A stretch of DNA of 64,000 nucleotides, from positions 1,426,001-1,490,000 of the forward strand of contig NZ_JACTAG010000002.1 in assembly GCF_014763045.1 (NCBI RefSeq). Direction: 5' to 3'. This stretch comes from Sulfitobacter aestuariivivens. GTDB lineage: Bacteria; Pseudomonadota; Alphaproteobacteria; Rhodobacterales; Rhodobacteraceae. A program made the position numbers and the translations under genes. This document shows positions 1-64,000 of this stretch, one piece after another. Below the pieces are notes generated by a model that searched no databases, was not told the origin of the DNA, and was given only the letters and a program-made list of their open reading frames with translations. Numbering within the stretch: position 1 is the stretch's first letter; the number at the start of each line of letters is the position of its first letter.

Positions 1-846
1 CTCGGCGTCTTGCAAGGCATCGGCAGCACACCTGATCCAACCGCTCTGCTGCATCCCGATGGCCCGACCGGCACTGCACGGGCGGGCATGTTGCTGGCGG
101 AACTGACCCCTGCACTGGACCGCCGCGCGGACGCACTGCGCCGCGATCTGCAAGAGGTCCAGACGCTGCGCGCCTTGCAGGTGGATGCGGCTGAGCGGTT
201 GCAAAAGGGCCTGACCGAGGTGCAATCGGCGCGCACAGCCCTCAATCAGGCGATGGCCAACCGCACGGATCTGCCCCGGCGCTTTACCGCGGACCCGGTT
301 CGCACCGGCATCCTGATTGCCTCGACCGAAACGCTGGACGGTTTTGCCAGCGGGCTGGCGGAAATTGCGGTGGATCAGATCTCGACCACACCGGAAAGCA
401 TGGAGGCGCAGATCGGCGATTTGCCCCTACCGGCACAAGGCCTGATTCTGCGTCGTGCGGGCGAGGCGGACGCCGCGGGCATCAAACGCCCCGGTATCAT
501 TCTGGCGACTCGCCCGCGCGCCATTGTGACGACACCCGCCGCGGCCACGATCCGGTACGCTGGCCCGTTGCTGGATTTCGGCAATGTCATGATGCTGGAA
601 CCACGCGCCAACAGCCTGATTGTGCTCGCAGGTCTGGATGTGGTCTATGGCGAGGCCGGACAGGTCATCGCCCGTGGGACACCCGTGGGAATGATGGGCG
701 GTCCGCAGGCAGAAAACAGCGAAGGCATTTCACCCTCCCGTGAGGGGGCTGGCACAGAACGCTCAGAAACGCTCTATATAGAGATAAGACAGGACAATAT
801 CCCACAGGATCCGGCAGACTGGTTCCGCACCGATAAGGATGGATAG
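1..846 (+). CDS. envC: EnvC-like murein hydrolase activator, 3' part
   Basis: This is the C-terminal part of a LytM/M23-type protein. The reading frame is open to the first base, so the gene starts outside the window. Residues 30-90 are charged and Leu-rich, consistent with the coiled coil of EnvC proteins, which activate periplasmic amidases at the division septum. The final 100 residues follow the LytM beta-sheet fold (GPLLDFGNVMMLEP, then VLAGLDVVYGEAGQVIARG), but the histidines that bind zinc in active M23 peptidases are absent. That is expected of a non-catalytic EnvC-type activator. The gene lies 3 bp upstream of ctpA on the same strand, an arrangement common in proteobacteria, and the two probably form an operon. 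The family is fairly clear; the amidase partner is unknown. Confidence 0.8.
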   Translation, partial: LGVLQGIGSTPDPTALLHPDGPTGTARAGMLLAELTPALDRRADALRRDLQEVQTLRALQVDAAERLQKGLTEVQSARTALNQAMANRTDLPRRFTADPVRTGILIASTETLDGFASGLAEIAVDQISTTPESMEAQIGDLPLPAQGLILRRAGEADAAGIKRPGIILATRPRAIVTTPAAATIRYAGPLLDFGNVMMLEPRANSLIVLAGLDVVYGEAGQVIARGTPVGMMGGPQAENSEGISPSREGAGTERSETLYIEIRQDNIPQDPADWFRTDKDG

Positions 847-849
847 AAG

Positions 850-2184
850 ATGAAGAAGTTTGTGATGGCGGCACTGGGCGGCACGATCGCCGGTGTCGTG
901 GCAACGACGCAGATCGCCGCCCCCGTGCTGGCGCAGGAGCGCGTGAAGAATGTGAATGTCTATGAACAGCTTGACCTGTTCGGTGACATCTTCGAACGCA
1001 TCCGCGCGCAATACGTGGAAGAGGTGGAAACGGACGAGTTGATCGAGGCGGCCATCAACGGCATGCTGACCTCGCTTGATCCGCATTCGAGCTATCTGTC
1101 GCCCAAGGACGCCGCCAAGATGCGCGAACAAACCCGTGGCGAATTCGGCGGGCTGGGCATCGAAGTCACCCAGGAAGAGGGCTTTGTCAAAGTCGTCTCG
1201 CCCATCGACGGCACACCTGCCGATGAGGCGGGCATGGAAGCGGGTGATTTTATCACCCACGTCGACGGCGAAAGCCTGCTGGGTCTGACACTGGATGACG
1301 CGGTCGAGATGATGCGCGGGCCGGTTGGCTCCGAAATTGTTATCACCGTGGTCCGCGAAGGAGAGCCCGAACCGTTCGATGTCTCGATCATCCGCGACAC
1401 GATTGAATTGACCGTGGTGCGGTCGCGCACCGAAGGCGATACGGTGGTGCTGCGCCTGTCCACCTTCAACGAACAGACCTATCCAAAGATGGCAGAGGCC
1501 ATCAAGGAACAGGTCGCCGAAGCAGGCGGCATGGACAAGGTCAACGGCTTTGTCGTCGATATGCGCAACAACCCCGGCGGGCTGCTCAACCAGGCCATCG
1601 CGGTCTCGGATGCCTTCCTCGAAAAGGGCGAGATCGTCAGCACCCGCGGGCGCAACCCGGCTGACGGGGACCGCGTCAACGCGACACCTGGCGATCTGAC
1701 CGAAGGAAAACCCATCGTGGTGCTGATCAACGGTGGGTCCGCCTCTGCCTCAGAGATTGTCGCGGGGGCCTTGCAGGACCACCGCCGCGCCATCGTCGTC
1801 GGCACCAAGAGCTTTGGCAAAGGCTCTGTCCAGACGGTGATGCCCCTGCGCGGCGATGGCGCGATGCGCCTGACCACGGCGCGCTACTACACCCCGTCGG
1901 GCCGGTCTATCCAGGCGCTCGGCGTTTCGCCCGACATCGTCGTCGCCCAGCCGCCTGCCAAACCGGAAACCGAAGAGGATGAACTGAACGCGCGCCCCCT
2001 GCGGTCAGAAGCCGACCTGCGCGGCAGCCTTGGCAATGACAGCCTGAGCGAGGATCAGATCGAACAGATCATGCAGGATCGCGAAAAAGCTGAAAAAGCA
2101 GCGCAGCTGCGCGAAGAGGATTATCAGCTGGCCTATGCCATCGACATCCTCAAGGGCCTGTCTGCACTGGGGCCCGAAGACTGA
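850..2184 (+). CDS. ctpA: Carboxy-terminal processing protease (S41A family)
   Basis: A 444-residue periplasmic serine protease that trims or degrades proteins from their C-terminus. The N-terminus is a signal peptide ending at VLAQE (about residue 29). A PDZ domain spans about residues 100-180 (GLGIEV, then VSPIDGTPADEAGMEAGD). The S41 core carries the Ser/Lys dyad: Ser in GGSASASE (about 297-301) and Lys324 in SFGKGSVQT. Length is normal for the family. The start follows the upstream stop closely. EnvC and CtpA neighbours both point to cell-wall remodelling. A strong intrinsic terminator follows. The C-terminal acidic and basic tail (380-444) is typical of alphaproteobacterial members. Confidence 0.95.
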   Translation: MKKFVMAALGGTIAGVVATTQIAAPVLAQERVKNVNVYEQLDLFGDIFERIRAQYVEEVETDELIEAAINGMLTSLDPHSSYLSPKDAAKMREQTRGEFGGLGIEVTQEEGFVKVVSPIDGTPADEAGMEAGDFITHVDGESLLGLTLDDAVEMMRGPVGSEIVITVVREGEPEPFDVSIIRDTIELTVVRSRTEGDTVVLRLSTFNEQTYPKMAEAIKEQVAEAGGMDKVNGFVVDMRNNPGGLLNQAIAVSDAFLEKGEIVSTRGRNPADGDRVNATPGDLTEGKPIVVLINGGSASASEIVAGALQDHRRAIVVGTKSFGKGSVQTVMPLRGDGAMRLTTARYYTPSGRSIQALGVSPDIVVAQPPAKPETEEDELNARPLRSEADLRGSLGNDSLSEDQIEQIMQDREKAEKAAQLREEDYQLAYAIDILKGLSALGPED

Positions 2185-2203
2185 AGGCGCCCTGATCCGA
2201 CGT

Positions 2204-2235
2204 AAAAAGGCCCGCGCAATGTCGCGGGCCTTTTT
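2204..2235 (+). terminator. Intrinsic terminator after ctpA
   Basis: A perfect 13-bp stem pairs 2204-2216 with 2223-2235 around a 6-nt loop. The A5 at the start and T5 at the end make it a bidirectional candidate. It is 20 bp past the ctpA stop. Confidence 0.92.
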
Positions 2236-2349
2236 CCTTGAGGCGCGCGTGAACTGATCCGATAGGCGCTCCCAGCCCCAAATCAAGCGTCATTGACAGC
2301 AGGTAGGGAAATCAAAGCCAGGCGCGGCACACCGGCCCGCGCGGCTTTG

Positions 2350-3735
2350 CTATCCCATTTTCTGCCACTCACCACCGCCCTTCACACCTGTCAGGGCGCG
2401 GTCCTTTACCAGCAGTCGGCCGCGCGACAAGACGGCGGTGGGCAATCCCTTCACGGATGTCCCCGCGAAAGGGTTGTAGCCCACATTGTCCTTGAGATCA
2501 TTTGCCCCGTAGGTATGGCGCAACTCCGGGTCCCAGATCGCAATGTCGGCATCAAACCCCTCGGCGATCGCGCCCTTGTTTGCCAGACCGAAATGCCGCG
2601 CCGGCGCCGTCGCCGTGAGCTGCACAAAGGCTTCAAGCCCGCCGCGATTCTTGCTGACCATCGCATCGAACATCAGCGGCAGGCGGGTCTCCAGACCCGG
2701 CATGCCGTTGGCAATCTTGTTGAACGGCGCGTCTTTGCCGTGCGCAAATTTACCGCTCTCGTCCATCCGGTAGGGTGCGTGATCCGAGGTGACGCAACTA
2801 ATCGTGCCATCTGCAAGTGCCTCCCAAAGGGCATCTTGATCGTCGGCAGTCCGCTGCGGGGGCGAGCACATGAACCGCGCAGGGTTCTCCTGTTCAAGAA
2901 TATCCACCGTCATGAACAGGTAATGGGGACAGGTTTCCGCCGACACCTGCACACCCCCGGCCTGCGCCTTGCGGATGATATCGGCCCCCTCCCGCGTCGA
3001 GACATGAAAGATCATGATCCGCGTATCGACAAAAGCGGCAAAGCGGCACATCCGGTCGATGGCTTCAATCTCGGCCTCCCGGGGATGGGACAGCGCATGG
3101 TACTTCGGTTCTGTTTGCCCTGCGGCCAGCAGTTTTTCGGTCATGTTGCGGATCAGACCGTCGTTTTCGGCGTGAAAGCACACCAGCGCACCGTCGCGTT
3201 TGGCCACATCCAGCAGATCAAGGATCGATTTGTCGTCCTGACGCACCTTGTCATAAGTCGTGAAAATCTTGATGGACCGATGGCCCTGCGCGATCATGGC
3301 GGGAATGTCGTCGGTCAGATTGCCGCCGCCCGTGTCGGCCACGATCATGTGAAATGCATGGTCGATCATGGCGCCGTGGCCCGCCAGAGCGGCATAATCG
3401 TCCACGACCTTGCGAATGCGCTGCCCGGGATGCTGCGCGGCGAACGAGATCACCGTGGTGGTGCCCCCGAAAGCGGCGGACCGTGTCGCGGTCTCGAAGG
3501 TGTCCGCGTTCATCAGCCCCGCACCTGAGATCTGTTCGATATGACAATGGCTGTCGACGCCACCGGGCAAAACCAGCAGGCCGGTCGCATCGATGTCCCT
3601 GCTGGCCTCAAGGTCAGACGCGGGTGCGACGCGTGCGATCTTGCCGTCCTTGATCGCGACATCCGCCTGTAACGTGCCAGACGGCGTCACGGTGGTGCCG
3701 TTCCGGATTATCGTGTCCATCATCGCATTTGTCAT
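2350..3735 (-). CDS. D-hydantoinase / dihydropyrimidinase family amidohydrolase
   Basis: A 461-residue cyclic amidohydrolase that opens hydantoin or dihydropyrimidine rings to N-carbamoyl products. Metal-binding motifs are intact: His63/His65 in DSHCHIE, the carboxylated lysine at about Lys156 in SIKIFTTY, and the following histidine in CFHAENDG (about 188). Late motifs include SAETCPHYL and SDHAPY. Length matches bacterial hydantoinases (455-485). It is divergent from the gntR-type gene and faces away from the large transport and catabolic operon at 4581-15768. A hydantoin-type racemase in that operon supports a shared pathway. No N-carbamoylase is present in the window, so the true substrate is open: hydantoins, dihydropyrimidines or other cyclic imides. 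Confidence 0.9.
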   Translation of the reverse strand: MTNAMMDTIIRNGTTVTPSGTLQADVAIKDGKIARVAPASDLEASRDIDATGLLVLPGGVDSHCHIEQISGAGLMNADTFETATRSAAFGGTTTVISFAAQHPGQRIRKVVDDYAALAGHGAMIDHAFHMIVADTGGGNLTDDIPAMIAQGHRSIKIFTTYDKVRQDDKSILDLLDVAKRDGALVCFHAENDGLIRNMTEKLLAAGQTEPKYHALSHPREAEIEAIDRMCRFAAFVDTRIMIFHVSTREGADIIRKAQAGGVQVSAETCPHYLFMTVDILEQENPARFMCSPPQRTADDQDALWEALADGTISCVTSDHAPYRMDESGKFAHGKDAPFNKIANGMPGLETRLPLMFDAMVSKNRGGLEAFVQLTATAPARHFGLANKGAIAEGFDADIAIWDPELRHTYGANDLKDNVGYNPFAGTSVKGLPTAVLSRGRLLVKDRALTGVKGGGEWQKMG

Positions 3736-3774
3736 ACCGACCCCAAAGCTGTATTTTGATTATTGAAATACCGA

Positions 3775-3790
3775 GTGTATACCATTTGCA
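3775..3790. promoter_or_regulatory. Putative GntR-family operator, copy 1
   Basis: The sequence GTGTATACCATTTGCA lies between the divergent hydantoinase and gntR-type genes. A second copy with one mismatch lies at 4538-4553. The GTATAC core is palindromic and resembles sites used by FCD-type GntR regulators. Assignment to the adjacent regulator is inferred. Confidence 0.6.
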
Positions 3791-3830
3791 ATCTGTTTGT
3801 GGCGATGCTGCGCAGTCGAAAAGGAAGAAG

Positions 3831-4478
3831 ATGGACGAGGCAGCGCAAACACTGGGGAACTCGGCGTTCAAACGCATGAAGGCGATGATTCTCGACGGCA
3901 CCCTCGAACCCGGCACATTGCTGCGCGAAAAAAAGTTTGCGGACAGGCTGGGTGTATCCCGAACCCCTGTCAGAGAGGCGATCGGCCAGCTGATCAGCGA
4001 AGGGCTCGCGACCCGATCCGAAGGCGGCGCGCCGGTCGTCAGCCGCGTATCGCTCAGCGACATCATGGAAATCCTGCACGTCCGCAGCCTGCTGGAATGC
4101 GAAGCGGCTAAAAAAGCGGCACTTTCCGGCAAGTCTATGGAGTTGCTGCTGGAATACCGTGCCCAGATCGTGGGGTTTCTGGAAGGGCCCCGCCCCGAAG
4201 CAGAGGTTCACTCTGCACTCGATTCGCATCTTCATCTCGAGATCGCCAGACTGGCCGGATCAAAGCTACTTATCGAGATAATTGATGGGCTTAAGGTCAA
4301 GACGCGGATGTTTGACCAGGGCTCAATTCCCGACCGGTTCATCCCGGGATGCCATGAACATCTGGTCCTTATTGACGCCATTGTCGCGCAATCTGCAGAT
4401 GACGCGGCAGCGGCGATGAAGACGCATTTGCTAAACGTCCGCAAAGCGATCATTTCGCACATTCATCACCCGTTTTAG
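3831..4478 (+). CDS. GntR-family transcriptional regulator with FCD ligand domain
   Basis: A 215-residue FadR/VanR-subgroup regulator. Residues 8-70 form the winged helix (FKRMKAMILDGTLEPGTLL, LGVSRTPVREAIGQL). The rest is an all-helical FCD domain with metal and ligand residues such as the Asp and His in DSHLHLEIA and the His in CHEHLVLIDAI. The frame is open further upstream, but I chose the ATG at 3831 because AAGGAAG lies just before it and the homologous domain begins there. It sits between the hydantoinase and the catabolic operon, each preceded by the same 16-bp motif. It is therefore the likely local regulator, probably a repressor released by a pathway intermediate. Confidence 0.88.
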   Translation: MDEAAQTLGNSAFKRMKAMILDGTLEPGTLLREKKFADRLGVSRTPVREAIGQLISEGLATRSEGGAPVVSRVSLSDIMEILHVRSLLECEAAKKAALSGKSMELLLEYRAQIVGFLEGPRPEAEVHSALDSHLHLEIARLAGSKLLIEIIDGLKVKTRMFDQGSIPDRFIPGCHEHLVLIDAIVAQSADDAAAAMKTHLLNVRKAIISHIHHPF

Positions 4479-4537
4479 CCCTTAACCGGCCCATTGACGC
4501 GACGACTTGCAATGTCTCAGTTGACTTGGCATGCAGC

Positions 4538-4553
4538 GTGTATACCATCTGCA
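4538..4553. promoter_or_regulatory. Putative GntR-family operator, copy 2
   Basis: GTGTATACCATCTGCA lies 28 bp upstream of the VOC-gene start, the first gene of the catabolic operon. It matches the site at 3775-3790 at 15 of 16 positions. Binding by the adjacent FCD regulator is inferred. Confidence 0.6.
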
Positions 4554-4580
4554 TACCACTTTACCGAGACGAGAGAATTT

Positions 4581-4982
4581 ATGTCAGTAACGGCTGCCCA
4601 GCGACCAGACGACGGGATCGTTCTTGCAATCACCTTTCAGTATTACCGCGATCTGCCCCGTGCGATGACGTTCTACGAAGATATCTTGGGCCTGACGCTG
4701 GCCATCGATCAGGGGTGGTCCAAGATTTATCGCATCGACGGTCAGGCGCATGTCGGCCTTGTCGATGAGGCACGCGGCATGAAGAAGTGGCGCGCGGAAA
4801 AGACCGTGCAGCTGTGTCTGCGGGTGCCTGATGTTGACGCATGGTACGCATGGGCGCAGGCGAACGACGTGCCGGGACTAAGCGACATGTTCGACAGCGC
4901 AGAACTTGGGATCCGCGCCTTCGTTATGGACGATCCCGAAGGATATCAGATCGAAGTGCAGACCGCGAAGCCGGGGCACTGA
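4581..4982 (+). CDS. VOC / glyoxalase-fold protein
   Basis: A 133-residue single-domain vicinal-oxygen-chelate protein (YYRDLPRAMTFYEDILGL at the N-terminus, FVMDDPEGYQIEVQ at the C-terminus). VOC proteins include glyoxalases, ring-cleaving dioxygenases and epimerases, and the sequence does not settle which this is. I chose the ATG at 4581 over an upstream in-frame ATG because a GAGA-type ribosome site precedes it and the longer form would begin inside the operator region. It is the first gene of the operon, followed 66 bp later by the solute-binding protein, so a role in the same catabolic route is likely. Confidence 0.82.
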   Translation: MSVTAAQRPDDGIVLAITFQYYRDLPRAMTFYEDILGLTLAIDQGWSKIYRIDGQAHVGLVDEARGMKKWRAEKTVQLCLRVPDVDAWYAWAQANDVPGLSDMFDSAELGIRAFVMDDPEGYQIEVQTAKPGH

Positions 4983-5048
4983 TCCCCATCACCAACTGCC
5001 GCGGTCGGGCAACGTCCGGGCATCATCACAACAGCAAGGGAGTTTGCA

Positions 5049-6602
5049 ATGAAATATCTATCTCAATCAGCGCTGCGCGCCGGGGCAATCGGGGTGGCGA
5101 TCATGGCCGCCACGACCGCCACAGCGCAGGACAAGTCCGTCACTATCGGGCTGACGTCGGATCCCAGCCACCTCTACCCGCTGGCCGGCGAAGAGCTGTC
5201 CTCGAACATCATGTATTACCACCTGTATGACCCTCTGGTGAAACGCAGTGCTGACCTGTCTTTCGGTCCCGGCCTTGCCGAAAGCTGGGAAAACATCGAC
5301 GACGTGACGTGGCGTTTCAAACTGCGCGAGGGTGTCACGTTCCATAATGGCAACGCCTTCACCGCCGAAGACGTGGTGTTCACTGTCAACAAGGCCCGCG
5401 AGTCGATCCGCCCCGATCTGGTTGCGAATATCGCTGAAATCACGGCCATTGACGCGACAACGATCGAAATCAAGACACCGCAACCCTATGCGGTTCTGCC
5501 CAACGATCTGGCCGAATTGCTTATCCTGGATGAAGAATACACAACCGAAACCGGCGATGCGCAGATGGACCTCAAGCCAATGGGCACCGGTCCTTACAAG
5601 CTGGTAGAATGGATCAAGGAAGAGAAACTGACGCTTGCGGCCTTTGATGACTATTGGGCCGGTGCGCCGGTGATCAAAGAGGTCACCTTCCGCCCGATCA
5701 CCAACCCTGCGACACGCACCGCCGCGCTGCTCACCGGTGAGGTGGACGTGATCCAGGATCTTGCCGTGCGCGACGTGGAACGCGTCAAGCAAGAGGGTGA
5801 TTTCAACGTTCTGACCCGGCCTAGCCTGTTGAACGTGGTTCTGGCGATGGACATGCGGCCACAATCCCCCACCATCGAGGGCGACAACCCGATGACGGAT
5901 GTCCGCGTGCGTCAGGCAATTGCCCACGCCATCGACGTTGATGCGATCAACAAGATCGTCATGAACGGTCTGGCCACGCCCAGCGATCAGTATGTGCCGT
6001 CCTCGCACATCGGGTATGTAGACGGGATGAACTTCCGCGAGATGTATCCGCTCGACATTGAAAAGGCGAAATCGCTGCTGGCTGAGGCAGGACACCCCGA
6101 CGGGTTCACCATGACGCTGGATGCCACCAACAACCGCTACGTAAACGATGCTCAGATTGCGCAGGCGCTTGCATCCATGCTTGCCAAGATCGGTGTCACG
6201 CTTGAGCTGAACATCATGCCCAAGTCAAACTTCTGGGGCTACATCCGCGTGCCCACTGACAATTCCAGCTTCATCATGAGCGGCTGGGACGTGCCGGCCG
6301 GTGATGCAGGATCCATGTACGGCGCGTTGTTCTACACCCGCGACAAGAAAGAGGGGTACGGTCAGGTCAACCGCGGCTCCTACTCCAACGCAGAAATGGA
6401 TGCTTTGGTAGACAAGGCCGACGCCACGCCCAGCATCGAAGAGCGTGACCAGTATCTGCAGGAAGCCACCAAGATCCTGATGGCGGAAGTGCCGATGATC
6501 CCTGTCCATTACGAGCAGGATATCTATGCCGCGCGCAAAGGCGTCACGCTTGAGCCACGGGTGGACAAGTTCATCTGGGCCTATGACATGGATGTCGACT
6601 AA
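5049..6602 (+). CDS. ABC transporter substrate-binding protein, family 5 (peptide/opine/nickel type)
   Basis: A 517-residue periplasmic binding protein. The signal peptide ends at about ATTATAQD (residue 28). Family-5 hallmarks are TWRFKLREGVTFHNGNAFTAEDVVF, the LKPMGTGPYKLVEW segment and DVRVRQAIAHAIDVDAI. Such proteins deliver oligopeptides, amino-acid derivatives or opines to Dpp/Opp permeases, here encoded immediately downstream. A stem-loop separates it from the permease genes, a common way to keep binding-protein mRNA in excess. The cluster content suggests a nitrogenous amide or hydantoin-related ligand rather than peptides, but that is inference. Confidence 0.92.
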   Translation: MKYLSQSALRAGAIGVAIMAATTATAQDKSVTIGLTSDPSHLYPLAGEELSSNIMYYHLYDPLVKRSADLSFGPGLAESWENIDDVTWRFKLREGVTFHNGNAFTAEDVVFTVNKARESIRPDLVANIAEITAIDATTIEIKTPQPYAVLPNDLAELLILDEEYTTETGDAQMDLKPMGTGPYKLVEWIKEEKLTLAAFDDYWAGAPVIKEVTFRPITNPATRTAALLTGEVDVIQDLAVRDVERVKQEGDFNVLTRPSLLNVVLAMDMRPQSPTIEGDNPMTDVRVRQAIAHAIDVDAINKIVMNGLATPSDQYVPSSHIGYVDGMNFREMYPLDIEKAKSLLAEAGHPDGFTMTLDATNNRYVNDAQIAQALASMLAKIGVTLELNIMPKSNFWGYIRVPTDNSSFIMSGWDVPAGDAGSMYGALFYTRDKKEGYGQVNRGSYSNAEMDALVDKADATPSIEERDQYLQEATKILMAEVPMIPVHYEQDIYAARKGVTLEPRVDKFIWAYDMDVD

Positions 6603-6609
6603 ATTCTGC

Positions 6610-6637
6610 GGCCCCGGCGGCACATGCTGCCGGGGCC
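6610..6637 (+). terminator. Intercistronic stem-loop after binding-protein gene
   Basis: GGCCCCGGC (6610-6618) pairs perfectly with GCCGGGGCC (6629-6637). There is no long T-tract, so it is probably an mRNA-stabilising or partially attenuating hairpin rather than a full terminator. Confidence 0.6.
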
Positions 6638-6669
6638 TTCCTGACGCCATGAAAGACTGATCCCGCGCA

Positions 6670-7635
6670 ATGTTCGGCTATCTGATTAAACGCCTGATCC
6701 AGATGTTGCTGGTGCTCTGGGTCGTCTCGGTCATCGTTTTCCTGATGATGAGCTTTACCGGCGATCCGGTGTTCATGGTCGTGCCAATTGATGCGACAGA
6801 TGCAGAGATTGCACAGGCGCGCAGGCTGCTTGGCCTCGATCAATCGCTGTTGGTGCAATACTGGAAATTTCTGACCAGCCTGTTGCAGGGCGATTTTGGC
6901 CGCTCCTACGTGTTTCGCCAGCCTGCGATGACGCTGATCCTGGAACGCATGCCTGCAACAGTCGAAATGGTGCTTGTGGCAATGGCGCTGGCGGTTGTGG
7001 TTGCCATTCCGCTGGGGGTCTATGCCGGGGCCAATCCCAACAGCCGCCTGAGCCGTATCATCATGGCCAGTTCGCTGCTGGGCATTTCCCTGCCGGGCTT
7101 TTGGGTCGGCATGGTGCTGATCTACCTCTTCGCCGTACACTGGGGCGTTTTCCCCTCATCGGGCAGAGGCGACACAGCTGAAATATTCGGTCTCCGGGTC
7201 AGCCTTCTGACACGCGACGGGTGGCACCACATTGCCTTGCCCGCGATCACCCTGTCGCTTGGGACAATGGCGATCCTGCTGCGCATGACCCGCGCCGGGA
7301 TGATGGAAGTCAGCCGCCAGGACTACATGAAATTTGCCCGCGCAAAAGGGGCAACGCGCAGGGACGTCTTGTATAAACACGGGCTCAAGAACGCGCTGAT
7401 CCCGGTTGTCACGATCTTTGGCCTGCAGCTGGGCGATCTCATCGCCTTTGCCACGATCACTGAAACGATTTTTTCCTGGCCCGGCATGGGCAAGCTGCTG
7501 ATCGACAGCATCTACCGGGCAGACCGCCCCGTGATCGTCGTGTACCTCATGCTGGTGGCGCTGATCTTTGTGGTGATCAATTTCCTCGTCGACATCGTCT
7601 ATACGCTGATCGACCCGCGCATCACGCTGAAATGA
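6670..7635 (+). CDS. DppB-type ABC transporter permease
   Basis: A 321-residue inner-membrane permease of the dipeptide/oligopeptide/nickel class. It begins MFGYLIKRLIQMLLVLWVVS, the usual first membrane helix of DppB proteins. It has about six membrane segments and the EAA-like loop ARAKGATRRDVLYKHGLKNALIP that contacts the ATPases. It forms the channel with the 7646-8518 product. It is in the same operon as binding protein, second permease and two ATPases, with short spacings. Confidence 0.94.
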   Translation: MFGYLIKRLIQMLLVLWVVSVIVFLMMSFTGDPVFMVVPIDATDAEIAQARRLLGLDQSLLVQYWKFLTSLLQGDFGRSYVFRQPAMTLILERMPATVEMVLVAMALAVVVAIPLGVYAGANPNSRLSRIIMASSLLGISLPGFWVGMVLIYLFAVHWGVFPSSGRGDTAEIFGLRVSLLTRDGWHHIALPAITLSLGTMAILLRMTRAGMMEVSRQDYMKFARAKGATRRDVLYKHGLKNALIPVVTIFGLQLGDLIAFATITETIFSWPGMGKLLIDSIYRADRPVIVVYLMLVALIFVVINFLVDIVYTLIDPRITLK

Positions 7636-7645
7636 CGGGGCTGGC

Positions 7646-8518
7646 ATGACAACGTTTCTCAACAGTGAGTTCTTTCACAACTATACCCGCAGCAGTTCGG
7701 CCATCATCGGCAGCACGCTGATGGCCCTGTTCGCCTTTGCCGTCATCGCCGGCCCGTTTCTTGTGGCCCAGAACCCGTACGACATTGCCTCGCTTGACCT
7801 GATGGACAGCTACAAGCCGCCTGTGTGGCTCGACGGGGGCGATCCGCGGTTTTGGCTGGGAACGGACGGGCAGGGCAGGGATGTCTGGGCATCAATCCTC
7901 TATGGCGCACGCATATCTGTCTTCATCGGATTGGTTGCGATGATCGCGTCCTGCGTGATCGGGACATTGCTGGGTCTCATCGCGGGCTTCTACGGGGGCA
8001 TCGTGGACAGCGTCATCATGCGGATCGCCGATGTTCAGCTGTCGTTCCCGTCGATCCTGATTGCCCTTTTCCTGATGTCTGCGGTGGGCACGGGCGTGGA
8101 CAAGGTGCTGATCGCTCTGACAGCGGTGGGTTGGGTGGTCTACGCCCGAACCGTACGCGGCTCGACCCTGTCAGAGATCGAAAAGGAATATGTTCAGGCC
8201 GCCCGGGTCGCGGGCCTGCCAAACCACAAGATCATCCGCAAGCATGTGTTGCCCAACGTGCTGACCCCGCTCATCGTCATCGCAACCATTCAGGTCGGAA
8301 CCTTCGTGCTGATCGAAGCTTCGCTCAGCTTTCTGGGCGTCGGCGTGCCGATCACGCAGCCCTCTCTGGGCCTGCTGATCAAGAACGGCTTTGATGTGCT
8401 TTTCAGCGGCCTGTGGTGGACATCCGTGTTCCCCGGTGTGGCGATCATGATGCTGGTTTTCGGCATCAATCTTTTCGGCGACTTTCTGCGCGATGAACTG
8501 AACCCGAGGCTGAAATGA
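7646..8518 (+). CDS. DppC-type ABC transporter permease
   Basis: A 290-residue partner permease of the Dpp type. It has an N-terminal membrane helix, then the conserved WLGTDGQGRDVWASILYGARISVFIG region, and the coupling loop QAARVAGLPNHKIIRKHVLPNVL. About six transmembrane segments are visible. Its last codon overlaps the start of the ATPase gene in an ATGA-type junction, so translation is coupled. Confidence 0.94.
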   Translation: MTTFLNSEFFHNYTRSSSAIIGSTLMALFAFAVIAGPFLVAQNPYDIASLDLMDSYKPPVWLDGGDPRFWLGTDGQGRDVWASILYGARISVFIGLVAMIASCVIGTLLGLIAGFYGGIVDSVIMRIADVQLSFPSILIALFLMSAVGTGVDKVLIALTAVGWVVYARTVRGSTLSEIEKEYVQAARVAGLPNHKIIRKHVLPNVLTPLIVIATIQVGTFVLIEASLSFLGVGVPITQPSLGLLIKNGFDVLFSGLWWTSVFPGVAIMMLVFGINLFGDFLRDELNPRLK

Positions 8519-9513
8519 TGAAAGACGCCGCCAATACAGCCCTGCTCACGGTGCGTAATCTGCGCACCTATTTCCACACGTTTTCCGGCACGGTCCGCGC
8601 CGTTGATGGTGTCAGTTTTGAAATCGGACAGGGCGAAGTGATGGGCCTCGTCGGGGAAAGCGGTGGGGGCAAGTCCGTGGTCGGGTTTTCGATCCTTGGC
8701 CTGATCGACAGCCCCGGCAAGATCGAAGGGGGCGAGATCCTGCTGGAAGGGCGCGACCTGGTCACCGCAGGAGAAGACCATCTGCGCCATGTGCGCGGGC
8801 GCGAGATTTCGATGGTCTTTCAGGACCCGATGACGTCGCTCAATCCGCTACACACCGTGGGGCGCCAGATGGACGAGGTCTTGCGTCTGCACAGTGATCT
8901 GCGCGCGGACGCGCGGCACAAGGCCTGTGTCGACATGCTGGAAAGCGTCGGTATCAGCCGCGCGGCAGAGCGGCTCAAGGCCTATCCGCACCAGTTTTCG
9001 GGCGGCATGCGGCAGCGCGTAGTGATCGCCATCGCCATGCTCGCCAATCCAAAGCTCATTATCGCCGATGAACCAACCACGGCGCTTGACGTCACGATCC
9101 AAAGTCAGATCCTCAAGCTGATGCGCGCGCAGATCGCCGACAAGGGCGCTTCGATGATACTGATCACCCACGACCTGGCGGTCGTGTCCGAAATGGCGGA
9201 TCACATCACCGTTTTGTATTGCGGCAATGTGGTGGAACGCGGCGCCACGCGGGATTTGATCGAAACCCCGGCACATCCCTATACCCGTGGTCTGATCGAC
9301 AGCATCCCAGATACGTCAGAACGGCTGGACCGCCTCAGCCAGATCCCCGGCTCCGTGCCCGACATCCGCAACCTGCCACAGGGCTGCAACTTTCGCGACC
9401 GCTGCCCACGGGCCCAGGCCCTGTGCGCCCAAAAGGAACCTCCTCTGACCCCTCAGCACAACGGTTTGATGGCAGCCTGCCACTTTCCGCTACACCCCGG
9501 AGAACGGCTATGA
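8515..9513 (+). CDS. DppD-type ABC transporter ATP-binding protein
   Basis: A 332-residue ATPase. Walker A is GESGGGKS (about residues 45-52), the signature is FSGGMRQRV, Walker B is [12 protein letters not shown] and the switch histidine follows in LITHDLAVV. The C-terminal oligopeptide-transporter extension contains the Cys-rich [14 protein letters not shown] segment seen in DppD/OppD. It overlaps the genes on both sides by ATGA junctions and energises import through the two permeases. Confidence 0.94.
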
Positions 9514-10538
9514 CGCAGGCGCCCGTGCTCGATGTTCGCGATCTGGAGATGCATTTTGCCGTCGGCGGAGGCCTTCTTGACCGGCTGAAACTGGATGCCA
9601 AAGGTATCCGGCTTGAAAAGCCGATCGTGCACGCGGTGAACGGTGTCAGCCTCAGCATCGCGCAGGGCGAAATCATGGCGCTGGTCGGCGAAAGCGGCTG
9701 TGGCAAATCCACAGTGGCCAAAACCATCGCCCGCATCTACGAGCCGACCAAGGGCAAGATCCGCATCGACGGCAAGGATATCGCAAACTTTGGATTTGCC
9801 CAGATGCTGCCGGTTCGTGCCCGGATGCAGATGATCTTTCAGGATCCCTATGCCTCGCTCAATCCGCGCCAGCGGGTGCGCGATATCGTGGCTGAACCCC
9901 TGCTTGAACAGACGAAGATAGCGCAGGAACGCGCGGCGGTACCCGAAAAGATCGCCCGACTGCTGGCCCGTGTCGGTCTGAACGCTGAACACGCGGGCCG
10001 CTATCCGCACCAGTTTTCCGGCGGCCAGCGCCAGCGCATCGGGATCGCGCGCGCGCTGTCTGTCACACCCGGTCTGATCATTGCCGATGAACCGGTCTCG
10101 GCGCTCGATGTCTCCATTCAGGCGCAGATCCTGAACCTGATGAAAGACCTGCGGGACGAATTCGGTCTAGCCTACCTTTTCATCAGCCACGATCTGTCCG
10201 TCGTGCATCACATCGCGGACAAGGTCGGCGTCATGTATCTGGGCTTCATGGTCGAAAACGCACCGCGCGACGTGCTTTTTGCCCGGCCGCGCCACCCCTA
10301 TACCCGTGCATTGTTGTCCGCAGCGCCCAGCGTCAAGGCCAAGCGGGACATCGAAGAAATCGTGCTGACCGGTGAAGTGCCCTCAGCACTTGATCTGCCC
10401 TCAGGTTGTTGCTTTCGCACCCGCTGTCCCTTTGCGTGGAAAAAGTGCGCACAAGAGCGCCCGCAATTGCAGGATGTCGGTGACGGACAGTCCGTGGCCT
10501 GTCACCTCATTGACGCGCCCGAAAGGGATACCCGATGA
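9510..10538 (+). CDS. DppF-type ABC transporter ATP-binding protein
   Basis: A 342-residue second ATPase of the importer. Walker A is GESGCGKSTVAKT, the signature is FSGGQRQRIGIARAL, Walker B is LIIADEPVSALD, and a C-terminal CFRTRCPFAWKKC motif is present. The frame extends upstream, but the ATG at 9510 overlaps the previous stop in an ATGA junction and is where DppF homology begins. With the 8515 product it makes the usual heterodimeric motor. Confidence 0.94.
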   Translation: MTQAPVLDVRDLEMHFAVGGGLLDRLKLDAKGIRLEKPIVHAVNGVSLSIAQGEIMALVGESGCGKSTVAKTIARIYEPTKGKIRIDGKDIANFGFAQMLPVRARMQMIFQDPYASLNPRQRVRDIVAEPLLEQTKIAQERAAVPEKIARLLARVGLNAEHAGRYPHQFSGGQRQRIGIARALSVTPGLIIADEPVSALDVSIQAQILNLMKDLRDEFGLAYLFISHDLSVVHHIADKVGVMYLGFMVENAPRDVLFARPRHPYTRALLSAAPSVKAKRDIEEIVLTGEVPSALDLPSGCCFRTRCPFAWKKCAQERPQLQDVGDGQSVACHLIDAPERDTR

Positions 10539-11968
10539 CGGTCATAGCGCAGGCCCGCTTGGGCCTTCACGATCCCCACGACTGCACCGACGCCAGCGAC
10601 GAGCTGACAATCCTGCACGCGATATACGACACGCTGGTGCGCCGCACTGGGCAGGACTTTGTCCCCCATCTGGCTCAGGACTGGCACGTCTCTGCGGATG
10701 CAAAGACCTGGACGTTTCATCTGCAACCAGACGTCTTCTTTCATGACGGTACCCCATGCGATGCCGCCGCTGTTGCGCTCAACCTTGAGCGGATGGCACG
10801 CGAAGACAAGGGATATACTCTTGGCTCCCCTGCTGTCTGGCGGCAGTTTCTGGGGCATGCGGTGCTGGATGCGACCGACACGTCAACCCTGCGTGTGACC
10901 CTTGCTGCACCGATGGCCGATCTGCTGGATGTACTGGAACAGGGTTTCATCGTTGCACCGTCGGTGTTTGCAGCACTGGACGGGGGTGATCACACCGCGC
11001 ACTGCGGAACCGGGCCCTATCGGCTGGCATCAGTATCCAAATGTGAAATCACCGCAACACGCACCGCTGCTCATTTCGCCGGTACCCCGGAAAATGCCGA
11101 TATCACCTGGCGGCTGGTGCCCAAGGCAGACGACCGTCTGGCGCAGTTGCAGCAGGGCAAGGTACAGATCGCGAATGCACTGGATTTTGAGGTGTCCCGC
11201 GCCTTGGGTGCGGGACGCCATACCTACCTTTCACCCGTGGCGATCATTTACCTGCTGAATGCGGCCCACGGACCCCTGACAGATCCCCGGGTGCGTCGCG
11301 CGCTCAGTCTGGCGGTCGACCGTCAAGAGATTGTCGAGACGGTGATGCACGGTGCAGCGCAGCCATTGCACGGTTTTGTAAGCCCACATCATTTTGGCGC
11401 GGGGCAGGGCGCAGGCGCACAAATGGACCGAGCGCGCGCGCGCGAACTTCTGACACAGGCAGGATATGCAAAGGGGCTGACACTGGACGTCGACTGCCCC
11501 ACACGACTGCCGGATGAGGCTCAGCGCCTGACCGCGGCCCTCGCTGACCAGCTTTCGACGGTGGGCATCTCGTTGACCGTGCACATCCATCCCGAACGCG
11601 AAGACTATGCGCACATGGTCCGCCGCAAGGAAATTCGTGACATGTGCGTGTTCGATTCAAGCCCGATGAGCACCTACCGCGTCCTCTTCGAAAAGATCGA
11701 TTCACGCGTGGCGGGCGCGTGGTGGCAGGGGTACGTAAATCCCCGGATCGAGGCGCTGATCGACCGGGGGCGCGTCACCACAGACCGCGCCGCGCGCGCA
11801 GCACTCTGGGCCGCGGCTTATGCACTGCTGCAAGAAGACCCGGCCTGGCTGACATTGTATAATCCGGTTCGGGTGATTGGCCTGGCTGGTTTGCACCCGG
11901 ACTTCACCATGCCGGTGGACGGGGTGATTGACGTGCCTCGCCTGCCGTCGTTTCGGGGGGCTCCATGA
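10535..11968 (+). CDS. Family-5 solute-binding-like protein without a signal peptide
   Basis: A 477-residue protein with the SBP family-5 fold: TWTFHLQPDVFFHDGTPCDAAAV near the N-terminus, GTGPYRLASV in the middle, and DPRVRRALSLAVDRQEIV. Unlike the binding protein at 5049 it starts directly in the mature domain (MTVIAQARLGLHDPHD), with no hydrophobic leader or lipobox. The start is fixed by an ATGA overlap with the ATPase gene. It may be cytoplasmic, acting as a ligand carrier or sensor, or have lost its export signal. A more upstream start is blocked by the coding context of the ATPase. Family assignment is good; location and role are unknown. Confidence 0.82.
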   Translation: MTVIAQARLGLHDPHDCTDASDELTILHAIYDTLVRRTGQDFVPHLAQDWHVSADAKTWTFHLQPDVFFHDGTPCDAAAVALNLERMAREDKGYTLGSPAVWRQFLGHAVLDATDTSTLRVTLAAPMADLLDVLEQGFIVAPSVFAALDGGDHTAHCGTGPYRLASVSKCEITATRTAAHFAGTPENADITWRLVPKADDRLAQLQQGKVQIANALDFEVSRALGAGRHTYLSPVAIIYLLNAAHGPLTDPRVRRALSLAVDRQEIVETVMHGAAQPLHGFVSPHHFGAGQGAGAQMDRARARELLTQAGYAKGLTLDVDCPTRLPDEAQRLTAALADQLSTVGISLTVHIHPEREDYAHMVRRKEIRDMCVFDSSPMSTYRVLFEKIDSRVAGAWWQGYVNPRIEALIDRGRVTTDRAARAALWAAAYALLQEDPAWLTLYNPVRVIGLAGLHPDFTMPVDGVIDVPRLPSFRGAP

Positions 11969-13410
11969 AGGCTGATACGCTGATCCTTGGCGGCACGATC
12001 GTCACGATGGACCCCGCCCGCAGGGTGATCAATGACGGTGCCATCGCCGTGGATGACGGCCGCATCGTCGCCGTCGACACCGCCGACACCTTGCGCGATA
12101 GGGTTGTGGCCAGCCGCACGGTGGACGCCACGGATCACGTGGTCATACCGGGCCTTATCGACGTACATGCGCACGCCGGTCATGCCTTGGTCAAATCCAT
12201 CGGCATGCACACCGGCGACCGCTGGGAGGATATCTGCGGAGAGGTGTATACCCAGGCCTCCCCACCCGAATTCTGGTACGCCGAAGCCCGCCTTGCCGCG
12301 CTGGAACGGTTGCGGTTTGGGGTGACCACGGGCGTGTCGCTGCTGGGGGGTGGCGACACGATCATGCGCACAGACGATCCGGCCCATGCGGCTGCCCATT
12401 GCGACGGTGTGCTTGAGGTCGGCACCAGAAGCGTCGTGGCGGTGGGACCCACCCGCGCGCCGCATCCGCGCATCTATGCCGACTGGAAAGACGGTCAGCG
12501 TCAGACCTATCCCGTCACATTCGAACAGCAGATGAAAACCTGCCAGCACATCGCCGACCAATGGCACGATACCCACGCTGGGCGCATTCAAATCGCGATG
12601 CTCTACCCGGTTCTGCGCGACGAACACGAGCGTGACATGACGCCGGATGACTATGCCGCTGCTTGCACGCAGGCACAGACCGTGCGGCAGTTTGCCCGTG
12701 ACCGGGGCCTTGTGTTCACCCAGGACGGACACTGGCGCGGCTCTGTCCGGCGGGCCGATGCGCTTGGTCTGCTGGGGCCCGAAACACTGCTGTCGCATTG
12801 CATTGATCTGCACGAGGACGAGATCGCGCTGGTGGCGCAGACCGATACGAAAATCGCACACAATCCATCGGCAAATGCCTCAATCATGGGGCGCTGTCCC
12901 GCGATTGAGATGATGGCGGCGGGCGCAACTGTCGCCTTGGGCTCTGATGCGACGGCTCCGGACCGTTCCGCCGATATGTTCCGCCACATGCAACAAGCCA
13001 TGCACTATCACCGTACGTACTTCAGGGATGCATCCGTTCTGCCAATCGGCAAGGCCCTTGAGATGTGCACAATCGGCGCAGCGCACGGGCTTGGGCGCGC
13101 GCATGAAATCGGATCGCTGGAAACCGGAAAACGTGCAGACATCGTCACGGTGGATCTGCGCCGCCCGCACCTTTCCCCCCCCAATATGGCGGTGCACCGT
13201 CTGGTGTGCTTTGCCAATGGCAATGACGTCACCAACGTCATGGTCGGTGGAAAAATGGTGTTGGAAGACAAACGCGCTGTCCAGGTGAACGAGGCAGCGA
13301 TCCTGAAAGATGCCGCAGTACAGGCCGCTCAGATGATTGACAGGATCGGTGCAGCAGATGATCTGTTGCTGCCACCAGATTTCTGGGGCGCAGAAAGGCA
13401 CGACGCATGA
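11965..13410 (+). CDS. Amidohydrolase, cytosine-deaminase / TrzN-AtzB-like subfamily
   Basis: A 481-residue metal-dependent hydrolase of the amidohydrolase superfamily. Metal ligands are visible: His68/His70 in GLIDVHAHAGH, a later His in LLSHCIDLHEDE, and Asp in LGSDATAPDR. The composite beta-domain typical of deaminases and chlorohydrolases brackets the barrel (ILGGTIVTMDPARRV; MVGGKMVLEDKR). Members deaminate or dechlorinate N-heterocycles or hydrolyse related amides. It overlaps both neighbours by ATGA junctions. With the hydantoinase it suggests stepwise opening of a nitrogen heterocycle, although the substrate cannot be read from the sequence. Confidence 0.88.
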   Translation: MKADTLILGGTIVTMDPARRVINDGAIAVDDGRIVAVDTADTLRDRVVASRTVDATDHVVIPGLIDVHAHAGHALVKSIGMHTGDRWEDICGEVYTQASPPEFWYAEARLAALERLRFGVTTGVSLLGGGDTIMRTDDPAHAAAHCDGVLEVGTRSVVAVGPTRAPHPRIYADWKDGQRQTYPVTFEQQMKTCQHIADQWHDTHAGRIQIAMLYPVLRDEHERDMTPDDYAAACTQAQTVRQFARDRGLVFTQDGHWRGSVRRADALGLLGPETLLSHCIDLHEDEIALVAQTDTKIAHNPSANASIMGRCPAIEMMAAGATVALGSDATAPDRSADMFRHMQQAMHYHRTYFRDASVLPIGKALEMCTIGAAHGLGRAHEIGSLETGKRADIVTVDLRRPHLSPPNMAVHRLVCFANGNDVTNVMVGGKMVLEDKRAVQVNEAAILKDAAVQAAQMIDRIGAADDLLLPPDFWGAERHDA

Positions 13411-14066
13411 CGATATTTGTGATCAACCCCAACAGCAGCCAGCACGTGACCGATGGCATCAACCGCGCGGTCGATCCCATGCGCGCCGCAAGCCCGGTGC
13501 CGATTGAGGCCCGCACCCTGCACGAGGGTCCGCCGGGCATCGAAACCCAGGCGCATGTAGACGGCGTCGTGGGGCCGATGCTGGCCCATTGCGCAGACCT
13601 CCAGGACCGTGCCAGCGCCTTTGTCGTCGCGTGTTATTCCGACCCCGGCCTTGCCGCGCTTCGTGAACAATCCGCCTGTCCTGTCCTTGGCATTGCAGAG
13701 GCATCGATCCTGACAGCGATGACGCTGGGCCAGCGGTTTGGCATCATCTCGATCCTGTCGGCAAGCATTCCGCGACACATGCGGTATGTCGGCGCGATGG
13801 GCGTCATGGACCGGCTCGCAGGGGATCAGCCCCTCGAACTGGGCGTGTTGGAGCTTGCCGACGAAGACCGCACATTCGAGCGCCTCAAACAAGTGGGCGG
13901 CACCCTGCGCGATACCGCGATGGCGGATGTCCTCATCCTTGGCTGTGCAGGCATGACCGCCTTTCGCACTGACCTTGAAAATCATCTGGGCCTGCCCGTG
14001 GTCGAGCCGTGCCAGGCCGCAACGGCGATGGCGATTGGCCGCGTGGCCCTTGAACATACCCGATAG
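13407..14066 (+). CDS. Asp/Glu/hydantoin racemase family protein
   Basis: A 219-residue cofactor-independent racemase-fold protein. The two catalytic cysteines are present: Cys76 in VVACYSDPG and Cys180 in LILGCAGM. The N-terminus IFVINPNSS matches the HyuE/hydantoin-racemase subgroup. Such enzymes interconvert 5-substituted hydantoin enantiomers, or act as maleate cis-trans isomerases or decarboxylases in relatives. It overlaps the amidohydrolase gene and lies in an operon divergent from a hydantoinase, which favours hydantoin racemase. Confidence 0.85.
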   Translation: MTIFVINPNSSQHVTDGINRAVDPMRAASPVPIEARTLHEGPPGIETQAHVDGVVGPMLAHCADLQDRASAFVVACYSDPGLAALREQSACPVLGIAEASILTAMTLGQRFGIISILSASIPRHMRYVGAMGVMDRLAGDQPLELGVLELADEDRTFERLKQVGGTLRDTAMADVLILGCAGMTAFRTDLENHLGLPVVEPCQAATAMAIGRVALEHTR

Positions 14067-14074
14067 GACAAAAG

Positions 14075-14998
14075 ATGACCGAACTCACAACGACAGCTGC
14101 CGGGGTATTCGTGATCGCAGTCACGCCCTTTCACCCTGACGGGCGCATCGACATGGAAAGCTGCGACCGGATGGTGGATTTCTACCTTGAGACCGGGGCG
14201 ACCGGCCTGACCGTTCTGGGCATGATGGGCGAGGCCCCCAAGCTGACGGTAGACGAATCTCGCGACGTGGTGGCACGTATTCTTGCCCGGGTGAACGGGC
14301 GCGTGCCAGTGGTCGTCGGCGTGTCCGCGCCCGGATTTGCACAGATCGATGCACTGACCCGGATGGTGATGGATATCGGTGCGGCGGGCGTGATGGTGGC
14401 CCCACCCGGCGGGCTGCGCACGGACGACCAGATCGTGGCCTATTATCATCAGGTGGCAGAGTTGATCGGCGACGTGCCCTTTGTGCTTCAGGACTTTCCG
14501 CTGGCGACCGGTGTCCAGATCGCCGCTTCCGTGATCGCCCGCATCATGAACGACTTGCCAACCTGCGTATGTCTCAAGCACGAGGATTGGCCGGGCCTGG
14601 AAAAAATCTCTTATCTGCGGAAAGACGGCGTGCTGAACCGGCGCATTTCAATCCTGTGCGGCAACGGTGGCCTGTTTCTGCCCGAGGAAATGGCCCGCGG
14701 CGCTGACGGTGCGATGACCGGTTTTGCCTACCCCGAAATGATGGCGCGCGTCGTCGCGGATTATACCACGGGCGACATCGCGCGCGCGCGGGATATTTTC
14801 GATGCATATCTGCCGCTCGCACGGTTCGAACAACAACCGGGCATGGGGCTCGCGATCCGCAAATATACGCTCGCCAAACGCGGGGTCATCGCACATGACA
14901 CCCTGCGCAAACCGGGCGCCGCCCTTTCGGCCCACAGCAAGGCCGAAGTCGATGCGTTGATCGACAGACAGGAACATAGATTGAAGGAATTGAGCTAA
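14075..14998 (+). CDS. DapA-like dihydrodipicolinate synthase / N-acetylneuraminate lyase family protein
   Basis: A 307-residue class I aldolase-type TIM barrel. The Schiff-base lysine is present (Lys168 in VCLKHEDWP) and the GxxGE motif is at 49-53 (GMMGE). Two positions differ from true DapA: the TT pair of GTTGE is MM, and the tyrosine of the YNxP motif is Gln139 in QDFPLATG. It is therefore unlikely to make dihydrodipicolinate. A retro-aldol, hydratase or deaminating lyase step on a pathway intermediate is more plausible. It is 8 bp after the racemase and directly abuts the SDR gene. Confidence 0.87.
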   Translation: MTELTTTAAGVFVIAVTPFHPDGRIDMESCDRMVDFYLETGATGLTVLGMMGEAPKLTVDESRDVVARILARVNGRVPVVVGVSAPGFAQIDALTRMVMDIGAAGVMVAPPGGLRTDDQIVAYYHQVAELIGDVPFVLQDFPLATGVQIAASVIARIMNDLPTCVCLKHEDWPGLEKISYLRKDGVLNRRISILCGNGGLFLPEEMARGADGAMTGFAYPEMMARVVADYTTGDIARARDIFDAYLPLARFEQQPGMGLAIRKYTLAKRGVIAHDTLRKPGAALSAHSKAEVDALIDRQEHRLKELS

Positions 14999-15768
14999 TG
15001 GATCTGGGCATTACAGGAAAACGGGCGCTGGTGCTGGGTGCCAGTCGCGGGCTGGGCAAGGCCATTGCTCAAGGACTGGCGGCGGAAGGGGTGACCGTCT
15101 TTGCGGCCGCACGCAGCGTCGACAAGATTTCGGACTATGCCTCGAACAGCGACACCCTGCACCCGGTTAAACTGGATCTGGGCGAGATCACACAGGTCGA
15201 TCGCGCCGTTGACGATCTGCTTGCCGATGGGGGCGTGGACATCATCGTGAATAATGGCGGTGGTCCGCCTCCGGGGGCCGCGCTGACCGCAGACCGGGCG
15301 GCATGGCTCACGCATTTTGAGGCCATGGCAGCCAATCTGTTCCACATGAACGCACGCCTTTTGCCAAAGATGAAAGAGCGCGGCTGGGGGCGAATCATCT
15401 CGATCACCTCATCAGGCGTGGAGCAACCAATTCCCAATCTGGCCCTGTCAAATGGCATTCGCTCGGCGGTCGTGGGCTGGTCCAAGACGCTGGCGAACGA
15501 GGTCGCCGCGGACGGAATTACCGTCAATGTGGTGATGCCGGGCCGGATACACACCCAACGGGTGGACGAACTGGACGCTGCGGCGGCCAAGCGGACAGAC
15601 ACCGACGTGGCAGAGGTCGCCGCAAAATCACGCGCCACGATCCCGGCAGGCCGATACGGCAAACCCGAGGAATTTGCAGATGTCGTGACTTTTCTGGCGT
15701 CCGAACGCGCAGGCTATGTCACAGGATCAAAAATTCGCATCGATGGCGGGTCGATAAAGTCGATCTGA
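14998..15768 (+). CDS. SDR family protein with atypical active site
   Basis: A 256-residue Rossmann-fold protein. The NAD(P) motif GASRGLGKAIA is at residues 14-24, the NNGG motif is at about 85-88, and a C-terminal GSKIRIDGG is present. The catalytic Ser is retained in SITSSG (138-139). Where Tyr-x-x-x-Lys is expected I align SNGIR (Ser151, Arg155), so both catalytic residues look replaced. I recall a subfamily of FabG-like proteins with this substitution, which would be unusual in mechanism. It is the last gene of the operon, overlapping the DapA-like stop by one base. Confidence 0.87.
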   Translation: MDLGITGKRALVLGASRGLGKAIAQGLAAEGVTVFAAARSVDKISDYASNSDTLHPVKLDLGEITQVDRAVDDLLADGGVDIIVNNGGGPPPGAALTADRAAWLTHFEAMAANLFHMNARLLPKMKERGWGRIISITSSGVEQPIPNLALSNGIRSAVVGWSKTLANEVAADGITVNVVMPGRIHTQRVDELDAAAAKRTDTDVAEVAAKSRATIPAGRYGKPEEFADVVTFLASERAGYVTGSKIRIDGGSIKSI

Positions 15769-15841
15769 CAAACAGGCGCAAAACCGTCAGGCCCGCCGCA
15801 AATCTCCGGACGCCACATACCGCCAGTGGCATCACAGGCAC

Positions 15842-16216
15842 TCAGGCCGTTTCCAGACAGTGCCGTCGGAACGCCCGTTTAAGCATGTCGAGCTCCGCGC
15901 GCAGCAAATCCATCTCGGCCCGGATATCATCGCCCAGGGCCTCCCCCGCGATCAGGGTCACATGGCCGATGCTGGACTGCGCGCGCGCATCTTGAATGAT
16001 CAGCGTCTGCACCCCGTCCGCAATCGCCGCCATCGGGATCGGCACCTGCACAACCCAGTGTCCCGCGTCGGGGTCATGCGTCAGGGCAACACCGTCGACC
16101 GCACGCCCCTCATGGGTGACGATGATCTGGGGGTCATCGGGGTCCGACGTCGTCAGTATCCCTTCCCAGACACCTTCCTTCATGCGGGTCTTGGTCAGTT
16201 CAAGCGCGCTCATCAC
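15842..16216 (-). CDS. Conserved hypothetical protein
   Basis: A 124-residue protein I do not recognise by function. The first 90 residues look beta-rich (WEGILTTSDPDDPQIIVTHEG, then HWVVQVPIPMAAIADGVQ). The last 30 form a charged, probably coiled-coil helix (EMDLLRAELDMLKRAFRRH). There is no signal peptide or membrane segment. It is 10 bp after the gene at 16227-17000 on the same strand, so the two are probably co-transcribed. MMS... offers two adjacent start codons. Confidence 0.7.
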   Translation of the reverse strand: MMSALELTKTRMKEGVWEGILTTSDPDDPQIIVTHEGRAVDGVALTHDPDAGHWVVQVPIPMAAIADGVQTLIIQDARAQSSIGHVTLIAGEALGDDIRAEMDLLRAELDMLKRAFRRHCLETA

Positions 16217-16226
16217 TCGGTGTCCT

Positions 16227-17000
16227 TTACAACTGGGCGCGCGGGCGGCGCGAGAAGGTGAGATCGCGCAGGACCACCTGGTTCATCTCTGGTGATTCAA
16301 AGATGATGTCGATCCACGCGGCATCGACCCGTTTTTCGTTAAGGTTGGTATAGGCCAGATCAAACTCCACCGCGATGGTGTCGTCGTCCAATGGCAGTTC
16401 GCGCACCAATTGCTCAGTGTTGGGCCCGCTCTTGATGTTGAGACGGGCAAAGATCTCCAGCGGATGCTCCATCTCCACGATGACATCCATCCGCAAAAGA
16501 TGCTTGCGCTTCAGGCCATCGGTCGCCGCTTCCGGCAGATCGACGACCAGCGACAGAAAGGTCCCGTCGAACTTGAAAACGTCGAGCCGCAAACCGTATG
16601 GCGCAAGGTCCGCTTCGCGCAGGTTGCGCAACTGGCGCAGGGTCAGCTCGGACCTGTCGCAGTCATGAAACAGCGCCACACCGTCGCCAATCGCGCTCTT
16701 GCTTTGAACAGAGCTAAGCCCGGGGGTCGGCAGCGGCCCGCGCCACAGATCGGGCCGCCACGCCCAGTCCGCATTGTGAGGTTTCGGAAAGCCGGTGGCC
16801 CCGATCATCGGCAGCGCAAGCCGTTCGTCCGCGCGGTGAATAAGCCGGTCAAGATGGGTTTTCAGCGCCCGCGCCCGGGTGCGCTGACGACGCAGGACGG
16901 ACAGTTCTGTCTTGTCCGCCTGACGCGCGGCGCGGGCCCAGCGTAACACAGCCTGGGCACTGAACCGGTTATCGAGGAATTGGAATCCTAGTTTCGACAT
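16227..17000 (-). CDS. Conserved hypothetical protein (DUF6478-like)
   Basis: A 257-residue soluble protein without an obvious catalytic motif. The N-terminal third is basic and helical (RWARAARQADKTELSVLRRQ). The rest is beta-rich and includes GDGVALFHDCDRSELTLRQ and repeated acidic strands. I chose the start at 17000 (MSKLGF) because the longer upstream frame has no ribosome site and the GAGG sequence precedes this ATG. It resembles a family widespread in roseobacters that I associate with DUF6478, from memory only. It is probably in an operon with 15842-16216. Confidence 0.7.
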   Translation of the reverse strand: MSKLGFQFLDNRFSAQAVLRWARAARQADKTELSVLRRQRTRARALKTHLDRLIHRADERLALPMIGATGFPKPHNADWAWRPDLWRGPLPTPGLSSVQSKSAIGDGVALFHDCDRSELTLRQLRNLREADLAPYGLRLDVFKFDGTFLSLVVDLPEAATDGLKRKHLLRMDVIVEMEHPLEIFARLNIKSGPNTEQLVRELPLDDDTIAVEFDLAYTNLNEKRVDAAWIDIIFESPEMNQVVLRDLTFSRRPRAQL

Positions 17001-17164
17001 GATGCAGGGGCCTCGCTGTTGTGTCACGCAGTCTAACCACCGCATTGGTTTCATTCAAATGAACCGCGAACAATTCCCGTTGGAATAGCGGCGGTGTTGC
17101 CAAAATGGAAACAATGCCCGCGAGCTTGAACAGGCATCTGCGGCAGGCCGCATATCGGGAAAGA

Positions 17165-17752
17165 TCATGATGCCGCCTTGGTTTTCCGGATAAGACCATT
17201 GACGATTTCACGCCCCTCACGTGAAATTGCCCGCCCGCCTTTTGGGCCATAAAAAGCAATGCCAATCACCTGATCCTGCACCCGCGCAATCCCGCGCCAT
17301 TGCACGGTATCAAGCTCCTTGAGCGGCGGAATACCCTCGGCCCGAAAAGTAACGGCATCGACCTCTGACTTCTGCGCACTGACCTTCTCAAGACGGGCCG
17401 CAGCGGCAGTCTGATCGGGCGTTGGCAAGGGCTGTGCCGCGCTGGCGTCCGAAATGCTGACCGTCAGAATACCCATTGGCGCGCCCGCACTTGCCGACGG
17501 GTTGCCCAGGGTGTCGCACCGCGCCATCAGCGCAAAACGACGCTTCAGGCTGCGTTTATCGATGCAAAAGCCCTCGGGCGGCACCAGGGTCAGGGCGCCA
17601 CCTGCCATGCGCGCCTGCGGCAAGGCGATGTTTTTCGCGTCGCCGCCCGCGCTCGCCCCGCCAAACGGATTGCCTCCCTGACCGTCTTCGCAGCCGATCA
17701 GCGTGATGCTCAGGCCCGCGGCAAGCGCGGCCCTAAAGCGCCATGTACTCAT
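17165..17752 (-). CDS. Putative lipoprotein
   Basis: A 195-residue predicted lipoprotein. It begins [24 protein letters not shown], with the lipobox LIGC giving Cys20 after processing. The mature part holds a Gly-rich linker ([13 protein letters not shown]) and a compact domain with two further cysteines ([19 protein letters not shown]). I know no function. The start overlaps the 3' end of ilvD by 20 bp on the same strand, so it may be expressed from the ilvD transcript. A longer upstream frame exists only because of that overlap and was rejected. Confidence 0.75.
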
Positions 17753-19499
17753 GTGTTTCTTTCTTGGCACCGGGATGCGTGACCGCGCCCAGATAGGTCG
17801 GGCCAACCAGTTGTGCATATTTCCACAAGGCACCGGAGGCATAGTTGGTCTCGCGCGCGCCTTTCCAGTCGGCCTTGCGTTGCGCCAGTTCTTCGTCTGA
17901 CAGATCCACGCTGATGGTGCCCTTGATGGCATCAATGGTGATCATGTCGCCTGAATTGATCAGCGCAATCGGCCCGCCGTGTGCCGCCTCCGGCCCCACA
18001 TGGCCGACGCAGAACCCGCGCGTCGCACCCGAGAACCGGCCATCAGTGATCAAAGCCACTTTCTTGCCCATGCCCTGACCGGACAAAGCGGCCGTGGTTG
18101 CCAGCATCTCGCGCATACCCGGACCGCCTGCGGGGCCTTCGTTGCGGATCACAAAGACATCACCTTCGGAATACGTACGGTTCTGCACCGCTTCAAACGC
18201 GTCCTGTTCACACTCAAAGATCAGTGCAGGGCCAGTAAAGACGATATCTTCCTCGCCCATGCCTGCAATTTTCACAATGGCGCCTTCGGGGGCAAGGTTG
18301 CCCTTCAGCCCGACAACACCGCCGGTGGTCGAGATCGGATTTGCCACCGAGTGAATGACCTTGCCGTCCGCTTCGCGCGTAACCTTGTCGAGCACCTCGC
18401 CCATACTCTCGCCAGTGGCCGTCATGCAATCGAGATGGAGAAGACCCGCCTTGCGCAGCTCGTTCATCACAACCGGCACGCCGCCCGCCTCGTAAAGGTC
18501 CTTGGCCACGTAGGCCCCGCCCGGTTTCATGTCCACGAAATAGGGCGTGTCGCGAAAGATCTCACAGACATCATCAAGAAAGAACTCAATCCCGGCCTCA
18601 TGCGCCATGGCTGGCAGATGCAGACCCGCGTTGGTCGATCCACCTGTACAGGCCACGATCCGCGCGGCGTTTTCAAATGCTTCGCGGGTACAGATATCGC
18701 GCGCGCGGATGTTCTTTTCGATCAGGTGCATGACCGCTGCGCCAGACGCACGGCCATATTCATCGCGGTCCTTGTAGGGGGCAGGCATGCCCGACGAATT
18801 GGGCAGGGCCAGACCGATCGCCTCAGAGACGCAGGCCATGGTGTTCGCCGTAAACTGCCCCCCGCACGCGCCGGCCGACGGGCAGGCGACACGCTCAAGA
18901 ATTTCCAGCTCTGCTTCGGTCATGGTGCCGGACTGGTAGTTCCCCACCGCCTCGAACATGTCCTGCACAGTGAGGTCACGCTCGGCAAAGGACTGAGGCA
19001 CATCCGCGCCCTTCGGCGCTTTGCCCGGCAGGATCGACCCACCATAAAGAAATACCGAAGGCGTGTTCAGCCGCAGCATCGCCATCATCATGCCCGGCAG
19101 CGACTTGTCACAGCCTGCCAGACCCACAATGGCATCGTAGCAATGGCCGCGCATGGTCAGCTCCACCGTGTCGGCAATCGCCTCGCGCGAGGCCAGCGAA
19201 GAGCGCATGCCCTCATGGCCCATCGCGATGCCATCCGTCACGGTGATGGTGGTGAATTCGCGCGGCGTGCCGTCCTCGTCCTTGACGCCCTGCTTCACCG
19301 CCTGCGCCTGCCGCGACAGCGCGATGTTGCACGGTGCCGCTTCGTTCCAGCAGGTGGCGACCCCGACCAGAGGCTGGTGAATTTCCTCTTCTGTCATGCC
19401 CATCGCGTAGTAATAGGACCGGTGCGGCGCACGCGCGGGGCCTTCGGTGACATGACGGCTGGGCAGTTTGGTTTTGTCGAAACGCTGGTTGCTGGACAT
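17733..19499 (-). CDS. ilvD: Dihydroxy-acid dehydratase
   Basis: A 588-residue enzyme of branched-chain amino acid synthesis that dehydrates 2,3-dihydroxy-isovalerate and -3-methylvalerate to the 2-keto acids. Iron-sulfur and active-site motifs are present: [31 protein letters not shown], and the C-terminal [19 protein letters not shown]. The start at 19499 (MSSNQRFDK) agrees with the family N-terminus; the longer frame adds a sequence with no homology. It is divergent from the ABC-like gene at 19641. Confidence 0.96.
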
Positions 19500-19640
19500 C
19501 TTGGGTTCCTTGACGAAAATCGTTCCTGACCGGAATAGTCGCGCCCGCCCAATGTTGTAAAGCCTCTGCCGCAGGCTTAGGTTTGTACGACACCCAATTT
19601 TCGGACCGCTGCAGGCCCACCCGATCCAAGAGCATACCCC

Positions 19641-22600
19641 ATGGAAAAGAGCCTGTTCTCGTTCATCTGGAAGCACTCCAAACGCGAACAGCTGTTCCTG
19701 CTGGCGTTTACGCTGTTCACGTTCCCCTTCCTCTACGCGACGCTGGAATTACCCAAACGCATTATTAACGACGCGATCGGGTCCGAGACGGACACCATCA
19801 GGTTGTTCGACTGGGAGATCAGCCAGGTCAACTTTCTTTTCATTCTCTGTCTGGCCTATCTTGCGGCGGTGGTGGCACATGGTCTGCTCAAGATGCGGCT
19901 CAACACCCGCAAGGGCGTTCTGGCCGAACGCCTGCTGCGCCGCTTTCGGTTTCGCCTGATCAGCCGCATGATGCGTTTCCCGCGCAGCTATTTTGAGAAA
20001 ACCAGCCAGGGCGAACTGGTCAGCATGGTCACCTCCGAAGCTGAGCCTATGGGCGGGCTGATGGGTGACTTTATTGCGCAGCCTGTGTTTCAGGCCGGCC
20101 AGATGCTGATCATTGTGCTGTTCCTGTTTCTGCAATCGGTGTGGTTCGGACTGGCAGGCGTGGCGCTTATCCCGCTGCAGGCTTGGATCATCCCGATGCT
20201 GCAACGCCAGATCAACCAGCTGAACAAGAAACGTATCGTACAGGTGCGCCACCTCGCCGCCGAGATCGGCGAGACCAGCGCCGGTATCACCGATCTGCGC
20301 ACCAACGGCGGCGGGCGCTTCCGGCTGGCGGAGTTCACTGACCGGCTGGGGCTGCTTTTCGATATCCGCTTCCGGATCTACCAGAAAAAGTTCTTCATGA
20401 AGTTTCTCAACAACTTCATCACCCAACTGACACCCTTCTTCTTTTATGCCGTGGGTGGCTATCTGGCGATCAAGGGCGAGATCACGGTGGGCGCGCTGGT
20501 GGCCGCACTGGCCGCCTACAAGGATCTGTCCAGCCCCTGGAAAGAACTGCTGGCCTACTACAACCAGACGCAGGACATGGCCCTGCGCTGGGAAATCGTG
20601 ACCGAACGGTTCGCGCCAAAGAACATGCTCGATAAAAGCCTGTTCGAGAACCCGCCGCTCGAGATCCCGCATCTGCGCGGTGATATAGAGCTGTCGCACG
20701 TGTCAGTGCGCAACGCGGATGGCAATCTGGTGCTGAACGATCTGACCATGACGATCCCTGCCGGGTCACAGGTCGCGATTGAAATGCCGACCCAGGCCGA
20801 ACGCACCGCCATGGCCGAAGTGCTGACCCGCGAGGTGCTGCCCATTCGCGGCAAGGTGACGATTGCGGGCCATGATCTCTCGGGGCTTCATCAATCGGTC
20901 GTGGCGGCCCGGATCGGCTATGCCCACGCCCAACCCTACCTTTTCCAGGGCTCGGTCGGCGACAATCTGTTGATGCCGCTGCGCACCTACCCCCAAACGG
21001 TGATGTGGGACCCCGACCAGAAAGACGACCGCCGCATCGAAGCCCGCCGCGCAGGCAACAGCCCTGACAGCCTCGAAAGCGATTGGCTCGATCCGGAAAT
21101 CGCCGGGCTCAAGTCAGCGGACGAGGTCAACGCCTGGTGGTACAAGGTGACCGAGGCGCTGGGCACTGCGCAGCTGCTGTTTGAGCGCATGCTGAACGCG
21201 CGCTTTATGCCAGAAAATCACCCCGAGCTGGCCAAACGCATCGTTGAGGTCCGCGAAGAGATCCACACTCGGCTGAAAGAAGAAAACCTCGACAAATACG
21301 TCTTTCGGCTGGACCCCGATACCTTCAATCCGGCCATCCCGCTGGGTGGCAACCTGATGTTTGCAGCACCGCGCCGCGACATCAGCCAGGAAGGGCTGGC
21401 TGCAGAAAAGTCCTTTCTCGCGCTGATCGTCGATCAGGGCCTCGCTGAACAGGCCATCGCTATCAGTCAGACGCTGGTGGAAACCCTGCACCAGACCTTT
21501 GGCATGGACGGCACCAGCCACCCGCTCTTTACCTCGCTCGGCATAGACGAAAGCCTTTACGAACGTCTGGTGGATATTGCGGCCCGGCGGCGCGACAAGG
21601 GTGATGCCGCACTGGACGAAGAAGAATTCATGCTGCTGATGACGGTGCCTTTCGCCTTTACGGCAGAACAAATCGGCCCCGCGTTCCCGGAATCCTTCAA
21701 AGACGAGATCCTTCATATCCGCAAAACCCGGGGCGAGGTGTTGCGCGAGCGCGCGAGCGATCTGTTTGTGCCCGTCGCACCGGAAAACTATCTGCCCCGT
21801 CTGACCATCCTTGAAAACCTGCTTTATGGCCGCATTTCGTCGGTTGCGGGCCTGCAGGGCGATCTGGTCCGTGACGTGGTCATTCGCGTGCTGGAAGAAC
21901 ACGGCATGCAACAGATGATCTCTACCGTGCTCTTCGATATTGAAACCACCATCGGGGGCACCAACCTGGCCAAGGTGTTTCAGGAACGCGCGGCCTTTGG
22001 CCGTGCGGCGATCAAACGGCCTGACGTGCTGGTGTTCAATCAATTGCTCTCCGACATGGACGGAGAGGCCCAGACCCAGATCCGCGACCGCCTGAGCAAA
22101 CTGCTGCCGGACACCACGCAAATCTACATCAATGACAGTTTTGCGCTGCCCGATAGCTTCGACATGCATGTCGAAATCAGCGGTGGACGCCTTGATGGTC
22201 TGGCCGGATCGGACCTGCACACTGAGGACGATGACGTCTCGGACGACCTGCGCCGCAAATTGCGCATCATTGGCCGGGCAGAGCTGTTTTCAAAGCTTGA
22301 GCCGCGCAGTCAGCGCCTGCTGGCCTTCGCCGCGCAGTGGTACACGGTCGAGCCGGGAACGCCCGTCTTCTCGCAGGGTGAGCGTGCCGACGCCGCCTAT
22401 CTTTGTCTCTCCGGTCTTGGCGAACTGGCCTACACAGACAGCAATGGCGAACGGCTGCATGTTTCGACGGTCGAACCCGGGCGGCTGATCGGGGACCTTG
22501 CGCTGATCCTCGACGACCCGCGCCAGCTGGACCTTTACGCGATCGAAGAAACCACCTTTCTGCGCATCGGCAAAGAGCAGTTCCTCGCCGTCGTCGAAAA

Positions 22601-22766
22601 CGACAGCGGCGTCCTGCTCAGCCTGTTGCAGACAGTGGCAGGGCACCTCAGTTCAGCAGCCGAGCGGCTGATCGAAGCGCGCATCAAACTCCCCGATGAT
22701 GAGGGCATCATCCCCCGCTCCGAGGCGGAACGCCGCAAGGCCGAGGCGCAAGTGTCAGAGGAATGA
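19641..22766 (+). CDS. ABC-exporter-like protein with degenerate ATPase and C-terminal cyclic-nucleotide-binding domain
   Basis: A 1041-residue inner-membrane protein. Residues 1-330 resemble the type I exporter membrane domain (about six helices; [19 protein letters not shown] is a typical coupling segment). From 348 an ABC fold begins ([22 protein letters not shown]), but each ATPase motif is altered: Walker A reads PTQAERTA (384-391, Lys replaced by Arg, no glycines), the Q-loop Gln is Ala, the signature is NLAKVFQE, Walker B reads [12 protein letters not shown] (Asp to Asn, Glu to Gln) and the H-loop His is Asp. About 270 residues (445-715) are inserted between Q-loop and signature. Residues 870-1000 are a cNMP-binding domain ([23 protein letters not shown]). 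It probably does not hydrolyse ATP. It is coupled to the CPBP protease gene by an ATGA overlap. Confidence 0.88.
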
Positions 22767-23662
22767 TCCTGAAAGCGGACTATGGGCCGCACGCGGCCTT
22801 CATCGCCCCCGCACGCGCCTCCGCTGCGGTGTGGCGCCTGATCGCCGGGCTGGTCTTTATTGTGGTCGCCTACGTCGCACTCAGCCGCATGTTCTTTCAG
22901 TTTCTCTATGACCTTTTTGGCAACGGTGCGGCGGGCTTTTATCAAACCTTGTTCTCGGGCAACACGCCGGGCTCGATGCTGGTCCTTCTGGCCAGCTTCG
23001 GGTTCATGACGGTCTCCGTGGCCGTGACGGTCCGCTTGGTGCACCGGCGCGCGGCACGCAGCCTGCTGGGGCCACCCCGTGCGGCGGTATCCCAGTTCTT
23101 CCGCGTGTTCTGGCCGCTGTGCCTCTTCAGTGTGGTGCTGTTTATGCTGCCGCCCTGGGACATGGGCGGTGACTATGTCCCGAACCTGTCAGTCAGTCTT
23201 TGGCTCGTGCTCTTGCCCGCAGCCCTGCTGGGCGTCCTGATCCAGGTCAGCGCCGAGGAAATCCTGTTCCGGGGCTATATCCAGCAACAGCTTGCCGCCC
23301 GGTTTCGCTCGCCCCTGATCTGGGGCCTGCTGCCCGCTGGGCTATTCGCGCTGGGTCATTATGCGCCCCAAACCACCGGCGAGAATGCCCTGATCATTGC
23401 CATCTGGGCGGGGCTCTTTGGGGTGCTGATGGCGGACATCACCGCGCGGGCGGGCACACTTGGCCCGGCGATTGCACTGCATTTCTGGAACAATGTCTCC
23501 GCGATCGTGATCGTCGGAATGCCAGATGATCTGGGCGGTCTGGCCCTCTACCACACCCCCTTTGGCCTGTCAGACACCGGCGCCCTGCGGGTCTGGCTGC
23601 CCGTGGACTTTGCGCTGATGATCGTGGCATGGCTGGTGGCCCGTCTGGCGCTGCGCCGGTAA
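22763..23662 (+). CDS. CPBP / CAAX-type intramembrane metalloprotease
   Basis: A 299-residue polytopic membrane protein of the Abi/CPBP (CAAX protease) family. The motifs are intact: Glu165-Glu166 and Arg170 in SAEEILFRGY, His199 in FALGHY, and His240 in ALHFWNN. About seven or eight membrane helices are visible. Family members cleave membrane or prenylated proteins, confer bacteriocin immunity, or act as scaffolds. The start overlaps the stop of the ABC-like gene, so the two products are made together. A functional link, for example processing controlled by the pseudo-ABC/cNMP protein, is inferred. Confidence 0.9.
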   Translation: MILKADYGPHAAFIAPARASAAVWRLIAGLVFIVVAYVALSRMFFQFLYDLFGNGAAGFYQTLFSGNTPGSMLVLLASFGFMTVSVAVTVRLVHRRAARSLLGPPRAAVSQFFRVFWPLCLFSVVLFMLPPWDMGGDYVPNLSVSLWLVLLPAALLGVLIQVSAEEILFRGYIQQQLAARFRSPLIWGLLPAGLFALGHYAPQTTGENALIIAIWAGLFGVLMADITARAGTLGPAIALHFWNNVSAIVIVGMPDDLGGLALYHTPFGLSDTGALRVWLPVDFALMIVAWLVARLALRR

Positions 23663-23768
23663 AGCTGCAGCGTCCCTCGCCTTTCCTGCTCTGCCCACCG
23701 TGCGAGGCTGATTGCAATTTGCCCAACTGCGGCTTATTTCGGATCAGGCGCCGCAATGAGGGACACGC

Positions 23769-24707
23769 ATGAACTGGATCACCAATTACGTCCGGCCCCG
23801 GATCAACTCGATCTTTTCGCGCCGCGAAACGCCGGACAACCTGTGGACCAAGTGTGACGACTGCGGCACGATGCTGTTTCACCGCGAGGTCAGCGATAAC
23901 CTGAACGTCTGCACCAACTGCGGCCACCACATGCCAATCAGCCCGCGTGAACGGTTCACCGCGCTGTTCGATGGCGGTATCTTCAACGAAGTCGAGGTGC
24001 CCAAGCCCACGCCCGACCCGTTGCACTTTCGCGATCAGAAAAAATATCCCGACCGCCTGAAGGCCGCCCAAAAACAGACTGGTGAGGCCGAAGCGATGCT
24101 GGTGGCCGTTGGTGAAATGGGCCGCACCCCCATCGTCGCCGCCGCACAGGATTTTTCCTTCATGGCCGGGTCCATGGGGATGTATGTCGGCAATGCGATC
24201 ATCGCTGCGGCACAAGAGGCGGTTAAACTCAAGCGCCCGCTGATCCTGTTCTCCGCCGCCGGGGGTGCCCGCATGCAGGAAGGCATCCTGAGCCTCATGC
24301 AGATGCCGCGCACTACGGTTGCCGTGCAGATGCTCAAGGAAGCGGGCCTGCCCTACATCGTCGTGCTGACCCATCCCACCACGGGCGGTGTGACAGCCAG
24401 CTATGCCATGCTGGGCGATGTGCACATCGCCGAACCCAACGCGCTGATCTGTTTTGCGGGGCCACGTGTCATCGAACAGACCATCCGCGAAAAGCTGCCC
24501 GACGGGTTCCAGCGCGCGGAATACCTGCTGGATCACGGGATGCTCGACCGGGTCACGGCCCGGACCGAACTACGCGACGAACTGATCAATATCACCCGGA
24601 TGCTGCTGGGGCTGCCTCCGGCGGTGCGCGGTGATCTGCCCCCGCCACAGGAAGGCGGCGAACTGGATCATGCGCTTTCCGATACCGAGGCCGAAGCCGG
24701 GAAATGA
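23769..24707 (+). CDS. accD: Acetyl-CoA carboxylase carboxyltransferase subunit beta
   Basis: A 312-residue carboxyltransferase beta subunit that transfers CO2 from biotin carboxyl carrier protein to acetyl-CoA for fatty acid synthesis. The N-terminal zinc ribbon is present (WTKCDDCGTMLF, then NVCTNCGHHM), as are the oxyanion-hole glycines in SAAGGARMQEG and the THPTTGGVTASYAMLGD segment. Its stop overlaps folC (ATGA), the classic accD-folC pair of proteobacteria. Confidence 0.96.
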   Translation: MNWITNYVRPRINSIFSRRETPDNLWTKCDDCGTMLFHREVSDNLNVCTNCGHHMPISPRERFTALFDGGIFNEVEVPKPTPDPLHFRDQKKYPDRLKAAQKQTGEAEAMLVAVGEMGRTPIVAAAQDFSFMAGSMGMYVGNAIIAAAQEAVKLKRPLILFSAAGGARMQEGILSLMQMPRTTVAVQMLKEAGLPYIVVLTHPTTGGVTASYAMLGDVHIAEPNALICFAGPRVIEQTIREKLPDGFQRAEYLLDHGMLDRVTARTELRDELINITRMLLGLPPAVRGDLPPPQEGGELDHALSDTEAEAGK

Positions 24708-25978
24708 CCGCGCCCACCTCGGACGTCATCCTTGAGCGGATGATGGCACTGCACCCCAAGATCATCGATCTGACACTCGACCGGATGTACCGGTTGCTGG
24801 ATGCGCTGGGCAATCCAGAGCGCGACCTGCCCCCGGTCATTCACATCGCGGGCACCAATGGCAAGGGATCGACCCAGGCCATGATCCGCGCCGGGCTAGA
24901 GGCTGCGGGCAAGCGCGTGCACGCCTATACCTCACCGCATCTTGCGCGGTTTCACGAACGCATTCGATTGGCAGGTGAGCTGATCGACGAAGACGCACTC
25001 ACAGCGGTGCTGGATGAATGCTATGCCGCCAACGGCGACGCGGCCATCACGTACTTCGAGATCACCACCTGCGCCGCCCTGCTGGTCTTTGCCCGCACCC
25101 CGGCGGACTACACCCTGCTTGAGGTGGGCCTTGGCGGGCGTCTGGATGCAACCAATGTGGTGGATGCGCCGGCGTTGACCGTGATCACCCCGGTCTCCAT
25201 CGACCATCAGCAGTTTTTGGGCGACACGTTGGGACAGATTGCCGGGGAAAAGGCCGGGATCATCAAGCGCCGCGTGCCCTGCATCGTCGCACCTCAGGAA
25301 GACGCCGCGCTTGAAGTGATCGAACGGCAGGCAGAACGCCACCATGCCCCGCTGCTGGCTCATGGTCAGCACTGGCATGTCACAAGCGAAGCCGCGCGCC
25401 TGATCTATCAGGATGAGCGTGGCCTGCTTGATCTGCCGCCGCCCAACCTGCCGGGGGCGCATCAGGTCATAAACGCAGGCGCCGCCCTTGCGGCACTGCG
25501 CTACCTGAACATGGATGAAGCGGCCTGCGAGGCGGCGGTGACGCAGGCACACTGGCCTGCGCGCATGCAGCGCCTCAAAGCCGGTCCACTGGTCGATATC
25601 GCAGGCGGTGCCGAACTGTGGCTTGACGGTGGGCACAATCCTGCGGCAGGCATCGCCCTGGCAGAGGTGCTTGCCGCGCGCCGTGACCGGCCAACGCATC
25701 TGATCTGCGGCATGCTGAACACCAAGGACATCGCAGGATATCTGCGCCCGCTGGCCGCACAGGCCGACACCCTGCACGCCGTCTCTATCCCCGGCGAGGC
25801 CAGCACACTGCCTGCGTCCGAAACCGCACGAGCCGCCCGCGAAGTTGGCCTGACGGCCTACGAGGCTGACAGTGTCGAGGCCGCGTTGCGCGCGGTCGTG
25901 ACACGGGAACCCGGCGCAAGAGTGCTGATCTGCGGCTCACTCTACCTGGCCGGGAACGTGTTGCGGGAAAACAGCTAA
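24704..25978 (+). CDS. folC: Folylpolyglutamate synthase / dihydrofolate synthase
   Basis: A 424-residue Mur-ligase-fold enzyme that joins L-glutamate to dihydropteroate and extends folates. The P-loop HIAGTNGKGS is at about residues 46-55. The DFS/FPGS motifs YTSPHLARFHERIRLAG and the carbamylated-lysine region GEKAGIIK are also present. The C-terminal domain carries LWLDGGHNPAA. It is translationally coupled to accD. Confidence 0.96.
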   Translation: MTAPTSDVILERMMALHPKIIDLTLDRMYRLLDALGNPERDLPPVIHIAGTNGKGSTQAMIRAGLEAAGKRVHAYTSPHLARFHERIRLAGELIDEDALTAVLDECYAANGDAAITYFEITTCAALLVFARTPADYTLLEVGLGGRLDATNVVDAPALTVITPVSIDHQQFLGDTLGQIAGEKAGIIKRRVPCIVAPQEDAALEVIERQAERHHAPLLAHGQHWHVTSEAARLIYQDERGLLDLPPPNLPGAHQVINAGAALAALRYLNMDEAACEAAVTQAHWPARMQRLKAGPLVDIAGGAELWLDGGHNPAAGIALAEVLAARRDRPTHLICGMLNTKDIAGYLRPLAAQADTLHAVSIPGEASTLPASETARAAREVGLTAYEADSVEAALRAVVTREPGARVLICGSLYLAGNVLRENS

Positions 25979-25996
25979 TTTTCGATATTTTGCGGT

Positions 25997-26024
25997 ACCA
26001 GATACGGCAATTCCCATATCTGGT
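25997..26024. repeat. Inverted repeat between folC and small membrane protein gene
   Basis: ACCAGATA (25997-26004) and TATCTGGT (26017-26024) are perfect inverted arms separated by 12 bp, 68 bp upstream of the 26092 gene. It could be an operator or a weak hairpin after folC. No T-tract follows. Confidence 0.4.
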
Positions 26025-26091
26025 GTAACTTCGGGTCAATTCAGGGGCGCTAGAACAGGGCGCAACACTGGAACGATCTGAGGACGAGCAT

Positions 26092-26280
26092 ATGAGTGAA
26101 CAGTTTGACACCGCAGTCACGCGGACAGGAAACGCCCGTGATCTGGGCCGATCACAGGCCATTTTTGTCGCGACAGGAATTTGCATCATTTTGGGCGGGC
26201 TTTACTTTCTGGCCCAGGGCGACGGGCCATACCACCCGGAAATCTCGGGGGATGAGGCACAGTTCGTCATAGATTCCTGA
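26092..26280 (+). CDS. Small single-pass membrane protein, hypothetical
   Basis: A 62-residue protein with one hydrophobic segment (IFVATGICIILGGLYFLAQG, about residues 23-42), a polar N-terminus and an acidic C-terminal tail (EISGDEAQFVIDS). The ribosome site GAGGACGAG precedes the ATG. No family is recognised. It is convergent with zapE, with only two bases between the stops. The clean ribosome site and membrane helix make it a credible gene. Confidence 0.6.
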   Translation: MSEQFDTAVTRTGNARDLGRSQAIFVATGICIILGGLYFLAQGDGPYHPEISGDEAQFVIDS

Positions 26281-26282
26281 CC

Positions 26283-27341
26283 TCAGTCGCCCCAGCCATC
26301 CGCCTGCATTTCGCGCAGACGCGAGGCGGTGCGCTCGAATTCAAACGTGCCTTCTCCTTCAAGATACAGCATCTCGGGCTGTGCAGCTGCAGAACAGATC
26401 AGCCGCACGCGAGATTCGTAAAGCGCATCAATCAGCGTGACAAATCGCTTGGCCTCGTTGAAATTGCTGCGCCCCAGACAGGGGATATCATCCAACAGCA
26501 GCACCCGCACCGCATCCGCCAGCGCAAGGTAATCCGCCGCCCCCAAAGGCTGGCCGCACAGATCATGAAACCGCGCGCGCCCCATGCCGTTGTGAAAATG
26601 CGGGATCACCACGTCCCGCCCCTTGACCCGCAGCGTCAGCGGCGCGCCCGGGCTGCCTGCCAGATCATCCCAGACGGCATCCATCGCCGCCCGACTTTCT
26701 GCATTCACGGGCGTGAAATAGACCTGCGTGCCTGACAACCGGTCTTGCCGGTAGTCCGTCGGACTGGTCAGCTCGTGCACCACCATCTTTTCCTTGATCA
26801 ATTCAATGAACGGCAGAAACAACGCACGGTTCAGCCCGTCCTTGTACAAATCATCCGGCACGCGGTTCGAGGTCGTGATCACCACCACGCCATCTGCAAA
26901 CAGTCGCTCGAACAGGCGTCCGACAATCATCGCGTCAGTGATGTCGGTGATCTGCATTTCATCAAACGCCAACAGACGCACCGCAGCCGAAACATCCGCC
27001 GCCACAGGGGCAATGGCATCGTCCACGCCGGTCTTGCGCACCTCGTGCATGGCCGCGTGAATTTCCTGCATGAACGCATGAAAATGAACCCGCCGCGCAG
27101 GAACGTCGTCCAGTATATCCACAAAAACATCCATCAGCATGGATTTCCCGCGCCCGACACCGCCCCACAGATACAGGCCTTTCGGTGCCTCGGGCGCCTT
27201 GCGAAAGAGCCCCTTCTTGACCGGCTTCAGCAACGCCTCGCGCATCCGGTCAAACTCCGGAATAGCGGCTTCCTGTGCCGGATCCGGTTTCAGTTGGCCG
27301 CTTTCGATCAGGGCGTCATAGGTCTCGCGCAGACTGGGCAT
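26283..27341 (-). CDS. zapE: Cell division protein ZapE / AFG1-like ATPase
   Basis: A 352-residue P-loop ATPase of the AFG1 family. Walker A is GGVGRGKSMLMD (about residues 60-71) and Walker B is LLAFDEMQITDITDAM. The segments VRLLAFDE, TSNRVPDDLYKDGLNR and CSAAAQPEMLY are typical. In Escherichia coli ZapE associates with the division ring under stress. The gene stands alone between convergent 26092 and divergent 27477. Confidence 0.94.
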   Translation of the reverse strand: MPSLRETYDALIESGQLKPDPAQEAAIPEFDRMREALLKPVKKGLFRKAPEAPKGLYLWGGVGRGKSMLMDVFVDILDDVPARRVHFHAFMQEIHAAMHEVRKTGVDDAIAPVAADVSAAVRLLAFDEMQITDITDAMIVGRLFERLFADGVVVITTSNRVPDDLYKDGLNRALFLPFIELIKEKMVVHELTSPTDYRQDRLSGTQVYFTPVNAESRAAMDAVWDDLAGSPGAPLTLRVKGRDVVIPHFHNGMGRARFHDLCGQPLGAADYLALADAVRVLLLDDIPCLGRSNFNEAKRFVTLIDALYESRVRLICSAAAQPEMLYLEGEGTFEFERTASRLREMQADGWGD

Positions 27342-27476
27342 GGCTCAGGAATAGTGGTCCCGACACCGATTGAAAAGCCATGCCATCACCGGCAGGCATG
27401 CCCGGGATCACGAGGCTTGATTTGACGCCGCCCTCAGGATGCGAAACGGTGCACACCGACCCCAGCGGAGCACAGC

Positions 27477-28718
27477 ATGTCAGCCCGACAGTCCATCTTT
27501 ACCCCGGTCCTGATCGTCGGCTGCGTGATCATCGCGGTCAGCTTTGCGGTGCGCGCCTCTTTTGGTGTGTTCCAGATCCCCATCGCAGAAGATCTCGGCT
27601 GGCTGCGGGCCGAATTCTCGCTTGCCATCGCGATCCAGAATCTCGCCTGGGGGATCGGGCAACCGATCTTTGGCGCGATCGCCGAAAAGATCGGTGACCG
27701 AAAAGCGATTGTCATTGGCGCGCTGACCTATGCGCTGGGTATGGTGCTGACAGCAGCCTCCACCACCCCGTTTGAACATCAGGCCTATGCCTGGCTTGTG
27801 GGCTTTGGCGTTGCCGGCACCGGGTTCGGCGTGATCCTTGCGGTTGTCGGGCGTGCATCGACCGACCAAAACAGATCCATGTCCCTGGCCATCGCCACGG
27901 CGGCAGGCAGCGCGGGGCAGGTGTTTGGCGCACCCCTGGCCGAATGGATGCTGGGCCTGATGTCCTGGCAAATGGTTTTCATGACCTTCGCTGCGGCCAT
28001 CCTCGCGATGATTCTGACCTTGCCCTTGATGCGCGCGCCAAGAATGGCCAGCAAGACCGAGCTGGAGGAAAGCCTAAGCCAAATTCTCGTCAAGGCGGCG
28101 CGCGATCCGTCCTTTGCACTGATCTTTCTGGGGTTCTTTTCTTGCGGCTATCAACTTGGCTTTATCACCGCGCATTTCCCTGCCTTCGTGACCGAACTGT
28201 GCGGCCCGATCATGCCGGGGGGTGCGCTTTACAGTATTGGCATCACCACGACCTCCGCACTGGGGGCGGTGGCGATTTCGCTGATTGGTCTGGCAAATAT
28301 CGCAGGGACGCTTTTGGCCGGCTGGGCGGGCAGTCGGTTTTCCAAGAAATATCTGCTGGCCGGGATCTATGCGGGCCGTACGGTTGCGGCGTCGCTCTTT
28401 ATCCTCTTCCCGATCACGCCTGCAACCGTGATCCTCTTTTCTCTCGCCATGGGGGCGCTATGGCTTGCGACGGTGCCGCTGACCTCTGGTCTGGTCGCGC
28501 ATATCTACGGGCTGCGCTACATGGGCACGCTTTACGGGATCGTCTTCTTTTCCCATCAATTGGGCAGCTTTGTGGGCATCTGGCTGGGGGGGCGGATGTA
28601 TGACATCTACGGCTCTTATGCGACGGTCTGGTGGATTGGCGTCGCGGTTGGCGCGTTCAGCGCACTTGTGCATCTGCCCATCCGGGAAAAGCGGCTGGAC
28701 GGCCTCGTGACGGCCTAA
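27477..28718 (+). CDS. MFS transporter
   Basis: A 413-residue major facilitator with about 12 membrane segments. The loop-2 motif is GQPIFGAIAEKIGDRKAI. The sequence resembles the oxalate/formate and monocarboxylate antiporter-like group, including the aromatic first helix VRASFGVFQIPIAEDLGW. Substrate cannot be assigned. It is convergent with the alpha/beta-hydrolase gene, whose stop is 2 bp away. Confidence 0.87.
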   Translation: MSARQSIFTPVLIVGCVIIAVSFAVRASFGVFQIPIAEDLGWLRAEFSLAIAIQNLAWGIGQPIFGAIAEKIGDRKAIVIGALTYALGMVLTAASTTPFEHQAYAWLVGFGVAGTGFGVILAVVGRASTDQNRSMSLAIATAAGSAGQVFGAPLAEWMLGLMSWQMVFMTFAAAILAMILTLPLMRAPRMASKTELEESLSQILVKAARDPSFALIFLGFFSCGYQLGFITAHFPAFVTELCGPIMPGGALYSIGITTTSALGAVAISLIGLANIAGTLLAGWAGSRFSKKYLLAGIYAGRTVAASLFILFPITPATVILFSLAMGALWLATVPLTSGLVAHIYGLRYMGTLYGIVFFSHQLGSFVGIWLGGRMYDIYGSYATVWWIGVAVGAFSALVHLPIREKRLDGLVTA

Positions 28719-28720
28719 AC

Positions 28721-29668
28721 CTACGCCGTGTCCGGCTGCTGGGCCAGCCAGCCTTCCAAAACGCGCAAAACCTCATCGGTGTGGGTGTAGGGCAGGCCAT
28801 GCCCCGCACCGTCAATGACCTCTTGCGTGGCGTCGCGGTTCCACTCCGTCAGCAGGCCAATGGCCGAAAGCGGTATCGTCGTGTCCTCACCGCCCCAAAT
28901 CGCCAGCACCGGCACCTTCGCGTCGCGGATGGTGTGATGCGTGTCTTTCATCGGGCGCGCCAGTATCCCGCGAAGACTGGACAGAACCGCAGGCAGATAC
29001 CCTTTGAAGTCCAACTCTGCCTCTTGCATCTCACCGATATTCAACACGCTACCTGGGGTTGCGCGTTCGGCGCGGATAACGTGGCGGGCCACCCTTGGAT
29101 AATACGCCAGCGTCAGCCAATCGCCAATCGCCGGCACGTCCCGCATAAACCGAACCTCGGGGCCCATGGCATGAACCATCCCGGCAGACGCCAGCAGGAT
29201 CAGATGGCGCATCCGATCCGGAAAGGTTGCGGCATAGCTGGCCGCGATGGCCCCGCCCATGGAAAAGCCTATGAGGGTGACCCGCCCGCGAATGTTCTCA
29301 TGTGTCATCAGATCCGCCAGTTGGCGCACGAAAAAGGCGGCATCCTGATCCCCGCCCACGCGGGCAGAGTAGCCGCGCCCGTAAAGATCGTAGGTCAGCA
29401 CGCGAAACCCCATCGCCGTCAATCCCCTGACCATCCCACCCCAGACAAAGCTTGGCGTGGTCAATCCGTGAACGCAGATGATCGTGGGGCCACTCGCTGG
29501 GCCATGCCAGCAATAATGGGTCGTGCCCTGCGGCAGATCCGCGAACTGGCCAGGACCTTTGCCACGGGTCACATCATCCATCGGGCGCCGGTTCAGCTCG
29601 ATGATGATCGGGACGGCAATCACCACCCCCACGATCAGCACCAGCCACATCATGCAGTGGCGGTCCAA
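28721..29668 (-). CDS. Alpha/beta hydrolase
   Basis: A 315-residue alpha/beta-fold hydrolase with an N-terminal membrane helix (MMWLVLIVGVVIAVPIII), so it is probably anchored in the inner membrane. The nucleophile elbow is GFSMGGAIA (Ser near 152). The acid and His come later, in WGGEDTTIPLS and DGAGHGLPY. An HGLTTPSF oxyanion motif lies near residue 65. The start overlaps the end of the ornithine-cyclodeaminase-like gene by 19 bp, so this is the last gene of a three-gene minus-strand operon. The substrate is unknown. Confidence 0.88.
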   Translation of the reverse strand: MDRHCMMWLVLIVGVVIAVPIIIELNRRPMDDVTRGKGPGQFADLPQGTTHYCWHGPASGPTIICVHGLTTPSFVWGGMVRGLTAMGFRVLTYDLYGRGYSARVGGDQDAAFFVRQLADLMTHENIRGRVTLIGFSMGGAIAASYAATFPDRMRHLILLASAGMVHAMGPEVRFMRDVPAIGDWLTLAYYPRVARHVIRAERATPGSVLNIGEMQEAELDFKGYLPAVLSSLRGILARPMKDTHHTIRDAKVPVLAIWGGEDTTIPLSAIGLLTEWNRDATQEVIDGAGHGLPYTHTDEVLRVLEGWLAQQPDTA

Positions 29669-30570
29669 CGGTCCAGAATGTACCGGCTGGTCATCAGATC
29701 CAGATGCGCCCCGCCGCCGTTCTTGAAAAGCGTGATCTCATCGTCGGACTGTCGCGTGAAGGCAGGCAGGTCGTAATAATCCGCCACCATGTCATCGCGG
29801 GTAATGGTGCCAGCCTGCAGCGGGATCTCGATCTCGCCGATATGGCCGATTGTGGTATCAAAGCTGTCGACAAAGATACGGGCGCGCCCAAGGGCTGTGT
29901 CATCCACCTCGCGCATGTCAGGGCGATAGGCACCAATAAGATCAATATGTTGGCCCGGCTGCAGCCAGTCCCCCCGGATCAACGGATCGGTCGACATCGT
30001 GGCCGAGGTCACGATATCAGCCCCCCTGACCGCCATTTCCAGGTCCTCCGCGATGGCCAGACCGGGCAGTTCACCGGCCATCTTTTCCGCATTTCCACGC
30101 GTCCGGTTCCAGACGGTGAAACGCGCCTTGGGAAAGGCGGCAGAATAGGCCGCATGCAAGGCGCGCCCCTGATTGCCCGCCCCCACGATCAGGATGTTTT
30201 CGCTGTCCGGGCGCGCCAGACGGCGCGCCGCCAACAAGCTATCTCCGGCGGTCTTCCACTTCGTGATCAGGTGAAAGTCGATGATCGCTTCCAGCGTGCC
30301 ATCGGCATTGGAATAAAGCGTCACGCCGCCGTTGATCATTGGCGTTCCCTTGGCGGGATTGCCGGGAAAGATGGTCGCGGATTTCACAGCAATGCCCAAA
30401 CCGTCGACCCACGCCGCACGACTTAGCAACGTGTCCGGATCGCGGTAAAGAAAAGTGTCGCCAATTTCAGCCTTGGGCAGATCGTGGCCCGCGGCGATGG
30501 CGTCGGTCAGGCCAACCCAGTCCAGCAGGGCCTCGCCTTCGGCAAACGGGATAAAGGGAATTTCAGTCAT
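29650..30570 (-). CDS. Ornithine cyclodeaminase / mu-crystallin family protein
   Basis: A 306-residue Rossmann-fold protein. Conserved features include the substrate-side GIAVKSATIFPGNPAKG with its lysine and the NAD(P) motif ILIVGAGNQGRALHAAY (about 123-139), followed by WNRTRGNAEKM. Members act as ornithine cyclodeaminase, alanine dehydrogenase or delta1-pyrroline/piperideine-2-carboxylate reductase. This one looks closest to the reductase-like group, but I cannot decide. It is coupled to the HAD gene (ATGA overlap) and to the alpha/beta hydrolase. Confidence 0.87.
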   Translation of the reverse strand: MTEIPFIPFAEGEALLDWVGLTDAIAAGHDLPKAEIGDTFLYRDPDTLLSRAAWVDGLGIAVKSATIFPGNPAKGTPMINGGVTLYSNADGTLEAIIDFHLITKWKTAGDSLLAARRLARPDSENILIVGAGNQGRALHAAYSAAFPKARFTVWNRTRGNAEKMAGELPGLAIAEDLEMAVRGADIVTSATMSTDPLIRGDWLQPGQHIDLIGAYRPDMREVDDTALGRARIFVDSFDTTIGHIGEIEIPLQAGTITRDDMVADYYDLPAFTRQSDDEITLFKNGGGAHLDLMTSRYILDRWTATA

Positions 30571-31187
30571 GTTGCATCCTGCTCAGAGAGAAGCCCCAAG
30601 GCAACCAGTCTTGCAGCCCACCCTGCGGGACCTTCAAAAAGATGTGTCTGCCAACCGCGTGCCTTGGCTGCCGCAATGTTGTCGGCGCGGTCATCGGTGA
30701 AAAGAAGCGCCCCGGGCGGCAGGGACGTGCTGTCTTCGACAGTCCGGTAGATCGCGGGATCAGGTTTGATCATCCGCAAATGCCCCGAAATGAAATCGCG
30801 GTCAAACTGGCGCAGGAAGGGATAGCGTTCTGCCGCGATGTCATAGGTCTCGACCCCGAAATTGGTCAGCGAGAAAACCGGCACGCCATTGCCCTGCAGC
30901 GCTGCCATCAGGCGCACCGAATGCGGTATCTCCGGACTGGCCAGATCGATCCAGCGCGCGTGCCACATTTCAATCTCTGCACGCCAGTCGGGATAGGCGT
31001 TGGCGGTTTCGGCAAGAACGGTGTGAAAGTTTTCACCCTTGTCGACGCGGTCATTCATGCTGTGCAGATCCACCGCAGCAAAAAGCGCCTTGCGACGTTC
31101 CGCGCCGATCTGGGCATCAAAGAAGCGTTCCGGATGCCACTCGATCAGGACATTGCCGATATCAAAGATGACGGCCTGAGGTTTCAT
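30567..31187 (-). CDS. HAD-superfamily hydrolase, subfamily IA
   Basis: A 206-residue HAD phosphatase-like enzyme. Motif I is AVIFDIGNVLIEWHP (its second Asp position is Asn rather than Asp), motif II is FSLTNFG, and motifs III/IV are KPDPAIY and LLFTDDRADN. The DIGNV variant resembles the YihX / haloacid-dehalogenase-like group, so phosphatase activity is likely but unproven. I chose the start at 31187 because GAAAGGA lies upstream; the longer frame runs back through tandem hairpins. It is first in the operon with 29650 and 28721. Confidence 0.88.
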   Translation of the reverse strand: MKPQAVIFDIGNVLIEWHPERFFDAQIGAERRKALFAAVDLHSMNDRVDKGENFHTVLAETANAYPDWRAEIEMWHARWIDLASPEIPHSVRLMAALQGNGVPVFSLTNFGVETYDIAAERYPFLRQFDRDFISGHLRMIKPDPAIYRTVEDSTSLPPGALLFTDDRADNIAAAKARGWQTHLFEGPAGWAARLVALGLLSEQDAT

Positions 31188-31208
31188 TGTCGCGTCCTTT
31201 CTGACAAA

Positions 31209-31256
31209 GCCCGAAATCTTTGAAAGATTTCGGGCCGTTTTCTTTGAAAGAAAACG
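31209..31256. terminator. Two tandem perfect hairpins sharing a CTTTGAAAG core
   Basis: Hairpin A pairs 31209-31221 with 31223-31235 (13 bp). Hairpin B pairs 31236-31245 with 31247-31256 (10 bp). Each has a single unpaired central G and both centre on CTTTGAAAG. They lie directly after the yaiI stop on the minus strand, with a short T-run after hairpin A in that direction, so termination is likely. Confidence 0.75.
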
Positions 31257-31257
31257 A

Positions 31258-31710
31258 TCACAGCCGAGACGCCGCGCGCAAGGCCCGCTCCAGCGCATCC
31301 AGAAAACGCGATCGGTCCGCCTTGGTGAACCCCTTGCCCCCACCCTGCCGGAAGGGATCCGCGCTGCGCAGATCCGCCATCAGATCACGCGTTGCCAGCA
31401 CGTTGCCGATATTGGCCTGCGTCAGCGCCTCGCCATTGTGCTTGAGAACCTGCGCGCCCGCTTCGACGCATTTGGCGGCCAGCGGGATATCCCCCGTCAC
31501 CACCACATCGCCCTTGCCCGCGCGGTCGGCGATCCACATATCCGCCACATCCGGCCCCTCCGGCACAATCACCGTCTCCACCAAAGGGTTCTGCGACGGA
31601 CGCAAACCGCCGTTCGACACGACGTACATCTTCACGCGGTGCCGGGTCGCCACCCGCTCTGCCTCGGCCTTCACGGGACAGGCATCCGCATCGATGTAAA
31701 GCGCTGTCAT
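31258..31710 (-). CDS. yaiI: YaiI/YqxD (DUF188) family protein
   Basis: A 150-residue protein of the UPF0178 family, a PIN-like fold. The acidic N-terminus [18 protein letters not shown] and the [15 protein letters not shown] segment are diagnostic, as is a C-terminal [21 protein letters not shown]. Biochemical function in this family is not established; nuclease activity has been proposed from the fold. It overlaps sthA by an ATGA junction and is followed by tandem hairpins. Confidence 0.92.
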
Positions 31711-33137
31711 GTCTTTTTTTCCCGGGGGCTGGCCACCTTGAACTCTTCGGGGATCGGCATGCGGTTGAACGCATCCAGTCCGGCGATCTTGTACGCCTCG
31801 GCCAGCGTGGGGTAGTTGAAGGTGTTCTGGACAAAGTAATCCACCGTGCCCTTGAGATTGAGCACCGCCTGCGCAATGTGAATAAGCTCGGTCGCACCCT
31901 CACCGACAATCTGCACGCCCAGCACACGGCGGGTCTTGAGGCTGACCAGCATCTTCAAAAGCCCGTGCTCCAGCCCCATGATATGCCCGCGCGAGGTTTC
32001 GCGAAACCGCGCGATGCCGACCTCGTAGGGGATGCCACGCTCCTGCATTTCCTCTTCGGACATGCCGCAGGTTGAAATTTCGGGTACTGAATAGATGCCA
32101 TAGGGAAACCACGGGCTTTCGGGCAACGTGTGCACCTCCAGCGCGTGGCACGCGGCGATGCGGCCCTGTTGCAGCGACGTGGACGCAAGGGACGGATGCC
32201 CGATCACATCGCCCGCGGCATAGATATGTTTTTGCGTGGTCTGATATGTCTTGCGATCCACCTCAAGCCGCCCGCGGTGGTCCACCTCAAGCCCGGCGGC
32301 CTGCACATTCAGCTTGTCCGTGGCCCCCATACGGCCCGCGGCGAACAGCAGCATCTCGGCCCGGATATGGCGGCCATTCTCCAGACTGACCTCAACGTGT
32401 TCCCCCTGATCCTCGATCTTGTCGATCTTCGACCCAAGGCGCAGGTCCAGCCCGTTTTCCTGTGTCTGATGGGTGAATTCGCGAATGCTGGCCCTGTCGA
32501 TGAAATCAAGGAAGGTTTCGCGCGGCTCAATCAGGGTCACGCGCACGTCGAGCGCCGAAAACATGGAAGCATATTCAACCCCGATCACGCCCGCGCCGAC
32601 CACGGCCAGCGACCGCGGGATCGACCCCATATCGAGAAATTCGTCGCTGTCCAGAACCGTGCTGCCGTTGAAAGGCACCCAATCGGGGCGGAACGTTCTG
32701 GTGCCGGTCGAGATGAGAAACCTATCGGCCGTCAGGGTCGTGGTTTCACCGGCTTCGGTGGCAACCTCGATGGTATGTGCGTCCACGAATGTCGCCAGTC
32801 CATTCAAGGTATCCACATGGTTGCGGTTGAACTGGTGTTCCAGCACATCGACCTCGTGGTCAACGGTCATATGCAGCCGCGCCTTGAGATCGTCGGCGGC
32901 AATCTCTTGCTTCACACGGTAGCTGCGCCCGTAAAAGCTCCGCTCGCGCCAGCCGGTCAGGTTCAGCACCGTCTCGCGCAGCGTCTTTGACGGGATCGTA
33001 CCGGTATGTGCCGACACGCCGCCGAACCGGTCCTGCCGGTCAATGACAAGAACGTGGCGCTTCAGTTTGCCCGCCTGAATGGCCGCTGCTCGCCCGGAAG
33101 GGCCGGAACCGATGATGATCAAGTCGTAGTGGGTCAT
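31707..33137 (-). CDS. sthA: Soluble pyridine nucleotide transhydrogenase
   Basis: A 476-residue flavoprotein that exchanges hydride between NADPH and NAD+. The FAD motif [18 protein letters not shown] is at residues 6-23. The second dinucleotide motif is [14 protein letters not shown] and the third is IYAAGDVIG. The redox-active CxxxxC of related disulfide reductases is replaced by [12 protein letters not shown], the signature of SthA. It is coupled on both sides (ATGA) to fghA and yaiI. The link to formaldehyde detoxification suggests redox balancing. Confidence 0.94.
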
Positions 33138-33967
33138 AGCGCGTAAAGGGCATCGGCATGAAAGGCCACGTGGTCTTCCATGAAGGTCGAGACGAAGAAA
33201 TAGCTGTGATCATAGCCCGACTGCATCCGGAACGTGGCCTGTTGCCGCTTGGCCGCGATTGCCTGTGCCAGGGCCTCTGGCTTGAGCAGATCAAGAAACT
33301 GATCCGATGCGCCCTGATCAATCAGGATCGGGCCCTCAAACCCCTTGTCCTGCATCAGCAGTGTGGAATCGTGTTTGGCCCAGCCCGCGTCGTCGTCGCC
33401 CAGATAGGCGCTTAGCTGTTTGCGGCCCCAGTCGCTGGCCGTTGGGTTGGCAATGGGCGCAAAAGCGGACACCGATGCAAATCGCCCCGGCAGGTTCATC
33501 GCAAGCGTCAGCGCGCCATGCCCGCCCATGGAGTGCCCGGTGATGCCCTGACGCTCCATATCCAGCGCAAAGGTGTCCGCCAGCACTGCGGGAAGCTCTT
33601 CGGCGATGTAGTCCCACATCTGAAAATGTGGTTTCCACGGATTCTGTGTCGCGTTCACGTAAAAGCCCGCGCCCTTGCCCAGATCATAGGCCTCGTCATC
33701 GGCAACATCGTCGCCGCGCGGCGAGGTGTCGGGAAACACGACCGCGATCCCGTGCTCTGCCGCCCAGGTCTGCGCCCCCGCTTTGGTCATCGCGTTCTCA
33801 TGCGTGCAGGTCAGACCAGACAGGTACCACAGCACCGGCACCGGACCATCGCGCGCCTCGCGTGGCAGGAAAAGACCGAATGTCATCTCGCAATTGCAGG
33901 CAGACGAGGCGTGGGAATAGACCCCCTGTGTGCCGTCGAAACAGGCGTTCTCGGAGATGGTTTTCAT
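33134..33967 (-). CDS. fghA: S-formylglutathione hydrolase
   Basis: A 277-residue serine esterase of the esterase D family. It hydrolyses S-formylglutathione to formate and glutathione, the second step of glutathione-dependent formaldehyde oxidation. The catalytic Ser lies in GHSMGGHGAL (near residue 148). Asp is in LIDQGASDQFL and His in GYDHSYFF. The N-terminus CNCEMTFGLFLP fits the family. It is first in the fghA-sthA-yaiI operon. The glutathione-dependent formaldehyde dehydrogenase is not in the window. Confidence 0.94.
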   Translation of the reverse strand: MKTISENACFDGTQGVYSHASSACNCEMTFGLFLPREARDGPVPVLWYLSGLTCTHENAMTKAGAQTWAAEHGIAVVFPDTSPRGDDVADDEAYDLGKGAGFYVNATQNPWKPHFQMWDYIAEELPAVLADTFALDMERQGITGHSMGGHGALTLAMNLPGRFASVSAFAPIANPTASDWGRKQLSAYLGDDDAGWAKHDSTLLMQDKGFEGPILIDQGASDQFLDLLKPEALAQAIAAKRQQATFRMQSGYDHSYFFVSTFMEDHVAFHADALYAL

Positions 33968-34038
33968 CGGGTGTCCTTTCAGATCAGGGGGCGTTCAATT
34001 GGGATAGGGCGGAATAGGTATTTGTAAAAGGGTGAAAG

Positions 34039-34965
34039 TCAGACCGCAGAGACCCATGCCACAACGAGGCTGACTGTAACGATGCTTAGCGCGGTCGAGA
34101 CCAGAATTGCGGCAGAGACACGCTGTGGTGCGACACCGTAGTGTTGCGCAAGGATATAGACGTTGCCTGCGACGGGCAGGGCGGCGGTGGCAATCAGCAC
34201 GCCGGATTTGTAGGAATCGACATAAAAGATCATCATCGCAAACCCCACGAGAACCGGGTGCAGCACGAGTTTGCAAAAGCTGAGCCAGCCTGCGATCTGC
34301 ATCCGCTCGGCTGACTTTGTCGCCAGGGACGCACCGATCGCGAACAAGGCGCCCGGGGTGGCGGCCCCACCCAGAATGGCCAGAAATTCGTTCATCGGCA
34401 CCGGGATCGGGATCGCAAGGCCCGACCAGGTAAAGCCCAGCACCATTGCAACAATCATCGGGTTCTTGATCAGGCCCAAGCCGACCGTGCGGAAGGCCCT
34501 GAGGGTGACAGCCCCCTCGCGCGAGCCGGTGATCAGGATGGTGATCAGGCTGGAAAAGACGATCAGATCCACCGCCAGTGCCAGCATCATGGGGCCAATG
34601 GCATCCGCCCCCAAGAGCAGCGTCAGCATCGGAATGCCCAGAAAACCGGTGTTGCCGATCGCGGCACATTGCGCCTCGACCGCCGTAGTCGATACATCAA
34701 GACGGCGCAAATACCCGACAAGCGTGGCGATGCCATAGGTGAACGCCGTGCCCCACAGGTAGGCCATGACCATGCGGGTGTCCCAGACCTCGGCCAGTGA
34801 GAGGTTGGCAGAGAACCGGAACAGCATGGCCGAGAGGGCAAAGTAAAAGACGAACTTGGTAAGATAGGCGGTCGCTTCTTCGCTGAAGAACCTGGTGCGT
34901 CCTGCCCAGTAGCCGACGCCGATAAGGGCAAAGAATGGCAGTGTTTTCAGGAAGATCGCGATCAT
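34039..34965 (-). CDS. AEC family transporter
   Basis: A 308-residue membrane protein of the auxin efflux carrier family, with about ten hydrophobic segments. Typical features are AIGNTGFLGIPML after helix 4, KNPMIVAMVLGF and the final VNVY-type segment PVAGNVYILAQHYGV. Bacterial members export or import small organic acids such as malate or malonate. The substrate is not readable. A single gene between fghA and the DDAH-like gene. Confidence 0.88.
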   Translation of the reverse strand: MIAIFLKTLPFFALIGVGYWAGRTRFFSEEATAYLTKFVFYFALSAMLFRFSANLSLAEVWDTRMVMAYLWGTAFTYGIATLVGYLRRLDVSTTAVEAQCAAIGNTGFLGIPMLTLLLGADAIGPMMLALAVDLIVFSSLITILITGSREGAVTLRAFRTVGLGLIKNPMIVAMVLGFTWSGLAIPIPVPMNEFLAILGGAATPGALFAIGASLATKSAERMQIAGWLSFCKLVLHPVLVGFAMMIFYVDSYKSGVLIATAALPVAGNVYILAQHYGVAPQRVSAAILVSTALSIVTVSLVVAWVSAV

Positions 34966-35038
34966 GAAACAGGTTTAGGACAACTCTCCGGTGATGGCGA
35001 GAGCAGAAAGAGAGCCACTTTGCATGATCGTGCGTCTA

Positions 35039-35830
35039 TCAGGGTGCTGGCCGAAACCGCAGCGACAGGCAGGACATGCCGCCATCCAGTTTTGCAGCTT
35101 CGGAATTGCCGATCTGGCGGATGTCATACCCCGCCTTGCCCAGTGTCTCGGCTGTCCTTGGAAACCCTTTGGGCAGCAGCACATGCTGATTGAACCGGAT
35201 CGCATTTGCGGCGGCCTCTTCCCCGTCTGCGGTGTGGATCTGTCTGTAGCCGTCAAAGCAGCCCGACGCGGCAAGCCTGCGGGTGCACAGGATAGTGTCA
35301 GCGTCCAGCAGGCTGCAATCGGTCTTGAAATGCAGCACATCGGGCGGGGTTTGTACCTCGCGCACCCGGTAATCCCAATCCGCGACCAGCGCGCGCAACG
35401 CGTCGACGCCGGCGGCATCGGTACGCGCAGAAGTGCCGACCAGGATTTCGGATTCAGTGACCAGAATGTCGCCCCCTTCGATGAACCCCGGCCCGTCGAT
35501 TTCGCGCACATCGTCATAGAATGTCTCAAGCGTTGGACGCATGGCTGCCGCTTCGCCACGCCGGGATGGGGCGCCGGGGCGCATCACAATGGCCCCTTCG
35601 GTCAGACACAGGGCGGCGTCTTCGACAAAAACGGAATCGGGAAAGGCATCAAGCGCGGGCAAGACGGTCACATTTGCCCCGGTGTCGCGCAGGGCATCCA
35701 CATAGGCCGCATGATGCGCACGAAAGAGATCAAGATCAGGCGCGCCGGTGTCGACCGCGCGCAGACCGTCAACAATGCTAGGCGACGGCGCGCGACAGAT
35801 GGCATGGGTGAAAGAAAAGGATCGGCTCAT
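35039..35830 (-). CDS. Dimethylarginine dimethylaminohydrolase-type amidinohydrolase
   Basis: A 263-residue pentein-fold enzyme. The catalytic residues are Cys in GGMSCLSLRF near the C-terminus and His in VLHFKTDCS (near 167). FVEDAALCLTEGAI and GFIEGGDIL are typical substrate-binding segments. Family members convert methylated arginines to citrulline, or act on other guanidines. True DDAH and related N-omega-hydroxyarginine or amidine hydrolases cannot be separated by eye. The gene appears monocistronic. Confidence 0.88.
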   Translation of the reverse strand: MSRSFSFTHAICRAPSPSIVDGLRAVDTGAPDLDLFRAHHAAYVDALRDTGANVTVLPALDAFPDSVFVEDAALCLTEGAIVMRPGAPSRRGEAAAMRPTLETFYDDVREIDGPGFIEGGDILVTESEILVGTSARTDAAGVDALRALVADWDYRVREVQTPPDVLHFKTDCSLLDADTILCTRRLAASGCFDGYRQIHTADGEEAAANAIRFNQHVLLPKGFPRTAETLGKAGYDIRQIGNSEAAKLDGGMSCLSLRFRPAP

Positions 35831-35919
35831 CGGTGTCTCATTGCGGTTCAGATTGCCCCGTCTGATTGCCTGCGAAACCCTGCGATTGCAATCAATCGTA
35901 TGTCACGCGCGCGTCCTTC

Positions 35920-36903
35920 CTACCCGGACCCGATCAGCACACCCGCCGCAAAAACCAGCGCCCCGCCGACCACCACCTGCAAGGCGGCGCGGAAAAACGG
36001 CGTTTCCATAAACCGGTTCTGGATCCAGGCAATCGCCCAAAGTTCGATGAAGACCACAATGATCGCCGTCACCGTGGCCGTCCAGAAATCCGCGATCAGA
36101 TAGGGCAGCGCATGGCCAAGCCCCCCAACCGTCGTCATGATGCCAGATGCAAAACCGCGCTTGAGCGGTGATCCGCGCCCGGACAATTCGCCATCGTCCG
36201 ACGCGGCTTCTGTGAACCCCATCGAGATACCGGCACCCACCGAGGCAGCCAGACCCACCAGAAACGTCGTCCAGGTATCCTGCGTGGCAAACGCGGTGGC
36301 AAAAATCGGTGCGAGGGTAGACACAGAGCCATCCATCAACCCCGCAAGGCCGGGCTGCACCCAGGTCAGGATGAACTGCCGATGCGCACGGCTGTCTTCG
36401 TCAGCAGCTGTATCCGGGTCAAGGTGCTTTTGCGCTAGGTCCTCAGCGGTGGCCTGATGGCCTGCTTCAGCAGCGGCCAGATCCCCCAGCAGCTTGCGCG
36501 TGGCCGCATCGGTGGTGCGCGCGGCGGCAGCAAGATAGAACCGTTCGGCCTGCGCCTCCATCGCGGCGGCCTCTGCCCGGATCCGCTCCAGCCCAAGGTT
36601 TTCAACCAGCCAGACCGGGCGGCGGGCGTAAAAGCCCGACACATGTTCGCGCCGGATCAGCGGGATCACGTCGCCAAAGCGGGCGCGATGCAGATCAATC
36701 AGGCGCTGGCGGTGCGTGTCTTCTTCAACGGCCATCCCGTCAAACACGGCTGCACTGTCGGGAAATTCAGCGCGCAACCCTTCCGCATAACCGCGATAGA
36801 TACGCGCATCGTCTTCCTCTGACGAGATCGCAAGCGCCAGCATCTCTTGCTCAGAGAGGTCTTTGAAACGTTTGCGGTTGAGCGAAAAGCGCATAATTGG
36901 CAC
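35920..36903 (-). CDS. mbfA: Membrane-bound ferritin / VIT-type iron exporter MbfA
   Basis: A 327-residue fusion of a rubrerythrin/ferritin-like domain (about 15-160, with Glu and His iron ligands in SSEEDDARIYRGYAE and VEEDTHRQRLIDLH) and a C-terminal CCC1/VIT membrane domain (about 185-327, including GLMDGSVSTLAPIF). In Bradyrhizobium and Agrobacterium this protein exports iron and is controlled by Irr. A perfect ICE-type palindrome lies just upstream. Start choice is a GTG at 36903 or the ATG nine bases later. The operator is so close that it would cover the promoter and ribosome site. Confidence 0.93.
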   Translation of the reverse strand: MPIMRFSLNRKRFKDLSEQEMLALAISSEEDDARIYRGYAEGLRAEFPDSAAVFDGMAVEEDTHRQRLIDLHRARFGDVIPLIRREHVSGFYARRPVWLVENLGLERIRAEAAAMEAQAERFYLAAAARTTDAATRKLLGDLAAAEAGHQATAEDLAQKHLDPDTAADEDSRAHRQFILTWVQPGLAGLMDGSVSTLAPIFATAFATQDTWTTFLVGLAASVGAGISMGFTEAASDDGELSGRGSPLKRGFASGIMTTVGGLGHALPYLIADFWTATVTAIIVVFIELWAIAWIQNRFMETPFFRAALQVVVGGALVFAAGVLIGSG

Positions 36904-36911
36904 CGGGCTGT

Positions 36912-36926
36912 TTAGAACGGTTCTAA
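36912..36926. promoter_or_regulatory. Irr-type iron control element (ICE box)
   Basis: TTAGAACGGTTCTAA is a perfect palindrome around a central G, and it matches the rhizobial/rhodobacterial Irr box (TTAGAA-n3-TTCTAA). It is 8 bp from the mbfA start codon and about 100 bp from the divergent tetR gene. Control of mbfA by Irr is inferred from known cases. Confidence 0.78.
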
Positions 36927-37029
36927 TTCATGAGGCGATAAAGGCAAGGTCTGACACAGGCCAAACCCATTATTCCCTTTCAACTGAACGAAACGGTTTA
37001 TATTCTGGGTGCGAACCGGCGGAGCACCT

Positions 37030-37647
37030 ATGAACATCAGCCCACCCGAGGTCCGCAAGGGCCGCAAATACGACCAGGTGCTCGAAGGTGCGCGCTCGGT
37101 TTTCATGATCGACGGGTTCGAAGGGGCCAGCGTGGATGAAATCGCACGGGTCGCGGCGGTCTCCAAGGCCACCCTCTACAGCTATTTCCCCGACAAACGC
37201 CTGCTCTTCATGGAAGTCGCCAACGCAGAATGCGCGCGCCAAAGTCAGGAGGCCATCGACAACATCGACATGGCCGCCCCCCCGCGTCTGGTGCTGGGGC
37301 AGGCCGGGCGACATTTCCTGCGTTTCATCACATCTACCTTCGGGCAGCAGATCTTTCGCATATGTGTGGCGGAATCCGACCGCTTTCCCGAGATTGGCCA
37401 AAGTTTCTACAAAACCGGCCCGGCGGTCATGCGCGCTGAAATGGCGGAATATTTCGCCGGAGCGGAGGCGCGTGGCGAATTGCACATCGAAGACCGGATG
37501 CTGGCCGCAGACCAATTCGCGGAACTGTGCAAGGCAGATGTCTGGGCGCGGCTGATGTTCGGTATGTCGAAATCCGTCTCAGCGGCCGAGATTGACAGGG
37601 TCGTTGATGGTGCAGTCGAGACGTTTCTGGCGCGATACGGGGCGTGA
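37030..37647 (+). CDS. TetR/AcrR family regulator
   Basis: A 205-residue regulator. The N-terminal helix-turn-helix is clear (ARSVFMIDGFEGASVDEIARVAAVSKATLYSYFPDKRLLF, residues about 20-60). The ligand domain resembles the AefR-like C-terminal group. I chose the ATG at 37030 because GGAG precedes it; an upstream in-frame start lacks a ribosome site. It is divergent from mbfA. Its stop overlaps the following lipoprotein gene (TGATG), so that gene may be part of its unit. The ligand and targets are unknown. Confidence 0.9.
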   Translation: MNISPPEVRKGRKYDQVLEGARSVFMIDGFEGASVDEIARVAAVSKATLYSYFPDKRLLFMEVANAECARQSQEAIDNIDMAAPPRLVLGQAGRHFLRFITSTFGQQIFRICVAESDRFPEIGQSFYKTGPAVMRAEMAEYFAGAEARGELHIEDRMLAADQFAELCKADVWARLMFGMSKSVSAAEIDRVVDGAVETFLARYGA

Positions 37648-37892
37648 TGCGCGGCCTGCTGATGGTGCTGCTGTTGGCTGGCTGCACCGGGGCTGCACCT
37701 TCACCCGATATCACCTGCAATGCACAGAACTGGCAGGAACTGATCGGCGAACCCGAAGAAGCCCTTTATGCGACCCTCGGCAATCTGCGGGTTGTCCGCG
37801 CGGGAAAGCCGAAACCGGCTGATGTAAATCCCAACCGGCTGAATGCCGAGATTGACAAGGATGGACGGATCGCGCGTTTTGGGTGTTACTAA
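37647..37892 (+). CDS. I78-type peptidase-inhibitor-like lipoprotein, copy 1
   Basis: An 81-residue predicted lipoprotein: MRGLLMVLLLAGC carries a lipobox, giving Cys13. The mature part contains WQELIGEPEEAL, RVVRAGKPKPADVNPNRLNAEIDKDGRIARFGCY, the pattern of the I78 (potato-inhibitor-like) serine protease inhibitors. The two cysteines in CNAQ and FGCY could form a disulfide. ATG at 37647 overlaps the tetR stop. A similar gene follows 19 bp later. Inhibitor activity is a family-level inference. Confidence 0.75.
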   Translation: MRGLLMVLLLAGCTGAAPSPDITCNAQNWQELIGEPEEALYATLGNLRVVRAGKPKPADVNPNRLNAEIDKDGRIARFGCY

Positions 37893-37911
37893 AGCCAGAA
37901 AGAGGGAGAGC

Positions 37912-38202
37912 ATGATGAAAACGGGAATTTTGATCGCCGGGGCATTGCTGTTGGCCGGATGCGGCGCACCGGGCGGATCCGGTAACAGCGGCGGCAGCGC
38001 CCCTCGGGTCAGCGGAGATGACACCTGTGGCGCATCGGCCTATGCCGGTTTGATCGGTCAGGATGCGGTTGTTGCCTTGTCGATTCCCGACCCCAAGCGG
38101 TCCTATCGCCCGGACGAGGTGGTGACATCCGATTTCAATCCCGAACGGGTCAGCATCCAGCTTGATGAAACGGATGTGATTGTCGCGATTGCATGTGGAT
38201 GA
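37912..38202 (+). CDS. I78-type peptidase-inhibitor-like lipoprotein, copy 2
   Basis: A 96-residue predicted lipoprotein (ILIAGALLLAGCGAPGG lipobox). A Gly/Ser linker precedes an I78-like domain with CGASAYAGLIGQDA and SDFNPERVSIQLDETDVIVAIACG. Relative to copy 1 it has the same order of conserved segments but low identity, so this is an old duplication. AGGGAGAG lies before the two adjacent ATG codons; the longer upstream frame overlaps copy 1 and was rejected. Confidence 0.75.
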   Translation: MMKTGILIAGALLLAGCGAPGGSGNSGGSAPRVSGDDTCGASAYAGLIGQDAVVALSIPDPKRSYRPDEVVTSDFNPERVSIQLDETDVIVAIACG

Positions 38203-38220
38203 TCACACAGGTCTCTTGGG

Positions 38221-39531
38221 TTAACCTTTTGGCCGCTTGTCCAATATCCGCACCGCCTTGCCTTCGGACCGCGCCACGCCCCCGACGCTGGCGACCTCTA
38301 CCCGCGCCGAGATTCCGATCGTCTGCTTGATCTTCGCGGCCAGCGCCTTGCCCGCCGCGTCGCGCGCATCGTCGCTGACAGAGGCGTCGGCGCATTCGCA
38401 CAGCACGCGCATCTGGTCCATGCGGTCAGGGCGGCTCAGTTCGATCTGGAAATGCGGGGCCAGACCCGGTGTGGCCATCAGCGCTTCTTCGATCTGGGTG
38501 GGAAAGACGTTCACGCCGCGCAGGATGATCATGTCGTCTGACCGCCCCGTCACCTTTTCCATGCGCCGCATAGACCGCGCCGTGCCGGGCAACAGCCGGG
38601 TAAGGTCACGGGTGCGGTAGCGGATAATGGGAAAGGCTTCCTTGGTGAGCGATGTAAAGACCAGCTCGCCCTGCTCGCCTTCCGCGGCAGGCGCGCCCGT
38701 TTCGGGGTTGATGATCTCGGGATAGAAATGATCCTCCCAGATGTGCAGCCCATCCTTGGATTCCACACATTCCTGACTGACGCCGGGGCCCATGATTTCC
38801 GACAACCCGTAAATGTCGACCGCATGCATATCAAAGGCCTGTTCGATCTCTTTGCGCATGGCATTGGTCCAGGGTTCCGCGCCAAAAATGCCGACCTCAA
38901 GCGAACAATCGCGCGGGTCCAGACCCTGGGCTGCAAATTCATCCAGTATCGACAGCGCATAGGACGGCGTGACCGTAATCCCCTTGGGCCTGAAATCCGT
39001 GATCAGGCGCACTTGGCGTGGGGTCATGCCGCCCGAAATCGGGTAGGTCGTCAGCCCCAGCTTATCCGCGCCAAGATGAATGCCCAAACCCCCGGTAAAA
39101 AGACCGTAACCATAGGCATTGTGCAGCATATCACCCGTGCGCAGCCCGGCCGCGCGCAGGGATCGCGCCACAACGGTGGCCCAATTATCGAGATCCGTTT
39201 GAGTATAGCCCACGACCGTCGGCTGACCCGTGGTCCCGGAAGAGGCGTGGATGCGTGCGACCTGATCCTGTGGCACGGCAAACATGCCAAAGGGATAATT
39301 TGCCCGCAGATCGGATTTCACCGTGAATGGAAACCGCGCCAGATCCGACATGTCCGTCACATCGTCCGGATGAACGCCCGCCGCATCAAAGCTGTCCTTG
39401 TAGAAGGGGACGTTCTTGTAGGCGTGGTTCAGCGACCATCTCAGGCGTTCGACCTGCAGGGCGGTGATCTCATCGCGGCTGGCGATCTCGATCGGGTCCA
39501 ACGTATCCCGGGGCGGTGTGAGGTCTTTCAC
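38221..39531 (-). CDS. paaK: Phenylacetate-CoA ligase
   Basis: A 436-residue adenylate-forming enzyme that activates phenylacetate to phenylacetyl-CoA, the entry step of aerobic phenylacetate degradation. The phosphate-binding motif SSGTTGQPTVVGYT is near residue 95. DIYGLSEIMGPGVSQEC and YRTRDLTRLLPG follow, and the C-terminal RSDDMIILRGVNVFPTQIEE is typical. It is coupled (ATGA) to paaI upstream. The paaABCDE oxygenase genes are not in this window. Confidence 0.95.
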   Translation of the reverse strand: MKDLTPPRDTLDPIEIASRDEITALQVERLRWSLNHAYKNVPFYKDSFDAAGVHPDDVTDMSDLARFPFTVKSDLRANYPFGMFAVPQDQVARIHASSGTTGQPTVVGYTQTDLDNWATVVARSLRAAGLRTGDMLHNAYGYGLFTGGLGIHLGADKLGLTTYPISGGMTPRQVRLITDFRPKGITVTPSYALSILDEFAAQGLDPRDCSLEVGIFGAEPWTNAMRKEIEQAFDMHAVDIYGLSEIMGPGVSQECVESKDGLHIWEDHFYPEIINPETGAPAAEGEQGELVFTSLTKEAFPIIRYRTRDLTRLLPGTARSMRRMEKVTGRSDDMIILRGVNVFPTQIEEALMATPGLAPHFQIELSRPDRMDQMRVLCECADASVSDDARDAAGKALAAKIKQTIGISARVEVASVGGVARSEGKAVRILDKRPKG

Positions 39532-39968
39532 GCGGTCTCTCCTTCTTCGGGGAAATGCTGGCCTTTGATGGTTCGCGACAGGCCGCGAAAAAGGGCCACG
39601 GTACGCCCGTCTTCGCCTGTCACCGTGACGTCATAAACGCCGGACCGGCCTGTTCTGGACACTTCGACCGCCCGCGCTGTCAACCGCTCATCGGGCTGGC
39701 CGGGGGCGATGTAGGTGATCTGGTTCTGTTGGGCCAAGGTGTTCCGGTTGTAGCTGTTGCACGCAAAGGCAAAACAGCTGTCCGCCAGCGTAAAGATGAA
39801 ACCACCATGGCAGATATGATGTCCGTTCAGCATATCAGGCCGCACTACCATCGACATGGTGGCACTGCCCGGAGCAATGGCATCCAGCGTCATGCCCAGC
39901 CCCGGAGAGGCCACATCATTGGCAAACATGACCGCTGCGGATTTCTCGGCGCGTTTCTGGGGGGTCAT
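39528..39968 (-). CDS. paaI: Hydroxyphenylacetyl-CoA thioesterase PaaI
   Basis: A 146-residue hotdog-fold thioesterase. The PaaI signature GHHICHGGFIFTLADSCFAFACNS is split across the catalytic Gly/Asp region, and TGRSGVYDVTV follows. It removes dead-end hydroxyphenylacetyl-CoA esters during phenylacetate catabolism. I chose the start at 39968 (MTPQKRAEK); the longer frame adds a non-homologous leader. It precedes paaK in the same operon. Confidence 0.92.
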   Translation of the reverse strand: MTPQKRAEKSAAVMFANDVASPGLGMTLDAIAPGSATMSMVVRPDMLNGHHICHGGFIFTLADSCFAFACNSYNRNTLAQQNQITYIAPGQPDERLTARAVEVSRTGRSGVYDVTVTGEDGRTVALFRGLSRTIKGQHFPEEGETA

Positions 39969-40085
39969 CGGGCGATATATTCGTGTTTCATATTTCGGTG
40001 TTCTTGCATGAATGTGTAACGCTTTCAACGTCCATGATTGTCATCAGGGCTTGATTTGAGCGCCAAGGCACGCAACTGTCAAATC

Positions 40086-40445
40086 ATGACGATGCATACA
40101 CCCCCGTCCGCTTCCCCCAAGATCACGCCGTTTGAACGCGCCCCCGAACAGGTCGCCTTTCACCGCACGGAACTTTCGGTGATCCTGTCGCTCTACGGGC
40201 GCATGGTCGCCGCCGGGGAATGGCGGGACTATGGCATATCTTGCCTGAGGGAAGTCGCCGTCTTCTCGATTTTTCGCCGCACCGCTGAGATGCCGCTGTA
40301 CCGGGTCGAAAAACGCCCAAAGCTGCGCATGAAACAAGGCATGTACGCGGTCATTGGCCCGAACGGTCAGGTCCTCAGACGGGGGCAGGATCTCAAGGCC
40401 GTGTTGCGGGTGCTTGAGCGCAAGCTGATCCGGGCGGTGGACTGA
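40086..40445 (+). CDS. DUF2794 domain protein
   Basis: A 119-residue protein matching the alphaproteobacterial DUF2794 pattern: FHRTELSVILSLYGRMVAAGEWRDYGI, FSIFRRTAEMPLYRVEK, then QGMYAVIGPNGQVLRRG. No function is known. I chose ATG 40086 over the open upstream frame, which would begin in the intergenic space shared with paaI. It is conserved widely in Rhodobacterales and is probably core, not accessory. Confidence 0.85.
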   Translation: MTMHTPPSASPKITPFERAPEQVAFHRTELSVILSLYGRMVAAGEWRDYGISCLREVAVFSIFRRTAEMPLYRVEKRPKLRMKQGMYAVIGPNGQVLRRGQDLKAVLRVLERKLIRAVD

Positions 40446-40472
40446 AGCAGCCCGCGCACCAAAAGATTTCAG

Positions 40473-40508
40473 GCCTCCGGCGGGGAATATTCTAGCCAGA
40501 AAAAGAAG
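40473..40508. repeat. Rhodobacterales-type intergenic repeat motif
   Basis: The run GCCTCCGGCGGGG followed by AATATTCTAGCCAGAAAAAGAAG resembles a motif I recall as very frequent in Rhodobacteraceae intergenic DNA (GCCTCCGGCGGGGATATTT plus an A-rich tail). Here it overlaps the stop codon of the NlpC/P60 gene. The function is unknown. The match is from memory. Confidence 0.5.
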
Positions 40509-41280
40509 CCAGACGGCGATGTGCTGTCATCGGACCATCCCCGCTTGCCTCTATCCGGGTGATGGCAGCGCTGATGGGCTCAAAGGTGACAGCCATGGCG
40601 TGAGCATTGGCGTGCAGGATGGTCTCAGGATCTGTCACCAGGGCCACATGCCCCTTCCAGAACAAAAGATCATTGCGGCGATAGGGTGCAGAGGCCGGGT
40701 TTCCCAGTGACATCTGCATGTCGCTGTCGCCCGGGCAGGGGACACCACAGGCGGTCAGGGCTGCCTGCACAAGACCAGAGCAATCGATCCCCCAGCGACT
40801 GTTACCGCCCCAGAGATAGTCGGTTCCCAGATAATATCCGGCAATCGTGGCCGGGTCGGATGCCGTCATGCCGATGCGTGACAGATGCACTCTGGGCAGA
40901 TATCCCAGCGCTGTCAGGGCAAAATCACCGTCTTCGGACACCACCGCGACGCGGCTGAGGTGGGTGAGGGCCGTGCGGTCGGGGGATTTCAGATCCGCCT
41001 CGGCATAGGCGCGTGTAGAGGGCTCGGTTACGATGTGGGTCGGGCGTTCCACTGCGCCCAAAGCGTCCGCGGTGACATACCCGACATACCCATCGGATCG
41101 GGCCTGCACATAGGCCCATCCGTCTGCTTCATCCAGCAGCGTCACATCGGCCCCATAGATCAACTGCCTGTCGCGTGGCCCATCAGGCCGGCGGCGCAGA
41201 TCGCAGAGCGGCAGGGCGATACGGCGGTCTTGTTTGCAGGTGACCCGGGCCGGGTCCGGGGTCAGGCGCGGATCGCTCAC
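40492..41280 (-). CDS. NlpC/P60 family cell-wall peptidase with SH3 domains
   Basis: A 262-residue protein. SH3-like segments occupy about residues 20-150 (GADVTLLDEADGWAYVQARSDGYVGYV). The NlpC/P60 catalytic domain follows, with Cys in RWGIDCSGLVQAAL and His in KGHVALVTDPETILHAN. Such enzymes cut gamma-D-Glu to diaminopimelate bonds in peptidoglycan stems. No signal peptide is visible, suggesting cytoplasmic recycling. The start overlaps the M17 aminopeptidase gene (ATGA). Confidence 0.9.
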   Translation of the reverse strand: MSDPRLTPDPARVTCKQDRRIALPLCDLRRRPDGPRDRQLIYGADVTLLDEADGWAYVQARSDGYVGYVTADALGAVERPTHIVTEPSTRAYAEADLKSPDRTALTHLSRVAVVSEDGDFALTALGYLPRVHLSRIGMTASDPATIAGYYLGTDYLWGGNSRWGIDCSGLVQAALTACGVPCPGDSDMQMSLGNPASAPYRRNDLLFWKGHVALVTDPETILHANAHAMAVTFEPISAAITRIEASGDGPMTAHRRLASFSG

Positions 41281-42659
41281 AGGTCCAGCAAGGCGGGCAG
41301 GGCGCCGTAAAGCGCGCGTGTCGCCTGACCGACCCCGCCCTTGGCGCGCGCCGGGGCCTCGGCAGGCTGCCAGCCGTAGATATCGAAATGCGCATAGGCG
41401 CTGTCGGTCACAAAGCGGCGCAGAAAGAGCGCGGCAGTGATGCAGCCTGCGAACCCACCCTTGGGCGCGTTATCAAGATCCGCGATGCCGGGTTCGATCA
41501 TGGTTTCGTAAGGCGCGTGAAACGGCATTCGCCAGACCGGGTCCGCATGCCGGGCCGCAGCCTCTTCCAATGCCGCGACAAAATCGGGTTCATCACTGAA
41601 ATAGGGCGCCAGATCGGGGCCGACGGCCACCCGTGCGGCACCGGTCAGCGTCGCCATCGAGATGATCTGATCCGGCGCTTCCTCGTCGGCCAGCGCCAGC
41701 GCGTCCGCCAGCACCAGCCGCCCTTCGGCGTCTGTATTGTTGATCTCGACCGTCAGACCCTTGCGCGAGGTCAGGATGTCCTGCGGGCGAAACGCATTGC
41801 CGGACACGGCGTTTTCAACCGCCGGGATCAGCACCCGCAGCCGCAGGGGCAGCCCGGTGCCCATGATCATCCGCGCCAGTCCCAGCACCGCCGCCGCACC
41901 GCCCATGTCTTTTTTCATCAACCCCATCGAGGCGCCGGGTTTCAGGTTCAGACCCCCGGTATCAAAACACACGCCCTTGCCAACCAGCGTCAGCCGGGGC
42001 CCCGCATCACCCCACCGCAGATCAATCAGCCGGGGCGCCTGATCAGCCGCGCGCCCGACCGTGTGGATCATCGGCAGGTTCTGTTCCAGCAAATCATCAC
42101 CGGTTATGACGTTGATCTCTGCACCGTAATGCGCCGCCAGGGCGCGCGCGGCTTTTTCAAGATCGGCGGGCCCCATATCAGAGGCCGGGGTGTTGATCAG
42201 ATCGCGGGTCAGCGCCTCGCTGTTGGCAAGTGTCTCGATCCGGGCCGCGTCAATGCCATCTGGCGCTACCAACAACCGGTCCGCGGCGGATTGCTTGGCA
42301 TAGCGGTCAAACCTGTATTGCGACAACAGCCATCCGAATGCTTCGGTCTCGCGCTGATCTTCGGGCAAACCAGCGGCAATGCGGTAGGTGCCAGCGGGCA
42401 GCTTGCCCGCCGCCGCCGCCAGATGAAACCGCCCGCGCGCCCGGGCCCGGGCTGTCCCGAACCCTGCCAGCGCCATCTGCGGCGCGCCGTCTGGCCCCGG
42501 AATGCTCAGCCCCTGACCAAGGCTGCCTTTGAAGCCCTGCGCGCGCACCCAGCCCTGCACCGCAGCATCGCTCTCCGACACCCACGCCTCAAAACCGTCT
42601 TCGGTAATCACGAAAAGGGGGATGGCCCCATCTTCCGACGGAGCAAACGAGAGGGACAT
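41277..42659 (-). CDS. Leucyl aminopeptidase family protein (M17)
   Basis: A 460-residue metallo-aminopeptidase. Metal and catalytic motifs are clear: GKGVCFDTGGLNLKPGASM, MKKDMGGAAAVLGLA and NTDAEGRLVLADAL. Length is slightly below PepA (about 500), with a reduced N-terminal domain. It removes N-terminal residues from peptides. With the downstream NlpC/P60 enzyme, coupled by overlap, a role in recycling cell-wall peptides is plausible but inferred. Confidence 0.93.
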   Translation of the reverse strand: MSLSFAPSEDGAIPLFVITEDGFEAWVSESDAAVQGWVRAQGFKGSLGQGLSIPGPDGAPQMALAGFGTARARARGRFHLAAAAGKLPAGTYRIAAGLPEDQRETEAFGWLLSQYRFDRYAKQSAADRLLVAPDGIDAARIETLANSEALTRDLINTPASDMGPADLEKAARALAAHYGAEINVITGDDLLEQNLPMIHTVGRAADQAPRLIDLRWGDAGPRLTLVGKGVCFDTGGLNLKPGASMGLMKKDMGGAAAVLGLARMIMGTGLPLRLRVLIPAVENAVSGNAFRPQDILTSRKGLTVEINNTDAEGRLVLADALALADEEAPDQIISMATLTGAARVAVGPDLAPYFSDEPDFVAALEEAAARHADPVWRMPFHAPYETMIEPGIADLDNAPKGGFAGCITAALFLRRFVTDSAYAHFDIYGWQPAEAPARAKGGVGQATRALYGALPALLDL

Positions 42660-42724
42660 GGCAGGCCTTTCAGCAAATGACGCGATGCCCGCAGCCTATC
42701 TGTTCTGCCACAACCCGCAAGCGG

Positions 42725-43108
42725 TCACGGCACCGGATCGTCGAAATCCCAGATCGCCGTCAACGACCGCTCCCCGATGCGCAGCAGGCGCGACAGGGTT
42801 GCCGCAAGCGCCGTGGCGTTCCCTTCATCAATGCAGTGGGTCACGTCACCCGCGACCTTGGACAGCATCAGCATCCCGATCTGATCCGCAATCGCGACCA
42901 GCGAGCGGGTGTTCTTGCGCAGGGCAGGCCAGTCTTGCGCATGATACAGCTCGTCGCACTGGGTCAGTCGCAGCGCCAGTTCCTCCAGCGCGCGGCACAC
43001 GACGTCTTCGGCGCTGGATTCACCCAGCTGCGCATACAAGGACCCCAGCCGGTCCGGGTCCAGACGAACCCGTTCCGTCGGTCGGAATTGCAGAACCTGC
43101 GTCATCAC
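42725..43108 (-). CDS. Conserved hypothetical protein, possibly HPt-like
   Basis: A 127-residue all-helical-looking protein. The stretch ELALRLTQCDELYHAQDWPALRKNTRSLVAIADQIGM resembles the length and helix pattern of a histidine phosphotransfer bundle. The phosphorylatable His context (HxLKGxA) is not present, so I call it only HPt-like. Two ATGs stand together at the start. No partner kinase is adjacent. The gene is isolated between the M17 gene and the carbonic anhydrase. Confidence 0.6.
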   Translation of the reverse strand: MMTQVLQFRPTERVRLDPDRLGSLYAQLGESSAEDVVCRALEELALRLTQCDELYHAQDWPALRKNTRSLVAIADQIGMLMLSKVAGDVTHCIDEGNATALAATLSRLLRIGERSLTAIWDFDDPVP

Positions 43109-43250
43109 TCACCCCTTCATCCACCCCCACGGCAGATCCGCATCATGCGCCTATCTGATGTGCAAATCATTGAGCCGTCGCCGCATTTGCCCTCGAAATG
43201 CAAAAGATTTTAAGTTATCGCAGGGAAAATTCCGTGTGGGGACCGACGTC

Positions 43251-43901
43251 ATGAAAAGGATCAAACCGCTCCCGCCCTATCTGGTGCAGCGTTACCATGG
43301 CTGGAAAGCGACGGGCTATGCCGAGAACGCCGCCTGGCATCGCCACCTCGCTGCCGAAGGGCAGCACCCGCGCGCGATGGTCATCTCGTGTTGCGACAGC
43401 CGCGTTCAGGTCACCGCCATTCTGGGCGCCGATCACGGAGAGCTGTTTATCCACCGCAACATCGCCAATCTGGTGCCGCCCTACCAGCCAGACGGGCAGC
43501 AACACGGCACCTCGGCCGCGATTGAATATGCGGTGACCGCGCTGAAGGTCGCGCATGTGATCGTTCTGGGCCACTCAAACTGCGGGGGCGTGGCGGGCTG
43601 TGCGGCCATGTGCCGGGGCGAGGCACCGGATCTGGAAGCCAAAAACAGTTTCGTGGGCCGCTGGATGGACATCCTGCGCCCCAAATTCGGCAAGGTCGCC
43701 GATATCGCCGACGAAGCAGAACAGCTTCGCCTGCTGGAGCGGCAGGCGGTTGTCGTATCGCTTGAGAACCTGCTGACCTTTCCATGGGTCAAGGATGGCC
43801 TGACCGCCGGCACCCTCAGCCTGCACGGCCTGTGGACCGATATCGGCGAAGGCTGGCTTGAACAATATCTGCCCGAAGAAGAAACCTTCAAGCCGCTTTG
43901 A
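43251..43901 (+). CDS. Beta-class carbonic anhydrase
   Basis: A 216-residue zinc enzyme that interconverts CO2 and bicarbonate. Zinc and catalytic residues are Cys47/Asp49/Arg51 (CCDSR), His108 and Cys111 (GHSNCGG). I chose ATG 43251 because the upstream frame has no ribosome site and homology begins at MKRIKPLPPYL. It is 61 bp before sbtA on the same strand, which links it to bicarbonate uptake. Confidence 0.94.
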   Translation: MKRIKPLPPYLVQRYHGWKATGYAENAAWHRHLAAEGQHPRAMVISCCDSRVQVTAILGADHGELFIHRNIANLVPPYQPDGQQHGTSAAIEYAVTALKVAHVIVLGHSNCGGVAGCAAMCRGEAPDLEAKNSFVGRWMDILRPKFGKVADIADEAEQLRLLERQAVVVSLENLLTFPWVKDGLTAGTLSLHGLWTDIGEGWLEQYLPEEETFKPL

Positions 43902-43962
43902 CGCTTGACCCGGCCTGTCGCTTGGGCTCTGAACAAGGCGCGCGGGGGGGCGCGGCATCACC

Positions 43963-44952
43963 ATGGATCAGATACTTTCGCTCGCGGCGACGAACCTGCT
44001 GTCCCCCATCATCCTGTGTTTTGTGCTGGGCGTGCTGGCCGCACTGGCCCGGTCCGATCTGCATTTTCCCGAAGCCGTGGCCAAGGGGATGTCGATCTAT
44101 CTGCTCTTTGCCATCGGGTTCAAAGGCGGGGTCAGCGTTGCCGATCATGGCATTGACCTGAACCTGGGCCTGTCGCTGCTGGCCGGTATCTTTCTGTCGG
44201 CGCTCCTGCCGCTGATTGCCTTTGCGATCCTCAAGGCGCTGACCTCTCTTAGCAGGCTTGATGCCGCCGCGGTCGCCGCGCACTACGGGTCCATCTCCAT
44301 TGTGACGTTCGTCGCCGCCACCTCTGTGCTTGAGGCCAGCGGGATCACATCCGAAGGCTACATGGTAGCCGTTGCCGCCGCCATGGAAGCACCCGCAATT
44401 CTGTCCGCCCTCTGGCTGATTTCCAGAGGGGGCGATGCGGAAGACGGTGCGCGCCGCATGGACAGCGCACTGCTGCGTGAAATCATGCTGAACGGCTCTA
44501 TCGTCCTGCTGGTCGGCTCTTTTGTCATCGGCGGCATCACCGGTGCAGACGGCATGGCCCGGATCGAAAGCTTCATCGTGAACCCCTTTCAGGGCGTTTT
44601 GTGCCTGTTTCTGCTGGACATGGGGCTGGTCGCGGGCCGGGGCCTGCGCGAAGGCGGCGCGGTGCTGCGGCCGGGCCCGCTGGCCTTTGGGGTCATCATG
44701 CCGCTGGTGGGCAGCAGCATCGGGCTGGTGACCGCGCTGCTGCTTGGGGTCAGCACCGGCGGCACAGCACTCTTTATGGTGCTCAGCGCCTCGGCCAGTT
44801 ACATCGCCGTGCCCGCCGCCATGCGCGTGGCCCTGCCCGAAGCCAATCCATCAATCTACCTGACCCTGTCGCTTGGGGTCACATTCCCATTCAACCTGAC
44901 ACTGGGCATTCCGCTGTACGTGGCCATCGCCCAGACCTTTGGCGGAGGCTGA
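43963..44952 (+). CDS. sbtA: Sodium-dependent bicarbonate transporter SbtA
   Basis: A 329-residue membrane protein of the SbtA (DUF897) family, with about ten hydrophobic segments in two inverted halves (LLFAIGFKGGVSVADHG; HYGSISIVTFVAATSVLE). In cyanobacteria SbtA is a high-affinity Na+/HCO3- symporter. It lies between carbonic anhydrase and an SbtB-like gene. This bacterial form is shorter than cyanobacterial ones. The start is the ATG nearest the family N-terminus. Confidence 0.93.
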   Translation: MDQILSLAATNLLSPIILCFVLGVLAALARSDLHFPEAVAKGMSIYLLFAIGFKGGVSVADHGIDLNLGLSLLAGIFLSALLPLIAFAILKALTSLSRLDAAAVAAHYGSISIVTFVAATSVLEASGITSEGYMVAVAAAMEAPAILSALWLISRGGDAEDGARRMDSALLREIMLNGSIVLLVGSFVIGGITGADGMARIESFIVNPFQGVLCLFLLDMGLVAGRGLREGGAVLRPGPLAFGVIMPLVGSSIGLVTALLLGVSTGGTALFMVLSASASYIAVPAAMRVALPEANPSIYLTLSLGVTFPFNLTLGIPLYVAIAQTFGGG

Positions 44953-44955
44953 TCC

Positions 44956-45267
44956 ATGAAGACACATCAGGCAAAACGGGTGGAAATTACCATCGAGGCG
45001 GTCATGCAATCCCGCCTCACTGAGGCGCTGAACAAGGCGGGGGTCACCGGCTATACCATTCTGCCCGTCTGGGGCGGATCAGGGCGGTCCGGCAACTGGA
45101 CACGGCAGGGCCAGGTCAGTCGCGGGCAGGGCATGGTGCAGGTGATCTGCATCATCAAACCCGACCGGCTGGATACGCTGCTTGAGGCCGCCTTTGCCGT
45201 GGTTGAGCGGCACATCGGCGTGGTCAGCGTGGTCGATTGCGAGGTCCTCCGGGCAGAGCGTTTCTGA
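44956..45267 (+). CDS. sbtB: PII-like SbtB regulatory protein
   Basis: A 103-residue PII-superfamily protein, 3 bp after sbtA. PII-like features are the beta strand RVEITIEAVMQ, the flexible T-loop-like GGSGRSGNWTRQGQVSRGQG, and VQVICIIKPDRLDTLLEAAF. SbtB binds cAMP/AMP/ADP in cyanobacteria and controls SbtA. The cyanobacterial C-terminal Cys-pair R-loop is absent here; the protein ends CEVLRAERF. Gene pairing with sbtA makes the call strong. Confidence 0.9.
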   Translation: MKTHQAKRVEITIEAVMQSRLTEALNKAGVTGYTILPVWGGSGRSGNWTRQGQVSRGQGMVQVICIIKPDRLDTLLEAAFAVVERHIGVVSVVDCEVLRAERF

Positions 45268-45368
45268 CATCCGGGCGGCGCAATCAGCAGTCGTCATCTG
45301 GGGGAAAAAGCCGGTTCGATCATCGTGCGAACCCGGCACCAGCGCGGCCTTGCACGGGGGCAAGGGCC

Positions 45369-45397
45369 TGCCGGACCGAACGATATCCGGTCCGGCA
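45369..45397. terminator. GC-rich hairpin between sbtB and small gene
   Basis: TGCCGGACCG (45369-45378) pairs perfectly with CGGTCCGGCA (45388-45397) around a 9-nt loop. The neighbouring genes converge here, so it may terminate both, although no T-tract is present. Confidence 0.55.
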
Positions 45398-45402
45398 TCA
45401 GG

Positions 45403-45594
45403 TCAGGCAGCGATACGGTCTTCCATCAGGTCCATGCGGCAGGACTTGAACATCGGATGTACGATCCGGTCGACACGCATGGAGCTCAGGCAGAACACAT
45501 TGTTGTTGGCTTCCAGCTTGGCGCGACGGGCCTTCAGCGTTTGCAGGGCGATGACACGGTTGTTACGGGCGGTTTCGAGCAGAGTGGCAGACAT
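45403..45594 (-). CDS. Small hypothetical protein (63 aa)
   Basis: A 63-residue, basic, helix-prone protein (ARNNRVIALQTLKARRAKLEANNNVFCL at its centre, with two cysteines). No family is recognised. A strong ribosome site AAGGAAT precedes the ATG. It follows another tiny gene (45656) on the same strand with 61 bp between. It has no membrane segment or signal peptide. Translation seems real; the role is unknown. Confidence 0.6.
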   Translation of the reverse strand: MSATLLETARNNRVIALQTLKARRAKLEANNNVFCLSSMRVDRIVHPMFKSCRMDLMEDRIAA

Positions 45595-45655
45595 TTGATA
45601 TTCCTTAGCAGCAAGAGGTGATTAAGAGAGAAGAGAGATCACTGGAGGGGCGTGA

Positions 45656-45835
45656 TCAGGCAGCGTGCAACGGGGCACCACCGCCTGCGGTGATGAAGAA
45701 GATGCCATTGGGTGTGCGCAGTGCACGGGGCTTGGCTTTCCATTCAATCAGCGAAACGACATTGTCAGTTACCCGCTTTGCGACGGTGCTTTTCTGGGGC
45801 TTCTGGGCGTTCTTGAAGGTGATGATATTCGTCAT
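45656..45835 (-). CDS. Small hypothetical protein (59 aa)
   Basis: A 59-residue protein starting MTNIITFKNAQKPQKST, then basic and ending in the Gly/Ala run ITAGGGAPLHAA. The start at 45835 has AAGGAAA upstream with good spacing; the slightly longer frame begins within that ribosome site. It probably shares a transcript with 45403-45594, and about 500 gene-free bases lie upstream. No homolog is recognised. Confidence 0.6.
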   Translation of the reverse strand: MTNIITFKNAQKPQKSTVAKRVTDNVVSLIEWKAKPRALRTPNGIFFITAGGGAPLHAA

Positions 45836-46335
45836 GTCGTTTCCTTTCAAAGGTCAGGCGTTGAACCTGTCTTCCTGGTTGGTCGATCGCTGGGTGAGGA
45901 AACGTTTGTACATTCAAGGTACGTGCGTGTCACAACCAGCCATCAAGGCATTCTCATTGAACTTGGAGAACCACTGCTGCCCGTTAATCTTTGTTGTTGC
46001 GCCCCCCGGTTTGTTGGGGTGTTAGCGCTACCTCGAAGTGGGCAGGTACCGAATACAGTTATAATTTGGGTTTCGATCTGGGCGCGAATGGTGCGAGAAT
46101 GTGTTCACATTCGGGCAAAACACAAAATTTGCACGTTACTGTCATCAATTATGCGCAAAAAGGGCACTGCTGTGCCTTCATTTTTCTTAATTCGGAAACA
46201 GCCTGTTTTTCCGCAAAGCTGCAGAACTTAACCGATTCTTAGTCGATTCGCGGATAGCGAGTAGAATTCGATGGCCGGAATGTGTCCCGCACGCCTTGAT
46301 CCAGGGCGTGCAGGAAAGGGGCCTCAATAAGGCAG
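45836..46335. other. 500-bp gene-free, AT-richer region
   Basis: No convincing gene is seen; the open frames here lack ribosome sites. The region is clearly richer in A/T than its surroundings at 46090-46250. It holds a TAGCGCTA palindrome (46023-46030) within a near-perfect GTTAGCGCTAAC-type site, two GATTC sites (46234-46238, 46245-46249), and a GCACGCC/GGCGTGC hairpin (46289-46295 with 46305-46311) just after asd. It probably contains the promoter for the two small minus-strand genes and may encode a small RNA. Confidence 0.5.
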
Positions 46336-47358
46336 TTAGCCTTTTTTCAGAACCTCACGGCCCAGCAGCTCTGCGATCTGAACCGCATTCAGGGCAGCGC
46401 CCTTGCGCAGGTTGTCGCTGACACACCACAGGTTCAGGCCGTTATCGATGGTGCTGTCCTGCCGGATGCGGCTGATGAACGTGGCGAAATCACCCACGCA
46501 TTCGATCGGGCTGACGTATCCACCGTCCTCGCGCTTGTCGATCACCATGATGCCGGGGGCTTCGCGCAGGATATCGCGGGCCTCGGCCTCGTCCAGATGC
46601 TCTTCAAACTCGATGTTGACCGCTTCGGAGTGTCCGACAAAAACGGGCACACGGACACAGGTGGCCGTAACCTTGATCTTGGGATCGACGATCTTTTTCG
46701 TCTCGGCGACCATCTTCCACTCTTCCTTGGTCGATCCGTCTTCCATGAAGACATCAATATGCGGGATCACGTTGAACGCGATCTGCTTGGTGAACTTCCG
46801 GGCCGGCTTGTCATCGGTGGGGTTGTAGATCGACTTGGTCTGGTCCCACAGCTCATCAATGCCTTCTTTGCCCGCGCCCGATACGGACTGATAGGTGCTG
46901 ACCACCACCCGCTTGATCGTTGCGCGATCATGCAGGGGCTTCAGGGCCACAACCATCTGTGCGGTCGAACAGTTGGGGTTGGCGATGATGTTCTTCTTGG
47001 CATAGCCATGCACGGCCTCCGGGTTCACCTCGGGCACGATCAGCGGGATGTCGGGGTCGTAGCGATACAGCGACGAGTTATCGATCACCACGCAACCCGC
47101 CTTGGCGGCACCCGGCGCGTACTTCTTGGTCGCGTCAGATCCCACGGCGAACAGCGCCATGTCAAAGCCCGTGAAATCAAATGTATCAAGGTCTTTGCAT
47201 TTGAGCGTCGTGTCCCCAAAGCTGACTTCCGTACCCAGGGAGCGGCGGCTGGCCAATGCGACCACTTCGTCCACAGGGAACTGGCGCTCGGCCAGAATGT
47301 TCAGCATTTCGCGGCCCACATTGCCAGTGGCGCCCACGACGGCGACGCGATAACCCAT
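46336..47358 (-). CDS. asd: Aspartate-semialdehyde dehydrogenase
   Basis: A 340-residue NADP-dependent enzyme that reduces aspartyl phosphate to the semialdehyde, feeding lysine, threonine, methionine and diaminopimelate synthesis. The N-terminal GATGNVGREMLNIL, the catalytic Cys in ANPNCSTAQMV (near 133), and the His in RVPVFVGHSEAVNIEF are intact. Length is standard. A hairpin follows the stop. Confidence 0.97.
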   Translation of the reverse strand: MGYRVAVVGATGNVGREMLNILAERQFPVDEVVALASRRSLGTEVSFGDTTLKCKDLDTFDFTGFDMALFAVGSDATKKYAPGAAKAGCVVIDNSSLYRYDPDIPLIVPEVNPEAVHGYAKKNIIANPNCSTAQMVVALKPLHDRATIKRVVVSTYQSVSGAGKEGIDELWDQTKSIYNPTDDKPARKFTKQIAFNVIPHIDVFMEDGSTKEEWKMVAETKKIVDPKIKVTATCVRVPVFVGHSEAVNIEFEEHLDEAEARDILREAPGIMVIDKREDGGYVSPIECVGDFATFISRIRQDSTIDNGLNLWCVSDNLRKGAALNAVQIAELLGREVLKKG

Positions 47359-47439
47359 CTGAATTCTCCAATATATATGGGGTTGGTGCGCGGGCTTTAG
47401 CGGATGGACCGGCCAAGGGAAAGGCCCTGCGGCCAGATA

Positions 47440-48636
47440 TCACGCCCGTGTGCTGTCCCGCGAAAAGAGATAGACCACCAATCCGACCGCCAGCGCGCCG
47501 CTCAGCAGGGTGAATACTGCCACATAAGGGGCCGCCACCGTCTCGGGCGGCAGCGCCGCGCGATATATGGCCCCAGACATGAATTGGAATATCCCGACGC
47601 CGCCGATGCTGAAAAGGTTCAGCATCGTTACCCCCCGCCCGATCAGATGGGGCGGCAGAAAGCTGCGGCCATGGGCCATGATCACCGGATAGGTCGCGCC
47701 AAAGAACCCAATCGCGCACAACAACGCGATCGATACCGCAATCGAGGTCGCAGGCAAAACGATCAGGCCAATCCCCGCCAGCAACGTCAATGCCGTACCC
47801 CCCGCGATCATCCACTTGCGCGACGGCAACACCCGGTCCAGCGGCCCGTAGGCCAACGTCCCGAGGATCATCGCGATCCCCATCAGCAGCGTCGCCTGCC
47901 CGATGCTGCCCGTGGTTGCGGCAAAGACATCCTCCAGATAGGGCCCGATCCACAGTCCCCGGGTCGCGCCGGAAATGGCATAGCAGACAAACATCAGCGG
48001 AAAGATCGCCCAAAGAACCCGCAGGCGGAAAAGCTCCAGCAGCGATCCTTGCACCTCACCCTCCACCCGCGCGGGATCACGCACCAGCAGCAGCGTGCCC
48101 AGAGCCACGGCAGCACAGATGCCCCCCAACCCCCAAAGGGCCGCGCGCCAGCCCATCGTTTCGGCCGCCAGCGCCATCGGATAAGAGGCCACCAGATTGC
48201 CCAGACTGCCCAGCCCAACCATCAATGAGGCCAGCACCGCGAACTGCGCCGGCGGATAGTCCCGCGCAAAGATATAGTACGACGCCATCAGCACCGGCGC
48301 GCAGCCCACCCCAATCAGCGCCATCGCGATGTTGATATGCAGCGCCGATGTCGCCAGCGCGAAGACGGCAGAACCTCCGGCCCCGCCCACAAGCAGCAAC
48401 CAGGCCGCCGTGCGGCGCGGGCCAATCGTGTCCAGCGCCCAGCCCACAGGAATTTGCATGACGGCAAAGGCCAGAAACCACATGCCCGACGCATCCGCCA
48501 GATCATCCGGCGTCGCCCCGATATCGGTGCCCAGCACCGGTGCCAGAACCGCCAGAAAGGCGCGGAAGAACTGGCTCAGGACATAGGCAAGGCCAAGAAG
48601 GAAAATACCTGCATTCATAAGGTGCGTGCGATCCAT
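47440..48636 (-). CDS. MFS transporter
   Basis: A 398-residue major facilitator with about 12 membrane helices. Typical motifs are PVGWALDTIGPRRTAAWLL (loop 2-3) and YGPLDRVLPSRKWMIAGG in the second half. The substrate is unknown. The stop of the aldolase gene overlaps its start region by 22 bp, so transport and aldolase genes are co-transcribed; a hydroxy- or keto-acid is a possible substrate (inference). Confidence 0.87.
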   Translation of the reverse strand: MDRTHLMNAGIFLLGLAYVLSQFFRAFLAVLAPVLGTDIGATPDDLADASGMWFLAFAVMQIPVGWALDTIGPRRTAAWLLLVGGAGGSAVFALATSALHINIAMALIGVGCAPVLMASYYIFARDYPPAQFAVLASLMVGLGSLGNLVASYPMALAAETMGWRAALWGLGGICAAVALGTLLLVRDPARVEGEVQGSLLELFRLRVLWAIFPLMFVCYAISGATRGLWIGPYLEDVFAATTGSIGQATLLMGIAMILGTLAYGPLDRVLPSRKWMIAGGTALTLLAGIGLIVLPATSIAVSIALLCAIGFFGATYPVIMAHGRSFLPPHLIGRGVTMLNLFSIGGVGIFQFMSGAIYRAALPPETVAAPYVAVFTLLSGALAVGLVVYLFSRDSTRA

Positions 48637-49391
48637 TTTTCGGCCAGCGCCCGGGCCGTCTGACCCAGGATCAACACATCCGCCCCAACGGCCACGAACT
48701 GCGCGCCCGCTTCCAGTGCCGGATCGGTCATCGCGTCCACGGTGCTCAGCAGCCCCGGCGCCTTGCCTGCCGCCCGGATACGCGCAATGGCATCAAGAAT
48801 GGTCGCCTGCACATCGGCGTGCATGGCGTCGCCCATATGCCCCATATCCGCCGCCAGATCAGCAGGCCCGATAAAGACCCCATCAACCCCGTCCACCGCA
48901 AGAATGTCATCCAACGCGGCCATCCCTCTGAGGTTCTCAACCTGAACCAGCAGACAGATCTGTGCGTCCGCCGTCGTGCCGTAATCTGCATTCCGTGAAA
49001 ACGCACCCGCCCGGCTGACGGCATAGCCAACGCCGCGGTCCCCGTGCGGAGGATAGGTGATATCGCGCAACAACTGCCGCGCCTGTGCTGCACTTTCCAC
49101 CATCGGGACCAGGACAGTCTGCGCGCCCAGATCGAGAACCTGTTTGATCAGATGGGTCTGACCCACCGGCACCCGCACGACCGGATCGACATCAAACGCT
49201 GCAAGCACCTGCAACTGTGCCAGAATGGACCGGATATCATTTGGCGCATGCTCTCCGTCGATGACCAGAAAATCAAAGCCCGCGCCCCCCATGATCTCGG
49301 CGGCATAACTGTCAGCCAGTCCCAGCCAACAGCCAAAGCTGACCTCACCTGCTTTGAGGGATGTCTTCAGGCGGTTGATCTTCGCGGGCAT
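48615..49391 (-). CDS. HpcH/HpaI family aldolase
   Basis: A 258-residue class II aldolase-type TIM barrel. The metal and substrate motifs are FGCWLGLADSYAAEIMGGAGFDFLVIDGEHAPND (split near residue 45) and GPADLAADMGHMGD. The family cleaves 4-hydroxy-2-oxo acids such as 4-hydroxy-2-oxoheptanedioate, releasing pyruvate. I chose the start at 49391 (MPAKINRLK). It overlaps both the upstream 49345 gene and the MFS gene, so the three are coupled. Confidence 0.9.
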   Translation of the reverse strand: MPAKINRLKTSLKAGEVSFGCWLGLADSYAAEIMGGAGFDFLVIDGEHAPNDIRSILAQLQVLAAFDVDPVVRVPVGQTHLIKQVLDLGAQTVLVPMVESAAQARQLLRDITYPPHGDRGVGYAVSRAGAFSRNADYGTTADAQICLLVQVENLRGMAALDDILAVDGVDGVFIGPADLAADMGHMGDAMHADVQATILDAIARIRAAGKAPGLLSTVDAMTDPALEAGAQFVAVGADVLILGQTARALAEKWIARTL

Positions 49392-49830
49392 CGGTGTCGT
49401 CCTGTTGGTCGGCGTCACCGCACCCTAGACCCGCGTCGTCGGAATTGACCATAGGGGGCGATCCCTCTGGCTGCATTTCTGTTCTGACCCAGTCGCCCAG
49501 CCGCGTCGTGGCCTTGCGCGTCGCGGCGGGCTTGATGCCAGAGCCTGGCAGGGGGTGCACCGCCCGGGCCACCCCTGCCACCCCCGGTGCACGCAACACA
49601 CCATCGCGGACCATCTTACCAAAAAGCTGCGTCGCCTCGTCTATACTCAGATGCAGATGCCGCGCCAGCATCGCCGGGCTACAGGTGGCCTGAGCCCGTG
49701 CGATCAACTGCCCCCAGGCATAGGCCCCCGGCGGCACGGCTGCGGGGGCGGTTGCAGAGGGCGCGGCGACCGGCAGGGCAGGTGACGCTGCCAAGGCAGC
49801 CAGCGAGGCGGTGAATGTGCGTCTGTTCAT
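49345..49830 (-). CDS. Exported hypothetical protein with Tat-like leader
   Basis: A 161-residue protein. MNRRTFTASLAALAASPALPVAAPSA has an RR-plus-hydrophobic leader that could be Tat or Sec dependent. The middle (CSPAMLARHLHLSIDEATQLFGKMVRDGVL) looks like a helix-turn-helix of the winged type. The C-terminus is acidic and disordered (DDAGLGCGDADQQDDTD). Function unknown. It overlaps the aldolase start by 47 bp. Confidence 0.65.
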   Translation of the reverse strand: MNRRTFTASLAALAASPALPVAAPSATAPAAVPPGAYAWGQLIARAQATCSPAMLARHLHLSIDEATQLFGKMVRDGVLRAPGVAGVARAVHPLPGSGIKPAATRKATTRLGDWVRTEMQPEGSPPMVNSDDAGLGCGDADQQDDTDAREDQPPEDIPQSR

Positions 49831-49928
49831 GCAGGTAATATAGAGACCTAGCGATGAAATTGCGAGTCGTTCGCAAGTGGATGCGTTGGAAATGAGTTTA
49901 ACTGGAAAGATGAAGAGGGGCCCAAGGA

Positions 49929-50633
49929 CTAGATGACCTTGATCACATCCTTGTCGATCGACAGCATGTAGCCGCGACGCGCGATATTCTTGACCAGCAA
50001 TTCGCTGACGATCTGGTTGCCCAGCGTGTCGCGCAGCCGTTTGATCCGGGTGGCCCCGGCGGCTTCATCGCAGTCGGCGGCATTGCGCCCCGAAATCATG
50101 CCCTCGATTTCGGACCCCGACAGCACGTCATCATCCATACGCGCCTCGGCCAGCACGCTCATGGTTTCCATGGCCGCAGCGGTCAACTTGAATCCAAGGT
50201 TGTTGAGATAGACGGTGTTCTCTTCCCGGCTGATCAACAACGAAGATACCTGAATACCGGCGCGTTCAATCTGCGCCATGCGACGGTTGAACCCGACCAA
50301 CATGATCAAAAACACCAAGGCCGCAATCAGCATGGCCGCGGCAAACACCAGCAACACGACAATCACCAGCCGGTAGCTGGCAAGCGTGTCGGAGAACGCG
50401 GTGCCGGACTGGGCGAGGATCTCCAGCAGCTTGATCTCGGAACCGGCAGTCAGGTCATCGTTTTCAACAAAGATCCGTTCAACCTGTGCGTTGAATGTAT
50501 TTGCATCCGGCAAGGCCCAAAGCAGCAGGCCCGCGCCGACAAGCAGCACAAGCACCACGGCGGCAATCCCGCCACCCACAAAGCGCCCGCCAAAGCGACG
50601 CATGTCAGAAGCGGAGGTAGAACTGTCCTGCAC
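49929..50633 (-). CDS. Membrane-anchored protein with C-terminal winged-helix-like domain
   Basis: A 234-residue protein with two hydrophobic helices (about 18-38, VVLVLLVGAGLLLWAL; about 89-115, VIVVLLVFAAAMLIAALVFL) and a cytoplasmic C-terminal domain of about 95 residues. That domain follows the OmpR/PhoB winged-helix pattern: VYLNNLGFKLTAAAMETMSVL, ATRIKRLRDTLGNQI, then NIARRGYML. DNA binding is inferred. The GTG at 50633 is chosen because AAGGAAAG lies 5 bp upstream. ToxR/CadC-type regulators have the domain at the N-terminus, so this order is unusual. Confidence 0.72.
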   Translation of the reverse strand: MQDSSTSASDMRRFGGRFVGGGIAAVVLVLLVGAGLLLWALPDANTFNAQVERIFVENDDLTAGSEIKLLEILAQSGTAFSDTLASYRLVIVVLLVFAAAMLIAALVFLIMLVGFNRRMAQIERAGIQVSSLLISREENTVYLNNLGFKLTAAAMETMSVLAEARMDDDVLSGSEIEGMISGRNAADCDEAAGATRIKRLRDTLGNQIVSELLVKNIARRGYMLSIDKDVIKVI

Positions 50634-50895
50634 TGTCTTTCCTTTGCGCCAACCCATCATCCCCGAACACCGAAAGAACATTCAGCAATGTCCATCCCTG
50701 CGCGGCCAGCCGTCGGGCCAGTTCAGCCCGCGCGGCCCCGGCATCGCAGGCCCCGGTGATCTGCGCCACACCGTAATGCAGGCGCAGCGGATTGTCCTGT
50801 TTTGCCTTGTAATCGGCATAGCACCCCGCCGCCGAAACCGGAACGGCAAGGCCGATCAGCACGGCAGCAAGAAGGGAAAGCGTTATATGTTTCAT
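50605..50895 (-). CDS. Small secreted hypothetical protein
   Basis: A 96-residue protein with a signal peptide ending at VPVSAAG (about residue 23). The mature part of about 73 residues has two cysteines (GCYADYKAKQ and ITGACDAGAA) and no recognised domain. It ends just past the GTG start of the membrane protein gene on the same strand, suggesting a two-gene operon. A palindromic operator-like site lies upstream. Confidence 0.7.
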   Translation of the reverse strand: MKHITLSLLAAVLIGLAVPVSAAGCYADYKAKQDNPLRLHYGVAQITGACDAGAARAELARRLAAQGWTLLNVLSVFGDDGLAQRKDSAGQFYLRF

Positions 50896-50962
50896 GATAC
50901 CTTCATGCGCAGTTCCGACCTGTTATTCAATATCCAAAGGCAGTTAGCGCGGCTGATATCGG

Positions 50963-50980
50963 ATAACAGGGCCCTGTTAT
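50963..50980. promoter_or_regulatory. 18-bp perfect palindrome in divergent promoter region
   Basis: ATAACAGGGCCCTGTTAT is self-complementary over all 18 bases. An additional CCTGTTATT half-site lies at 50919-50927, and CCTGTTATT recurs at 50973-50981. It sits between divergent genes 50605-50895 and 51102-51710 and looks like an operator for a dimeric regulator. Confidence 0.6.
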
Positions 50981-51037
50981 TGCCTGTCTGACGCCCCCGA
51001 CCCCAGATTGATCCCACGAGCTGACTTGTACGGCTCT

Positions 51038-51078
51038 GGCACGGGAGGTCTCCCCCCCAACCGGCGGTCTCCCGTGCC
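51038..51078 (+). promoter_or_regulatory. 5'-UTR hairpin before 51102 gene
   Basis: GGCACGGGAG (51038-51047) pairs perfectly with CTCCCGTGCC (51069-51078). The hairpin ends 23 bp before the ATG and could be a leader attenuator or an upstream terminator. The loop is C-rich. Confidence 0.55.
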
Positions 51079-51101
51079 GTTCAACAGAAAGGATCACGCA
51101 C

Positions 51102-51710
51102 ATGTACCGTCGTTTCATTGGGATTATCGCCGCCGCTTCTATCGCGATCACCGGGCTGGGTGCTACACCGGCGTTTGCGGAACGCGACGACGAACTGGCA
51201 CGCGCACTGGCCATTGTTCTGGGGGCCGCCATTGTCGGCAAGGTGATCCACGACAAGAAAAAGAAGAAACGACAGCACGTCACACGCCACGATCAGGATC
51301 CCTATTACACCCAACCGCGCCCGCGTCATGTAGAACCGTCCTATCCGCGCCATGTGCAACCGCATCGTCCGCGCCACGTTGATCCCTATCGTCCGCAACA
51401 CATCCAACCCTACCGCCCATACAGCGAACCCGGCGTGCGCCCGCGCACCCATATCCAGCCGCATGTGCAACCACGCCCCTTGCCGCGCGCTGTGAACCGG
51501 CGCCTGCTGCCGCAGCAATGCTTCCGCAGCTTTCGCGGCCGCGGTGGCGATCACCGGATGTTCCCGCTGCGCTGCCTGGAAAACAACTATGCCTATACCC
51601 AGCGCCTGCCGCAGCACTGCTACGCCACCTTCAAGACCCCCAACGGCAAACGCCGTGGCTATAACGCCCGCTGCCTTTACCGCGAAGGGTACAGATTGGC
51701 GCTCCGGTAA
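51102..51710 (+). CDS. Exported protein with His/Pro-rich repeats
   Basis: A 202-residue protein. The signal peptide ends at PAFAE (about 26). It has a short membrane-like segment (ALAIVLGAAIVGKVI), a run of lysines (KKKKKR), then four imperfect 8-residue repeats of the form PRHVxPxR/Y (about 75-106) rich in His, Pro and Arg. The C-terminal 70 residues contain four cysteines (QQCFRSF, LRCLENN, HCYATF, ARCLYRE). No function is known. The ribosome site AAAGGA precedes the ATG; the protein is probably periplasmic or membrane-associated. Confidence 0.75.
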   Translation: MYRRFIGIIAAASIAITGLGATPAFAERDDELARALAIVLGAAIVGKVIHDKKKKKRQHVTRHDQDPYYTQPRPRHVEPSYPRHVQPHRPRHVDPYRPQHIQPYRPYSEPGVRPRTHIQPHVQPRPLPRAVNRRLLPQQCFRSFRGRGGDHRMFPLRCLENNYAYTQRLPQHCYATFKTPNGKRRGYNARCLYREGYRLALR

Positions 51711-51756
51711 CGGCGCGTCATGACCCGGGGGGCACGTCCCTGCACCCCGGCGACAG

Positions 51757-51788
51757 GAGGGGAGGGACGTTCGGGCGTCCCTCCCCTC
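51757..51788 (+). terminator. GC-rich hairpin after 51102 gene
   Basis: A 13-bp stem pairs 51757-51769 with 51776-51788 around a six-base loop. It is the first of two strong hairpins before rnhB. Confidence 0.7.
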
Positions 51789-51814
51789 TCTTCCTTAATG
51801 AGTAGCTGCTTACA

Positions 51815-51844
51815 GACGGCCCGGACCTTGCGGTCCGGGCCGTC
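51815..51844 (+). terminator. GC-rich hairpin directly before rnhB
   Basis: GACGGCCCGGACC (51815-51827) pairs perfectly with 51832-51844 around TTGC. TTGTTGT follows, so it is a plausible terminator, ending 18 bp before the rnhB start codon. Confidence 0.7.
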
Positions 51845-51862
51845 TTGTTGTCTGGATCAGGA

Positions 51863-52468
51863 ATGGAGCCTGATTTCACCTTCGAACGTGCCGCCCATGA
51901 CCGTGGCTTTCTACGGGTCGCCGGGGTGGATGAGGTCGGACGCGGACCGCTGGCGGGGCCGGTGACGGCGGCAGCGGTGGTGCTGGACCCCGCGCGCATC
52001 CCCGATGGCCTGCGCGATTCCAAGAAATTGACCCGCCGAGGGCGCGAACGGCTGTATCACCAGATCAAAGAGGTGGCCGACGTGAGCATCGCCCACGCCT
52101 CAGTCCAGGAAATCGACACCATCAACATTCTGCGCGCCAGTCACCTGGCGATGGAACGTGCGATTGCGGGGCTGAAAACCCCGGCGGACTATGCCCTGAT
52201 CGACGGCAACATGCTGCCGCGCAACCTGGCGCTGCCGGCAGCGGCCATCGTCAAGGGCGATACCCGATCGCAATCGATCGCAGCGGCCTCAATTATGGCG
52301 AAAATCTGTCGAGATTATGTCATGTTGTCCCTGGCGCAACAGCACCCCGGTTACGGCTGGGAGACCAACGCGGGATATGGATCAAAAAGCCACATGGATG
52401 CGCTTCGAAATCTCGGACCAACCCCACACCATAGACGTTCGTTCAAGCCCGTCCACAACATGTTGTGA
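51863..52468 (+). CDS. rnhB: Ribonuclease HII
   Basis: A 201-residue RNase H that removes ribonucleotides from DNA. Acidic active-site residues are in RVAGVDEVGRGPLAGPV (Asp-Glu, about residues 18-35) and DYALIDGNMLP; the C-terminal YGSKSHMDALRNLGPTPHHR is typical. The ATG at 51863 with AGGA upstream is chosen over an in-frame TTG that lies in the preceding hairpin. A CACAACATGTTGTG palindrome (52454-52467) covers the stop. Confidence 0.94.
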   Translation: MEPDFTFERAAHDRGFLRVAGVDEVGRGPLAGPVTAAAVVLDPARIPDGLRDSKKLTRRGRERLYHQIKEVADVSIAHASVQEIDTINILRASHLAMERAIAGLKTPADYALIDGNMLPRNLALPAAAIVKGDTRSQSIAAASIMAKICRDYVMLSLAQQHPGYGWETNAGYGSKSHMDALRNLGPTPHHRRSFKPVHNML

Positions 52469-52490
52469 CAAGGTTTTTTCTCAACACATT

Positions 52491-52529
52491 GATTCAAAAA
52501 AGAAATTGACCCGCGAATCTGTCTGACTC
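52491..52529. promoter_or_regulatory. Three GANTC sites upstream of ccrM
   Basis: GATTC (52491-52495), GAATC (52515-52519) and GACTC (52525-52529) lie within 39 bp in the 113-bp gap before ccrM. GANTC is the CcrM target, so methylation-dependent autoregulation like that reported for Caulobacter ccrM is plausible. Confidence 0.75.
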
Positions 52530-52581
52530 ATCCTGAGGCCAACCAACGAGCACAAAATGTGCCGGGGACAGAGGCAGATAA

Positions 52582-53682
<1,101 letters not shown>

Positions 53683-53754
53683 CCCCCAGATTTACCGAAC
53701 ACCGCCGGTGCCTGCGGCCTCCACATGAGGTCCGCCTTCAAAGGCACTTACCTT

Positions 53755-53784
53755 GACCCCGCTTTTCAAAGCGGGGTCTTTTTT
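53755..53784 (+). terminator. Intrinsic terminator after ccrM
   Basis: GACCCCGCTTT (53755-53765) pairs with AAAGCGGGGTC (53768-53778) and is followed by six T residues. The loop is only two bases (four if the outer T-A opens). Confidence 0.92.
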
Positions 53785-53868
53785 GTGGATAACTGTCCGG
53801 CCCAACTGGCTATGCTGCACCTTGCAGCAACGTCTGCTTTTCCGTCTTTTGTCGTAGGCGCGCCTTAC

Positions 53869-54402
53869 TTAGTCGGGATGAAAATCGCGTCGACTGCACC
53901 CAGATTCCAATACGACTGCGATCCAGTTTACTTTTGCCCGAAGACCACGTTCTCGCAGCCAATTATCCTGTAGGCGGTAGGCCGCTTCTTCCTGCGCACC
54001 GGGACAAAAGTAAAATCGTCCCACCTGCCGGGCATGTACGAGTTCATGAAGCAGAACGCTGGCGTCGTGTGGCTTCTTTCGGTCCCATGGAAGGATCAAG
54101 TAGATTGTATGCGTGTCCGGATCAAAAAATCCCCGTGTTCGACCAGAGCTCGACGCTGAGGAGCCTCGAAGTGACGCCGCGAAAGACCCGCTGACCAACT
54201 GTATTTCTGGGTTTGCGCCAGCGGGTTGAAGGTCCGTGTGTTGATCAAGCCAAGTGTCTAAAACTGCCACCAGTTCTGTGATGCTCTCCGTTTTGCGCCA
54301 TTCCGGCTCCGGATCGAGACGAACAGTCGCCTCGGCAAAGGCAGAACCGGCAAACATCATCAGTAACCCCAGCCAAAGGCTGGCGGGAAGAGGGCCAGGC
54401 AT
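53869..54402 (-). CDS. Exported HExxH-containing hypothetical protein
   Basis: A 177-residue protein. I place the start at 54402 (MPGPLPASLW), where GGAG precedes it; it then has a signal peptide ending at GSAFAEA (about 24). The zincin-type motif HELVHARQ and a downstream Glu (GAQEEAAYRLQDNW) suggest a small metalloprotease or a related fold; it resembles DUF6647 from memory. Base composition is more AT-rich than neighbours. It is divergent from the LysR gene at 54513. Confidence 0.65.
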   Translation of the reverse strand: MPGPLPASLWLGLLMMFAGSAFAEATVRLDPEPEWRKTESITELVAVLDTWLDQHTDLQPAGANPEIQLVSGSFAASLRGSSASSSGRTRGFFDPDTHTIYLILPWDRKKPHDASVLLHELVHARQVGRFYFCPGAQEEAAYRLQDNWLRERGLRAKVNWIAVVLESGCSRRDFHPD

Positions 54403-54512
54403 CTTGCACTCCATCGTCGGTTTTTTGGAAATCTTGGAAATGATGTTAGGCTTGGCGCGCAGATCGCACAAAAGACGGTTTTTCATTGTGGGGTGAAAGG
54501 AATTCACGACCT

Positions 54513-55421
54513 ATGAGACGCAAACTTCCGCCCTTTGCCGCAGTGCGCGCCTTCGAGGCAGCGGCCCGGCATCTGTCGTTTGCAAAGGCTGCAGACGAGC
54601 TTTGCCTGACACCGTCTGCGATTAGTCATCAGGTGCGCGCTTTGGAGGAATATCTTGACACCAAGCTGTTCGAGCGCCGCAATAACAGGTTGCAGCTAAC
54701 CCTGACCGGGGATGCATATGCGGGAAAAATGACATCGCTTCTGGATGTATTTGAGGCGAGCACCCTGCATGCCGCCGGAACCACAAGCCAGTCTCTGCGC
54801 GTTCTGTGTACGCCGGGATTTGCAGCGCGCTGGCTTGTGCCAAGACTCGACCGGTTCGTCGAACCTTCGGCAGTGCGACTTCGCGTTTCTGTTGGTGCTC
54901 CATCTACAGATTTTCAGTCAAACGACGCTGACGTTGTCATCGGTTGGGCCGACGATCCCGTTCAGGGTGCTGAGGTCGTGCCCCTGATGCAATCGGGCAG
55001 GTATCCGGTCGCAGCCCCAAGCTTCGTGCGTGCGCAATGCATCAAGACCCCGGAAGACCTGCGCAACGTCACACTGATGCACGACGAAACGATGGATCAA
55101 TGGGCCGAATGGTTCGCTGCGGCCGGCGTAGAACCGCCGGATTTTCCAAGTGGACCTGAGTTTCCGAATTGTGAACTTGCGACATCCGGCGTCGAACAAG
55201 GTCTCGGAGTATCGCTTGCCTACGACATAATGGTGCGCGAGACGGTCAAGTCAGGTCGCCTTGTTCGCCTTTTCGAAGCGGTCACTCTTCCGTTCGTGAT
55301 CTACTCATTCGTGTGTCAACGCAGTCGAGCATCTGAGCCGTTAATTGCTGCATTCCGGGACTTTGTATTCAACGAAGTCGAAGCCGACGGACGGCCGTCG
55401 TTTGCAGTCGTCGCGGAATAG
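54513..55421 (+). CDS. LysR-family (GcvA-like) regulator
   Basis: A 302-residue regulator. The winged helix is at residues 5-65 (LPPFAAVRAFEAAARHLSFAKAADEL, SAISHQVRALEEYLDTKLFERR). The remainder is a periplasmic-binding-like effector domain. Homology resembles the GcvA subgroup. ATG 54513 is chosen; the longer upstream frame starts in the intergenic region shared with 54402. Base composition is AT-richer than the window average. A likely target is the divergent HExxH gene (inference). Confidence 0.87.
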   Translation: MRRKLPPFAAVRAFEAAARHLSFAKAADELCLTPSAISHQVRALEEYLDTKLFERRNNRLQLTLTGDAYAGKMTSLLDVFEASTLHAAGTTSQSLRVLCTPGFAARWLVPRLDRFVEPSAVRLRVSVGAPSTDFQSNDADVVIGWADDPVQGAEVVPLMQSGRYPVAAPSFVRAQCIKTPEDLRNVTLMHDETMDQWAEWFAAAGVEPPDFPSGPEFPNCELATSGVEQGLGVSLAYDIMVRETVKSGRLVRLFEAVTLPFVIYSFVCQRSRASEPLIAAFRDFVFNEVEADGRPSFAVVAE

Positions 55422-55722
55422 TGCGTGTTTTCTGATTGGCAGCGTCGAAAGCGGTCATTGGTTGAGATGCAGCGGATGGCAGCTTCATCCACCAGCCCGA
55501 CCTCTGCAAAATCGCATGCCACGATCCGCGACGCTGGGCTGATGCGCAGGAACGGGTCTTGACCTTCAAGCGTCTGCGACGATCAACACAGGCACACTCC
55601 GCAAAAACCCCGGGACGTCAAACACCCTTCATCCGCGCGGCGGGCGCCATCTGCATCGGCCCCGCCTGTTTCTAACCACAGCATTGCGGCGGCCCTGTCA
55701 CCTGGCCTCAATCGGCCCCGCC
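55422..55722. other. 301-bp gene-free stretch
   Basis: No gene, ribosome site or strong hairpin is seen here. Short open frames on both strands have no start context. It may be a decayed remnant between the LysR gene and the receiver gene. Confidence 0.4.
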
Positions 55723-56205
55723 CTAATTCAGCCGCCCCCGTCTCTGGCGCGCGGCCTTGAGGGCGGCAAAGACATAGCGGGCGTCGAATTCCGACTTGTT
55801 CAACACGTAGTACACCCCGGCCGAGGCCGCCTTTTCCCACATAAACGGCGACGGCCAGTCGCTGACCATGATCACGGGGATCGTCGCCAGCCGGTCATTG
55901 CGCGCCAGTTCCTGTGCGAAATTCGCGCCCAGCCCGTCGGGCAGATTGTTGTCCAGCAAAATCAGGTTAACTTCAGCAGAGCCAAGGATCTCGCGTGCGG
56001 ACCGCAGGGTTGTCGCCGTCCGGATCTGGACCGGCCCCAGCGACCGGTTCAGCACCCGCGACATCTTTTCACTGTCAAATTCGCTGTCTTCGATGATCAG
56101 GCAAGACGCCTGCGCCTGATGCGGCGTCGGAGATGTGGTGGATGGTGTCAGCTGCTGGTGCATGGCCGCCTCGTCTGCAATGGTACCCTTGGAAATGGCA
56201 GACAA
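55723..56205 (-). CDS. Stand-alone response regulator receiver protein
   Basis: A 160-residue protein with one receiver domain from about residue 33. Acidic pocket residues are in CLIIEDSEFDSEK, the phospho-acceptor Asp in LILLDNNLPDGLG, the Ser switch in IMVSDWPS, and the conserved Lys in VLNKSEFDARYV. No output domain follows. A 30-residue low-complexity leader (QQLTPSTTSPTPHQ) precedes it. A partner histidine kinase is not adjacent. A start further downstream cannot be excluded. Confidence 0.87.
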   Translation of the reverse strand: MSAISKGTIADEAAMHQQLTPSTTSPTPHQAQASCLIIEDSEFDSEKMSRVLNRSLGPVQIRTATTLRSAREILGSAEVNLILLDNNLPDGLGANFAQELARNDRLATIPVIMVSDWPSPFMWEKAASAGVYYVLNKSEFDARYVFAALKAARQRRGRLN

Positions 56206-56222
56206 AGTTTAAGATTGGGTTG

Positions 56223-57377
56223 TTAGCGCGGCATCGGGGTGGTGGCCTTGTTGTAGGCTTTCCAGTCGGTGATCTCCGGATAATACATCTGCCGCCAGCG
56301 CCGCACACGCGGGTTCATCAGGCGTTTCCACAGCGGCGGGATCATCGCAACCATTCCCATGATCGGATAGCTATGCGGCAGTTGCGGGGCTTCGTCAGGA
56401 CCGTAGGTCTGCAACACCGGAAACCGGCGGTCGGGCTTGTAGTGATGGTCCGAATGGCGCTGCAGATTGATCAGCAACCAGTTCGACGCCTTGTGCGCCG
56501 CATTCCATGAATGGCGTGGCTGGACGGCCTCGTATTTCCCGTCCCCCAGATGTTTGCGCGTCAGCCCGTAGTGTTCGATGTAGTTGATCAGTTCCAGCTG
56601 CCACACCGCGACCCCGGCCTGCAGAACAAACAGCCCAAGACCAGACCAGCCGCCCAGGGCAACCGCGGCCAGCACGAACACAAGCTGCATCGCCCCGTAC
56701 CGCCAGAAAGGATTGCCAAGGTCGGTCCAGGGCAGATCCTTGCGCGCCAGCATCGCTTTCTCTGCGCGAAAGGCCGACACCAGCGACCCGATCACCGCCC
56801 GCGGATAATAGCGGTGAAACCCCTCGTTATAACGCGCCGTGACAGAATCACGGGGCGTCCCGACATAGCGGTGATGCACCAACAGGTGCTCTGACCGGAA
56901 ATGCGAATACAGAACTGACGCCAGCAGAATATCCGCACACCACCGCTCCAGTTTGTTCTTCTGATGCATCAATTCATGGCTGTAGTTGATCCCAACCGTG
57001 CCCGACATCACGCCAAGCCCGACAAAAAGCCCGATGCGTTCCCATGTGCCCAGATGTTCCGCCTGCGGGGCGTACCAGACCAGCCCCATCACCGTGACGA
57101 TCTGCAAGGGCACCCAGGCGACCGTGATCACCCGGTACCAGAACATGTCCTCTTCCGTCGCCGACAGATCCGCGTTCTCCAGGTTCAATCCGGCCAAGGC
57201 ATCCAGAATGGAAAACAGATACCACGTCATCACCACCAGCAGCAGCACCCACAAGCCGCCCCAAAAGGCCGACACCCACGCCAGCGGGATCAACAGCATC
57301 GACATGTAAAAGGGCAGCGCGCGGCCAAAGCGCGCAAGATCACCGGGCGGAACGGGGGTTGTGGACTGAATGCTCAT
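56223..57377 (-). CDS. alkB: Alkane 1-monooxygenase
   Basis: A 384-residue integral-membrane di-iron hydroxylase that oxidises medium-chain alkanes at the terminal carbon. The eight-His pattern is visible: HELMHQ, EHLLVHHRYVG, and LQRHSDHHYKPDRRF, plus NYIEHYGL. About six membrane helices are present. I chose the start at 57377 (MSIQSTTP). A rubredoxin gene, its usual electron donor, is not adjacent. Transcribed on its own, 17 bp upstream of the receiver gene on the same strand. Confidence 0.94.
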   Translation of the reverse strand: MSIQSTTPVPPGDLARFGRALPFYMSMLLIPLAWVSAFWGGLWVLLLVVMTWYLFSILDALAGLNLENADLSATEEDMFWYRVITVAWVPLQIVTVMGLVWYAPQAEHLGTWERIGLFVGLGVMSGTVGINYSHELMHQKNKLERWCADILLASVLYSHFRSEHLLVHHRYVGTPRDSVTARYNEGFHRYYPRAVIGSLVSAFRAEKAMLARKDLPWTDLGNPFWRYGAMQLVFVLAAVALGGWSGLGLFVLQAGVAVWQLELINYIEHYGLTRKHLGDGKYEAVQPRHSWNAAHKASNWLLINLQRHSDHHYKPDRRFPVLQTYGPDEAPQLPHSYPIMGMVAMIPPLWKRLMNPRVRRWRQMYYPEITDWKAYNKATTPMPR

Positions 57378-57446
57378 CGCCTTGCCTCTGGCTTTGTTGC
57401 CAGAGGTATAGCGCACAAACCGCCCCGCACAAAGCCTGCCGCTGCG

Positions 57447-58514
57447 CTATTTCGTCGCCAGATCAAAGGCCTTGCGCATCACTGTCGGCAGGTCGGATGG
57501 CCGGAACTGACCCCTTGGCACAAATGCGCCCCGCAAAGGGTCTTCTTCGTGATCGACGCGGCCAACGTGAATGGTCAAAAGCAGATGAAAATGCGTGAAG
57601 GTGTGGCGCACATCGCCCGCCAGTACCTGCCAATCCGCGCCGATCGGCGGCGCCGTCTGGGGCAGGGGGTGTGCGCTGTCGACCCACTCCGACCCGGGCC
57701 AGCCCAGCATGCCCCCCAAAAGCCCCTTGTCGGGCCGCGTTTCCAGCAGCCAGGCGCCATCCGCCCTCTGCGCCAGATAGACCACACCGTGCCGCACGGG
57801 TTTGGCTTTCTTCGGGGTCTTCTTTGGCAAATCCGGCGCGGTGCCCGCAGCGCGGGCCGCACAGGGATCACGCCAGGGGCAAATGCCGCAGGCAGGCGAT
57901 CTGGGGCTGCAGATCGTGGCCCCCAGATCCATCACCGCCTGCGCATAGTCACCGGGGCGCAGGTCTGGTGTCAGCGCATCTGCCCGCGCCATCAGTTCCG
58001 GCTTGGCGGCCGGCAAGGGCGTGTGAATGTTGTAAAGCCGCGCTATCACGCGTTCGACATTTCCATCCAGCACGGTGTGGCGCAGATCAAACGCGATCGA
58101 GGCGACGGCAGCAGCAGTATAGGGCCCGATCCCCGGCAGTTTGATCAAGGCGTCATAGTCTGCCGGAAAGGACCCCCCGTGTTCATCGACCACGGTCCGT
58201 GCGCATTTGAGCAGATTGCGCGCCCGCGCGTAATAGCCCAGGCCCGCCCATTCGCCCATGACATCGGCGTCCTCGGCGGCGGCCAGATCCTGCACCCGGG
58301 GCCAGCGCGCCATGAACCGCGTAAAGTAATCGCGCACCGTGGCGACAGTGGTCTGCTGCAACATGATCTCGCTCATCCAGACTGCATAGGGGTCTGACCG
58401 CTGACCGGCTTTGCGCGCTGCGGGGCCCACGCGCCACGGCATCTCGCGGGCATGCACATCGTACCACTCCAGCAGGATCTGCGGCAGGTCGTCTTGGGAA
58501 AGGTTCTCACGCAT
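57447..58514 (-). CDS. mutY: A/G-specific adenine glycosylase MutY
   Basis: A 355-residue base-excision repair enzyme that removes A mispaired with 8-oxoguanine. The helix-hairpin-helix LPGIGPYTAAAVASIAFD and the [4Fe-4S] cluster cysteines (CSPRSPACGICPWRDPC) are intact. The C-terminal Nudix-like domain (VYLAQRADGAWLLETRPDKGLLGGM) recognises oxidised guanine. It is divergent from the DUF721 gene, an arrangement common in Rhodobacterales. Confidence 0.95.
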   Translation of the reverse strand: MRENLSQDDLPQILLEWYDVHAREMPWRVGPAARKAGQRSDPYAVWMSEIMLQQTTVATVRDYFTRFMARWPRVQDLAAAEDADVMGEWAGLGYYARARNLLKCARTVVDEHGGSFPADYDALIKLPGIGPYTAAAVASIAFDLRHTVLDGNVERVIARLYNIHTPLPAAKPELMARADALTPDLRPGDYAQAVMDLGATICSPRSPACGICPWRDPCAARAAGTAPDLPKKTPKKAKPVRHGVVYLAQRADGAWLLETRPDKGLLGGMLGWPGSEWVDSAHPLPQTAPPIGADWQVLAGDVRHTFTHFHLLLTIHVGRVDHEEDPLRGAFVPRGQFRPSDLPTVMRKAFDLATK

Positions 58515-58598
58515 TCTTTATGGCTCGACGGCGTTCACGGGCTGGTGAACCGGGGGTAAACCCTTATGTTAGGTCCAATTGATCCGGGGACCATAGCC

Positions 58599-59108
58599 AT
58601 GCCGCCACGGCGTACCAGTACAAAAGGGTTCAGACGCACCGACAGCCTGCTCAGCGGGCAGATCCGCAAGGCGTCGGAAACCCGTGGCTTTGCCCAATCA
58701 CAGCTGCTGACCAAATGGACCGAGGTCGCAGGCCGTGACATCGCCGCCATCGCCAACCCCGTTGAGGTCAGCTATGGCCGCGGTGGCATGGGCGCGACAC
58801 TGACACTGCTGACCAACGGGGCCAATGCCCCGATGCTGGAAATGCAAAAGGAACAACTGCGCGCCAAGGTCAACGCGGTCTACGGCTACAACGCCATCTC
58901 GCGCATAAGGATCACCCAGACAGCGGCCACAGGCTTTGCCGAAGGCAAGGTCGCCTTCATGCACAAGACGCCCGAGGCCCCCGCAAAAGCCCCTGATCCA
59001 GCGCTGCGGCAAAAAGCAGCAGAAACAGCACGCCCCGTGGCCGACGATGGCCTGCGCTGCGCCCTTGAACGTCTGGGCGAAAATGTATTGAACAGGAACA
59101 AACGCTGA
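58599..59108 (+). CDS. DciA-like DUF721 family protein
   Basis: A 169-residue protein of the DUF721/DciA family, whose members can assist DnaB helicase loading. The conserved core is LLTKWTEVAGRDIAAIANPVEV, and the following segment GATLTLLTNGANAPMLEMQKEQL fits. Its C-terminal 50 residues are disordered. I chose ATG 58599; the upstream frame lies in the intergenic gap shared with mutY. It is 22 bp upstream of the DsbA-like gene, in the same operon. Confidence 0.85.
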   Translation: MPPRRTSTKGFRRTDSLLSGQIRKASETRGFAQSQLLTKWTEVAGRDIAAIANPVEVSYGRGGMGATLTLLTNGANAPMLEMQKEQLRAKVNAVYGYNAISRIRITQTAATGFAEGKVAFMHKTPEAPAKAPDPALRQKAAETARPVADDGLRCALERLGENVLNRNKR

Positions 59109-59130
59109 AAAGCTGACAAAGGAAGACGAC

Positions 59131-59808
59131 ATGAAACGCAGAGATATGATCCTTGGCGGCTTTGCCGTCCTCGGCCTTGGCGGCTGGTACTTCACATCGC
59201 AGACCGGCACCGGCGCGATGCCCAACACCGAACTGCCCGGTGCGGCGAACGCCCAGACCAGCAGCGCCGATGTCGATACCTCCGGGATCGAGGAAATGGT
59301 GCTGGGCAACCCGGACGCGTCAGTGACTGTCATCGAATACGCGTCCTACACCTGCCCGCACTGCGCAAATTTCCACAATGGAAACTACAAGAAGCTCAAG
59401 GCGGATTACATCGACACCGGCAAGATCAAATTCATCTACCGCGAAGTCTATTTTGATCGTCCGGGCCTCTGGGCGTCGATGGTGGCGCGCTGCGGTGGCA
59501 GTGAGAAATTCTTTGGCCTGACCGATCTGCTCTACAAGGGCGAACAAGACTGGAAGCGCGCCGGCTCCCCGGCGGACATTGCGCAGGAACTGGGCCGGAT
59601 CGGACGCCTTGCCGGTCTTGATGGTGACACGCTGGACGCCTGCATGCAGGATCGCGAAAAGGCCGAACAACTGGTCGTGTGGTTTGAACAGAACCGCGAC
59701 GCCGACGGCGTCCAGTCCACGCCCAGCTTTGTCATCAACGGCCAGCTTTATCGCAACATGGACTACCCCGACATGAAAGCCCTGATCGACGCAGAAATCG
59801 GCAGTTGA
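59131..59808 (+). CDS. DsbA-family thiol:disulfide interchange protein
   Basis: A 225-residue exported thioredoxin-fold protein. The leader MKRRDMILGGFAVLGLGGWYF has an RR start and hydrophobic segment (Tat-like or anchor). The active site is CPHC in YTCPHCANFH, and a cis-Pro region (STPSFVINGQLY) is present. It oxidises or isomerises periplasmic cysteines. It is coupled to the CaiB gene by a TGATG overlap. Confidence 0.92.
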   Translation: MKRRDMILGGFAVLGLGGWYFTSQTGTGAMPNTELPGAANAQTSSADVDTSGIEEMVLGNPDASVTVIEYASYTCPHCANFHNGNYKKLKADYIDTGKIKFIYREVYFDRPGLWASMVARCGGSEKFFGLTDLLYKGEQDWKRAGSPADIAQELGRIGRLAGLDGDTLDACMQDREKAEQLVVWFEQNRDADGVQSTPSFVINGQLYRNMDYPDMKALIDAEIGS

Positions 59809-60920
59809 TGGCAGCCCCCCTCGCCGGCCTCAAGGTCATCGAAATGGCCCGGGTGCTGGCAGGCCCCTGGGCGGGCCAGACGCTTAGCGATCTGGGCTGC
59901 GAGGTCATCAAGGTAGAAAGCCCCGCTGGCGATGACACGCGCCAGTGGGGGCCGCCCTTCGTGACGCGAGACGAAGATGTCTCCGCCTCCTACTTCCACT
60001 CGACCAATCGCGGCAAGGCATCGGTCACCATCGACTTTCGCACCGCCGACGGCGTGGCGCGGCTCAAGGACCTGCTGCAGGACGCCGACATCCTGATCGA
60101 GAACTTCAAAACCGGCGGATTGGCGAAATACGGGCTCGACTACGCCAGCCTGCGCGATGAATTTCCGCAGCTGATTTACTGCTCCATCACCGGGTTCGGC
60201 CAGACCGGGCCCTATGCCCACCGCGCAGGCTATGATTTCATCATCCAAGGCATGTCCGGCCTGATGTCCATCACCGGGGAACCCGACCGCCAGCCGCAGA
60301 AGTCCGGCATGGCCATCACCGACATTTTTACCGGCATCTATGCCACCACCGCGATCCTCGCCGCCCTGCACCAGCGCAGCGAAACGGGGCGCGGGCAACA
60401 CATCGACATGGCGCTGCTCGACAGTGCGGTGGCGATCATGGGCAATCAGGCCATGAACTACATGACCACAGGCACGCCCCCTGGCCGTATGGGCAACGCC
60501 CACCCCAACCTCACCCCGTACGAAGTCTTTGCCGCCAGCGATGGCCACCTGATCATCGCCACGGGCAACGATGGTCAATACCAGCGCCTCTGCCGCCTGC
60601 TGGGGCTGGACGACATGGCCGACGCGCCGGAATTTGCCAAAAACGCCGACCGCGTCGCCAACCGCCCCGAGATGATCCGCCGCCTGAACGACGCCACCCG
60701 CCAACGCACCCGCGATGACCTTCTCGCGGCCTGCGAGGCGCACAACGTCCCTGCAGGCCCGATCAACGATCTGGCAGACGTCATGGCAGACCCGCAGGTG
60801 ATCGCGCGCGGCATGCAGATCGACCTGGACGGCGTGCCGGGGCTGCGCTCACCTTTCGTGTTCTCAGACGCCGAACTGGCCCTGCACCGCCCCGCCCCGA
60901 AACTCGGCGAAGACGACTGA
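59808..60920 (+). CDS. CaiB/BaiF family CoA transferase
   Basis: A 370-residue class III CoA transferase. N-terminal LAGLKVIEMARVLAGPWAGQTLSDLGCEV, the catalytic Asp in HIDMALLDSAVA (near 199), and GHLIIATGNDGQY are typical. It moves CoA between acids; the specific pair is not predictable. The ATG at 59808 overlaps the DsbA stop; a TTG three bases earlier is rejected. Confidence 0.93.
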   Translation: MAAPLAGLKVIEMARVLAGPWAGQTLSDLGCEVIKVESPAGDDTRQWGPPFVTRDEDVSASYFHSTNRGKASVTIDFRTADGVARLKDLLQDADILIENFKTGGLAKYGLDYASLRDEFPQLIYCSITGFGQTGPYAHRAGYDFIIQGMSGLMSITGEPDRQPQKSGMAITDIFTGIYATTAILAALHQRSETGRGQHIDMALLDSAVAIMGNQAMNYMTTGTPPGRMGNAHPNLTPYEVFAASDGHLIIATGNDGQYQRLCRLLGLDDMADAPEFAKNADRVANRPEMIRRLNDATRQRTRDDLLAACEAHNVPAGPINDLADVMADPQVIARGMQIDLDGVPGLRSPFVFSDAELALHRPAPKLGEDD

Positions 60921-61235
60921 TCCCGGCCTGCCAAAGGATTGTAAGCGTTGGGTTCTCCAAAAACACAATCGTCAATTTCTCACCCAAATCCCCCTGATCC
61001 CCTGACCTCTGAACGGCACTACGCGACGGTGCATTTCCCGTCACCTTTACCTTTTATTAACAAAACAGAACCGCACGCTGTGTTAATCCAAGGGACGAGG
61101 CTGGATTTCGGTGAAAATACCGACGCAATACCGACGTTATACCGACGCGGTACCGATCTCTGACTCCCCTTGTTTTATGGCGTTAACGCCCGTTTCGCCG
61201 TCCCACCCGTTGCGCAGGCTACCGACCGTTGCGTC
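60921..61235. other. 315-bp gap between convergent genes with tandem repeats
   Basis: No gene is seen. The gap is AT-rich around 61040-61100 (TTTTATTAACAAAAC). It contains the four-copy 11-bp repeat at 61116-61159 and an inverted-repeat-like TTAACA/TGTTAA pair around 61056-61086. Because it lies between convergent genes, a small RNA is possible. Confidence 0.5.
61116..61159 (+). repeat. Four tandem 11-bp repeats (AATACCGACGC type)
   Basis: Units are AATACCGACGC (61116-61126), AATACCGACGT (61127-61137), TATACCGACGC (61138-61148) and GGTACCGATCT (61149-61159). The last is partly decayed. The 11-bp period places each copy on the same face of the helix. Confidence 0.75.
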
Positions 61236-62225
61236 CTAGCCGCGCGGCAGGCGCGCAAGCGCCTCGAAAAGCGCGTTTTCCTCAGCCAGTTTCAGCCGCA
61301 CGGGCAGGGTGATCACCTTTGACCGGAAGCTGGCGGGCAGGCGCACTGCGTCTTTCTCCGTGGTGACCAGTTGCGCCCTTCTGGCGATGGCATCCGCCTC
61401 CAACCGCGCCATCAGCGCCGGGGTCAGCGGCTGATGATCATCCAATGCCTCGCCACGTACCACGTTGGCGCCAAGCCCCTGTAATGAGGCGAAAAACTTC
61501 TCCGGATGCCCGATCCCGGCAAAGGCCAGCACCCGGTGATCCTGCCAGTCCATTCCGGTCATCAGCGGCTCCAGCGATGCGCGCACATGCGGCACCCCGT
61601 CGGGCAGCAGGCCGGGGTCAAAGCCTTGCTGGGCGGCCGCGTCTCCGATGCTCAGCAGCAGATCCGCGCGCGCCAGTCCAACCGCGACGGGCTCGCGCAA
61701 TGGGCCTGCGGGCAGACACAATCCGTTGCCAAATCCCTTGGCCGCGTCCACCACCACGATGGACAGATCATAGGCCACCGCGGGGTTCTGAAACCCGTCA
61801 TCAAAGACGATCACGCTTGCCCCGGCCTCCACTGCCGACCGGGCCCCCGAAGCCCTGTCGCGCGCCACCCAAACCTCTGAAAACGCAGCCAATAATAGGG
61901 GTTCATCGCCAACCTGAGACGCCTTGTGTTTCGCCGGGTCGACCCGCACCGGGCCTTCCAGCGACCCCCCATACCCGCGCGATACAACGTGCGGTTCGTG
62001 AAAAAGACCGCGCAGATACTCGACAACAGCCATGACTGTCGGCGTCTTGCCGGTGCCCCCTGCATTGATGTTGCCGACGCATACCGTCGGCACCTCCAGC
62101 CGCAGCGGTGTCCCCCGCGCCAGCCGCCGCGCCGTGGCAGCCGCATAAACCGCACCAAGCGGCGACAGCGCGCGGGCGCGCAGATCGGGCCGGGGTTTGT
62201 GCCAGAAGGCGGGCGCGCGTTTCAT
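61236..62225 (-). CDS. lpxK: Tetraacyldisaccharide 4'-kinase
   Basis: A 329-residue inner-membrane-associated kinase that phosphorylates the 4' position of the lipid A precursor. The P-loop is [17 protein letters not shown] (about 51-67). [19 protein letters not shown] and VFDDGFQNP are typical. It is coupled to waaA (ATGA), forming the end of a lipid A/core operon. Confidence 0.94.
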
Positions 62226-63451
62226 GTGTTTCCTGCCCGTTCATCAAGCATCGTCTGAACCAGTGCGACCACCTTATCCGTCAAATCCGCCCCTTGCGAG
62301 ATCACATCCCACCCCGCATGTGCCATCGTCGCCGCCTGATCGGGCGCGATCAACCTTGATACTGCCGTACCAAGCGCAGGCGCATCATTGACGATCCGCG
62401 CGGCCCCTGCCGCCGCCAGACGGCTGTAGGACGGCAGAAAGCTCCGCACCTTAGGCCCATAAAGCACAGCTGATCCAAGGGCCGCCGCCTCAAGCGGATC
62501 GCATCCCCCTTTGTCCGGCACAAGCGAAGACCCCAGAAAGGACACCGGTGCCACCCGGTAAAACAAGCCCCGGTCGGCGGGATCTGCGGTCAGCATCACC
62601 TGGGTTGCGTCATCCGGTTCTTCCCCGTCGTCCCAAAAGATGACATCCAGACCCTGTTCAGCCACCTGATCGGCAGTGGGCAAAAGCTGGTCGCTCTCAG
62701 CTGGACCAAGGATCAGCAGCAACCGATGCGACAGGCGCAGCGCCTGTCTGTGCGCGGACAGCACGATCTGCACTTCATCCGGCTCTACCCTTGCGGCAAA
62801 CCACACCGGGCGCCCGCCCAATGACTCTGAAAGATCAGACAGATCACTGTCATCGCAGGGCAAGGCCTGCCCGCCCGCCAGCAATGGCGATGTGACCTCG
62901 ATCTTGCGCGGCGCCAGCCCCAGTTGGGCCAGCCGCTTCTGACCTGCCGCTGACCGGGCGAACACGTGTGAAAAGGTGCCCAGCAACTTGCGCGTCAGTT
63001 CCGGCAGCCAGCGATCGCGTCGGCCATCATACCCCTTGGCATCGGCGTCTATCAGCATCAGCGGGCAGTCCCGGTCGGCGGCGTCCAGTATCAGATTGGG
63101 GCGCAGACCGCCCCAGACCCAAACCCCCAGATCAGGTGCCCAGTGATCAAGAAACGCCGTCACAGCCTCGGGGTGTTCGCTGGGCGCATGCTGTGCGATC
63201 AAGACCTGTTCGGGCTGTTCTCGCAACACCGGCACGGGGTCCGTCCCTGGCACTGTGATCAGGACGCTCACATCGCCGCGGGTCGCACAGATCCTCCGCG
63301 CAAGGTCCTCTACCGCGATCAGCGATCCTGCCTCGCCTGCATGTATCCACACCAGCTCTCCGACGGGGCGCGCGACATCGGGCGCTGCAGTCAACGCCTC
63401 GCGCCGCCGGGTCAACGCCCGGTACGCCGTCAGCCCCAGCGACCGCGCCAT
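62222..63451 (-). CDS. waaA: 3-deoxy-D-manno-octulosonic acid transferase
   Basis: A 409-residue glycosyltransferase that adds Kdo to lipid IVA. The N-terminal [14 protein letters not shown] region carries the WaaA catalytic Glu, and [21 protein letters not shown] is a typical donor-binding stretch near the C-terminus. Sequence is somewhat divergent, lacking a clear N-terminal anchor, but genomic position with lpxK supports the call. It lies between DUF4170 and lpxK. Confidence 0.9.
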
Positions 63452-63457
63452 GGTGGG

Positions 63458-63700
63458 TTATCCCAGCTCTTCGGTCGAAGACGCCGCTGCCTCTTCATCG
63501 CGCAGGCGGTGAAGGTGAGCGATGAAGTAACGCATATGCGCGTTGTCCACTGTCCGCTGTGCCTCACTTTTCCAGGCGTCATAGGCTGCCTGATAGTTGG
63601 GAAAAATCCCGACGATATGAATGTCATCAACGTTCTTGAAGGCCGTTTCGGTCGGCGTGACAAGTTCTCCGCCAAAGACAAGGTGAAGGCGTTGGGTCAT
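63458..63700 (-). CDS. DUF4170 family protein
   Basis: An 80-residue protein starting MTQRLHLVFGGEL, followed by IHIVGIFPNYQAAYDAWKSEAQ and a C-terminal helix rich in Arg and Glu. It matches the alphaproteobacterial DUF4170 pattern, of unknown function, often found next to waaA. It lies 6 bp from waaA and 50 bp after the cysQ-like gene. Confidence 0.85.
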   Translation of the reverse strand: MTQRLHLVFGGELVTPTETAFKNVDDIHIVGIFPNYQAAYDAWKSEAQRTVDNAHMRYFIAHLHRLRDEEAAASSTEELG

Positions 63701-63750
63701 GGGCGCATCCTATTCCAAAGGTTCCCATCTTGGGTATCAGATAGGGTCCG

Positions 63751-64000
63751 TCACGCAAGGGCAGAGGTCAGAGCGGCATGGGCATGCGCACTGCCCGCAA
63801 CCACCCCGTCAGTGCGCGGATCGGCATTGTTGAACCGCAAGGGCGCGGCCAGACGATCAGATGCGCCGCCGCCCGCTTCGGTCACGATCAACGTGCCGGC
63901 TGCGATGTCCCATTCCCATGTGGGCCGTAGCGTAAGCATCCCGTCAAACCGCCCTTCGGCCACTAGCGCAAGGCGGTAGGCCAGCGAGGGGCGATAGGTG
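63751..64000 (-). CDS. Inositol monophosphatase-type (CysQ-like) phosphatase, partial
   Basis: The C-terminal 82 residues of a phosphatase of the inositol monophosphatase fold; the frame is open to the window edge. The metal motif WEWDIAAGTLIVTEAGG is diagnostic, and SLAYRLALVAEGRFD precedes it. In this position, before DUF4170-waaA-lpxK, the gene is usually annotated as 3'(5'),5'-bisphosphate nucleotidase CysQ, which fits. Confidence 0.85.
   Translation of the reverse strand, partial: TYRPSLAYRLALVAEGRFDGMLTLRPTWEWDIAAGTLIVTEAGGGASDRLAAPLRFNNADPRTDGVVAGSAHAHAALTSALA

Follow-up and report, generated by a model that had tools for sequence, protein, structure and literature searches.

The gene at positions 19,641–22,766 (+ strand) of the window, meaning the whole 64,000-nucleotide stretch of Sulfitobacter aestuariivivens DNA that was analysed, encodes a protein of 1041 residues whose ancestry and fold are those of an ABC exporter (ABCB/type IV). 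To judge from alignments, neither this protein nor its orthologs contain recognisable ATPase motifs. The favoured explanation, considered somewhat more likely than not, is that it is an ATP-independent pseudo-ABC membrane protein acting in a glycan pathway of the Alphaproteobacteria and controlled, ancestrally at the least, by cyclic nucleotides. The computational evidence consists of dead motifs, an intact fold, an inverted pattern of conservation, membrane-only relatives, co-occurrence with a glycosyltransferase and gene neighbourhood. The protein would have a direct role in handling the glycan, which may be lipid-linked.

Domain organisation and ATPase motifs

The reading frame is open throughout, from the ATG at 19,641 to a stop codon ending at 22,766, and all features given below lie on the + strand. 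The transmembrane domain (residues 1–325; 19,641–20,615) is formed by long helices in the AlphaFold2 model and matches Pfam ABC_membrane (PF00664) at residues 39–290 (E 9e-22, 78.4 bits, cut-off 28). It is followed by an NBD in two halves, an N-terminal one with the equivalents of Walker A and the Q-loop (residues 345–445; 20,673–20,975) and a C-terminal one (residues 709–853; 21,765–22,199). The cNMP-binding domain (residues 866–1005; 22,236–22,655) is likewise seen in the AlphaFold2 model and matches PF00027 at residues 903–988 (2.5e-15, 56.7 bits against 27.5). A peptidase domain is absent by Pfam. Among the best 25 of 76 curated NCBIfam exporter equivalog families, none reached its cut-off, the top one being MsbA with 123 bits against 602. 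Plasmid records from marine roseobacters and Azospirillum, where annotated, name family members 'ABC transporter transmembrane domain-containing protein' or 'cyclic nucleotide-binding domain-containing protein'.

The original prediction of an exporter membrane domain joined to an ABC fold and a cNMP-binding domain agrees with both Pfam and the structure matches. For the NBD, Pfam ABC_tran (residues 365–464) stays below its cut-off, with 19.2 against 25 bits, and it is the structure matches that recover the fold. The NBD part aligns with the ComA NBD (3vx4) at Z 23.6 and an rmsd of 2.6 Å over 222 of 239 residues, and the NBD modelled alone (pLDDT 85.6, pTM 0.77) aligns with 3qf4_A at Z 22.7 and an rmsd of 2.6 over 229 residues. 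The modelled ABC fold is thus intact despite the dead motifs. What the original prediction had overlooked is that this fold is interrupted by about 260 residues (446–708; 20,976–21,764), which are mostly helical in the AlphaFold2 secondary structure and unmatched between the two stretches aligning to exporters. An internal duplication involves this insert: copy 1 (residues 521–612; 21,201–21,476) and copy 2 (residues 677–767; 21,669–21,941), the latter ending just before the signature position, align in HHalign with a probability of 95% (E 3.3e-8, 91 columns), and control segments reached at most 1.5% against shorter versions of the repeat. The Q-loop region was considered as a third copy and rejected as weak (15.6% and 1.5% probability).

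In the alignment, every motif named by the original prediction is altered. Walker A reads MPTQAERTA (residues 382–390; 20,784–20,810), with M382, Q385 and E387 at the glycine positions, R388 in place of the lysine and Thr389 retained at the next position. The Q-loop glutamine is A430, the LSGGQ signature is LAKVF (L776 to F780; 21,966–21,980), and Walker B with the catalytic glutamate reads VLVFNQ (residues 796–801; 22,026–22,043), in which Asp has become N800 and Glu has become Q801. The switch histidine is an aspartate (D832; 22,134–22,136). The Walker A threonine and the D-loop aspartate are the only motif residues left. These losses are common to the orthologs: the Walker A lysine, Q-loop glutamine, catalytic glutamate, LSGGQ and switch histidine were each found in 0/56. 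All three P-loop glycines are replaced in 55/56 (locus L111 retains one), and Glu-Arg stands in place of Gly-Lys in 51/56, so that Arg388 is kept in the same number. The predicted change of the Walker B aspartate to asparagine holds for the window protein but not family-wide, as 41 of the 56 orthologs keep Asp and nine have Asn. Overall, the protein would not be expected to hydrolyse ATP.

ABCB/type IV exporters such as MsbA, PCAT1, TmrAB and TM287/288 provide the best matches in both sequence and structure and share the order of membrane domain and NBD. In contrast to these, the window protein has no intact ATPase motif, carries the NBD insert and a C-terminal cNMP domain, and belongs to a family in which conservation has shifted to the membrane domain.

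Conservation and relatives of the family

A matching ORF of 1026–1102 residues was present in all 80 loci fetched from public genomes (54–78% identity). Motifs were read in 56 orthologs, 9 paralogs and 42 distant members; the 56 orthologs are the window protein and 55 of the 80 fetched loci, L119 having been dropped for a stop codon in the matched stretch and 24 further loci also left out. The full-length ORFs, together with substitutions common to the orthologs, rule out a decaying pseudogene as well as a sequencing artefact, and the loss of the motifs is therefore not a matter of chance or decay, as the original prediction of a maintained gene had proposed. Among the 56 orthologs, 40% of sites in the membrane domain are invariant compared to 14% and 10% in the two NBD halves, whereas an ordinary exporter has 31% in the membrane domain and 51% in the NBD, the two sets differing in divergence (54–78% and 67–84% identity to the respective query). 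Relative to the ordinary exporter the pattern of conservation is inverted, with the membrane domain as the best-conserved region across the family.

By sequence, the pseudo-ABC family spans the Alphaproteobacteria. Relatives also occur in nitrogen-fixing rhizobia, e.g. Sinorhizobium meliloti; SMb20813 was dropped as a candidate member from this species, being termed the msbA homolog in PMC10945364. The distant set comprises 40 loci, chosen from class and phylum matches for family variety and contig room, plus L035 and L036 from the order; counts over 45 loci add L206–L208, and ORFs without a Pfam match, which may be shadow ORFs, are excluded. Motif decay is milder in these members: the Walker A lysine and the catalytic glutamate are each present in 21/42, and the Q-loop glutamine and the switch histidine each in 9/42. 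ATP binding, or slow hydrolysis, may therefore persist in some relatives.

The cNMP-binding domain is a separate protein in 37 of the 42 distant loci. The phosphate-binding cassette of HCN/CNG channels, MlotiK1 and CRP is also found in these stand-alone proteins (G-E-x-A-x-L...P-R-T-A), where it is canonical (Gly in 37, Glu in 35, Arg in 37 and Thr or Ser in 37). The window protein differs from the known systems in bearing the domain on an ABC-derived membrane protein and in its changed cassette (residues 947–967; 22,479–22,541), which keeps Gly951 and Arg961 but has Asp952 and Gln962-Leu963. Glycine, arginine and the change of Glu to Asp are seen in 56/56 orthologs, and the positions of Thr and Ala in the stand-alone relatives are taken by Gln (40/56) and Leu (33/56). 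The cassette thus appears to have drifted in the lineage of the window, with several of its usual residues gone, and the domain may bind a nucleotide. HetC-type exporters have a domain order in which a cNMP-binding domain occurs on an ABC exporter. This is the likeness to the window protein, which differs from HetC of cyanobacteria, a peptidase-based exporter according to the title of PMC10986499, in its lack of a Pfam peptidase domain and in its lost NBD motifs.

Short ORFs consisting of the membrane domain only number 51, in 42 of the 56 family-positive genomes, a count that may include some contig-end or frameshift cases. At L232, a membrane-only member of 345 residues faces the glycosyltransferase cluster. 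L233 was discarded as such a member, as it reaches a contig end and its remainder lies on another contig of the same genome. The membrane-only groups are placed by moderately supported branches, and those of the outgroup of ordinary exporters are very long.

Association with a glycan gene cluster

Near-perfect co-occurrence with a glycosyltransferase (GTd) is the strongest functional clue and points toward glycan biology. A sample of 195 genomes of the order gave 57 family matches and 56 GTd matches, of which 56 are common, and the odd family match is an ordinary exporter; the glycosyltransferase is thus present in 56/56 family-positive genomes and in 0/139 others. Across 385 genomes of the class, the family was found in 129 and GTd in 127, with both in 123; in six genomes the family occurs without GTd, and in four GTd without the family. 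In the neighbourhood of the 45 distant loci, glycosyltransferases were matched at 26–32, a histidine phosphatase at 21, a methyltransferase at 17 and a deacetylase at 12. The conserved cluster contains two glycosyltransferases that are MurG-like (GT28-type) and two of GT4 type; a histidine phosphatase, a SAM methyltransferase and a putative deacetylase often accompany them, and the roseobacter version also has a UDP-sugar dehydrogenase, which was found at 0/45 distant loci.

The cluster adjoins the family copy in Sulfitobacter indolifex. The genome of the window has the whole cluster about 1.06 Mb from the gene (contig C7), and it was found in 0/80 of the fetched flanks (up to 7 kb) of close orthologs; the link therefore rests on co-occurrence and on relatives. 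As the family is nearly confined to genomes with this glycan gene set, its members are probably motor-less components of a surface-glycan pathway.

The immediate neighbour of the gene encodes a CPBP (Rce1-like) intramembrane protease (22,763–23,662, + strand); its ATG and the stop codon of the family gene overlap (ATGA). This Roseobacter-clade neighbour adjoins the family gene in 73/80 close orthologs. As a negative control it occurs in 151/195 genomes of the order, uncoupled from the distribution of the family, and it was found at 0/45 distant loci. These counts speak against a functional partnership, and the adjacency therefore does not identify the pathway.

Mechanism, alternatives and significance

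In the proposed mechanism the membrane domain would be the working part, and the NBD would now serve as a scaffold without catalysis, its helical region enlarged and duplicated. The cNMP unit, on the cytoplasmic end, probably originated as a distinct protein from a gene immediately downstream and was joined by a later fusion. The pseudo-ABC protein would serve the glycan made by the conserved glycosyltransferase cluster, most likely by passing or positioning a lipid-linked glycan, or by positioning its glycosyltransferases, without ATP. Cyclic-nucleotide control would apply at least to the ancestral two-gene form, and the lineage of the window may formerly have been regulated in this way. A bolder version, which is put forward tentatively, sees a class-wide motor-less glycan translocator or scramblase with an ATPase scaffold, which includes the duplicated helical module; a cyclic-nucleotide sensor would have been added to it, and in some lineages the motor would have been dropped, leaving the membrane domain by itself in the same pathway.

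The protein might instead be a cyclic-nucleotide-gated receptor, channel or regulator with a role of its own apart from glycan handling. Sulfonylurea receptors and CFTR (ABCC) use the ABC exporter fold as a regulator or channel, and a cNMP domain that is fused or encoded next door, with a canonical cassette in the 37 distant stand-alone proteins, would suit such a role. Those precedents retain ATP binding or hydrolysis in one site or more and have no cNMP domain, unlike the window protein with its dead motifs. The tight glycosyltransferase co-occurrence, the membrane-only relatives without a cNMP domain, of which one lies next to the glycosyltransferase cluster, and the drifted site in the window lineage count against this alternative, which seems rather unlikely. 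The original prediction of a nucleotide-gated channel or receptor is accordingly unsupported as stated, co-occurrence with the glycosyltransferase being the best functional clue, while its notion of descent from a transporter fits a maintained ABC-exporter derivative whose homologs have the same substitutions.

In many heterodimeric ABCB exporters (TmrAB, TM287/288, TAP) one composite site is degenerate and the other catalytic, and motif degeneration is thus tolerated in the exporter fold. Such heterodimers are among the best structural matches, and the window protein could be the dead half of a heteromer whose live ATPase sites lie on a partner ABC protein in trans. Compared to these systems, however, the window family lacks the residues of both composite sites (Walker A/B, signature, switch), and no exporter partner with live sites was seen. 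In the genome of the window, the second copy of the family (L031) is likewise degenerate. A single family member was seen in each of five genomes from the order sample (G070, G105, G097, G142, G152), with degenerate motifs in the three represented by L005, L043 and L046; a live NBD therefore does not come from a family partner there, although a foreign partner encoded elsewhere is conceivable. One candidate of this kind is the live ABC importer that follows immediately downstream in two Azospirillum records and consists of an ATPase, a binding protein and two permeases. It recurs as a neighbour in a minority, relatives of its ATPase occurring at 9/45 distant loci and of its permeases at 7/45, and its binding protein and permeases also lie near the glycosyltransferase cluster in the genome of the window. 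Yet the importer comes with permeases of its own and turned up in 0/80 flanks of close orthologs, and no exporter half is annotated or matched inside the S. indolifex cluster or that in the genome of the window, making a heteromer improbable. Even less credence is given to a protein that binds ATP or ADP in an unusual site, without hydrolysis, as a structural or regulatory ligand. The conserved Arg388 and the distant members, which keep P-loop glycines in 40/42, 24/42 and 39/42 and Lys or Arg in 38/42, are in its favour. Against this stand the glycine and Glu-Arg replacements in the orthologs and, in the distant members, a Mg-binding Ser/Thr position occupied by Glu or Asp in 32/42 (Ser in 3/42), so that both P-loop arrangements look hostile to a triphosphate.

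Beyond the original prediction, the analysis adds a class-wide family, stand-alone cNMP proteins, membrane-only relatives, a duplicated insert and the tracking of a glycosyltransferase. No experiments on the pseudo-ABC family were found in the open-access journal papers searched, and a named set of glycan genes provides the first functional handle on it. In the clade near the window the residues of both sites are gone, the membrane domain is under the strongest constraint and there are relatives without an NBD; an ATP-free function of an ABC membrane domain therefore becomes testable. If the translocator or scramblase reading is true, the family would represent a transporter derived from ABC proteins that works without ATP, and an envelope-glycan system of a new kind that is controlled by a second messenger.

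Fold and conservation of the degenerate ATPase domain

The pseudo-ABC exporter gene (19641-22766, + strand; ORF and Pfam evidence) encodes a protein of 1041 aa in which Pfam recognises an exporter membrane domain and a cyclic-nucleotide (cNMP)-binding domain; the match to the ABC ATPase domain stays below threshold. In a whole-genome search with PF00005 (150 of 172 candidates scored), none of the 100 matches listed lies at this locus, and none of the best 25 of the 76 NCBIfam families matched by the protein reached its cut-off. Alignment to solved exporters places the N- and C-terminal halves of the nucleotide-binding domain (NBD) at residues ~345-445 and ~709-853. The AlphaFold2 model has exporter architecture (mean pLDDT 80.8, pTM 0.67), with low-confidence stretches at residues 134-146 and 303-315. 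Its NBD part matches the ComA NBD (3vx4) with Z 23.6 and rmsd 2.6 (222/239 residues); the NBD modelled alone (pLDDT 85.6, pTM 0.77) matches 3qf4_A with Z 22.7 and rmsd 2.6 over 229 residues. An internal repeat pairs residues 521-612 with 677-767 (HHalign 95%, E 3.3e-8, 91 columns); a shorter version of the pair scored 94.6%, and control segments at most 1.5%. The first copy sits within the NBD insert, and the second reaches the signature position, the place of the helical subdomain in a normal NBD.

ATPase motifs were counted in 56 orthologs (the window protein and 55 of 80 close loci), nine paralogs and 42 distant members. The Walker A Lys, Q-loop Gln, catalytic Glu, LSGGQ signature and switch His are each found in 0/56 orthologs; Arg takes the Lys position in 51, Asp the Glu position in one, and Phe replaces the signature Gln in 44. 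Still present are the Walker B Asp (41/56), the D-loop Asp (50/56) and the Ser/Thr directly after the Walker Lys position (33/56). In the paralogs, too, the Walker A Lys, Q-loop Gln, catalytic Glu, signature Gln and switch His each score 0/9, and the Walker B Asp remains in 4/9. Distant members have the P-loop glycines in 40/42, 24/42 and 39/42, Lys (21/42) or Arg (17/42) at the Walker A position, the catalytic Glu in 21/42 (Asp in 10), the Walker B Asp in 11/42 (Asn in 19), and the signature Gln, Q-loop Gln and switch His in 32/42, 9/42 and 9/42, respectively. The magnesium-holding Ser/Thr is retained in three of the 42, with Glu in 19 and Asp in 13. Judged from these alignments, motif degeneration is graded across the family and goes furthest in the window's own clade. 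The structural matches and the motif loss together argue for a modelled NBD that is whole in fold, its known chemistry gone.

The window's genome encodes a second full-length pseudo-ABC/cNMP protein (G000:C1:1682515-1685577), also degenerate and 45% identical to the window protein. Elsewhere, an otherwise ordinary ABC exporter half (L041:2704-4356) has Arg for the Walker A Lys (GPTGSGRTT), with the catalytic Glu and switch His intact.

Among the 56 orthologs (mean pairwise identity of the membrane domain 77%), invariant sites make up 40% of the membrane domain and 14% and 10% of the NBD halves. In an ordinary exporter of the window's genome with 24 same-order relatives, the values are 31% for the membrane domain and 51% for the NBD. 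Identity to the query spans 54-78% in the first set and 67-84% in the second; given this unequal divergence, the meaningful comparison is the one within each set, and on that basis conservation is inverted in the pseudo-ABC family compared to the ordinary exporter.

Distribution and domain fusion

The window protein finds matches in 57/195 genomes of the Rhodobacterales sample, and the family profile in 129/385 of the class sample. At a stricter threshold, 28/398 genomes of the phylum sample match, 27 of them from the class; the lone match outside covers the membrane domain only. Family members also occur on plasmid records of Rhizobium, Sinorhizobium, Azospirillum, Ruegeria, Sulfitobacter and others.

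A separate cNMP gene lies just downstream of the ABC-like gene in 37/42 distant loci, and the two are fused in 4/42; in the remaining locus (L173) the cNMP match falls within a longer overlapping ORF. The fused forms group together in the membrane-domain tree (support 95/77; next inner branch 99/92), which suggests a single fusion event, at a support slightly under the tool's stricter mark. A canonical cNMP cassette is present in the 37 separate proteins, an altered one in the fused orthologs. Directly upstream of one fused gene is an Apyc1-like metallo-beta-lactamase gene (L182:4023-4850; anti-Pycsar family by name), the only such neighbour among 45 distant loci; as a single case, it would be consistent with metabolism of cyclic nucleotides in the vicinity. 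In the divergent f42 group (L180:2391-4787 and L181:2440-4842), an opposite-strand subtilase-family gene adjoins the split pseudo-ABC/cNMP pair.

Association with a glycan cluster

In the annotated S. indolifex record, a nucleotide-sugar dehydrogenase, four glycosyltransferases (GTa, GT4b, GT4c and GTd), a histidine phosphatase and a polysaccharide deacetylase are encoded upstream of the family member. This gene order is conserved in the window's genome at G000:C7 ~375,840-383,600, with 59-79% identity and agreeing Pfam domains (the deacetylase weakly, as DUF2334), followed by a methyltransferase gene 49% identical to that of distant locus L193. Across the 45 distant loci, relatives were found of GTa in 32, GT4b in 30, GTd in 30, GT4c in 26, the histidine phosphatase in 21, the deacetylase in 12 and the L193 methyltransferase in 17, counts in which the pairwise-alike glycosyltransferases may cross-match and flanks are limited; within these limited flanks, UDP-sugar dehydrogenase relatives were found in 0/45.

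GTd occurs in 56/195 genomes of the order sample, and these are the family-positive genomes; the sole additional family match (G092) is an ordinary exporter. Two congeners (G165 and G193) have neither the family nor GTd. In the class sample (n=385), 123 genomes have both, six the family only, four GTd only and 252 neither (Fisher p 2e-87, relatedness of genomes ignored). The control gene, CPBP, adjoining the window gene, is found in 151/195 genomes, G165 and G193 included. This CPBP (Rce1-like) protease gene (22763-23662) overlaps the pseudo-ABC stop codon and is matched in 73/80 close ortholog loci.

A profile of short membrane-only relatives matches the same 56 order genomes. Across 42 of these, 51 ORFs are too short for a membrane domain plus NBD, a tally from the listing that may include ORFs cut by contig ends or frameshifts. 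The fetched membrane-only relatives form two groups in the tree with moderate support; four of them (L037, L038, L044 and L049) carry an additional ~80-110 N-terminal residues and have neighbouring ORFs alike. In a 1.6-Mb genome (locus L232) with GTd and a single family match, a 345-aa membrane-only member faces four ORFs of glycosyltransferase type and one of deacetylase type, and the gap behind it holds no ORF of at least 90 residues. Another genome with GTd (G183) shows a membrane-only member as its sole representative of the family, albeit in an assembly of ~140 pieces.

Proposed role of the family

Overall, the best explanation is an ATP-independent membrane component of a glycan pathway (probability roughly 0.6). 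In the simplest account, the membrane domain would be the working part, serving the glycan of the cluster, with the NBD as a putative scaffold and the cNMP domain as an input formerly, and possibly still. The membrane domain may move the glycan without ATP or may hold the glycosyltransferases; both readings are compatible with the data.

Alternatively, a partner ABC protein could supply live ATPase sites in trans, which we consider unlikely. In its favour, two Azospirillum records encode an ABC importer (ATP-binding protein, substrate-binding protein and two permeases) directly after the family member (L207:13259-19430; L208; L215:1-2689). Counting these two records, relatives of the ATPase occur in nine, of the binding protein in seven and of the permeases in seven of the 45 distant loci; the flanks of the close orthologs contain importer relatives in 0/80 cases. 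In the window's genome, the importer's binding protein and permeases have counterparts, at 52-67% identity, no more than a few kb from the glycan cluster. The importer may belong to the glycan pathway as well, or it may place a live ATPase in the vicinity; with this result, the ATP-independent explanation becomes slightly weaker and the partner in trans slightly stronger.

ABC folds with degenerate sites are already known. In the literature searched, no class-wide family was found that combines the lack of a recognisable live site, as in the window's clade, with relatives reduced to the membrane domain and a constant glycan partner.
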